Origin: a virus
Direction: 5' to 3' (one strand)
Length of the DNA: 28,111 bases
IMG/VR virus record: IMGVR_UViG_3300023196_001028
Coordinates: 1-28,111 of that record
Shown here: piece by piece, positions 1-28,111 of the stretch
How positions within the stretch are numbered: position 1 is the stretch's first letter
Layout of the letters: every line of letters begins with the position of its first letter
Program-made: the position numbers and the translations under genes
Notes under the pieces: model-generated
Databases searched by the model: none
Told to the model about the DNA's origin: nothing
The model's input: only the letters and a program-made list of their open reading frames with translations

Positions 1-449
1 TCTACGCCTTGTGCTGCATATCCTGCAACAGTTGCGATAGCAAACGCTTGAAATTCTGCTGATCCTGCACCCATAGTTTCCCGTGCGCCAGTCATTCCAG
101 CCCATGTAGGCAGAAGTGTTTTGCGGCATAGAGCCTCCATTACTGCAAGGTCAGTAAGTTCCAAAACACGTTCACCCAAAATCAAATCGTTTCCATCAGC
201 CCAATCACAATTGGCCGCTTGAATTACGTTTGTATTGGATGACAAGTTAGAAATTACTGCTTTGTTTTGGATGCCGTCAATCTGACGTACAAATCCTTTA
301 TTCAATGTGTCAGCCAATTTAAGTGCTGGTGCAACGAAAGGCGTACTAAGTACACCTGCGTACGTAGTAGTTGGGCTGACTGTTGGGCCTTGACCTACGT
401 CAAAATTGCGTCGACGCATTGATCGTCGTGTAGTTACTGGGTAACTCAT
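1..449 (-). CDS. Major capsid protein, N-terminal part (cut by window edge)
   Basis: The frame is open from an ATG at 449 to the window edge, giving 149 residues plus two bases with no stop. The N-terminus is basic (MSYPVTTRRSMRRRNF), followed by a region (residues about 35-149) resembling HK97-fold capsid proteins of Bacteroidota phages, with the pattern CDWADGNDLILGERVLELTD followed by a helix-rich stretch. It starts inside the stop of the scaffold gene (ATGA overlap), the usual scaffold-capsid coupling. The right window edge carries what looks like the C-terminal end of the same protein. The subunit would form the icosahedral shell after scaffold-guided assembly and proteolysis. The capsid assignment rests on position and overall pattern rather than a catalytic motif, because capsid proteins have none. 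Confidence 0.8.
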   Translation of the reverse strand, partial: MSYPVTTRRSMRRRNFDVGQGPTVSPTTTYAGVLSTPFVAPALKLADTLNKGFVRQIDGIQNKAVISNLSSNTNVIQAANCDWADGNDLILGERVLELTDLAVMEALCRKTLLPTWAGMTGARETMGAGSAEFQAFAIATVAGYAAQGV

Positions 450-982
450 GTGTTCCGAAGTTTATTAATCATTTCTAATGCCTGCGCGGTTGCTCCTTTG
501 GGCGCGTTCAATGCTGGGCCTTGTGGGGCTTGCACATCTGGACGGTTGCGTAGGGGCTGGGCGGCAGGTCGTGCGCCCAATTCAACTAGCTGCTTTTTCA
601 AGTCAGCGTTTTGTCGCATCAATCGTCGCATTCGACGCTCTGTGCGATCTTCTTGGCTCATCTCCGATCGTCGTGAACGACGAGGTGATTCACTACGTCC
701 AGCATTGCGTGCGTACTTGCTACGCTTTGTGCCTCGACGGGCACGGCTGGCTTCTACTTTAGTTTCTTCTTGCACTTCAGTTTCTGTTGTTTCTTCGACT
801 CCACCTGCATTTATTAGATCCATTGCCATTGAATGCACGGCTTCTGCCTGTTCTGCTGATAGCCCCATATCAACAAGGATTGTTACGAATTGCTCGTGCG
901 TGTCGGGGCCTTCACTCACGGTTTCTGTTACTTCGGTTGTGGTTTCTTCCACTACCTCTTCATCAAATTTGCGTCTTGCCAT
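446..982 (-). CDS. Putative capsid scaffolding protein
   Basis: This 178-residue protein is highly charged and low in complexity. It has an acidic, Thr/Glu-rich N-terminus (residues 7-25), a small helical segment (about 30-60, UBA-like in look), a basic Arg/Ser-rich middle (about 78-112), a predicted coiled coil (about 110-137, with RRMRRLMRQNADLKKQLVEL) and a Pro/Ala-rich tail. It lies directly upstream of the capsid gene and overlaps it by ATGA. Position, charge segregation and coiled coil fit a scaffold that lines the prohead interior and is cleaved by the protease encoded at 3777-4748. No enzymatic motif is visible. Its start is preceded by the GTATATA-type leader shared with the protease and portal operons. 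It could alternatively be a decoration or internal head protein. Confidence 0.65.
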   Translation of the reverse strand: MARRKFDEEVVEETTTEVTETVSEGPDTHEQFVTILVDMGLSAEQAEAVHSMAMDLINAGGVEETTETEVQEETKVEASRARRGTKRSKYARNAGRSESPRRSRRSEMSQEDRTERRMRRLMRQNADLKKQLVELGARPAAQPLRNRPDVQAPQGPALNAPKGATAQALEMINKLRNT

Positions 983-996
983 ATCTATATATATAC
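983..996 (-). promoter_or_regulatory. GTATATA-type leader before the scaffold gene
   Basis: Reading on the minus strand, the 14 bases before the ATG are GTATATATATAGAT. The same position before 4748 reads GTATATACATTAAT and before 27182 reads GTATATAAATAAGT, so 10 of 14 columns are identical and the spacing to ATG is the same. It may be a translation-enhancing A/T-rich leader or part of a phage promoter. Function is inferred only from recurrence. Confidence 0.45.
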
Positions 997-1005
997 GGGT
1001 GTTTA

Positions 1006-1275
1006 TTAAATGGCCAGGAATGCCTCGCCTAAAAGTTCTGTAAATAGTTCTACATCAATTCTGCGCATGGCTATTGGGTATATATCTTCAAATACTCCAT
1101 ACGCTTTTTCATAGTCCTCTTCTATGACTGCTTCCTCTACAATGTCTAACCCATACAAGAATGTATCTTCTAAGGCATAGTCCAGGCGAAATTCCTCAAT
1201 CATAGCCAGAAGTTCATCCTGTGCTGAGTTGGTGAATCCATCCCAAATTCTACTGATCAGTGGGTTTCTATACAA
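1006..1275 (-). CDS. Small acidic protein 8 of the acidic array
   Basis: The product has 89 residues and begins at TTG. The shared leader ACAACAGAGAT precedes it, but ATG is replaced by ATT, so the nearest in-frame start is the TTG at 1275. By hand count it has about 21 Asp/Glu against 6 Lys/Arg (net near -15). The sequence looks mainly helical, with no cysteine, membrane segment or known motif. It is the last member of a run of unrelated small acidic proteins behind an ArdA-like antirestriction gene, just before the scaffold gene. A DNA-mimic or inhibitor role is a guess from charge, size and context. The family is not recognised. Confidence 0.6.
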   Translation of the reverse strand: MYRNPLISRIWDGFTNSAQDELLAMIEEFRLDYALEDTFLYGLDIVEEAVIEEDYEKAYGVFEDIYPIAMRRIDVELFTELLGEAFLAI

Positions 1276-1287
1276 TATCTCTGTTGT

Positions 1288-1473
1288 TTAAAATCTATTC
1301 ATCAAGTAATCGTCAACGAAATTTTCAATTTCATTTTCCATAGCTGCTACAAAATCTTCTGAAATTTCATCAGTAGCATCGGTAATGTTCATTGTACTGT
1401 AAATGTCTTTGTACACTCCTCTTGACGCATCACGCAAAATGTCAGCAATGTATTGTCCTAAATAATTTTCCAT
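1288..1473 (-). CDS. Small acidic protein 7 of the acidic array
   Basis: The product has 61 residues, about 14 acidic and 4 basic (net near -10 by hand count). It is probably two amphipathic helices: residues 1-25 (MENYLGQYIADILRDASRGV) and 35-58, rich in Glu, Asp and Asn. The ATG follows a variant leader, ACAAAAGAGAT. Nearby DNA is notably A+T-rich (line 1321-1380 has 18 G/C of 60 by hand). Function is unknown. It belongs by position, leader and composition to the acidic array headed by the ArdA-like gene. Confidence 0.6.
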   Translation of the reverse strand: MENYLGQYIADILRDASRGVYKDIYSTMNITDATDEISEDFVAAMENEIENFVDDYLMNRF

Positions 1474-1484
1474 ATCTCTTTTGT

Positions 1485-1757
1485 TTAATCTTTTGACACT
1501 TCTATTGTTGCGTAAGGACGGTCATATTGTACGTCAAAAACAACATATCCTTTTCGCTCAATATCGTTTACAATATCATTTACAATATTCTTAAAAATCC
1601 TAACTGAGTCGTCACGATAATTAGTAATACTAAACACTAAATGGTCATAGTATTCGCTTTCAAAATTATTGCCTCGTTCTTCATACAACTCATTGACTGT
1701 GTAATCATCAATAATTTCGTTCACATAGTATATTGTATCCTGCACTACTAATTCCAT
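1485..1757 (-). CDS. Small acidic protein 6 of the acidic array
   Basis: The product has 90 residues with about 20 acidic and 8 basic side chains (net near -12). It is rich in Tyr, Asn, Ile and Val, with a possible alpha/beta character and a C-terminal strand-like segment (GYVVFDVQYDRPYATIEV, about residues 70-87). The ATG at 1757 follows the shared ACAACAGAGAT leader, which begins at the stop of the preceding gene. The DNA here is A+T-rich (line 1561-1620 has 16 G/C of 60 by hand). There is no recognised domain and function is unknown. Confidence 0.6.
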   Translation of the reverse strand: MELVVQDTIYYVNEIIDDYTVNELYEERGNNFESEYYDHLVFSITNYRDDSVRIFKNIVNDIVNDIERKGYVVFDVQYDRPYATIEVSKD

Positions 1758-1767
1758 ATCTCTGTTG

Positions 1768-2046
1768 TTATGCTCTTCTGATGTAATCTAAATCATTGAG
1801 AAAATCATCAATGTAATCTTCTCTTCCAAATCCTATGCCCATATAACTAACGCTGTCTTCTACGTAGTCAATGGCTTCTTGTGCTGACATACCATCATCA
1901 TTAAAAAACGATGCTGTGATTTCAGCAAGCAGTTCTATAAACTCAAACCGATCTTGCCCAACAGAAGGATCTTTGCCATATTCCAATAGCAAAGCCGACA
2001 GCAAATCGTATCGCCTTTCCTTACTGATATATAGGTCTGTCCTCAT
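1768..2046 (-). CDS. Small acidic protein 5 of the acidic array
   Basis: The product has 92 residues with about 21 acidic and 9 basic side chains (net near -12). It is predicted mostly helical. The C-terminal third carries spaced Asp pairs (REDYIDDFLNDLDYIRRA). The ATG at 2046 directly follows ACAACAGAG, a shortened form of the shared leader. It has no recognised domain. Grouping with its neighbours rests on size, charge, leader and contiguity, because I see no clear sequence homology between them. Confidence 0.6.
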   Translation of the reverse strand: MRTDLYISKERRYDLLSALLLEYGKDPSVGQDRFEFIELLAEITASFFNDDGMSAQEAIDYVEDSVSYMGIGFGREDYIDDFLNDLDYIRRA

Positions 2047-2055
2047 CTCTGTTGT

Positions 2056-2259
2056 TTATGCTCTGCCGTAATTGACTGCGTAATTACCCGTTCCTGCGTA
2101 AATATCTTCCTCTAAATACGTTGGCTCTACATTAGTATAGATAATTAGTGTACCCATTTCATAATCCACATCGTACTCTTCAAAAGAATAAACATCTGCC
2201 ATAAATTCTTCTACGGCTAATGATTCGCTCTCTTTGTATTCTAAAAAAAATTTAAACAT
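2056..2259 (-). CDS. Small acidic protein 4 of the acidic array
   Basis: The product has 67 residues with about 15 acidic and 3 basic side chains (net near -12) and is rich in Tyr and Glu. The pattern suggests a small beta-alpha-beta fold: MFKFFLEY at the start, an acidic helix at about 16-30, and the strand MGTLIIYTNV at about 35-44. The ATG follows a perfect ACAACAGAGAT leader. Function is unknown and no homologous family is recognised. Confidence 0.6.
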   Translation of the reverse strand: MFKFFLEYKESESLAVEEFMADVYSFEEYDVDYEMGTLIIYTNVEPTYLEEDIYAGTGNYAVNYGRA

Positions 2260-2270
2260 ATCTCTGTTGT

Positions 2271-2510
2271 TTAGAACAAGGTGATCACGATAGTTTCTTG
2301 GGTATAACTTGTTATGTCATAATCCCGCAATTCCATGTCCCACACAATGTCTTTAATGTCATACTCCCATTCCAATGGATCGCCTGCACCGTTTCTGTCA
2401 ATGGTTGCTTCACCGTTTCCAAAACCATTAATGCCTGCGTATCTCACGCTATAACCTAGACGCTCTACTTCGTCAATAAAAACATCTAATTCTCTTTGTG
2501 TAACGTTCAT
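2271..2510 (-). CDS. Small acidic protein 3 of the acidic array
   Basis: The product has 79 residues with about 17 acidic and 6 basic side chains (net near -11). The N-terminal helix (RELDVFIDEVERLGY) is followed by likely strands rich in Gly, Tyr and Asp and a hydrophobic C-terminal strand (ETIVITLF). The ATG follows a leader variant, AAAACAGAGAT. The alternating pattern suggests a compact alpha/beta fold. Function is unknown, and it is placed in the acidic array by leader, size and charge. Confidence 0.6.
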   Translation of the reverse strand: MNVTQRELDVFIDEVERLGYSVRYAGINGFGNGEATIDRNGAGDPLEWEYDIKDIVWDMELRDYDITSYTQETIVITLF

Positions 2511-2521
2511 ATCTCTGTTTT

Positions 2522-2764
2522 TTAAAGGTAACTAATTTCTGCGTCTGGCTCTTCATTTTCCAAGTCTGCCATAACCTCATACAGGAAATCTTCTTCGTCA
2601 GGATCATTTACTGTTACCTCAACCATGCTGCGCATATCCCCAGCGTCTGCATCTGCATATCCGTAATCATCAATGTAAATATCCAGGTCACCTTCACCTG
2701 CACCTCGTGAGTCTAGGTAATCGTGTACCTCATCAAATGATAATCCTTTAATTACTACTAACAT
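2522..2764 (-). CDS. Small acidic protein 2 of the acidic array
   Basis: The product has 80 residues and is the most acidic of the set: by hand count 25 Asp/Glu against 3 Lys/Arg (net near -22). It opens with a strand and helix (MLVVIKGLSFDEVHDYLDSR), then an Asp/Tyr/Ala-rich stretch (DIYIDDYGYADADAGDM) and a Glu-rich C-terminus. The spaced carboxylates are what one would expect of a DNA-phosphate mimic, but no known mimic family is recognised. The start follows the leader variant ACAACAGAAAA. Confidence 0.6.
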   Translation of the reverse strand: MLVVIKGLSFDEVHDYLDSRGAGEGDLDIYIDDYGYADADAGDMRSMVEVTVNDPDEEDFLYEVMADLENEEPDAEISYL

Positions 2765-2776
2765 TTTTCTGTTGTT

Positions 2777-3013
2777 TCATAAAAACCTAATTGTCTCAAC
2801 AATCGCTTCGCAATCGCTCATTATGTCGTCTAATTCATCTCTAAGAACATCGTCGTATTGTCCATCATCTTCAACCCATACCTCACCGTAAATTTCTTCA
2901 CCCGTGCATTCGTTGTATATCCTTACACCATACGAAGTAGGTGCCCCAGCATAAGGGTAATCCTGTACCCTGACATCCCAATCATCTAAAAAGTCTTGTG
3001 CAGTGTATGCCAT
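2777..3013 (-). CDS. Small acidic protein 1 of the acidic array
   Basis: The product has 78 residues with 21 acidic and 4 basic side chains (net near -17), including paired Asp residues (QDFLDDWDV near the N-terminus and RDELDDIMSD near the C-terminus). The central part looks like strands (YGVRIYNECTGEEIYGEVWV). It starts one base after the stop of the ArdA-like gene and lacks the leader used by the others, so it is probably translated by coupling to that gene. Function is unknown, but tight coupling to ArdA makes an anti-defence role plausible. Confidence 0.6.
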   Translation of the reverse strand: MAYTAQDFLDDWDVRVQDYPYAGAPTSYGVRIYNECTGEEIYGEVWVEDDGQYDDVLRDELDDIMSDCEAIVETIRFL

Positions 3014-3014
3014 A

Positions 3015-3749
3015 TTATGCGTTTGTATAAATCAAAACTGGATTGCTGGGCGTTCCGTACTGATCGTATTCATAACTTAAATCCTTTGCAAATTTTTCAT
3101 AGTCGAAATAATCTGCTATTGTTTTATCTCCTAATTCCGTCAAGTCTCCTAAGTAATCATAGACGTACCACTCACCAACCTTTTTTTCTCCCCTGCTTAC
3201 TAGATCGTCGTATTCTTTTTCAGCCTGTTCGTAGCTGTCAAATCTATCTTCCCATTCATCAATTATAATCATTGACAAATCTCCGCTAATCTCTAAGTCT
3301 CTTCCAAACTTCTCGTAATCAAAATAATTCTCTGCTTGGTCGTCGCTCAGTCCAATCTGGTCAACGATATGATAGGCCCACTCTAATAAGGTAAATTGCC
3401 CCATAAATGCATCGTCAAATCGTGTTTGAAATTCATCTGAATCCCACCCAAAATCATCTTTGATTAATAGCAGTACAGATAACTGAACATTTAATAAATC
3501 AGCAGTTTCAAACATTTGTTTGTACCCATCCCATGCACCTTCATCCAAACCATAATCGACAATATCTCGGTCCAAAAATCCCTCCCAATCTACAGGTTCA
3601 CAATCATCGCTTCCTCGCATTTCTTTCTCTGCTCCAATAGCATCCTGGAAATCGTCCCAACTGTTGTAAGTTAAAGGTGCTAGTTGAAAATCATCACTAG
3701 TCACATCATTTGTGCGAAACCAGATAATATAGTCTTTTGGATCGTTCAT
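3015..3749 (-). CDS. ardA: ArdA-like antirestriction protein with duplicated signature motif
   Basis: This 244-residue, very acidic protein resembles plasmid ArdA, a DNA mimic that blocks type I restriction enzymes by imitating bent B-DNA. Matches visible by eye are DWEGF at 54-58, a middle region with MGQFTLLEWAYHIVDQIG (116-133) equivalent to ArdA's GRFDSWRDFAYY segment, and YFDYEKFGRDL at 142-152, the ArdA C-terminal signature. Plasmid ArdA is about 165-170 residues and ends soon after that signature. This one continues and repeats it as YFDYEKFAKDL at 214-224, after a Glu/Asp-rich linker (165-190). It heads the run of small acidic proteins and lies just after the prohead protease. The assignment comes from remembered family sequence rather than a search. 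Confidence 0.8.
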   Translation of the reverse strand: MNDPKDYIIWFRTNDVTSDDFQLAPLTYNSWDDFQDAIGAEKEMRGSDDCEPVDWEGFLDRDIVDYGLDEGAWDGYKQMFETADLLNVQLSVLLLIKDDFGWDSDEFQTRFDDAFMGQFTLLEWAYHIVDQIGLSDDQAENYFDYEKFGRDLEISGDLSMIIIDEWEDRFDSYEQAEKEYDDLVSRGEKKVGEWYVYDYLGDLTELGDKTIADYFDYEKFAKDLSYEYDQYGTPSNPVLIYTNA

Positions 3750-3776
3750 TGCTGCAATATATCTATTAATAGTGTA

Positions 3777-4748
3777 TTAACCAAATTTTTGTTTGTATTT
3801 GGCTTTGAGGTAATGGCGGTAAAATGTAACCTTCTGCATATCCAGTTCTACCTTTTCCATCTCTACCACCTCATCGTTCTCTGTTTCAACCTGGGTTTCC
3901 TCAACGGCTTCTACCTCACCGTCCCATTCAATAAGCACGTTATCAAATACTTCTAGTTCTAACCCAGCTTCAGTTTTGTATTTGCCGTTAGGCATATCTT
4001 CTGGGTTGCCTTCTGCGTTTATTTTTTTTACTGCTGATCCTGAGCCAAAGGCTTCATCTTCTGTACTTAGAACGATGCCGTTATCCAAAGTGATTTCGCT
4101 ATAAAAAGCACGCTTACTCATTAGGCTTACTACCTGCTTCCAGAGTTTGTGAGCCAAAGATTCATCGTTCTTACTTAACCGTTTCTTCGGTTTCCTCTCG
4201 CTCATCTCCTCTACCCGATCAATAAAATAACCTTCGATTGAAAATCCGCGAATAGATCCGTTGCGGACTTCTTCCCACATCTCATCGTTTGCTACTTGCA
4301 CTCGTACCATCCAAGTACCTTTCGGCATTTCCATTCCGTAGTGCTTGCTTTTGTCCATAGAAGGTTCTTCTACGATCCAGCTTTCTACTACGTGTACATC
4401 TTCAACAGGCCGCTGATGCTCAAAGGTGTGTGCATTGGTTCGGCTGTTCATCATGTACATTTCCGATGCCAGGCGTACGGTGTCATTCGAAAAATAAACA
4501 TCGTATTCTTCGCCTGTGTCATCATCAAATCGTGGGATTTCTTTATCAGGAATTAAAGCAGGCCCAATAAGCGTGCGTTTATCTTCCTGTATAGAGGCCA
4601 GGCTTAAAGCCAGGGTATCTTTGCCCTTACTAAAAAACACAAAGTTCTCTTCGATTGCAGGAAATTTTACCAAGCTGATTGCCTCAACTGGCAACCCTTC
4701 GGTTTCATCACCTATAATCAATTCTACTAACTTTCTTTCTGCTCCCAT
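3777..4748 (-). CDS. Prohead maturation protease, XkdF-like (Peptidase_S78_2 type)
   Basis: The product has 323 residues. The N-terminal two thirds match the XkdF putative serine protease family: a substrate-side domain to about residue 100, the segment NAHTFEHQRPVEDVHVVESW (105-124) with candidate catalytic His107 or His111, GTWMVRVQV (144-152), and GFSIEG (168-173) with candidate nucleophile Ser170. The C-terminal third is acidic and low in complexity (about 230-305) and may act as a built-in scaffold or tether. The enzyme would cleave scaffold and capsid N-termini during prohead maturation. It lies 20 bases after the tape-measure stop and has the GTATATA-type leader. The scaffold and capsid genes normally follow directly, but here the acidic island intervenes. 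Confidence 0.8.
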   Translation of the reverse strand: MGAERKLVELIIGDETEGLPVEAISLVKFPAIEENFVFFSKGKDTLALSLASIQEDKRTLIGPALIPDKEIPRFDDDTGEEYDVYFSNDTVRLASEMYMMNSRTNAHTFEHQRPVEDVHVVESWIVEEPSMDKSKHYGMEMPKGTWMVRVQVANDEMWEEVRNGSIRGFSIEGYFIDRVEEMSERKPKKRLSKNDESLAHKLWKQVVSLMSKRAFYSEITLDNGIVLSTEDEAFGSGSAVKKINAEGNPEDMPNGKYKTEAGLELEVFDNVLIEWDGEVEAVEETQVETENDEVVEMEKVELDMQKVTFYRHYLKAKYKQKFG

Positions 4749-4762
4749 ATTAATGTATATAC
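4749..4762 (-). promoter_or_regulatory. GTATATA-type leader before the protease gene
   Basis: On the minus strand the 14 bases before ATG are GTATATACATTAAT, aligned without gaps to the leaders before 982 and 27182. It may be a ribosome-entry leader or promoter element. The role is inferred from recurrence only. Confidence 0.4.
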
Positions 4763-4768
4763 TACTGT

Positions 4769-6505
4769 TTACAAAACTGTTTGCTCCTCTAGCTTCGATG
4801 CCATAGCCATCTGTCCTTGTAGCTGACTCTGTACTACATAAGCCTGCATACTGTCTGGTGTATCTAACCTGGCTGGTAACGGTGTTTGAATGTTTGGGCT
4901 TGGGCCAAAGCCTCCTCGCGTGCCTCCTCCTCCTCCACCTCCTCCACCAGTGCTGCCTCCGTTGTATTCCTGGTTCTTTATTTGCTTTACTCTTACCAGG
5001 CCAGCCGCTACCGCTGCTGCCGCTGCCAATGTACCTCGTAATGGTGCCGTAGGATCTGTAGGCACTGGCATAAATTGAGAGGTGTAAGCCTTCTGTGCCG
5101 AGAAATACGTGCTAATCAAAGCCTCTGCTATGCTTAATTTTTTCTGTCGATCAAATGCTTGCTTGCTGTCCTTCTCTCCTTTCTTTGTAAACAGCGTATT
5201 CAGGCTTTGGATCGTGTCCAAAGTGTTCATGACGTTCTGCTCTTGCAAACTCAAGGCTTCTTGTTTGCCTCGTACAATATCTTGATCAGCTTTTAGTGCA
5301 TCATCCTTTGCTTTTTCCGCATCGGCTTTTGCTTTTGCAGCATCCCGTTCTGCTTGTTCTTCACGTTTTATCCTAAACTGTTCCGTCAGTTCCTCAGTAT
5401 CTAATTCGTACTGACGTTGCAAAGCAAGTAATTCACCATATCCAGCGTCTCTAGCTTCTAACTCTGCTTGGGCATCTTTGTATTGCATTTCACGTTTACG
5501 CTTGGCCCTAGCTTCTTCATCTTCTATACCTCTAAGTTCCAGATCGCGCTGTATGGCCAGCAGTTTTGCAGCCCTAAATTCAGCATCTGCTTCTCTTTTT
5601 GCCGCATTTTTATCTCTTACTCTTTGTGCTTCATCTTCCGCTTTTTGCGCGTTATCCTTTGCGCGTAGTGTATATCCTGCGCGTTGGTTCTCCAGCTTTA
5701 ATAATGCCTCTTCAGCCTTCTTAATTGCCTCGTCTCCGCTTTCTTCTACGCCTTTAGGATCAAAAAGGTAATCACCAACGCCTTTATACAAGCCTTCTGC
5801 TAAATTTGTTTTCTCTGCTAAAAGACCAATCCTTACCAATCCTGCACTTAATTGGTCTATACCAACTAATGCTGCTGCTATTGGCGCAGTAATAAACATT
5901 AAAAGACCTGCTACTACATCACTTGCTGTTTGTGCTGCTTTAGTTTGTTCTTCCTTTTGCGTTTTTAAAGACTCAATCATAATCCTTTGCGCTGCAATGG
6001 CCTCATCTGTAGCAGCCATGCGCATTGCTAGAATGTCTTCTTCTGTATTACCCTGTAGTTTTAGGATATTCTCCTGTGCAGATATGTTATCTAGCTGCTC
6101 CTTGCTGCTTTCCACTAACTCCTGGCCATACTTTACTTGCTCTTTGGTTTCGTCCGTTGCACTCGTAATTGATCCCGATATAGCATCCCAGTTCGCTACT
6201 ATCTCTCCCAATGCCACTACAAGCAATCCTAGGCCCGTAGCTGCAATGGCTCCCTTAAGAGCAGTGAAACTCTTCGATAGCCTGCCGATCTGCCGTTGTG
6301 CGCCTTTAAATCCACGAACAGTGCTTTGTAATCCACGCGGCAAAAGGCTGCTAAACAAATCGCCAAATTGCGAAAAGTCCTTGGTTGACTTCTTTCCTAC
6401 CCTTTCTGTTTCTTTGCCCAGGTTACGAACGGCCCTAGTCGTTTTCTTAATGGGGCCAGTAGCTTTTTCAGTGCTGACTATGTTAATGTTTAGGGTGTTC
6501 GCCAT
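4769..6505 (-). CDS. Tail tape measure protein
   Basis: The product has 578 residues. The N-terminal 80 residues are basic and helical, a hydrophobic segment lies at about 83-102 (ALKGAIAATGLGLLVVALGE) followed by the typical ANWDAI, and a second hydrophobic stretch lies at about 195-220. A long coiled-coil region rich in Ala, Glu, Lys and Arg spans about 255-420. Near the C-terminus is a run of nine glycines (about residues 520-530). This is the usual architecture of a phage tape measure, which sets tail length and is threaded in the tail lumen. At roughly 1.5 angstrom per residue it would specify a rather short tail, under about 90 nm. It is unusual that it lies downstream of the large tail-tip genes rather than before them. 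Confidence 0.85.
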   Translation of the reverse strand: MANTLNINIVSTEKATGPIKKTTRAVRNLGKETERVGKKSTKDFSQFGDLFSSLLPRGLQSTVRGFKGAQRQIGRLSKSFTALKGAIAATGLGLLVVALGEIVANWDAISGSITSATDETKEQVKYGQELVESSKEQLDNISAQENILKLQGNTEEDILAMRMAATDEAIAAQRIMIESLKTQKEEQTKAAQTASDVVAGLLMFITAPIAAALVGIDQLSAGLVRIGLLAEKTNLAEGLYKGVGDYLFDPKGVEESGDEAIKKAEEALLKLENQRAGYTLRAKDNAQKAEDEAQRVRDKNAAKREADAEFRAAKLLAIQRDLELRGIEDEEARAKRKREMQYKDAQAELEARDAGYGELLALQRQYELDTEELTEQFRIKREEQAERDAAKAKADAEKAKDDALKADQDIVRGKQEALSLQEQNVMNTLDTIQSLNTLFTKKGEKDSKQAFDRQKKLSIAEALISTYFSAQKAYTSQFMPVPTDPTAPLRGTLAAAAAVAAGLVRVKQIKNQEYNGGSTGGGGGGGGGTRGGFGPSPNIQTPLPARLDTPDSMQAYVVQSQLQGQMAMASKLEEQTVL

Positions 6506-6662
6506 TGCGTAGAATTAATCCCATCTTGTAAATGGTTGGGTTATTAAATTTATACCTGCCATACCATCGCGCTAGGACTGGGTGCCCACTATATATATAC
6601 GTTTTTGATAATCGTATGCTGGTTGGTATGCCATAGCCCACTGCGTTAATCCAATATTTCAT
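6483..6662 (-). CDS. Small basic protein of 59 residues between tail-tip and tape-measure genes
   Basis: The ATG at 6662 overlaps the stop of the upstream 1029-residue gene as ATGA, and the reading frame ends at 6483, inside the first 23 bases of the tape-measure gene. The product is basic and rich in Tyr, beginning MKYWINAVGYGIPTSIRLSK and ending NPTIYKMGLILRNGEHPKH. It fills an interval that would otherwise hold about 150 bases without a gene, and both overlaps fit the translational coupling seen elsewhere here. No family is recognised. It could be a small tail protein or a spurious frame. The coding region includes another copy of the GTATATATATA string. Confidence 0.5.
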   Translation of the reverse strand: MKYWINAVGYGIPTSIRLSKTYIYSGHPVLARWYGRYKFNNPTIYKMGLILRNGEHPKH

Positions 6663-9600
6663 AGCGGTAAATTATAGTACATTGTTTCAGCAGGATTTAA
6701 ATTACCTGTCTCTACTACAGAAGGATCTAAATTGTACCAAATGGCCCTGGCTACAGTATCCGTTGTGCCTGACATTTGCATTGACGTAGTTTTCATATTG
6801 ATGAACCAGTTGCCATTTACATTGGCAGGTCCAGTGCATTCAATACGGTAGAACGAACTATCTCCATCGCTGCTTTGCAGTTTGACAATATCAATACTGC
6901 TTGATACTCCAGTGTCTTTATTTTCAGCTACTAGCAGTGTATTGCCTACTGTTCTAGTGATTGCTTTTTGAGAAGGCCCAGTCCTGGTGTTGGCTATAGT
7001 ACCTTGAATTTGGCTTGTATTTGCTTTGCCGATTGTACCTGCCGAACCGCCAGTTTCTACAAACACTGCATCAAGTTGCACATAAACTATGGTGTCTAAA
7101 GGAACTTGAAACTGTTGCTGCTGAGAAACATTGACCGCTGGACGGGCTGCGCTTCCAATTGTTACTGCTGTTAGCTGTACTTCATTTGTCGATCCTACGA
7201 TTCCCTTTTGTGCAAATGGTGTGCTATTGATTGATCTAGGAAAAGATTGATCTACCGCATTCGGCTGTCCACTTTCGTTATTCTTTCCAGGATTGCTACT
7301 ATCACCACCAACACCGCCATCTCCATTTCCTCCACCTCCACCGCCCCCACCACCATCGGGCGGCCTCCAAAAACAAACGGCCTTTGTTTCATCCCATACG
7401 TAACCATGCAAAGTACAGCACGGTTCGGTAGCAGCAACTCCTGCACCATCTGCATTTACAAAGTTTACTGTGCCATCTGTATTAAAACTGCCAGGCTTGC
7501 TTTTACATTCATTGCTTATTCTACCATTCGGCTTGTTAATCACCTTTAACAATACCGCATTTGCTAAATCATTGCTCCCTACTGCGTAATTACTTATAGA
7601 TAGTACGCGCCAGACGGTACCATCTAAATATAGATTATCGTTAAACTTTAGATTATATAACTCGCTGTAGTTCAGGTTAATACGGCAGGTCATGATCCGT
7701 GCCTCTTGGCTGTATATCTCATTAAACATCTGTGACCAGTACGTATAGAACGCATAGTCTAAAGTGTTACCCACAGATGTTAACCCACTAATAAAAGGCG
7801 CATTAAAATTATCGGGCCAGTCATAGCCCCAGTTTAAACTCTTGGTAGAAAGAGAAACTCCTACTTCGTTATACTCTGAAAAATATGGATAGGTAGTGTA
7901 ATTTGTGCCGCCAAATACAAAAGTTGCCCCGTTGCCTATACTTTGCAATCCGTTATAATATGCTAGAACTGGCTTGCAACTCGTAAATTCTTTTGCATAC
8001 ATACTGCTTTCTGAGCCATCGTGCCAACTCCAGAAACAAGGCAGCAAAACATTAGGAACTACAGTAGGGTTTGTATTCGCTACGTTTGAAAATAGCTGTC
8101 GATTACGAAGGGGCTGAAATATCTCCTCTGTTTTGCTTGTCCCTGTCGCAAAGTCATTCGTGTTTAAATACGTGTATTTTCCTTTAACCCATCCAAAGTT
8201 ATGCTGCCACCAGGAATTTAGAAAATCTGATCCTTCCGCATCGCTAAATATGTAGGACTGCTTTTGCAGTTTAGTAGTAGGTTCAATTTTTATACTATCC
8301 TGGTCCACTATTTCTGTCCAGTCAATAAGATCATTTGATTCAGCCCACCAATCTACCCAGGGTTCAATCTGTACTACGGTAGGTGAATCCAACTTGCTGA
8401 CTATAACAAGATTAAATCTTTCAATTATAGCCTTGAGCCACTTGTCTACACTTACACTGGGAAAATTTTCTGATACGTCTACAAACTGATTACTAGAACC
8501 AAAACTTTCAAGGTTAATATTAGTGCTTGCATTCGTTCCTAATGCTTTAACAGTTACTGCATTGCTGGCATTTGTGTGTGCCACATAGAAAGTTACCTGA
8601 TCATTAGCTTGTAATTGTAGGCTAAACGTATGATTGTGTACTGTCTCGACTTGATTAGATCCTATGCCTGTCTGATCGTTTACGATTGCATTGCCGTTAA
8701 TCAATGCACGAACATAAAAATAGTAACCTTGCCCAGCAGTGCCTGTAGTTGTGTTTGTTACGTATGTCGTAGCCACATTAAAAACTCCATCGTACGGAGC
8801 CTGGAACAAGCCGTTTTGAATTAATCCGTCAGGATCATAGAACGGGCTAGTGCTTTCATTTGTAAACGATACGTTATGCCATACACTGCTATCGCCTGGT
8901 TGGAGCAGCAAGTCCTGGCTAATCCCAACCCTAAACCCATAAGTCACACGGCCTGTCGCTCTGAAGCGATCTAAGGCTAAGAACATATAAATCTTTTGTG
9001 CGTCTGCACTTTGCAACCAGTTGCTCTGAATGGTGTAACCTGCTCGTTTAAAAATGTACTCTAATACGTAAGCAATACGTATTGCTGGCTTCATATTTAA
9101 TACGCTCAAAGTCTGATCGTTCATCCCATAATCGACAACGCCAGAACCATTAAATCCTTGGTTGTAATAAAAGCCTAAACCCGTGCCTGCTGTTTGACTA
9201 TTATAGCCAAGCCCTGCACCTGAATCTGCTAGTGGGTATACAATGGTACCAGCCCCTACCGATCCTGTTGTAATGTCAAAGCTAGTGTTCCAGCTAAGTT
9301 TTACGTTTGTCCAGTTTAGAGCATGATCAAGATCCGTATCTATAGTGCCAGCATCTGTAGTAAATAGCTGGGGAAAAGTCATGCCCTTGACTACATCAAA
9401 AACCTTAGCGATCTTCTCAAGAACACCTACTTCATACCCATCTTTTACTGCGTGCAGTTGTAACACGCCTTCCATCATCAGAAGATCATCTGCATAAATT
9501 ACCGCTTCCGTTCTTACTGTTGCGTCAAACGTGCCGTCTGTGGCATTTGCGTTAAAATAGAAACTAAAGAATTTGTCGTTAGCCCTGGAGAAAGGCAACA

Positions 9601-9748
9601 CAAAACTTAAGGTGTGTGGGCTTCTAGTGCTAAAAGGCTTTGCCGCATCCCAGTAGCTAATATTTAACTCGATCGGTATGCTTGGGCTATCCAGTAAAAT
9701 ACGATTGCCTCCTGCCTGTGGAGTAACCAATAGTTGTACTTCGTTCAT
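6659..9748 (-). CDS. Large tail-tip / baseplate structural protein
   Basis: The product has 1029 residues. The N-terminal part (about 1-130: SIPIELNISYWDAAKPFSTR, then a strand-rich region with SFVLPFSRANDKFF) resembles the start of Bacteroidota phage baseplate or tail-hub proteins. The middle is rich in aromatic residues, Asn, Ser and Thr, as in beta-rich adhesion proteins. At about 775-796 lies a cysteine motif (EPCCTLHGYVWDETKAVCFW), followed by nine glycines (about 798-806), a flexible linker, and a separate C-terminal domain of about 200 residues that looks like a beta-sandwich. It probably sits at the tail tip and may contact the host surface. It overlaps the upstream 461-residue gene by ATGA. 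The role is inferred from size, composition and position. Confidence 0.6.
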   Translation of the reverse strand: MNEVQLLVTPQAGGNRILLDSPSIPIELNISYWDAAKPFSTRSPHTLSFVLPFSRANDKFFSFYFNANATDGTFDATVRTEAVIYADDLLMMEGVLQLHAVKDGYEVGVLEKIAKVFDVVKGMTFPQLFTTDAGTIDTDLDHALNWTNVKLSWNTSFDITTGSVGAGTIVYPLADSGAGLGYNSQTAGTGLGFYYNQGFNGSGVVDYGMNDQTLSVLNMKPAIRIAYVLEYIFKRAGYTIQSNWLQSADAQKIYMFLALDRFRATGRVTYGFRVGISQDLLLQPGDSSVWHNVSFTNESTSPFYDPDGLIQNGLFQAPYDGVFNVATTYVTNTTTGTAGQGYYFYVRALINGNAIVNDQTGIGSNQVETVHNHTFSLQLQANDQVTFYVAHTNASNAVTVKALGTNASTNINLESFGSSNQFVDVSENFPSVSVDKWLKAIIERFNLVIVSKLDSPTVVQIEPWVDWWAESNDLIDWTEIVDQDSIKIEPTTKLQKQSYIFSDAEGSDFLNSWWQHNFGWVKGKYTYLNTNDFATGTSKTEEIFQPLRNRQLFSNVANTNPTVVPNVLLPCFWSWHDGSESSMYAKEFTSCKPVLAYYNGLQSIGNGATFVFGGTNYTTYPYFSEYNEVGVSLSTKSLNWGYDWPDNFNAPFISGLTSVGNTLDYAFYTYWSQMFNEIYSQEARIMTCRINLNYSELYNLKFNDNLYLDGTVWRVLSISNYAVGSNDLANAVLLKVINKPNGRISNECKSKPGSFNTDGTVNFVNADGAGVAATEPCCTLHGYVWDETKAVCFWRPPDGGGGGGGGGNGDGGVGGDSSNPGKNNESGQPNAVDQSFPRSINSTPFAQKGIVGSTNEVQLTAVTIGSAARPAVNVSQQQQFQVPLDTIVYVQLDAVFVETGGSAGTIGKANTSQIQGTIANTRTGPSQKAITRTVGNTLLVAENKDTGVSSSIDIVKLQSSDGDSSFYRIECTGPANVNGNWFINMKTTSMQMSGTTDTVARAIWYNLDPSVVETGNLNPAETMYYNLPL

Positions 9749-11130
9749 GCGTTGGGCCTTCTTCGGCTAATTTCAACGTTTACCTTATAACTTTCCAGGC
9801 CATCATTAACGGCCTTTGTATATCTAATCTGGCTCTCTCTAACTACTACCTGCACAGTTCCTTCAAATTGACCAGTCGGTTCAGAAAAACCCAAATCTCT
9901 ACCATTAAGATAAACACGTTCAGAATTTAACAGCGACTGAATCAAAGGTTTTAATATCTCTGGATCACCGTTTGCTGTACTTAATTCTAGGGTTGTAGTT
10001 GTCTGGATTCGGCCTGATCGCATTCCTCCCTGGTAACTCTTTTTGATATAGTCATTGTAACCAATGCCAGTAGCACTAAAGCTATTGCCTCCTGATGTTC
10101 GATACGCTGACTTTTTCATCTCCTGGCTTTGCATTGATTTACCCGTAAACGGTAGCGCATCGACTCCTCCTTTGCTATTCCACCAATATAATTGGTAATT
10201 ACTGTCCATGAATCTTGTGCAGGGTAAGCGTTCAAATCTGTAAATAATGCTTCTTTCATTACCTGCCAGTGTTGTGCTACTAGCCATCTGTATATCGTAA
10301 TGCGTCCAGCCTGTATGCTGTGATGGTCTTAAGGTATTGTCAATCGTTTGAGCATCTAAATTCAGAGGACCTGTTCCTACGTACAAAAGGCTTTGCTCGT
10401 CCGTCAAACCTGCGGCTGGTGCCTTCCCTCCATTAGCTGTAGAGTTTTCAATATAACCCGTGCCTAACAGTGTATTTTCATTGTAGTATGTAATGTGCAT
10501 ATATGCAGGACCTGAAGATCCAACATCATCGCCATTTAAAAATGCTAACGCTGCCCTCGATTTGTAAAAAGTTGAATACTGTACAGGGTACCTGACTAGC
10601 GTACCATATCCAAGAGCAGCGTCAGATAAAAAATACTTGCGATCGGCCAGCATTTTGTATTGATTAGCAGCATTTGTAAGCAATGGCAAATTAGAATTTG
10701 ATGTCTGAAAAGAACCGTTTACTACAAAAACGCTTTGCGTAGTTCCTGGTTCAATTACTTCAACAGGAGGCTGGCCTGCCGTGACTGTATACTCATAACC
10801 AAAATTTGTAGTGACTGTAATTAAAGCCGATGTGTTCAGAGCAAAGATCTTCGTAGGATCGTAATTTCCATTAAGTAAGGTAGAACCAAGTCCAAAAGGC
10901 ATTTCATCTTGTTGCACATACGCTTTAGCTATATCGCTAATTTCAAATACGGCTGCACCGCCATTGTTAGGTAGTTGCTTCATTGAAATTACTACAGCCC
11001 CATTTATAGTTACTTGGCAAACAAACCTATAGTTTGGTTGCGCAATCTGGCCAGCATCGTGTACTACATAGATAAGTTCATCCCATGCTCCCTGTACTCC
11101 TGTAGTTGTTTGTTCAACAGTATATGCCAT
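9745..11130 (-). CDS. Putative distal tail / tail-tip protein
   Basis: The product has 461 residues and is rich in Asn, Thr, Gly and Tyr, with a strand-rich pattern throughout. The N-terminus (AYTVEQTTTGVQGAWDELIY) and C-terminus (LESYKVNVEISRRRPNA) resemble a conserved Bacteroidota phage tail protein found next to the hub protein. No enzymatic motif, cysteine cluster or membrane segment is evident. It lies between the tail completion proteins and the 1029-residue tail-tip protein and overlaps both by a few bases. A Dit-like role joining the tail tube to the tip is the best guess. It could instead be a minor tail or fibre-attachment protein. Confidence 0.5.
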   Translation of the reverse strand: MAYTVEQTTTGVQGAWDELIYVVHDAGQIAQPNYRFVCQVTINGAVVISMKQLPNNGGAAVFEISDIAKAYVQQDEMPFGLGSTLLNGNYDPTKIFALNTSALITVTTNFGYEYTVTAGQPPVEVIEPGTTQSVFVVNGSFQTSNSNLPLLTNAANQYKMLADRKYFLSDAALGYGTLVRYPVQYSTFYKSRAALAFLNGDDVGSSGPAYMHITYYNENTLLGTGYIENSTANGGKAPAAGLTDEQSLLYVGTGPLNLDAQTIDNTLRPSQHTGWTHYDIQMASSTTLAGNERSIIYRFERLPCTRFMDSNYQLYWWNSKGGVDALPFTGKSMQSQEMKKSAYRTSGGNSFSATGIGYNDYIKKSYQGGMRSGRIQTTTTLELSTANGDPEILKPLIQSLLNSERVYLNGRDLGFSEPTGQFEGTVQVVVRESQIRYTKAVNDGLESYKVNVEISRRRPNA

Positions 11131-11786
11131 TATAGTTCAATGTTAATTGTATAGGTGCCAGCTAGATTTTCTTCAATGTATTGATTTACATCTTGTCCTA
11201 CTGCGACTGCTAAACGTGCTTTTGTTTGTTTGTACCCTTTATCAATTGCCAGGGTATAGTAGTTCGAAGGGGCTATGCCATACTTCCAAACCGAGGAGGT
11301 GATCATGCTTACTAATCTTTTGCGCGGAATAAACCTGCCCTTTGCATCTCGTATAGGTCCAACAGGTTTACGTACTACCCACCGATCTATACCACCTCGA
11401 ATGCTACCTGGCCCACCCTGGCCCGACCCAAATTTGTATGGACTTTTTGGTGCGCGGTTTTCGTATGGCAACGTGCCTTTTCCGCTTGGGTTTTTAGGCG
11501 GTCCATAAGGCCCTGCACCTTGTACTCCCTGGTTCACAAAGTCCCAATATGCAGCACCTGCGGCAAACTCTAAAGTCATAGAATCTTTGCCCGTGTCTAC
11601 TACGTAATACAGACTATCTCTTAATTCACCGCTGACTACTTTACCCTGCTTATCTAGTTCTTGCTGTGCTTCTTCTACTACTACTGCGCCCAAACGATCC
11701 ATAGCTTTCCGCAGGCGCGTTAGCTTCAGATTGTAGATTTCATCGTCTACTTCGATCTTTAGTGTTAGAGGCTCAGAAAGGGGCAT
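11130..11786 (-). CDS. HK97 gp10-like tail completion / neck protein
   Basis: I choose the ATG at 11786 (218 residues) over a possible start at 11894, because the extra 36 residues would overlap the upstream gene by 122 bases and look out of frame. This start leaves a 14-base overlap. The segment RKAMDRLGAVVVEEAQQELD followed by VVSGELRDSLYYVV and FAAGAAYWDFVNQGVQG follows the HK97 gp10 family pattern: a helix, a [S/T]G-[E/x]LR-[D/x]S turn, then a Y-x-x-[F/Y]V-[E/N]-G motif. The C-terminal half has a basic Gly/Pro-rich stretch and a helix. Gp10-type proteins join heads to tails or complete tails in the neck region. Its position after the tail chaperone and the 153-residue protein fits. Confidence 0.6.
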   Translation of the reverse strand: MPLSEPLTLKIEVDDEIYNLKLTRLRKAMDRLGAVVVEEAQQELDKQGKVVSGELRDSLYYVVDTGKDSMTLEFAAGAAYWDFVNQGVQGAGPYGPPKNPSGKGTLPYENRAPKSPYKFGSGQGGPGSIRGGIDRWVVRKPVGPIRDAKGRFIPRKRLVSMITSSVWKYGIAPSNYYTLAIDKGYKQTKARLAVAVGQDVNQYIEENLAGTYTINIEL

Positions 11787-12234
11787 CACATAAATTGATA
11801 GCGTTGGGCAGTCGAATCTCAAAAGACGCTGACCAGCCCGTAAGTAGGTTGTCAAAACGTGCCGTAAACGGATCACAGATAATCGGTAAATCAAATCCCC
11901 ATTTGCTATCTACTGTGGTATTGCCGTCATATACTGCAAAATGAAATTTAGCTGCCACGTCATTTAGGATAAGAAACGTTTCGCTGTACACCTGAGTCAG
12001 AAATTCTTCTTGCTTTTCTATAACCAAGTCAGCTACCATCACCTCGTACGTAAATACCGTAACACCGCTATTTAAATCTGCGCTTGTGCATTGAGCGTAT
12101 AGCAGAGGGAATTTGTTTACGTCCAGCTTATCTACGTCCATGCGATCCAGGCCGCCCGTGTCAAATGATTTTAGCTGCTTATGCTCTGTAGCTATTGCCT
12201 CGAAGGTGTTGTTTATGTCTACAATTGTATACAT
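11773..12234 (-). CDS. Putative tail terminator / tail completion protein
   Basis: The product has 153 residues. It has an N-terminal helix (IVDINNTFEAIATEHKQLKS), then strand-rich segments with FPLLYAQCTSADL and VTVFTYEVMVADLV, and a C-terminal strand pattern TGWSASFEIRLPN ending in LCDAPF. This layout is the one I recall for a conserved Bacteroidota phage protein next to gp10-like and chaperone genes. The size and alpha/beta pattern are compatible with a tail terminator that caps the tube. Its start overlaps the end of the frameshifted chaperone frame by one base. The function is inferred from context. Confidence 0.45.
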   Translation of the reverse strand: MYTIVDINNTFEAIATEHKQLKSFDTGGLDRMDVDKLDVNKFPLLYAQCTSADLNSGVTVFTYEVMVADLVIEKQEEFLTQVYSETFLILNDVAAKFHFAVYDGNTTVDSKWGFDLPIICDPFTARFDNLLTGWSASFEIRLPNAINLCDAPF

Positions 12235-12982
12235 CAGATTTTCACTTTATCGCGCAGGTTAAGGTCTTTTTCATAAGCCATAAATGTAAGGGCCTCATCT
12301 ATGTATATACGTTCTACCTGATTCATTTTAGTTATATCGCCTTGGGCCAATTGATACATTAAACCGTACCATCCCCATTTCGAATGTACTTTATCCTCTT
12401 GCCCTTCTTCGGTAGCTTCTGATCTTTTGTTAAATAGGGTTGCATAGTGGTAGACAATACCTCGGCTATGTCGCAAAAAAAAACCACTGCACCCACTACT
12501 ACATCCATCGGGCATTTTAGCATCGCCTCTTCTCTGTCTTTGCTTGGCTCGTACCTTTCTATCTCGTACATACCATTTTTGGATTTTGTGATTGGCCTAT
12601 ACATTACCGACATGATCTTCTCCAGGTATTCAAACATACCCTGGTTGCACATCGTTTCTAAATCGGCATACTCACCCACCGTTAATTTTGTCCAGTCGGG
12701 AATGAATCCGTACTCTACGCTATCAATTTTGACATGGTGCTTCACCTTCGTGTTACTTACAAACGGATCAGGTTCACTGAGCAACCAGTTCATTTTACTG
12801 CTTGCTTCTTCTATGTCCTCCCACGCAGCATCGGCTAAAGTGTTTCGTTCTACGCCTGACAATATTTCAATAGCCCTGCGTTGTGCGTGCAATGCGTCTT
12901 GGTGCTTCTCGTATTCAGCCCAAAGTTCTTTGTACTGCCGCACCGATATTTCGGTGTAGTCTTCTGGTAATGATATTTTCAT
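12234..12982 (-). CDS. Tail assembly chaperone GT-type fusion made by -1 frameshift
   Basis: This entry is the predicted frameshift product, about 249 residues. Ribosomes read 169 codons from 12982, slip back one base on T TTT TTT (12482-12476) and continue in the -1 frame to the stop at 12234. The added 80 residues include SKWGWYGLMYQLAQGD and a helical end (IYIDEALTFMAYEKDLN), which looks like a genuine tail-chaperone T domain. The -1 frame has no good independent start before the WGWY part except an ATG at 12515, upstream of the slip site. In lambda and many siphoviruses, gpG/gpGT are made in this way and recruit the tail tube to the tape measure. The -1 residues just after the slip site look less natural than the zero frame, so the exact site is less sure than the principle. 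Confidence 0.6.
12359..12982 (-). CDS. Tail assembly chaperone, G-type (zero-frame product)
   Basis: The product has 207 residues. Helical segments contain the pattern DWTKLTVGEYADLETMC (about 96-112), a YRPI motif with YEIERYEPSKD (about 127-147), and a hydrophobic helix GAVVFFCDIAEVL (about 163-175). This pattern matches a conserved Bacteroidota phage protein located between terminase or head genes and tail genes. It overlaps the TerL stop by four bases. The end (residues 169-207) overlaps a -1 frame that carries a second conserved-looking domain, the arrangement of G/GT tail chaperones. G alone and the GT fusion are both expected and neither would remain in the virion. Confidence 0.65.
   Translation of the reverse strand: MKISLPEDYTEISVRQYKELWAEYEKHQDALHAQRRAIEILSGVERNTLADAAWEDIEEASSKMNWLLSEPDPFVSNTKVKHHVKIDSVEYGFIPDWTKLTVGEYADLETMCNQGMFEYLEKIMSVMYRPITKSKNGMYEIERYEPSKDREEAMLKCPMDVVVGAVVFFCDIAEVLSTTMQPYLTKDQKLPKKGKRIKYIRNGDGTV
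12475..12483 (-). promoter_or_regulatory. Slippery T9 run, candidate -1 ribosomal frameshift site
   Basis: The minus strand reads GTG GTT TTT TTT TGC in the zero frame, so it contains the canonical -1 heptamer T TTT TTT (12482 down to 12476) inside nine consecutive T residues. It lies within the 157-base overlap of the two chaperone frames. RNA polymerase slippage on the T9 tract could give the same result, and a homopolymer length error in the assembly is an alternative. Confidence 0.6.
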
Positions 12983-14130
12983 CGGATGGTATAGGTTCCT
13001 GTTTTACGCAGCAATTTGTTTAAGCATACATACCTCACCGCGTCAACGCTGTGATTCCATGAATCCTCTGGAACTGGTAGCGTACGGTTATTACGATCTG
13101 TTTTCCACTTGTAGTTCCGAAATTCCTTTTGCGTGTCTAGGCTCTCTTTGTGAATATACAACTTGTGCCTTCTCATTAGGTCTATTCCTTTGCGTATGCT
13201 GTCTGGCCCTTTCTTGGCTGGCTTAATATTAAAGCCTGCCCTGTGTATCTCTTCTATGCTTTTTGGCTCTGCGCTATCTGCTACTATCTCCTCGTGCCTA
13301 CCTATGCCAATCTGCTTCAATTCTTGTATGATGTCCTGGTTAGTTAGGCCACCTGTGTATAGCTGTTCCTGGATATACAAATCTTGATCCACTCGCATAA
13401 TTTTTACTAGGCTTGTGGGATCAGAACTAAATCCCCAGTCTAAGCCCCAGGCAACAAATTTTGCATTGTCTGGTAGTTCTTCATATATGTGACTTTCAAA
13501 TATAGTAGCCTTTGATTTACCGCGTTCACCTAGGCCATACACTCGCCAATAGTTTGCATCAGTATGTTTCAGCCTCTCAATTTCTGCAACCGTTTCTTTG
13601 TTTAAATACGGGTTGTCTAGGTACGTAGTTTTGAAATAATCGCAGTCATCCCTGGTAATGATTTCATCATAAAGCCAGTGGTATTCTTCGGACGGGTTCC
13701 AATCCAGGAACAATTTATTGGTACATCTAAAGCTGACCTGGCGAAAGGTTTCCAGATCCAATTCGTTGCACTCGTTTAGAAAGGCAAAATTACGAGCAAC
13801 GCCCCTAAGTTTTTGTGGCTGATCGGCTGACATAAAACGCCATAGATTACCAAATAAAGTATACGTGTTTTCTGTCTTGTTATGGTTGCGTTCATCATAC
13901 CATTTTTCTCTTTCAAGGATGCCCAGAAAATCCCTATACACTGACGCACGCAGCGAAGGAAACGATGCTCGAATCACATCTATTACGTATCCTGCATCCT
14001 GGTAAGTGTAACACCATTGAATCAGTACAGTAAGAATTGACATGGTTTTCCCACTACGGGTGCCGCCTTGACAAGCAACGATCCGTTTCTTACTATTCAG
14101 TACGTCGTAGTATGATTTAGGCTGCTTCAC
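12979..14130 (-). CDS. terL: Terminase large subunit (TerL)
   Basis: The product has 383 residues and starts with GTG at 14130, overlapping the previous stop. The N-terminal ATPase has Walker A GGTRSGKT (22-29), Walker B FAFLNE (115-120, with catalytic Glu120), and a coupling region around 139-150 (LFLDWNPS). The C-terminal RNase H-like nuclease has GLDWGF (229-234, Asp231), VADSAEP (283-289, Asp285) and NHSVDAVRY (359-367, Asp363), so all three metal-binding acids are present. The enzyme pumps DNA into proheads through the portal and cuts the concatemer. The length is slightly below the common 400-450 residues. The portal gene is not adjacent but about 10 kb upstream in transcription order. 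Confidence 0.95.
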   Translation of the reverse strand: MKQPKSYYDVLNSKKRIVACQGGTRSGKTMSILTVLIQWCYTYQDAGYVIDVIRASFPSLRASVYRDFLGILEREKWYDERNHNKTENTYTLFGNLWRFMSADQPQKLRGVARNFAFLNECNELDLETFRQVSFRCTNKLFLDWNPSEEYHWLYDEIITRDDCDYFKTTYLDNPYLNKETVAEIERLKHTDANYWRVYGLGERGKSKATIFESHIYEELPDNAKFVAWGLDWGFSSDPTSLVKIMRVDQDLYIQEQLYTGGLTNQDIIQELKQIGIGRHEEIVADSAEPKSIEEIHRAGFNIKPAKKGPDSIRKGIDLMRRHKLYIHKESLDTQKEFRNYKWKTDRNNRTLPVPEDSWNHSVDAVRYVCLNKLLRKTGTYTIR

Positions 14131-14372
14131 AAATCATCGAGAAATACAGGCGCGTTATCTCCAGTGGGCCTGCCTCCTAGTACGTTGTAATGCAAATGCT
14201 CCAGGGCCTCTTCTGATTCCATGCCATCTAGCATCCACTGCTGCACAAGAATGGCGCAGCTATAAACAGCTTGAACATTTGCGCCTGCTGTTACTCCTAT
14301 GATGCCATGATCTAAACCGTCTGCAATTAGGCAGTTGTTATCTACAATTGCTGTTGCTGTTGCCTCATCCAT
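14127..14372 (-). CDS. Small conserved phage protein next to terminase
   Basis: The product has 81 residues and shows a recurring phage pattern: an N-terminal strand region (IADGLDHGIIGVT), a short helix (VYSCAILVQQWML), then EEALEHLHYNVLGGRPTGDN ending in PVFLDDL. I have seen the same arrangement in many phages and prophages near terminase genes, without a defined role. It overlaps TerL by three bases and the upstream gene by eight, so it is translationally coupled to packaging genes. Function is unknown. Confidence 0.7.
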   Translation of the reverse strand: MDEATATAIVDNNCLIADGLDHGIIGVTAGANVQAVYSCAILVQQWMLDGMESEEALEHLHYNVLGGRPTGDNAPVFLDDL

Positions 14373-14685
14373 CAGTCAATGGGTTTTCGCCTGTTGTGTC
14401 TTCACGATCTAACACTTCATCAAACCAGCTAGGAGGTTTGGGTGCCTCGCTGATCGTAATCTCTGACTCAATTTGCTTTGGCATGAAATAAGGAAACAAG
14501 CCTGATAAAGCCTTCAGGTACTTCTCTGGGTTGCTTTCACGTAGTAGCCCCAGCGACTCCTCGATATGCCCTAGTTCCCCCTCCATAACGTCTAGAAACA
14601 ACTCCTTACTTGCTTCTGATACTTTGTTCGGTGATCCCTTTGGCCTTCCCTTCGGGTTGCCGCTTTGTCCTTTCTTAAATGCCAT
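14365..14685 (-). CDS. terS: Putative terminase small subunit / DNA-binding protein
   Basis: The product has 106 residues. The basic N-terminus FKKGQSGNPKGRPKGSPNK (3-21) is the typical KGRPKGS-type DNA-contact motif of many Bacteroidota phage small terminases and DUF5681-like proteins. A helix (SEASKELFLDVMEGELGHIE) and the segment YLKALSGLFPYFMPKQIESE (about 56-75) follow, also typical. The C-terminus is acidic. It lies two small genes upstream of TerL. Small subunits recognise phage DNA and hand it to TerL. The assignment is by motif and position; it could be another DNA-binding protein. Confidence 0.65.
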   Translation of the reverse strand: MAFKKGQSGNPKGRPKGSPNKVSEASKELFLDVMEGELGHIEESLGLLRESNPEKYLKALSGLFPYFMPKQIESEITISEAPKPPSWFDEVLDREDTTGENPLTDG

Positions 14686-14703
14686 TGTATTTTATTGTTG
14701 TTT

Positions 14704-14916
14704 TCAGTCCAGATCACATACCTGCTTTAACCATTTACCCAATGCTTTTTGAGTAGGTGCGTAATCATAGTTTGGGCCTAACTTGTTTCCATCATACTTT
14801 GGGTAGCTAACAAATTCAGTATGTTCATAGCAGTATCCGCAGATGTCGCTATCTCCGTGTTGGTTTGATCCGCAGCATTCACTTACTAGGCTGTCGTTTT
14901 CGTATTCTTCACTCAT
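14704..14916 (-). CDS. Small zinc-ribbon-like protein
   Basis: The product has 70 residues. Two cysteine pairs (SECCGSN at about 13-19 and CGYCYEH at about 26-32) suggest a compact zinc-binding site. The rest is rich in Tyr, Lys and Pro, with a C-terminal helix (QKALGKWLKQVCD). It overlaps the upstream gene by eight bases. Similar small cysteine proteins are common in phage early and packaging regions, usually with unknown function. It might bind nucleic acid or a host protein. Confidence 0.6.
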   Translation of the reverse strand: MSEEYENDSLVSECCGSNQHGDSDICGYCYEHTEFVSYPKYDGNKLGPNYDYAPTQKALGKWLKQVCDLD

Positions 14917-15244
14917 CTGCTATAGTTCCGTTTACGATCCATCCATTTTTTACACCTTTCTTTAGCCACTTTACTTTTTTCTCTTTAGCCCTTTGTCTTA
15001 CTACTCCTTCCATTTCCCAGGCAAAGGTAGTTCTGTACTCACCGTTTCCATTTATAACTACTCTTCCTTCATCATGTAAAGAACTGAGCCTAGAAGTAGC
15101 TGTCTGGTGCTTTAGCTTTAAGTCGCTTAAAATGCTTGCTAACTTTTTACCTGATGTATTTTCCAGGTACTGATAGATTTGGGTTTCTATGCTTACTGCC
15201 TTTGGCTTCATCTCTTCGTAAGCCTGGTATGATGCTTTACTCAT
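14909..15244 (-). CDS. Winged-helix-like DNA-binding protein
   Basis: The ATG at 15244 (111 residues) is preferred to the open frame reaching 15388, because it overlaps the upstream stop by only eight bases and the preceding 48 residues look non-coding. The protein has the pattern ETQIYQYLENTSGKKLASIL, then LKLKHQTATSRLSSLHDEGR and VVINGNGEYRTTF, which fits helix-turn-helix plus beta wing. The C-terminal part is basic (RQRAKEKKVKWLKKG). It probably binds DNA as a small regulator. The target is unknown. Confidence 0.6.
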   Translation of the reverse strand: MSKASYQAYEEMKPKAVSIETQIYQYLENTSGKKLASILSDLKLKHQTATSRLSSLHDEGRVVINGNGEYRTTFAWEMEGVVRQRAKEKKVKWLKKGVKNGWIVNGTIADE

Positions 15245-15599
15245 CTGATAGTTTAGTTTTAAAATGTTGAATAATCTCTTCAGTCTTCTGCCTATAGAAT
15301 TTCTTAAAGTCCCCATGTTCGCCTTGTTGTTTCCAAAGCACGTACAGCACATTACGTAGCCTTGCGCTTTGGCTTTTGGGTTCATCATATAAATCTAACT
15401 CGATCGCATCCAGTTCTTCTATCTCTTCATCGTTCATCTGCTCCTCTCCTCGAAAATACAAAATGCCGAATGTGTCCAGCATCTCATCAATTTCTACTAC
15501 CTCACTGCTGCTCTTCTCCTGTGTGATGAAACGTATTGAAACGCTTCTATCTTTCCTTCGTTGGTATCCATCTAGGATGCCTGCCGTAATTATTCGCAT
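15237..15599 (-). CDS. Conserved Bacteroidota phage protein of unknown function
   Basis: The product has 120 residues. An N-terminal strand region (KDRSVSIRFITQEKSSSE) is followed by an acidic middle and the conserved-looking block SARLRNVLYVLWKQ (about 79-92) and FKKFYRQKTEEIIQHFKTKL near the C-terminus. I recognise this arrangement from Bacteroidota phages and prophages, where it sits close to replication or recombination genes, but I know no function for it. It overlaps both neighbours by 8-10 bases, as in a coupled operon. Confidence 0.65.
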   Translation of the reverse strand: MRIITAGILDGYQRRKDRSVSIRFITQEKSSSEVVEIDEMLDTFGILYFRGEEQMNDEEIEELDAIELDLYDEPKSQSARLRNVLYVLWKQQGEHGDFKKFYRQKTEEIIQHFKTKLSDE

Positions 15600-16003
15600 G
15601 AACCTTCGTATGCTTTTTGTAATTGAACCATTCTTTCTTTAACGCAGCTACCGCACCTTGTCTTTTTATGTCTCTTACGAAAAGTCCTTTCGTACATATC
15701 AATCAAGATTTCTTGGTGTGCCATAGTCAGCACATCTTTTCTAAGTGCTGGCTCCAGAAGTTCTACCCATTGCTTCTTGTCTTGATCGCTCAAAGGTTTG
15801 AAGTAAGGAAACCGTTTGTTTAACCAGTCCTTCCGTTTGTCGCAGCCGCAATCCTCCCCCGCTATTTTGTTCACTACCTCCTTCACCACTTCGGGGATCA
15901 TCGCTTCCACGGTGTCCCCTAATCCTTTCGGTGTTTTCTTCGAGGTGCGCTTGCGCGGTTTTGATTGCTTTGTAGATGGTGTTTTTGCTGATTCCTGTGG
16001 CAT
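15590..16003 (-). CDS. GEDCGCDKRKD-type conserved phage protein
   Basis: The product has 137 residues. After a very basic, Ser/Thr/Lys-rich N-terminus (2-25), the block KGLGDTVEAMIPEVVKEVVN and AGEDCGCDKRKDWLNKRFPY (about 48-67) matches a small conserved Bacteroidota phage protein. The C-terminus has further cysteines (RCGSCVKERM), so metal binding is possible. The first 263 bases overlap the 3' end of the sigma-like gene in another frame, which is unusually long for this genome. The conserved part begins near residue 26, so most of the overlap is truly coding in this frame. Function is unknown. Confidence 0.7.
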   Translation of the reverse strand: MPQESAKTPSTKQSKPRKRTSKKTPKGLGDTVEAMIPEVVKEVVNKIAGEDCGCDKRKDWLNKRFPYFKPLSDQDKKQWVELLEPALRKDVLTMAHQEILIDMYERTFRKRHKKTRCGSCVKERMVQLQKAYEGSCE

Positions 16004-16439
16004 CTGATAATGTGCTTAATGAATGTGAATGAAGATGATATGCTTTAAATACTTCTGCATCGAACCATCTGATTTCCTGCAATATACAAAACACTTCCTC
16101 AATTTGGTTTTCTATTTCTTGATGGTTTATTTCATCTATTTCTGTAGTATTGTCTTTCAACAAAACAAGTGGGTAATCGTGTGCCATTTGCTCATCGTGC
16201 TTCTTGTACTTGTAGTAGAATCTACTCTTCTTGCTAAAGCCACAAATGTTAATGGTGCGGCACACGTACCGCATCATCTCGTTTCGTTCGATTAAAGCAA
16301 TGTATTTATCTGGTTTCTCTAAATACACCACACACAAATCTCCAATCAAATCACACCCTAGACTACTGCCGACACGCTTTTTTGCCAGCCTTACCAGGTA
16401 AGCATAGTTTTCTTCTATCCATGTATGCAACAAACTCAT
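15741..16439 (-). CDS. Sigma-factor-like helix-turn-helix protein
   Basis: The product has 232 residues as read. Residues about 10-65 (VRLAKKRVGSSLGCDLIGDL and following helices) look like a sigma-70 region 2 helical core. Residues 141-168 (LSTLSDATGISKNTIYKAIK) form a clear helix-turn-helix like sigma region 4. Beyond about residue 172 the sequence turns into a Gly/Arg/Ser/Gln-rich low-complexity tail that is antiphase to the conserved 137-residue protein. That tail is probably a by-product of the overlap, or marks a frameshift or indel. The protein may direct late transcription or otherwise bind promoter DNA. It overlaps NinG by four bases. A phage-specific regulator other than sigma is possible. 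Confidence 0.55.
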   Translation of the reverse strand: MSLLHTWIEENYAYLVRLAKKRVGSSLGCDLIGDLCVVYLEKPDKYIALIERNEMMRYVCRTINICGFSKKSRFYYKYKKHDEQMAHDYPLVLLKDNTTEIDEINHQEIENQIEEVFCILQEIRWFDAEVFKAYHLHSHSLSTLSDATGISKNTIYKAIKTAQAHLEENTERIRGHRGSDDPRSGEGGSEQNSGGGLRLRQTEGLVKQTVSLLQTFERSRQEAMGRTSGAST

Positions 16440-16834
16440 TCTGGAAAACGTCTATCCCACTCTTTGCGCATCTCTACAATTTCCTTTGTAGTAAACTTTT
16501 GGATCGTGTTTGATAATTGCACAATGCGATCCGCAGTGCCTGCACCATACACCGCGTCCAACCTTTTACCGTAAGCATACTGCTGGCCCCCGTTAGTTAA
16601 ATTGCAATGCTTGCACTGGGGCATCATATTCACTAGCCCCTCCTCTGGTTTGTATAGCCACCTGGTACTATACTTTGATCGCGTTTGAAAATGGCCGCAA
16701 TCCATTTCGTACTTCCAACTGCCTGACTTTCCACAGGTGAAACAAGAGCAGTTACCATTCGCATCTGCATTGCTTTTGCGTACATATCGACTTACTGCCG
16801 CATCCAGTTTTTTAACCTCGGTGCTTCTTTTCAC
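16436..16834 (-). CDS. ninG: NinG/Rap-like recombination endonuclease
   Basis: The product has 132 residues and shows the NinG pattern: a basic N-terminal helix, then NCSCFTCGKSG (about 28-38), MDCGHFQTRSKYSTRW (about 44-59), and QCKHCNLTNGG (about 73-83). These form an HNH-like zinc site with paired cysteines, the DCGHF histidine and a C-x-x-C-N motif. The helical C-terminus ends in RKEWDRRFPE. In lambda, NinG (Rap) acts in recombination and resolves branched DNA. The position beside replication genes fits. The spacing of all cysteines looks intact. The length is shorter than lambda NinG (about 200) but normal for small phage relatives. Confidence 0.8.
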   Translation of the reverse strand: MKRSTEVKKLDAAVSRYVRKSNADANGNCSCFTCGKSGSWKYEMDCGHFQTRSKYSTRWLYKPEEGLVNMMPQCKHCNLTNGGQQYAYGKRLDAVYGAGTADRIVQLSNTIQKFTTKEIVEMRKEWDRRFPE

Positions 16835-16869
16835 GTAGCAATTTACGCATCAGTAGATCAAAAACCCAA

Positions 16870-17475
16870 TCATTTCGTAGCCTTATCTGTTGGAGAAAAT
16901 TCATCTAACCTCTTGCGCAATCGACTGCCTAAACCATGACCTTCAACTTTCTTTGGCGGTTCATTATCTGGCAATGCTTCAAGGATTTTCCTTATAGGTG
17001 ATGCCTCAATATTTTCTGTAGTTGTCTTTTCTGATTCGTATCGGGTAGTATCCATCTGTCGTTCTAAAATATCAACCCTAATTTCGCCTTCGTATCTACG
17101 CAGAAACTCTAATATTTCTGGTGTCTTGAGTCGTTCATACAATTTGCCAAATTTCCCTTTGCGCACCATATCAAAACAGGCTCGCACTTCTTCCAGCTTT
17201 AGTGTAGGGTGTTCTTCAAATATGCTGTTCACGCAAAAGATCAGTTCTTCATCGCTGCTTATCGTAGCCTTTGCACTTAGTTCTTTGCATAACCTGCCCA
17301 CTTCTGACATTACCCAGCCCCTGATCATTGCAGGGTTATCTTTTAATGCGCTTATGATATTGGTTCCTTTGCTCCAGGCATCATGCGGTTTTACGCTCAC
17401 TAAATTATCCTTCAGTAACGTAACGGTGTAGGGCTTCAGAATTGAAGTTGTCCTGGCTAAATCCTCGTTTTTCAT
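16870..17475 (-). CDS. Conserved phage protein, possibly replication accessory
   Basis: The product has 201 residues and is mainly helical. The segment LKLEEVRACFDMVRKGKFGK (about 96-115) followed by LYERLKTPEILEFLRRYEGE resembles a Bacteroidota phage and mobile-element protein pattern that precedes or follows replication initiators. The C-terminal tail is charged and low in complexity. It starts 71 bases inside the 3' end of the winged-helix initiator gene, a long overlap that suggests coupling. A role as helicase loader or initiator partner is a guess based on neighbourhood. No ATPase motif is visible. Confidence 0.55.
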   Translation of the reverse strand: MKNEDLARTTSILKPYTVTLLKDNLVSVKPHDAWSKGTNIISALKDNPAMIRGWVMSEVGRLCKELSAKATISSDEELIFCVNSIFEEHPTLKLEEVRACFDMVRKGKFGKLYERLKTPEILEFLRRYEGEIRVDILERQMDTTRYESEKTTTENIEASPIRKILEALPDNEPPKKVEGHGLGSRLRKRLDEFSPTDKATK

Positions 17476-18052
17476 TTTGGTGTTCTTTTTGTCTACGTTT
17501 CCAATTTCGGGCAGTGGCTTTCCAGTCTTTTATTTTATTGCCTCCCTTTAGCTTCCATCCTGTTTGCTCGTACCAATCCAAAAACTTTTGTGCCTCATCT
17601 ACACTCATTCCTAATTCCAAAAAGTATTCTATACACTCTCCCTCAGTGGAGGGCTTCCCCTCTTTCTTTGGTTTAGTAGTTGTTTTAGTCCTTGTATTAG
17701 TAGTGCTTACCTGGCGGTGGTTAGTGACCTCCTTCAAGTAAGGCTGCACATCTCCTTCTATGGAGGTAAGCACCCGTAGTACCCTGCGGTACACGTTGCC
17801 AATTTTACGCCTATCTCGCTGAACCAAACGCATATCGACCAATTGCCTTAAAACCTTCTCGGTGCCACTCTTACTCAATTGCAGGTGATCGGCTAAATGC
17901 TCATTGCTTACAAAACATTCAAGGCCATTTTTACTAAAGCTGTCAATCTCAATCAGCATTAACTTATGGCTCCAGGTTAGATCTTCAGCCAGGTATAGAG
18001 CCGATGGTATCCACACGCCCTTAAATTGTCTTGGGCTGTTCTTCTGTTTCAT
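17405..18052 (-). CDS. Winged-helix phage replication initiator / replisome organiser
   Basis: The product has 215 residues. The N-terminal domain (about 8-100) is a replication-initiator-type winged helix: FKGVWIPSALYLAEDLTWSH, then SNEHLADHLQLSKSGTEKVL (the helix-turn-helix) and RRKIGNVYRRVLRV (the wing). A Thr/Lys-rich linker follows, then a C-terminal module with FLDWYEQTGWKLKGGNKIKD and ATARNWKRR (about 150-185), the usual end domain of phage replisome organisers in Bacteroidota. It would bind the phage origin and recruit the host replisome. No phage polymerase or helicase is encoded in the window, consistent with host dependence. The origin itself was not identified. Confidence 0.7.
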   Translation of the reverse strand: MKQKNSPRQFKGVWIPSALYLAEDLTWSHKLMLIEIDSFSKNGLECFVSNEHLADHLQLSKSGTEKVLRQLVDMRLVQRDRRKIGNVYRRVLRVLTSIEGDVQPYLKEVTNHRQVSTTNTRTKTTTKPKKEGKPSTEGECIEYFLELGMSVDEAQKFLDWYEQTGWKLKGGNKIKDWKATARNWKRRQKEHQNEKRGFSQDNFNSEALHRYVTEG

Positions 18053-18231
18053 AGTTTGTACTTCGTTTCGCCTGTTCTCTTGTTTAGTTCATAGCCCACT
18101 AGATCTGCCTGTTCGCCATACTCCTTGTGCTTTGGATCGTCAGGTGCTGTGTTGACATACCTATACAGTAAATACTTTCTGTATCTTTTTAAGGTTTCAA
18201 TCGTTGCCTCTGATAGCCTTAACATCTTCAA
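18049..18231 (-). CDS. Small protein of about 60 residues, unknown function
   Basis: The ATG at 18231 or the in-frame ATG at 18225 (58 residues) could be the start, and both lie inside the end of the upstream helix-turn-helix gene. The protein is basic with a helix (LSEATIETLKRYRKYLLYRY) and Lys/Asp-rich remaining parts. It overlaps the replication initiator by four bases (ATGA). No family is recognised. It is part of the early operon by position. Confidence 0.55.
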   Translation of the reverse strand: MKMLRLSEATIETLKRYRKYLLYRYVNTAPDDPKHKEYGEQADLVGYELNKRTGETKYKL

Positions 18232-18430
18232 TCCTTTGTTCTATCATATCAATTAAATCCTGGGCTTGCGTATCAGACCATTTAGCCATCTGCGGTAGGT
18301 ACATAAAGAACCGTTTTGGATCGCTATTATACCAACGATTTACCGAGTTCTTACCTAGTCCTAATGCTTCATTCAGTCGAATGTGCGTGCCAAAATTTAC
18401 TTTAATCCATGTGCCTAAAGTCATCTTCAT
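18197..18430 (-). CDS. Small helix-turn-helix protein
   Basis: The product has 77 residues. Residues about 15-38 (THIRLNEALGLGKNSVNRWY) form a good helix-turn-helix, followed by the conserved-looking FFMYLPQMAKW and an amphipathic C-terminal helix (QAQDLIDMIEQRIED). It looks like a small phage regulator of Cro or homeodomain size and resembles a Bacteroidota phage family placed near replication genes. The target is unknown. There is no second repressor-like gene, so it is more likely an early regulator than a lysogeny repressor. Confidence 0.65.
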   Translation of the reverse strand: MKMTLGTWIKVNFGTHIRLNEALGLGKNSVNRWYNSDPKRFFMYLPQMAKWSDTQAQDLIDMIEQRIEDVKAIRGND

Positions 18431-18633
18431 TTCAATTTTTTCAATTCGTTCAATAATTCTTGAGCCAACACACGCGAAATTTCCGCGTATGCTTTATGCG
18501 TTAGCCCTTTCTTTTCTGTCACTTTCATTGCCTGTTCCATTGCCCAAACTTTTATTGGTTGGACTTCAAACGATGGATCAAATTCATAATCAACCGTAGG
18601 ATAATCAGGCAGCGTAGATTTTAATTTTCCCAT
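18427..18633 (-). CDS. Small protein of 68 residues, unknown function
   Basis: The N-terminal half is acidic and Pro/Tyr-rich (LPDYPTVDYEFDPSF). The C-terminal half is helical (AYAEISRVLAQELLNELKKL). It overlaps the downstream helix-turn-helix gene by ATGA and touches the upstream gene by one base. There are no cysteines or membrane segments. Function is unknown, and it is an early-operon gene by position. Confidence 0.6.
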   Translation of the reverse strand: MGKLKSTLPDYPTVDYEFDPSFEVQPIKVWAMEQAMKVTEKKGLTHKAYAEISRVLAQELLNELKKLK

Positions 18634-18944
18634 TACAAGTCAATTTGTATTCCTGCTTCACGTACTGCTTCCACGATGTATTCTGGTAATTCAAATACAC
18701 CATCGTACCCAGTTAGCGATAGCTTGCCATTTACCTTTTCTATCTCCAAAACTCCTTCGGCATAAAAATCTTCTCCACCTGTTTCTAAATCAAAGGTTTC
18801 AAAACAACCTCCAAAATCATGCGCTGGGCTAATCTCAATCTGCGTTTCCATTTGTACATTTTCTTTTCTGTACAAATCATTTCCGTATGCTGTAGTCATT
18901 GCCAGCGTTGGAAGTTCCGTTGTAAATTTTTTGATATACTCCAT
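18633..18944 (-). CDS. Conserved early protein with FxLETGGEDFYAEG motif
   Basis: The product has 103 residues. An internal Met at residue 32 (METQIEISPA) is a possible alternative start, because the conserved-looking part begins there: FETFDLETGGEDFYAEGVLE and YDGVFELPEYIVEAVREAG. I know this pattern from Bacteroidota phage early regions but not its role. It is acidic and probably a small alpha/beta protein. It is coupled to its upstream neighbour by a one-base overlap. Confidence 0.6.
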   Translation of the reverse strand: MEYIKKFTTELPTLAMTTAYGNDLYRKENVQMETQIEISPAHDFGGCFETFDLETGGEDFYAEGVLEIEKVNGKLSLTGYDGVFELPEYIVEAVREAGIQIDL

Positions 18945-19426
18945 TAGAAAGGCATATCATTTGGTTCAGCCATCTTTGAATCCCAAAACGCCCTGGTCAC
19001 TTCGTCCATCTCAAACTTAGGAAAAGTATCTCTAGCCTTTAATAGTACGTCTGCCAGGCGTGCTGCCTGTGTCATATACTCTTTTACACTGTCAATATTT
19101 ACAGCCTTTAACGGTCCCATTATTTGCACCGCATGGCCCAACGCCCAAGATCGCTCAATGCGTTTCTGTGTATCATCTGATACTTTACCGCCTGATGGCT
19201 GTGCTGTATAGCCTCCAGGCTTTTGCACTTTGCCCCATGCGCCATAGCTATTGCTACCGTTGACCTGGTATTCTACTTCATCGCCAGCCTTAAACGGGCA
19301 GCTTGCTGTTTTGTGGTTTGCGCTAAGTTCTGCGCCATCTTCGAATGTGTACATAAATTTGTACAGCATACCATGTGGGCTATCATACGTTCCGTTGGCC
19401 TGAATCTCTGTTATTTTACTAATCAT
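18944..19426 (-). CDS. Putative single-stranded DNA-binding-like protein
   Basis: The product has 160 residues. The first 70 residues look like an OB-fold: ISKITEIQANGTYDSPHGML, then KFMYTFEDGAELSANHKT, CPFKAGDEVEYQVNGS and WGKVQKPGG. A Gly/Ser linker and a helical region follow. The protein ends in MAEPNDMPF, which resembles the acidic C-terminal tip (D-x-x-PF) by which bacterial SSB proteins recruit partners. The early operon context with a replication initiator fits. It is not a classic SSB by sequence, so the assignment rests on the tip and the OB-like pattern. Confidence 0.5.
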   Translation of the reverse strand: MISKITEIQANGTYDSPHGMLYKFMYTFEDGAELSANHKTASCPFKAGDEVEYQVNGSNSYGAWGKVQKPGGYTAQPSGGKVSDDTQKRIERSWALGHAVQIMGPLKAVNIDSVKEYMTQAARLADVLLKARDTFPKFEMDEVTRAFWDSKMAEPNDMPF

Positions 19427-19698
19427 TTTTCTTCAATATGTTCTGTTACTGATTGCTCTATTTTATCCCAGTTTAATTCCCTGGCTAACTCTTCGCTGCA
19501 TCCTGTGATGTCCACCTCTACGCGCACTTTGTTACCCTTTCCTGTACCTACCCAGCTAACAAATTTGATGCTGTCGATTTCATGCCCAGACGGATCGTTC
19601 GGTACATCATAATCATTACTCTTCATTTCAGCCCAATGAGTATAACCAATTTCTAACTGTACATCATCGGTTATCATAATGGTTAACACGTCTTTCAT
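19423..19698 (-). CDS. Small acidic early protein, unknown function
   Basis: The product has 91 residues and contains likely strands (VLTIMITDDVQLEIGYTHW and KGNKVRVEVDITG) and a C-terminal helix rich in Glu and Lys. It overlaps both neighbours by ATGA. It lies directly upstream of the SSB-like gene and may act with it. No family is recognised. Confidence 0.6.
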   Translation of the reverse strand: MKDVLTIMITDDVQLEIGYTHWAEMKSNDYDVPNDPSGHEIDSIKFVSWVGTGKGNKVRVEVDITGCSEELARELNWDKIEQSVTEHIEEK

Positions 19699-19853
19699 TT
19701 GTCTTTGATTTGGGTTTTTGCTACTAGCCTTAATAAGCCAGCCAAAGTTTCTTGTTCTTGCACCAGCTTTTCCTGGTGATAGTTAATCGAGAAGCGCGTG
19801 CTGTCAATAATTTTTTGCACGGCTTCGCCTGCTAGTTTGTCTTGTTCCTTCAT
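19695..19853 (-). CDS. Small protein of 52 residues, unknown function
   Basis: The ATG at 19853 opens a frame of 52 codons that ends by ATGA overlap with the next gene at 19698. The product is one long helix, beginning MKEQDKLAGEAVQKIIDSTR and continuing with NYHQEKLVQEQETLAGLLRL, and looks coiled-coil-like. It fills an otherwise empty 170-base gap, and the stop/start overlap supports it as a real gene. Function is unknown. Confidence 0.6.
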   Translation of the reverse strand: MKEQDKLAGEAVQKIIDSTRFSINYHQEKLVQEQETLAGLLRLVAKTQIKDK

Positions 19854-19869
19854 TTTATATAGGTTTTGG

Positions 19870-20115
19870 TTAATACTGTTTCATGTCCCTGATCAGTTCC
19901 GTGAACTTCTTCATCAGGTCTTCGCCTGTCGTGCGGTGCATACGTTCGTATTCCGCTAGGCGTTTGTTGCATATATCCATGCAGCCTTGCAATAGGGTTT
20001 CCAGGCCATCACTTGCTTTTGCAATTTTGCACTCTTCAAGTTCTGACTCCAAAGCTATCGCCATCTTTAGCCACCAGTTATAGTCGGCTCTGTTCCAAGG
20101 TTTGATCTTCTCCAT
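19870..20115 (-). CDS. First gene of the early operon, unknown function
   Basis: The product has 81 residues and is nearly all helical with mixed charge: NRADYNWWLKMAIALESELE, then a short loop, then ETLLQGCMDICNKRLAEYER. It follows a terminator and a candidate promoter (TATATTTG, 20121-20128), so it opens the early transcript. The first helix is aromatic-rich. It could be an early host-takeover or replication accessory protein, but no family is recognised. Confidence 0.6.
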   Translation of the reverse strand: MEKIKPWNRADYNWWLKMAIALESELEECKIAKASDGLETLLQGCMDICNKRLAEYERMHRTTGEDLMKKFTELIRDMKQY

Positions 20116-20120
20116 TGATA

Positions 20121-20128
20121 CAAATATA
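20121..20128 (-). promoter_or_regulatory. Candidate Bacteroidota-type -7 promoter element
   Basis: The minus strand reads TATATTTG five bases before the ATG at 20115, matching the Bacteroidota -7 consensus TAnnTTTG. No good -33 TTTG box is seen at the expected distance, and transcription would start near or at the ATG (a leaderless or very short leader). It lies between a terminator and the first early gene, where a promoter is needed. Confidence 0.4.
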
Positions 20129-20161
20129 GGGCAAAAAATCTAAACATAGATACATTACCAC

Positions 20162-20196
20162 AAAAAAAGCCCCCTACAAACTAATGCAAGGGGCTT
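20162..20196 (-). terminator. Rho-independent terminator after the lysis genes
   Basis: On the minus strand AAGCCCC (20196-20190), a 16-base loop, and GGGGCTT (20173-20167) form a seven-pair stem that runs into seven T residues (20168-20162). It lies about 50 bases after the holin-like gene and separates the structural/lysis transcript from the early operon. Confidence 0.8.
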
Positions 20197-20248
20197 AACA
20201 GGCGGCTAAACCAATGAAGGAGAAGATTCAACCAGGACTAATATACGG

Positions 20249-20425
20249 CTATTTGCCTTTCTTTTGCCTGGTTTTTGTGCGTCCAAAAATGATTGCGTTT
20301 AACACTCTGGACAACACCGCTACAATTTTATCATCGCGTGTCGATTCCGTTAATGCTGTCAAGGTAGATAGCAAAGTAATTAAGGCCAGGGCTAATTCTG
20401 CCCAGTGATTAATTAGAAAGTTCAT
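20249..20425 (-). CDS. Small membrane protein, holin-like
   Basis: The product has 58 residues from the ATG at 20425. One hydrophobic segment (HWAELALALITLLSTLTAL, about 7-25) is followed by a polar part with RDDKIVAVLSRVLNAIIFGR and a basic tail (KTRQKKGK). This matches a family of very small membrane proteins encoded beside endolysins in Bacteroidota phages. It overlaps the amidase gene by 17 bases and ends just before a terminator. A holin would permeabilise the inner membrane and release the amidase. The role is inferred from size, topology and neighbour. Confidence 0.65.
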   Translation of the reverse strand: MNFLINHWAELALALITLLSTLTALTESTRDDKIVAVLSRVLNAIIFGRTKTRQKKGK

Positions 20426-20843
20426 CTTTTTTTATTTTTAAAAATTCAAATTTTTCCTGCACGTTAAACGAAGGGCAGGCTTTACGGCTGTACTCGTTAT
20501 GGCCATGTAAAGTTAATGGGCCAAACGTAGTACGTAATGAATCGACCAGGTGCAAGAATGATATTTCCTGCTCCATAGTCATTGTATCTTTTGGTTTCAA
20601 ATCAGGATCTACTCCTCCACAGTAGGCAACACCTATGCTATCTGCGTTGTGCCCTTTTGTATGGCTGCCCTGTACCATTACGGGCCTCCCTATTTCACAG
20701 GTGCCATCCTGGTGTATCACATAATGATAACCGCAATCTGACCAGCCCTTAGCCTGGTGCCAGGTTCGGATCGTAGCAACGTCAACTTGCATTTTTTTTG
20801 GCGTAGCTGTGCAATGCAAAATGATGCGGTTAATCTCTCTCAC
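20409..20843 (-). CDS. N-acetylmuramoyl-L-alanine amidase endolysin (T7 lysozyme type)
   Basis: The product has 144 residues, the size of T7 lysozyme (151). It shows IILHCTAT (7-14, zinc ligand His10), GYHYVIHQDGT (38-48, Tyr39), and HGHNEYSRKACPSF (113-126), with zinc ligands His115 and Cys123 and catalytic Lys121. All Amidase_2 catalytic residues match T7 lysozyme spacing. It cleaves the bond between the sugar chain and the peptide in peptidoglycan to release progeny. No signal peptide or cell-wall-binding domain is seen, so export needs a holin. Whether it also inhibits RNA polymerase, as T7 lysozyme does, cannot be told; no phage RNA polymerase is present. Confidence 0.93.
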   Translation of the reverse strand: MREINRIILHCTATPKKMQVDVATIRTWHQAKGWSDCGYHYVIHQDGTCEIGRPVMVQGSHTKGHNADSIGVAYCGGVDPDLKPKDTMTMEQEISFLHLVDSLRTTFGPLTLHGHNEYSRKACPSFNVQEKFEFLKIKKDELSN

Positions 20844-20855
20844 TCAATGCCTTTT

Positions 20856-21140
20856 TTAGCTATCAAAATAGCCGCTATTAAAGTCATCAAGTGCATACTC
20901 AAAATCTCGTCTATCTGCATCGAGCAATGTAAAAATGTTTCTCCTTTCATACTCCCCTCGACGCATCATTCCTTTAAGTAGTTTAGCGTTGTAATAATCT
21001 TCCCAATTATTGCGCAATCCATTTTCAAACATTCCACTTGCTCCGTCAACCAACAATTGCTCAAAATCAGATTCTCGCATTGACCAAACGTAGCCAAACA
21101 TTTGGACATAGTACCTTTGTCTTGCCAATTCGTGTTTCAT
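20856..21140 (-). CDS. Small protein in lysis block, unknown function
   Basis: The product has 94 residues and is rich in aromatic and charged side chains: RQRYYVQMFGYVWSMRESDF, then GLRNNWEDYYNAKLLKGMMR and an acidic end (RRDFEYALDDFNSGYFDS). It overlaps its upstream neighbour by ATGA and lies 12 bases before the amidase. It is predicted helical and soluble. It could be a lysis regulator or unrelated. No family is recognised. Confidence 0.55.
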   Translation of the reverse strand: MKHELARQRYYVQMFGYVWSMRESDFEQLLVDGASGMFENGLRNNWEDYYNAKLLKGMMRRGEYERRNIFTLLDADRRDFEYALDDFNSGYFDS

Positions 21141-21343
21141 TCTATTCCTTTTTTAGCTAGTAAGATTTTAATCTCGTTGACTCCATCAAGCAACACATCA
21201 AGGCTTTGCTGTACCCGTGTTTCTTGCTTCTCTAAAGAATGCAGTCGGCTTTTTATTTTGGTCAATTCGTTTTCCATTTTCACATAGGTTCCGATTATTC
21301 CTCCCACCGCACCCACCGCTACACTAATCAATTCATAAGTCAT
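21137..21343 (-). CDS. Membrane-anchored coiled-coil protein, lysis-related
   Basis: The product has 68 residues. One N-terminal membrane segment (LISVAVGAVGGIIGTYV, about 5-21) is followed by a heptad-patterned helix (ENELTKIKSRLHSLEKQETR and onward to LLDGVNEIKILLAKK). Such small proteins occur next to endolysins in many phages and are proposed as holin or spanin-like partners. It is coupled to both neighbours by ATGA overlaps. The topology suggests that the coiled coil could oligomerise on one side of the membrane. The exact role is unknown. Confidence 0.6.
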   Translation of the reverse strand: MTYELISVAVGAVGGIIGTYVKMENELTKIKSRLHSLEKQETRVQQSLDVLLDGVNEIKILLAKKGIE

Positions 21344-21591
21344 AATTTCCCGTATTCACCAATTGGTATAGTAACAAATTCTATTCCGTTAGGAGTAACC
21401 ATTTCAATAACCCTTTCAGTTTCGACTATCCATGTTGCATAGGTAGCATAATAAACGCCATCAATTTCTTCGCATTCATCGAGCGAAGTTTGATCATAAT
21501 TATAGAGCGTATTAGGTGTTGCTGCATCAGTCCACCCTTGCTCAAAATTTGTGTTCTCGTCAACTATAACTCTGTATTCTCCGTCTACCAT
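21340..21591 (-). CDS. Small protein downstream of RCC1-like tail protein
   Basis: The product has 83 residues, acidic and strand-rich, with GEYRVIVDENTNFEQGWTDA at the N-terminus and IEFVTIPIGEY at the C-terminus. It overlaps the upstream propeller gene by seven bases. It may be a tail-fibre accessory or chaperone because of its position, but nothing in the sequence confirms this. Confidence 0.55.
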   Translation of the reverse strand: MVDGEYRVIVDENTNFEQGWTDAATPNTLYNYDQTSLDECEEIDGVYYATYATWIVETERVIEMVTPNGIEFVTIPIGEYGKL

Positions 21592-22784
21592 GATATTGCA
21601 TTTACATATTTGCTACTAGCAGCAGATATTGCTCCTGTATAACCAACGTTCACCCAACTATTATTGCTCGGATAACCTAACACTACTTTTATGGTATAAC
21701 TATAAGAACCTCCACCCATCTGAAGCTGTCCATTCTTAATAGCAAAAACAGGGAATTGTCCATCTGATGTTTTACCGCCAAGGTAAAAATAGGTATAGCC
21801 TGTAGCCCCACCATCAATTACATCAAAAGCCGTAGCTGCTGTTTGTTGACTACCTCCACCATCAGGACGCGCTTTATAACTATTAGAACCTGCAAACCTT
21901 AAAGTTCCTGTTGTCGTAATTGCCATTGAACACCAATAATTGCATTGGACAGATACAAAATCTCCGCTATTATCACCCAATGATGGACCATTAATAGTCC
22001 CACTTCCAAGCAATCCCCCTCCCTTATAATTATAATTCCTGCCTGTAACATAAACATTCCCACTTGCTATAATTAAGGTAGTTCTATAAGGACCACAGAA
22101 CACGTAAGTTACTCCTGTCAGGCTATTTTGTTCCCGTGTTAATGTGGTTAAAATTCCTGAAGTAGTACCCTGTCCAGTCATATAATCGTACTGCCTTCCA
22201 CTAAAATAAACATGACCATTAGAATCTACTGCACCTATTTTTTGCATACCTAAAGAAACAGATGCCCAAGTCAAAGAATTGTTGACTATAACCCAAGTGC
22301 TAGTAGATGATGTTGAACCATCGCCTCTTTGCCCACTAGCACCATAACCTACAAACCATAAATCACCGCTGCGTATTGCCGCAAAACAGTTACCGTCAGG
22401 ATCTACGGCTATATCATCGTAATCTGTAGCAGTTCCATATCTACGCCATGTACCATCAGCAGTCGCCCAAGCCTTCCAAATTACATTGGGCTGCAAATTA
22501 TACCATAATTCACCGTTAGATGTAAGCCCTAAAAATGCACTAGAGTCGGCTGTATTAGCTACACCACTTTGAACTTTTACAAAACTTACTGAAGCCGTAG
22601 GACCGATATTATAATCTAATGTTACTGCAGGGTTTGCAGGTATTATACTGCCCCCAAGCAATAGTGTGCCATTAACTCCTGATGCTGGTATGCTATTTGG
22701 TGAGATACCACTACCTCCTTGCGTGGTGTAGAACCCGTCTACGTTGTCTATGTCAGCTGTTGGAACTCCTGAAATTTCTGCCAT
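21585..22784 (-). CDS. RCC1-like beta-propeller tail / receptor-binding protein
   Basis: The product has 399 residues. After an N-terminal segment (EISGVPTADIDNVDGFY, 3-19) the protein carries a series of degenerate RCC1/BLIP-II-type blades with a strand, then G-x-[L/V]-[W/Y]-x-x-G. Examples are SGDLWFVGYGASGQRGDG (139-156), NGHVYFSGRQYDYMTGQG (189-206), SGNVYVTGRNYNYKGGG and TGTLRFAGSNSY. RCC1-type propellers in phage tail regions are probable receptor-binding or fibre-tip domains. It lies two bases after the tail-fibre gene, which supports a virion role. The number of blades cannot be fixed by eye (six or seven likely). Confidence 0.7.
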   Translation of the reverse strand: MAEISGVPTADIDNVDGFYTTQGGSGISPNSIPASGVNGTLLLGGSIIPANPAVTLDYNIGPTASVSFVKVQSGVANTADSSAFLGLTSNGELWYNLQPNVIWKAWATADGTWRRYGTATDYDDIAVDPDGNCFAAIRSGDLWFVGYGASGQRGDGSTSSTSTWVIVNNSLTWASVSLGMQKIGAVDSNGHVYFSGRQYDYMTGQGTTSGILTTLTREQNSLTGVTYVFCGPYRTTLIIASGNVYVTGRNYNYKGGGLLGSGTINGPSLGDNSGDFVSVQCNYWCSMAITTTGTLRFAGSNSYKARPDGGGSQQTAATAFDVIDGGATGYTYFYLGGKTSDGQFPVFAIKNGQLQMGGGSYSYTIKVVLGYPSNNSWVNVGYTGAISAASSKYVNAISW

Positions 22785-22786
22785 AA

Positions 22787-24187
22787 TTAACTAATTTGAA
22801 TCCAGTCATTACTAGGGTTAAAAAAAACACCATAAGAACCTGCTGATATTGCACCTACATAATGACCAACAACTCTAGCGTAAGCGTTCGTAGCTGTTGG
22901 TGCTGCTGAAATAAATGTACCCGAAGTACCCAACCATAAAGGCCTGCCTGCCGTAGCACCGTTAGGTATTTGCCCTGTTATTTCAACAAGCCCATTGATA
23001 ACGCAAGTGTCAGATGTACTTGTCACTACACCTAAAAAGTCCTTGCTATTTGCGTTGGTGTTGTCTGCGGTTGTGTCTTGCAGCATACTAACTATAACGC
23101 CTGCGCTTGCAGAAATACCTCCTAAAGATTCAAAGGCTACATTCTTTGCACCGCCTGCATCATCAGAAACAAATGCTCCTGCAATTGTATTCAGTAGAAC
23201 TTTGTCGGCTGCTGACATAGCACCTTTTACAGAAGTAGTCGCTGTGTTTATGCTAATCGCAGGGGTGTTGCCTCCACTACTAACAATCGGTGCTGTGCCT
23301 GTAACTGATGTAACTCCCCCTCCACCACCGCTTACTGTAGTAAAAGACAAGTTGCCCGATCCATCAGTAGTTAAAACCTGTCCATTTGTCCCTGTGTCAT
23401 CAGGAAGAACAAGCGTGTAACTTGCGGCTGCGCTATGAGGAGGCGATTGAATCTTTACCCCGTGCGAATTTTGATTGCAGTTAAGCTGAATTGCCCCATC
23501 GTTCGTGTCACCCTTGACTTCCAAAACACCTGTGCCGTTAGGGGCAACAATAATATTTCCGTTGCTTGTGGACGTATCTATCTCCCTAGTTTGAACATCT
23601 AAGTTACCACCAAGCTGAGGTGATGGATCATCGACTACTGCGGCAATTCCTGCGGCTGGAATAGTCGGCTTATTTAAAATCTGCGCATCCCCTGATGTAG
23701 CATTCCAATCAGCATTGACGTTTACTTCCGCACCAGCAGCAATGCCATCTAGCTTGCTTTTGTCAGAGGCACTCATAGCACCACGCGCAGAAGGCGTAGC
23801 ATCTGTAATCGCAATTGCTGGCGTATTACCACCTGTGCTAGTGATTGGAGCAACTCCCGTTACAGCCGTTACAGTACCCGTAGGAGTCGTTTGAAGGCCC
23901 CCTGTGCCATCAATATACTGACTTGAAGTCCCAGCCCCAGAAATAGTAATGGTGCCTGCTGTGGTCACAGGAGAGCCTGCAACGCTTAACGCTGATGGTA
24001 CCGCTAATGCAACACTGGTAACAGTGCCTGATCCACCACCTCCACCGCTGGGCAAAGTGCTGACCTTAATTTTTTTACTGGTACCAGCAGAACCTCCTGT
24101 AGTATCGCTGATGTCTACAATGTGCAGAACATCATCATTACCTGGCGTAGTGGTCAGTTCTGTTAAGTCCGTTATTTTTGTTGCCAT
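22787..24187 (-). CDS. Tail fibre / appendage protein with internal repeats
   Basis: The product has 466 residues and is rich in Gly, Thr, Ser and Ala. The N-terminus (KITDLTELTTTPGNDDVLHI) is a common attachment segment of phage fibres. Two similar blocks are visible: TAVTGVAPITSTGGNTPAIA with ARGAMSASDKSKLDGIAAGA, and TSVTGTAPIVSSGGNTPAIS with VKGAMSAADKVLLNTIAGA. A third block (VTSVALAVPSALSVAG) is weaker. Glycine-rich linkers precede the blocks. The C-terminal part looks like a beta-rich head domain. It probably forms trimeric fibres and pairs with the RCC1-like protein encoded next. No chaperone or peptidase domain is seen. Confidence 0.8.
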   Translation of the reverse strand: MATKITDLTELTTTPGNDDVLHIVDISDTTGGSAGTSKKIKVSTLPSGGGGGSGTVTSVALAVPSALSVAGSPVTTAGTITISGAGTSSQYIDGTGGLQTTPTGTVTAVTGVAPITSTGGNTPAIAITDATPSARGAMSASDKSKLDGIAAGAEVNVNADWNATSGDAQILNKPTIPAAGIAAVVDDPSPQLGGNLDVQTREIDTSTSNGNIIVAPNGTGVLEVKGDTNDGAIQLNCNQNSHGVKIQSPPHSAAASYTLVLPDDTGTNGQVLTTDGSGNLSFTTVSGGGGGVTSVTGTAPIVSSGGNTPAISINTATTSVKGAMSAADKVLLNTIAGAFVSDDAGGAKNVAFESLGGISASAGVIVSMLQDTTADNTNANSKDFLGVVTSTSDTCVINGLVEITGQIPNGATAGRPLWLGTSGTFISAAPTATNAYARVVGHYVGAISAGSYGVFFNPSNDWIQIS

Positions 24188-24253
24188 TTGTTCAGGTAGA
24201 TTTTTAGCTTTAACTCGTTGTCATTATTTCTACTTCCAAAATAACCTCGTGGT

Positions 24254-24826
24254 TTATCGGTTAAAGTATTTGATTCCAACTGCGTTAGCCCACGCTTTGA
24301 TTTGGTTGTTCGTCGTGAGTCTTGGGTATACGTTGAGTCCTCCAAAATAGTTTCGTGCTGATGGTGAAAGGTCGCTTCCTGTGTTTGCCGTGTATTCGGG
24401 AAAGCTGCCTGAATTAAATTGCAAGTAGTCGATTAAACGCTCTCGGTAGAACATCCCTATTTCTTGTGATTGCTCTACTACTTTGCGTATATCCTGCATA
24501 GATGCGCTTTGACCCATTTCGCTGTTGCCTACTACTACACTATTATTTGCAAATCGAAGGCGCACTACAAAAGCAACTTCCACAAATGCCAATTGTACCA
24601 GGCATGGCTGGATGTAATCTTCTAGTAATGTTTCGTATACACCTGTAATTGAATTACTATCTATATCAGAAGAAATTTTATCTGCTAGTTGCGTACCCAA
24701 AGCTGGAAGTATCCAGCGATCCTGGGCAATCTTAATGTAAGGCTGAAGCAGGTTGTCATCTACTGCGCTGCCTAATGCCGTGTCCCTTTTTAGTAGGGTA
24801 GAACTTATGTATAGTGTGGTTGCCAT
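24254..24826 (-). CDS. Head-tail connector protein, DUF6712-like
   Basis: The product has 190 residues. The pattern LYISSTLLKRDTALGSAVDD, then LQPYIKIAQDRWILPALGTQ, LLEDYIQPCLVQLAFVEVAF and YRERLIDYLQFNSGSFPEY matches a helical Bacteroidota phage family I know as DUF6712, found directly after the portal. It probably closes the portal channel and links head to tail. It overlaps the portal by one base. A 66-base gap follows before the fibre gene; I see only a weak hairpin there. Confidence 0.7.
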   Translation of the reverse strand: MATTLYISSTLLKRDTALGSAVDDNLLQPYIKIAQDRWILPALGTQLADKISSDIDSNSITGVYETLLEDYIQPCLVQLAFVEVAFVVRLRFANNSVVVGNSEMGQSASMQDIRKVVEQSQEIGMFYRERLIDYLQFNSGSFPEYTANTGSDLSPSARNYFGGLNVYPRLTTNNQIKAWANAVGIKYFNR

Positions 24827-26823
24827 TATCCGTATTTTAAAGATCCTCTGCTTGCAGTATCAATGGGTGCTACCAGTTCAAAACCTGGCTGTTCAATTTC
24901 AAAGTTGTTACCTACGTTGCGCATGACATCTTCCCAGGCTCCTTCAAATTCTAGATCATCCACTTCAGCTAGTTCACCTTCTGGTGCGTAGATATAAATC
25001 ATTCTGACAAAGCCATGCCTACAGTATACGCCCCCTTTCCAATCAAAGATGCTGTAGCTGCGTTCACCTGCTGGCGCAAAATCTCCGTTTACTCCATCAT
25101 CACCCATTTCAATTAAATCCTCATATCGAAATTCTAAACCATCGTTTGATAGTTCCATCATCTCTTCACAAAAATCTCTCGTTTTGTAGTTAGGATTTAC
25201 TGGTGCCGTTTGTGCCGTTTCCTCATATCGGTATCGCACAGCAAAATAGTAATTATCCCTGCTTACAATATCGCGCTCAGGGCTGACATCATCGTAATTA
25301 CTGTACTCCGTGTAGAACAGGCGCATCTTTGCTTCGTGCAAATCATGATCAAATTGTGCGTCGATCACCTGTTCAGATTTCCAAAGTGTAAAATGCTCTG
25401 GTACTTCCCTGGCCCTTTCCCTTAACTGGGGCAGCCAATCGTCACCACTTTTTTTTTTAGACATTTGCGTTTCTGCAACTGCCTCGTCTGATTCTTCTTC
25501 TTGCTCGACCTGGGCTATTGCGTCAATGCCTTGCACAAACAATGCTTCGGCTACCTCTGGCGTAAACTGAAGCATCTGCACCAAGAATACCTTAGCCTGT
25601 TCCTCTGTCAAAATACCTTCTTTGACTTTAACCAATACCTCTACAGCCGATGCAATCTGTGCGCCATTATAGCTGGCATCTTTATCACCTGTATCTGCGG
25701 AATTGGCCTGGCCCCAAAGATTCTCAACCGTAAGGAAACTAGCTGGGCGTAAAGGCTTGAAGTACAGATCCAGGGTGATGCCTGCTGCGGCAAATACAGG
25801 GCGTAGTCCGTCCAGCATTAAACGCTGGAAAGGCAATACAACTGTATTGTAAAATAAATCGTAGCTGTCCTTTAGTTCATCTGCATTTGAACCAAAGCCA
25901 CCGCCTTCATTTCTGATTCCAAAAAGCAAGGGGCTGGTAACTCTGTGACCTGATAGAATTTTTACTACTACCTCTTTGCTCAAATAGTCGAATACATTGT
26001 GCGCGTCACTTATGTTAAAACTTTCTACAGTTGGTGCGTTTTCTGCTGAGTCATTAAAAGTCATCAGAATTTTACCTGCATTAGATGCACCGCCAAACTT
26101 GTTATAGATCAGCCTTTCTAGTTCTGCTCGCTCATCCTCAGTAGGTACGCCATCATTGAAACTTAAAATTGTACTGGGGAAAAAGCCATTATTAATTTGG
26201 TTCAAATGATACTCGCCCAAAGATGAATCTACTTCGATATAGTTTGTGCTGCCTAAATAATCTGGAAGCCCGTACGAAAAACTTAGAGGATTATACAATT
26301 TGATATGCAACAATTGGCTGGCTGCTGTACGATCAGAAGTGCTAAACGCTGGTATAGCCTGTGGCTCTTTGTTGTCACTCCAATCTGCCTTATGGTAAAA
26401 AGTAGTAATTACATCTTCATCATTAGCTATTCCTGCACGGATCGTTGCTGCTGGCACATGATGTATTTCGGAGATTGTAGTTCTGTCTACGCTCCAAATA
26501 ATATTAAAATAGCACTGACCATAAAGTTTTAAGTCCAGGCTGCAACGCTTTAAGCATTTCTGATCGCCAAAGATTTGCTGCACCTTTAGCCACTGATCAA
26601 TATTAAAATCCTTGTAGATCGCATCTAGCCCTTCACCGTAGATCATTTCTGCAACACCCTTTACTACCGCGCTATGGATGCTGCTACTAACGTACAGTTC
26701 TTCCAGGTAGTGTGGGTAAAGATTATCCTTTCCCATATCTACCCATTCGCGGTTCTGACTCTCAATAAATTGAGGTGTGTTACTCGACTGGTAATTTAGG
26801 ACGTTAAAAAATTGCTTCTTCAT
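24826..26823 (-). CDS. Portal protein with C-terminal MuF-like extension
   Basis: The product has 665 residues. Residues 1-430 are a portal: an N-terminal wing (NREWVDMGKDNLYPHYLEEL), helical stem and clip regions, IHHVPAATIRAG (120-131), LYNPLSFSYGLPDYLG (176-191), and SGHRVTSPLLFGI (291-303), as in Bacteroidota phage portals. An acidic linker at 434-455 is followed by a distinct domain with KTRDFCEEMMELSNDGLEFR (547-566) and WKGGVYCRHGF (595-605). That domain resembles the cysteine/histidine motif of MuF-type or XkdF-associated minor head proteins. The portal ring is the DNA entry and exit channel at one capsid vertex. The fusion would place a minor head domain inside the capsid. Confidence 0.85.
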   Translation of the reverse strand: MKKQFFNVLNYQSSNTPQFIESQNREWVDMGKDNLYPHYLEELYVSSSIHSAVVKGVAEMIYGEGLDAIYKDFNIDQWLKVQQIFGDQKCLKRCSLDLKLYGQCYFNIIWSVDRTTISEIHHVPAATIRAGIANDEDVITTFYHKADWSDNKEPQAIPAFSTSDRTAASQLLHIKLYNPLSFSYGLPDYLGSTNYIEVDSSLGEYHLNQINNGFFPSTILSFNDGVPTEDERAELERLIYNKFGGASNAGKILMTFNDSAENAPTVESFNISDAHNVFDYLSKEVVVKILSGHRVTSPLLFGIRNEGGGFGSNADELKDSYDLFYNTVVLPFQRLMLDGLRPVFAAAGITLDLYFKPLRPASFLTVENLWGQANSADTGDKDASYNGAQIASAVEVLVKVKEGILTEEQAKVFLVQMLQFTPEVAEALFVQGIDAIAQVEQEEESDEAVAETQMSKKKSGDDWLPQLRERAREVPEHFTLWKSEQVIDAQFDHDLHEAKMRLFYTEYSNYDDVSPERDIVSRDNYYFAVRYRYEETAQTAPVNPNYKTRDFCEEMMELSNDGLEFRYEDLIEMGDDGVNGDFAPAGERSYSIFDWKGGVYCRHGFVRMIYIYAPEGELAEVDDLEFEGAWEDVMRNVGNNFEIEQPGFELVAPIDTASRGSLKYG

Positions 26824-27182
26824 TTGACGTATACGTTATAGGCCGTTTGATCTTGTTCTTCGTATGCAGTAAAAGATGCTTCCTTAAACGCAGGAACAGA
26901 TGAAACAAAGGCTAGGCGTGTTGCGTAAGTTACGGTATTATACCTGTTTTTAATCGTGACCATGTACAAACCTTCTACCATCTGCAATGGTGCCGCAGGC
27001 GGTTTAATTGTAATTTCCTGGTATCTGCCGTTTGTTTGTACTGTACTAGATCCCAAAGTGTTTTCAAGCCCTGTAAGTTGGTTCGTAAAAATTACGTTTA
27101 CTTCTGTTACTAGCGTTGCGCTGTAGCCATCTAGTTTTAAACTAAAGACTTGCTCAACGTTGGCATTAGTAATCTGGATCAT
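26820..27182 (-). CDS. Small putative structural protein upstream of portal
   Basis: The product has 120 residues and is strand-rich: FSLKLDGYSATLVTEVNVIF, then GRYQEITIKPPAAPLQMVEG and LYMVTIKNRYNTVTYATRLA. The pattern suggests an immunoglobulin-like or decoration-type beta fold. It opens the portal operon after a terminator, begins with the GTATATA-type leader, and overlaps the portal by ATGA. It may be a head or neck decoration protein. No exact family is recognised. Confidence 0.55.
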   Translation of the reverse strand: MIQITNANVEQVFSLKLDGYSATLVTEVNVIFTNQLTGLENTLGSSTVQTNGRYQEITIKPPAAPLQMVEGLYMVTIKNRYNTVTYATRLAFVSSVPAFKEASFTAYEEQDQTAYNVYVK

Positions 27183-27196
27183 ACTTATTTATATAC
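27183..27196 (-). promoter_or_regulatory. GTATATA-type leader before the portal operon
   Basis: The minus strand has GTATATAAATAAGT directly before the ATG, aligned gap-free with the leaders before 982 and 4748. Here a terminator lies just upstream, so a promoter must be near, which makes a promoter role attractive for this copy. Confidence 0.45.
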
Positions 27197-27218
27197 GTTT
27201 TCCGAAATTGTTTAAATG

Positions 27219-27244
27219 AAAAAAGGGCAGCTAAATTGCCGCCC
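27219..27244 (-). terminator. Rho-independent terminator after the tail tube gene
   Basis: On the minus strand GGGCGGC (27244-27238), loop AATTTA, and GCTGCCC (27231-27225) form a seven-pair stem with one G-T pair, followed by six T residues (27224-27219). It ends the capsid/tail-tube transcript 30 bases after the tail tube stop. Confidence 0.88.
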
Positions 27245-27273
27245 CTTTCCTCTACATATACCTAACCAAAACT

Positions 27274-27837
27274 TTATGGCTGTGGATTCACTGTCGCGTT
27301 CGTTACATTATCCAATGGGTAATCAGCACCTGCAACACCAACGGTAGATGCAGTAGCCAAAAAGATTGGATTCTCTTCACGCGCTGTGAAGTCAATCGTG
27401 AAACCATTCATATCACCAAACGCTGTACCTGTCTGGATGTTTCCACCAGTTACATTGCAACCGTATTTTGCACCGAGCAGCCAACACTTATCCATGTTAT
27501 CAAGCACCCAGATATTAGGGCGGCCTTGACAAAGTGCTTTAATGTCAGCCAGATCAGTTACATCTAGATTCTGAAAAGTACAGCTAAGAACCTGCTCAAA
27601 GAACGTAGTTCCGCTGGCCTTGTCAGCCTGATAGTTTACAGTCAAACTAGACAATTCAGGGCGAAGTTCAAACGTAAAAAACGTTTGCGCTCCGATGGCT
27701 GAGACTGTATCGTTGGCTGCTGTAAAGGCAGCGTTACTGGTCATTTCCTCGTATCCTGCGCTAATAAGAACGCGGTTAATTCCACCAACTGAGTCAGCGC
27801 AATCTACAATTCTTCCATTTGCTATAGTACAAGCCAT
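27274..27837 (-). CDS. Putative major tail tube protein
   Basis: The product has 187 residues. Strand-rich segments include AQTFFTFELRPELSSLTVNY (about 50-69), a helix TFFEQVLSC, then RPNIWVLDNMDKCWLLGAKY (about 106-125), GNIQTGTAFGDMNGFTIDF and REENPIFLA. This is the usual pattern of Bacteroidota phage tail tube proteins, which form stacked hexameric rings. It lies 10 bases after the end of the capsid gene and directly before a strong terminator, as expected for two highly expressed virion proteins sharing one transcript. The alternative is a head-tail adaptor. Confidence 0.65.
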   Translation of the reverse strand: MACTIANGRIVDCADSVGGINRVLISAGYEEMTSNAAFTAANDTVSAIGAQTFFTFELRPELSSLTVNYQADKASGTTFFEQVLSCTFQNLDVTDLADIKALCQGRPNIWVLDNMDKCWLLGAKYGCNVTGGNIQTGTAFGDMNGFTIDFTAREENPIFLATASTVGVAGADYPLDNVTNATVNPQP

Positions 27838-27847
27838 GACCTTAAAA

Positions 27848-28111
27848 TTAATCTGTAATTACTCCTGTATACGCTCCAACAACTACATCTGCTGGTACTC
27901 CGACTTGCATACCAGTACCAAATCGCATAGCGATCTTTACCTGGTCTGATCCGTCAAACTGCCACGCGTCAATGTACTGAGCCGAGGTGTAGTCAGTGTT
28001 CAAGTTAGAACCTACTACCAAATTCTCTTCGTATGTAAGAACCAAAGCGTCATCATACATACCTGGGCAAACGTGAATTGGAATACCGAGGTACTGCAAT
28101 GTATCAAACGC
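27848..28111 (-). CDS. Major capsid protein, C-terminal part (cut by window edge)
   Basis: The frame is open from the window edge (first in-frame codons at 28111 encode Ala-Phe-Asp-Thr) to the stop at 27848. It is therefore the end of a longer gene rather than a new start at the TTG at 28099. The sequence LGIPIHVCPGMYDDALVLTY followed by ENLVVGSNLNTDYTSAQYID and a strand-rich end (MRFGTGMQVGVPADVVVGAY) resembles the C-terminus of Bacteroidota phage capsid proteins. Together with the N-terminal piece at 1-449 it gives 237 residues, and a middle part appears to be missing. Confidence 0.72.
   Translation of the reverse strand, partial: AFDTLQYLGIPIHVCPGMYDDALVLTYEENLVVGSNLNTDYTSAQYIDAWQFDGSDQVKIAMRFGTGMQVGVPADVVVGAYTGVITD

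Follow-up and report, generated by a model that had tools for sequence, protein, structure and literature searches.

A conserved run of T residues may give a tailed phage gene two products through RNA polymerase slippage

Background

Two overlapping reading frames follow the gene for the terminase large subunit (TerL) in the window, by which we mean the whole stretch of 28,111 nt of viral DNA analysed here (IMG/VR record IMGVR_UViG_3300023196_001028). Are the two frames joined into one protein, and if so, at which step of gene expression? The initial annotation of the window took them for a lambda-type G/GT pair of tail assembly chaperones, in which a -1 frameshift would occur at a heptamer lying within nine T residues. 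Ribosomal recoding has a textbook example in G/GT frameshifting; in the lambda-type system the G part binds the tape measure and the T part binds the tail tube, and both are absent from the virion. We compared the locus with its homologues and asked what they say about the frame change, the polymer that slips and the role of the products.

Results

Layout of the locus

The features of the locus and its neighbours are, in the order of transcription:

12979..14130, minus strand: terminase large subunit (TerL), upstream neighbour (PF04466, PF17288, PHROG 2)
12476..12982, minus strand: common N-terminal domain (G-like), 169 codons, reaching to the slip site, kept in 198 distinct loci
12475..12483, minus strand: putative T9 slip run, GTT TTT TTT TGC, with an in-phase T_TTT_TTT inside
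12359..12475, minus strand: predicted C-terminal tail that the zero frame gives the short product, 38 codons plus stop, sharing its DNA with the -1 frame; zero-frame stops depleted in 82 lineages
12234..12476, minus strand: T-like domain of the -1 frame with the WGWY motif, 80 codons plus stop; in each of 188 loci its frame is -1 with respect to G
11773..12234, minus strand: next gene, 153 aa, whose ATG shares bases with the fusion stop (TGATG)
11130..11894, minus strand: HK97 gp10-like neck or tail-completion protein, downstream neighbour (PF04883, PHROG 5)
4769..6505, minus strand: tape measure protein, farther downstream on the same strand (PHROG 24676, 3336, 1538)

The zero frame is a 207-aa ORF (12982-12359, minus strand) that comes after TerL (14130-12979). 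The positions given in the initial annotation were correct: the nine Ts at 12483-12475 hold T_TTT_TTT in the zero-frame phase, 38 codons upstream of the zero-frame stop, and from the slip the -1 frame adds 80 residues including WGWY (12476-12237, minus strand; LRHSRGIVYHYATLF...KWGWYGLMYQLAQGDITKMN...). At 12234 the stop of the -1 frame overlaps the ATG of the next gene as TGATG, and an overlap of this kind is the commonest arrangement among the homologues.

At the ends of the window, the frames at 3-449 and 27848-28111 (minus) are cut and may both belong to a single capsid-like gene, in which case the genome might be circular. A direct join of the two ends did not read through, and no terminal repeat of more than 10 bases was found.

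The run and the -1 frame are conserved among homologues

The queries for searches of viral contigs were the proteins of the two frames and also alignments built from diverse members. Several hundred relatives were matched, and the best of them were retrieved for a six-frame profile search of their DNA, which found the N-terminal domain in 198 distinct loci among these best matches. Six of the 198 lack the T-run, and all six stop short of the junction. All 192 loci that span the junction have at least nine Ts at the same place, at the end of a conserved ...FF, and the run is found down to about 25% identity and across 25 to 55% GC. The C-terminal WGWY domain was recognisable in 188 of these 192, every time in the -1 frame. 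The same T9, followed by LKWGWY or LKWSWY in the -1 frame, occurs in P12024L and P12024S, two cultured Nonlabens phages from among those of marine flavobacteria.

The homologues thus agree with the programmed switch into the -1 frame that had been claimed, giving a short and a long product (188 of 188 loci and P12024L/S). The alignment that was proposed as a check finds both domains and the run kept (192 of 192 loci), and it holds no homologue with another run length and one continuous frame. On this comparative evidence the recurrence of the run is far beyond chance, and the arrangement is real, old and selected. Judging from the relatives, the window most likely belongs to a tailed phage of Bacteroidota.

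A scan of genome contigs returned no locus, and the T domains gave no match when compared with cultured phages by tblastn. Proteins of the Flavobacterium phage 6H type were considered as evidence and set aside as too distant (BFVD E 4e-5 but TM 0.41; tblastn E 0.03-0.06). The genes perhaps distantly related to the G domain are:

10352-10927, minus strand: 191-aa ORF of Flavobacterium phage 6H (L334)
2872-3753: one 293-aa ORF in phages 2A and FPSV-F7 (L336 and L335)

Between otherwise identical flanks, the 6H sequence differs from those of 2A and FPSV-F7 by about 45 bp of diverged sequence, in which the net indel is 2 nt.

No separate start for the WGWY part

The two frames could also be the result of a sequencing or assembly error, of phase variation by replication slippage, or of independent initiation of the WGWY protein. 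Homopolymers are indel-prone, and in P12024L and P12024S the C-terminal part is annotated as a gene of its own, with an ATG overlapping the zero-frame stop. Against these readings, no in-frame fusion or +1 version was found among the 188 loci and the two cultured isolates, and conservation starts directly after the run, far upstream of the ATG in P12024L/S. In the window the -1 frame has an ATG at 12515, 13 codons upstream of T9; between the slip and WGWY it has no ATG, GTG or TTG save a TTG at the slip itself. Among 82 diverged lineages, 54 lack any of these start codons over the whole -1 frame ahead of the motif, and a start codon conserved among the homologues was not found for the -1 domain. 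This bears out that the WGWY frame lacks a good start of its own after the slip, and the independent start that would have accounted for the protein was not seen. We consider an assembly indel, phase variation and an independent start to be ruled out by the homologues, leaving these readings a probability close to nil. As the C-terminal domain is always in the -1 frame, has no start of its own and is never in frame, part of the product must be a fusion made via a frame change at the run.

Both frames appear constrained after the run

Past the run, the mean length of the open zero frame is 53 codons (range 6 to 82). The expected number of zero-frame stops was obtained by randomising the -1 codons synonymously, and successive blocks of about 10 codons were counted in 82 lineages, with the +1 frame as control; it should be noted that the counts below are not phylogeny-corrected.

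Zero-frame stops, observed/expected by block: 0/44, 1/10, 7/23, 17/26, 30/86, 75/99, 123/135
+1 control stops, observed/expected by block: 108/81, 98/102, 93/98, 33/47, 70/67, 72/66, 69/78

In the first eight codons after the run, 53% of the substitutions fall at the zero-frame wobble position. Both frames appear to be constrained near the junction, so that the overlap appears to be dual coding, and the counts suggest that the short product keeps a tail. The initial annotation had found the first 25 or so residues of the -1 frame less natural than the zero frame; this did not hold, the first -1 residues being no less real than those of the zero frame. That the zero frame looks natural near the junction is accounted for by the apparent constraint on both frames.

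Run length points to the RNA polymerase

For a tandem slip of ribosomes we reasoned from the heptamer rule that T7, T8 or T9 is needed when the run starts at codon position 3, 2 or 1, respectively. The 192 loci have 147 runs of T9, 40 of T10, 2 of T11 and 3 of T12, and none shorter, distributed over the codon phases as follows:

Start at codon position 1: T9 (23), T10 (9)
Start at codon position 2: T9 (122), T10 (24), T11 (2), T12 (3)
Start at codon position 3: T9 (2), T10 (7)

Thus 160 loci are in a phase that permits 7 or 8 Ts, and not one of them has T7 or T8. Expressed as Ts added (upstream, downstream) to the heptamer, the combinations are (2,0), (2,1), (1,1) to (1,4), (0,2) and (0,3); the sum is always at least 2, fewer Ts upstream being offset by more downstream. 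If the two sides were independent, 9.3 sums below 2 would be expected among 82 lineages of <70% identity and 4.1 among 36 lineages of <50% identity (permutation P 5e-5 for the latter), and none was seen in either set; both calculations ignore relatedness. In a tree of 126 sequences we counted at least 13 changes of phase and at least 19 changes of length, the run never falling below nine. In a phylogeny-aware independent-pairs test all informative pairs agree, their number being too small for significance.

The protein sequence does not force the run, since 31% of the other Phe codons of the N-terminal domain are TTC and the residues flanking FF vary: the zero-frame residue after FF can be Y, C, W, L, F, S, T or I, and the codon before FF can be Arg, Gly, Asn or Ser. 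Folding without pseudoknots detected no conserved RNA structure at the run (mean z 0.04 for the 40 nt upstream, -0.16 and -0.23 for the 60 and 100 nt downstream), and base frequencies upstream of it gave no Shine-Dalgarno (SD)-like motif. A stimulator is not required at every -1 ribosomal frameshift site.

Transcription in bacteria slips on stretches of 9 A or T, and where homologues with overlapping frames all keep such a run of nine, this is taken as strong evidence of purposeful slippage (PMC1088944; PMC5009743). The locus has what marks programmed transcriptional realignment, namely a run of at least nine A or T kept in homologues with the same frame organisation (T9 to T12 in 192 of 192) and a length that is kept in all three codon phases. 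Of the marks of a programmed -1 ribosomal frameshift it has the in-phase X_XXY_YYZ heptamer, as T_TTT_TTT in every locus; a conserved stimulator was not seen in folding without pseudoknots.

A lambda-type ribosomal frameshift, as put forward in the initial annotation, would make the fusion by tandem tRNA slip on T_TTT_TTT, the extra Ts arising incidentally from conserved residues or from a preference for a longer U tract. This reading has the heptamer in its favour, which every run of nine holds, along with the mostly hydrophobic residues around the site and the ribosomal frameshifting described for the G/GT genes of lambda and SPP1, in SPP1 at U_UUU_UUC (PMC6316719; PMC5009743). It leaves the lack of T7 and T8 and the compensation between upstream and downstream Ts poorly accommodated, and neither a conserved downstream structure nor an SD-like element accompanies the site. 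Further, the slip lies 38 codons before the zero-frame stop (family mean 53), a distance that averages 26 nt in SEA-PHAGES chaperones (PMC10885494). We hold this reading to be rather unlikely; in the form in which it was stated, it does not explain why a run of at least nine, whatever its phase, exceeds the need of the heptamer, with no stimulator conserved.

Transcriptional slippage is favoured because the run is at least nine long at any codon position and no stimulatory RNA structure is conserved, and we conclude that RNA polymerase, not the ribosome, probably does the main slipping. Ribosomes that slip at the heptamer inside the run may contribute some of the fusion. That both processes matter, some transcripts carrying an extra U while ribosomes also shift on the long U tract, fits with the in-phase heptamer in every run and with a U tract prone to both slips; no ribosomal stimulator is conserved, however, and the comparative data give a constraint on run length that cannot separate the two contributions. 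We think such a mixture improbable, more so than a purely ribosomal shift.

An A-run in the portal gene

Only two A/T runs of at least nine occur in the window, the T9 described above and an A10 in the portal gene:

25449-25458, minus strand: A10 run (KKK), inside the portal gene at 24826-26823
Relatives of the portal A10/A11 clade: L348-L351, L354, L355, L360, L362-L366, L382, L409

Members of this clade share A10 or A11 in the linker that joins the portal to a C-terminal domain, while the surroundings diverge, and relatives outside the clade are without the portal A-run. In the five sequences that were examined, a stop comes within 2-3 codons after the run in one alternative frame and within 5-9 codons in the other. 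The arrangement resembles Thermus dnaX, and the run is a possible second, dnaX-like slippage site that would make a truncated portal; ribosomal slippage is equally possible there, as the run holds A_AAA_AAA. The portal run supports, without proving, the use of slippage by the lineage of the window.

In one portal homologue (L370) the run is A9, against A10 in close relatives, and the reading frame stops early, leaving the C-terminal domain in a different frame; this may be either a sequencing error or a real variant.

Is the gene a tail chaperone?

The N-terminal domain corresponds to PHROG 32199, which is without annotated function, and sequence and profile searches gave no curated family match of the gene to known chaperones. 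Its structure model has a pLDDT of 91 and its fold neighbours are unnamed phage proteins, apart from one annotated tail assembly chaperone with a weak match (E 0.06, probability 0.92); a fold search of the PDB with the G model gave no match with E below 4. The model of the T domain (pLDDT 65) was too poor for a fold search. Weak matches to PF06854 and PHROG 706 led to Gp15 and Gp14 of Listeria phage A118, a candidate that was rejected when hhalign with ten gp15 and ten gp14 sequences aligned found nothing.

With regard to the lambda-type system, a -1 shift that links two overlapping frames, with a short and a long product, is present in 188 of 188 loci where the C-terminal domain is recognisable and in the two cultured phages. 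The gene does not lie between the major tail protein and the tape measure; it comes directly after TerL, and the tape measure is several genes downstream. The claim of a lambda-type G/GT system therefore stands as to its two-product architecture and its operon, which fit, and lacks a sequence, profile or convincing fold link, besides the unusual position.

The two-product gene could also be real and serve in head completion, in the connector or at another assembly step. Its position directly after TerL, ahead of a small gene and the gp10-like neck gene, would suit such a role, as would the absence of homology to known chaperones and of a PDB fold match. On the other side, the making of a short and a long product by frameshifting of a single gene within a tail operon is what typifies gpG/gpGT, the weak fold match does point to a tail assembly chaperone, and no other candidate chaperone gene was seen in the window. 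We judge a role outside tail assembly to be unlikely, about as much so as the ribosomal shift, and from architecture and operon we regard a lambda-like G/GT role as tail chaperones as likely.

Discussion

The explanation that we prefer, and hold to be somewhat more likely than not, is that one gene gives two products in this tailed phage by slippage of RNA polymerase at the T-run, the products being a chaperone pair like gpG and gpGT. The polymerase would slip on the run and add one U, or lose two, in a fraction of the transcripts. Ordinary translation of the slipped transcripts would give the long fusion, and faithful transcripts would give the short protein with its zero-frame tail. The pair would be the functional counterpart of the tail assembly chaperones gpG and gpGT of lambda, with the slip frequency setting their ratio.

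In lambda (gpG/gpGT) and SPP1 (gp17.5/gp17.5*) the overlapping frames of a tail operon likewise yield a short protein along with a fusion lengthened in the -1 frame, and the site of SPP1 is also a U tract, U_UUU_UUC (PMC6316719). Here, in contrast, a run of at least nine is conserved rather than a heptamer, no homology to these systems was detected, the gene follows TerL, the overlap is long with both frames constrained, and the mechanism is probably transcriptional. The A118-type pair Gp14/Gp15 of Listeria phages likewise consists of two proteins, encoded between the major tail protein and the tape measure, the first of which is called tail assembly chaperone; it has no profile-profile similarity to the present gene.

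Thermus dnaX, Shigella mxiE and spa13, Citrobacter tssM1 and IS elements are alike in that some nine or more consecutive A or T are kept at a frame junction and one gene yields two products. For tssM1, from a tail-like type VI system, slippage makes a pair whose ratio matters (PMC4256274). Unlike these transcriptional realignment genes, the present one is a phage morphogenesis gene, with a T-run conserved throughout a whole phage family. A report of slippage for a phage tail chaperone was not found in the openly accessible papers that were searched. Another close case is that of P12024L (genes 40 and 41) and P12024S, where a homologous protein with the same T9 (CTT TTT TTT TAT) lies at the same place after TerL, and the -1 domain has WGWY in P12024L and WSWY in P12024S; GenBank, however, annotates two separate hypothetical proteins and no frameshift. 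Annotation as two hypothetical proteins can miss genes of this kind, as can frameshift finders tuned to heptamers near the zero-frame stop.

Further, we speculate that a widespread, undescribed family of phages may depend on an obligatory run of at least nine Ts, at which RNA polymerase slips to yield a G/GT-like pair whose short form ends in a dual-coded tail, and that the lineage of the window also obtains both a full-length portal and a truncated one by means of A10/A11. Taken as a whole this is a tentative reading, which we consider possible and somewhat doubtful. If both the T-run and the A10/A11 are read correctly, the stoichiometry of virion assembly would be set at transcription. As P12024L and P12024S are cultured, the idea is directly testable, and such a phage family would be a natural test set for the two mechanisms. 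If a large phage family does make its pair by slippage, this would suggest that evolution preserves the ratio of the two products and not the decoding step.
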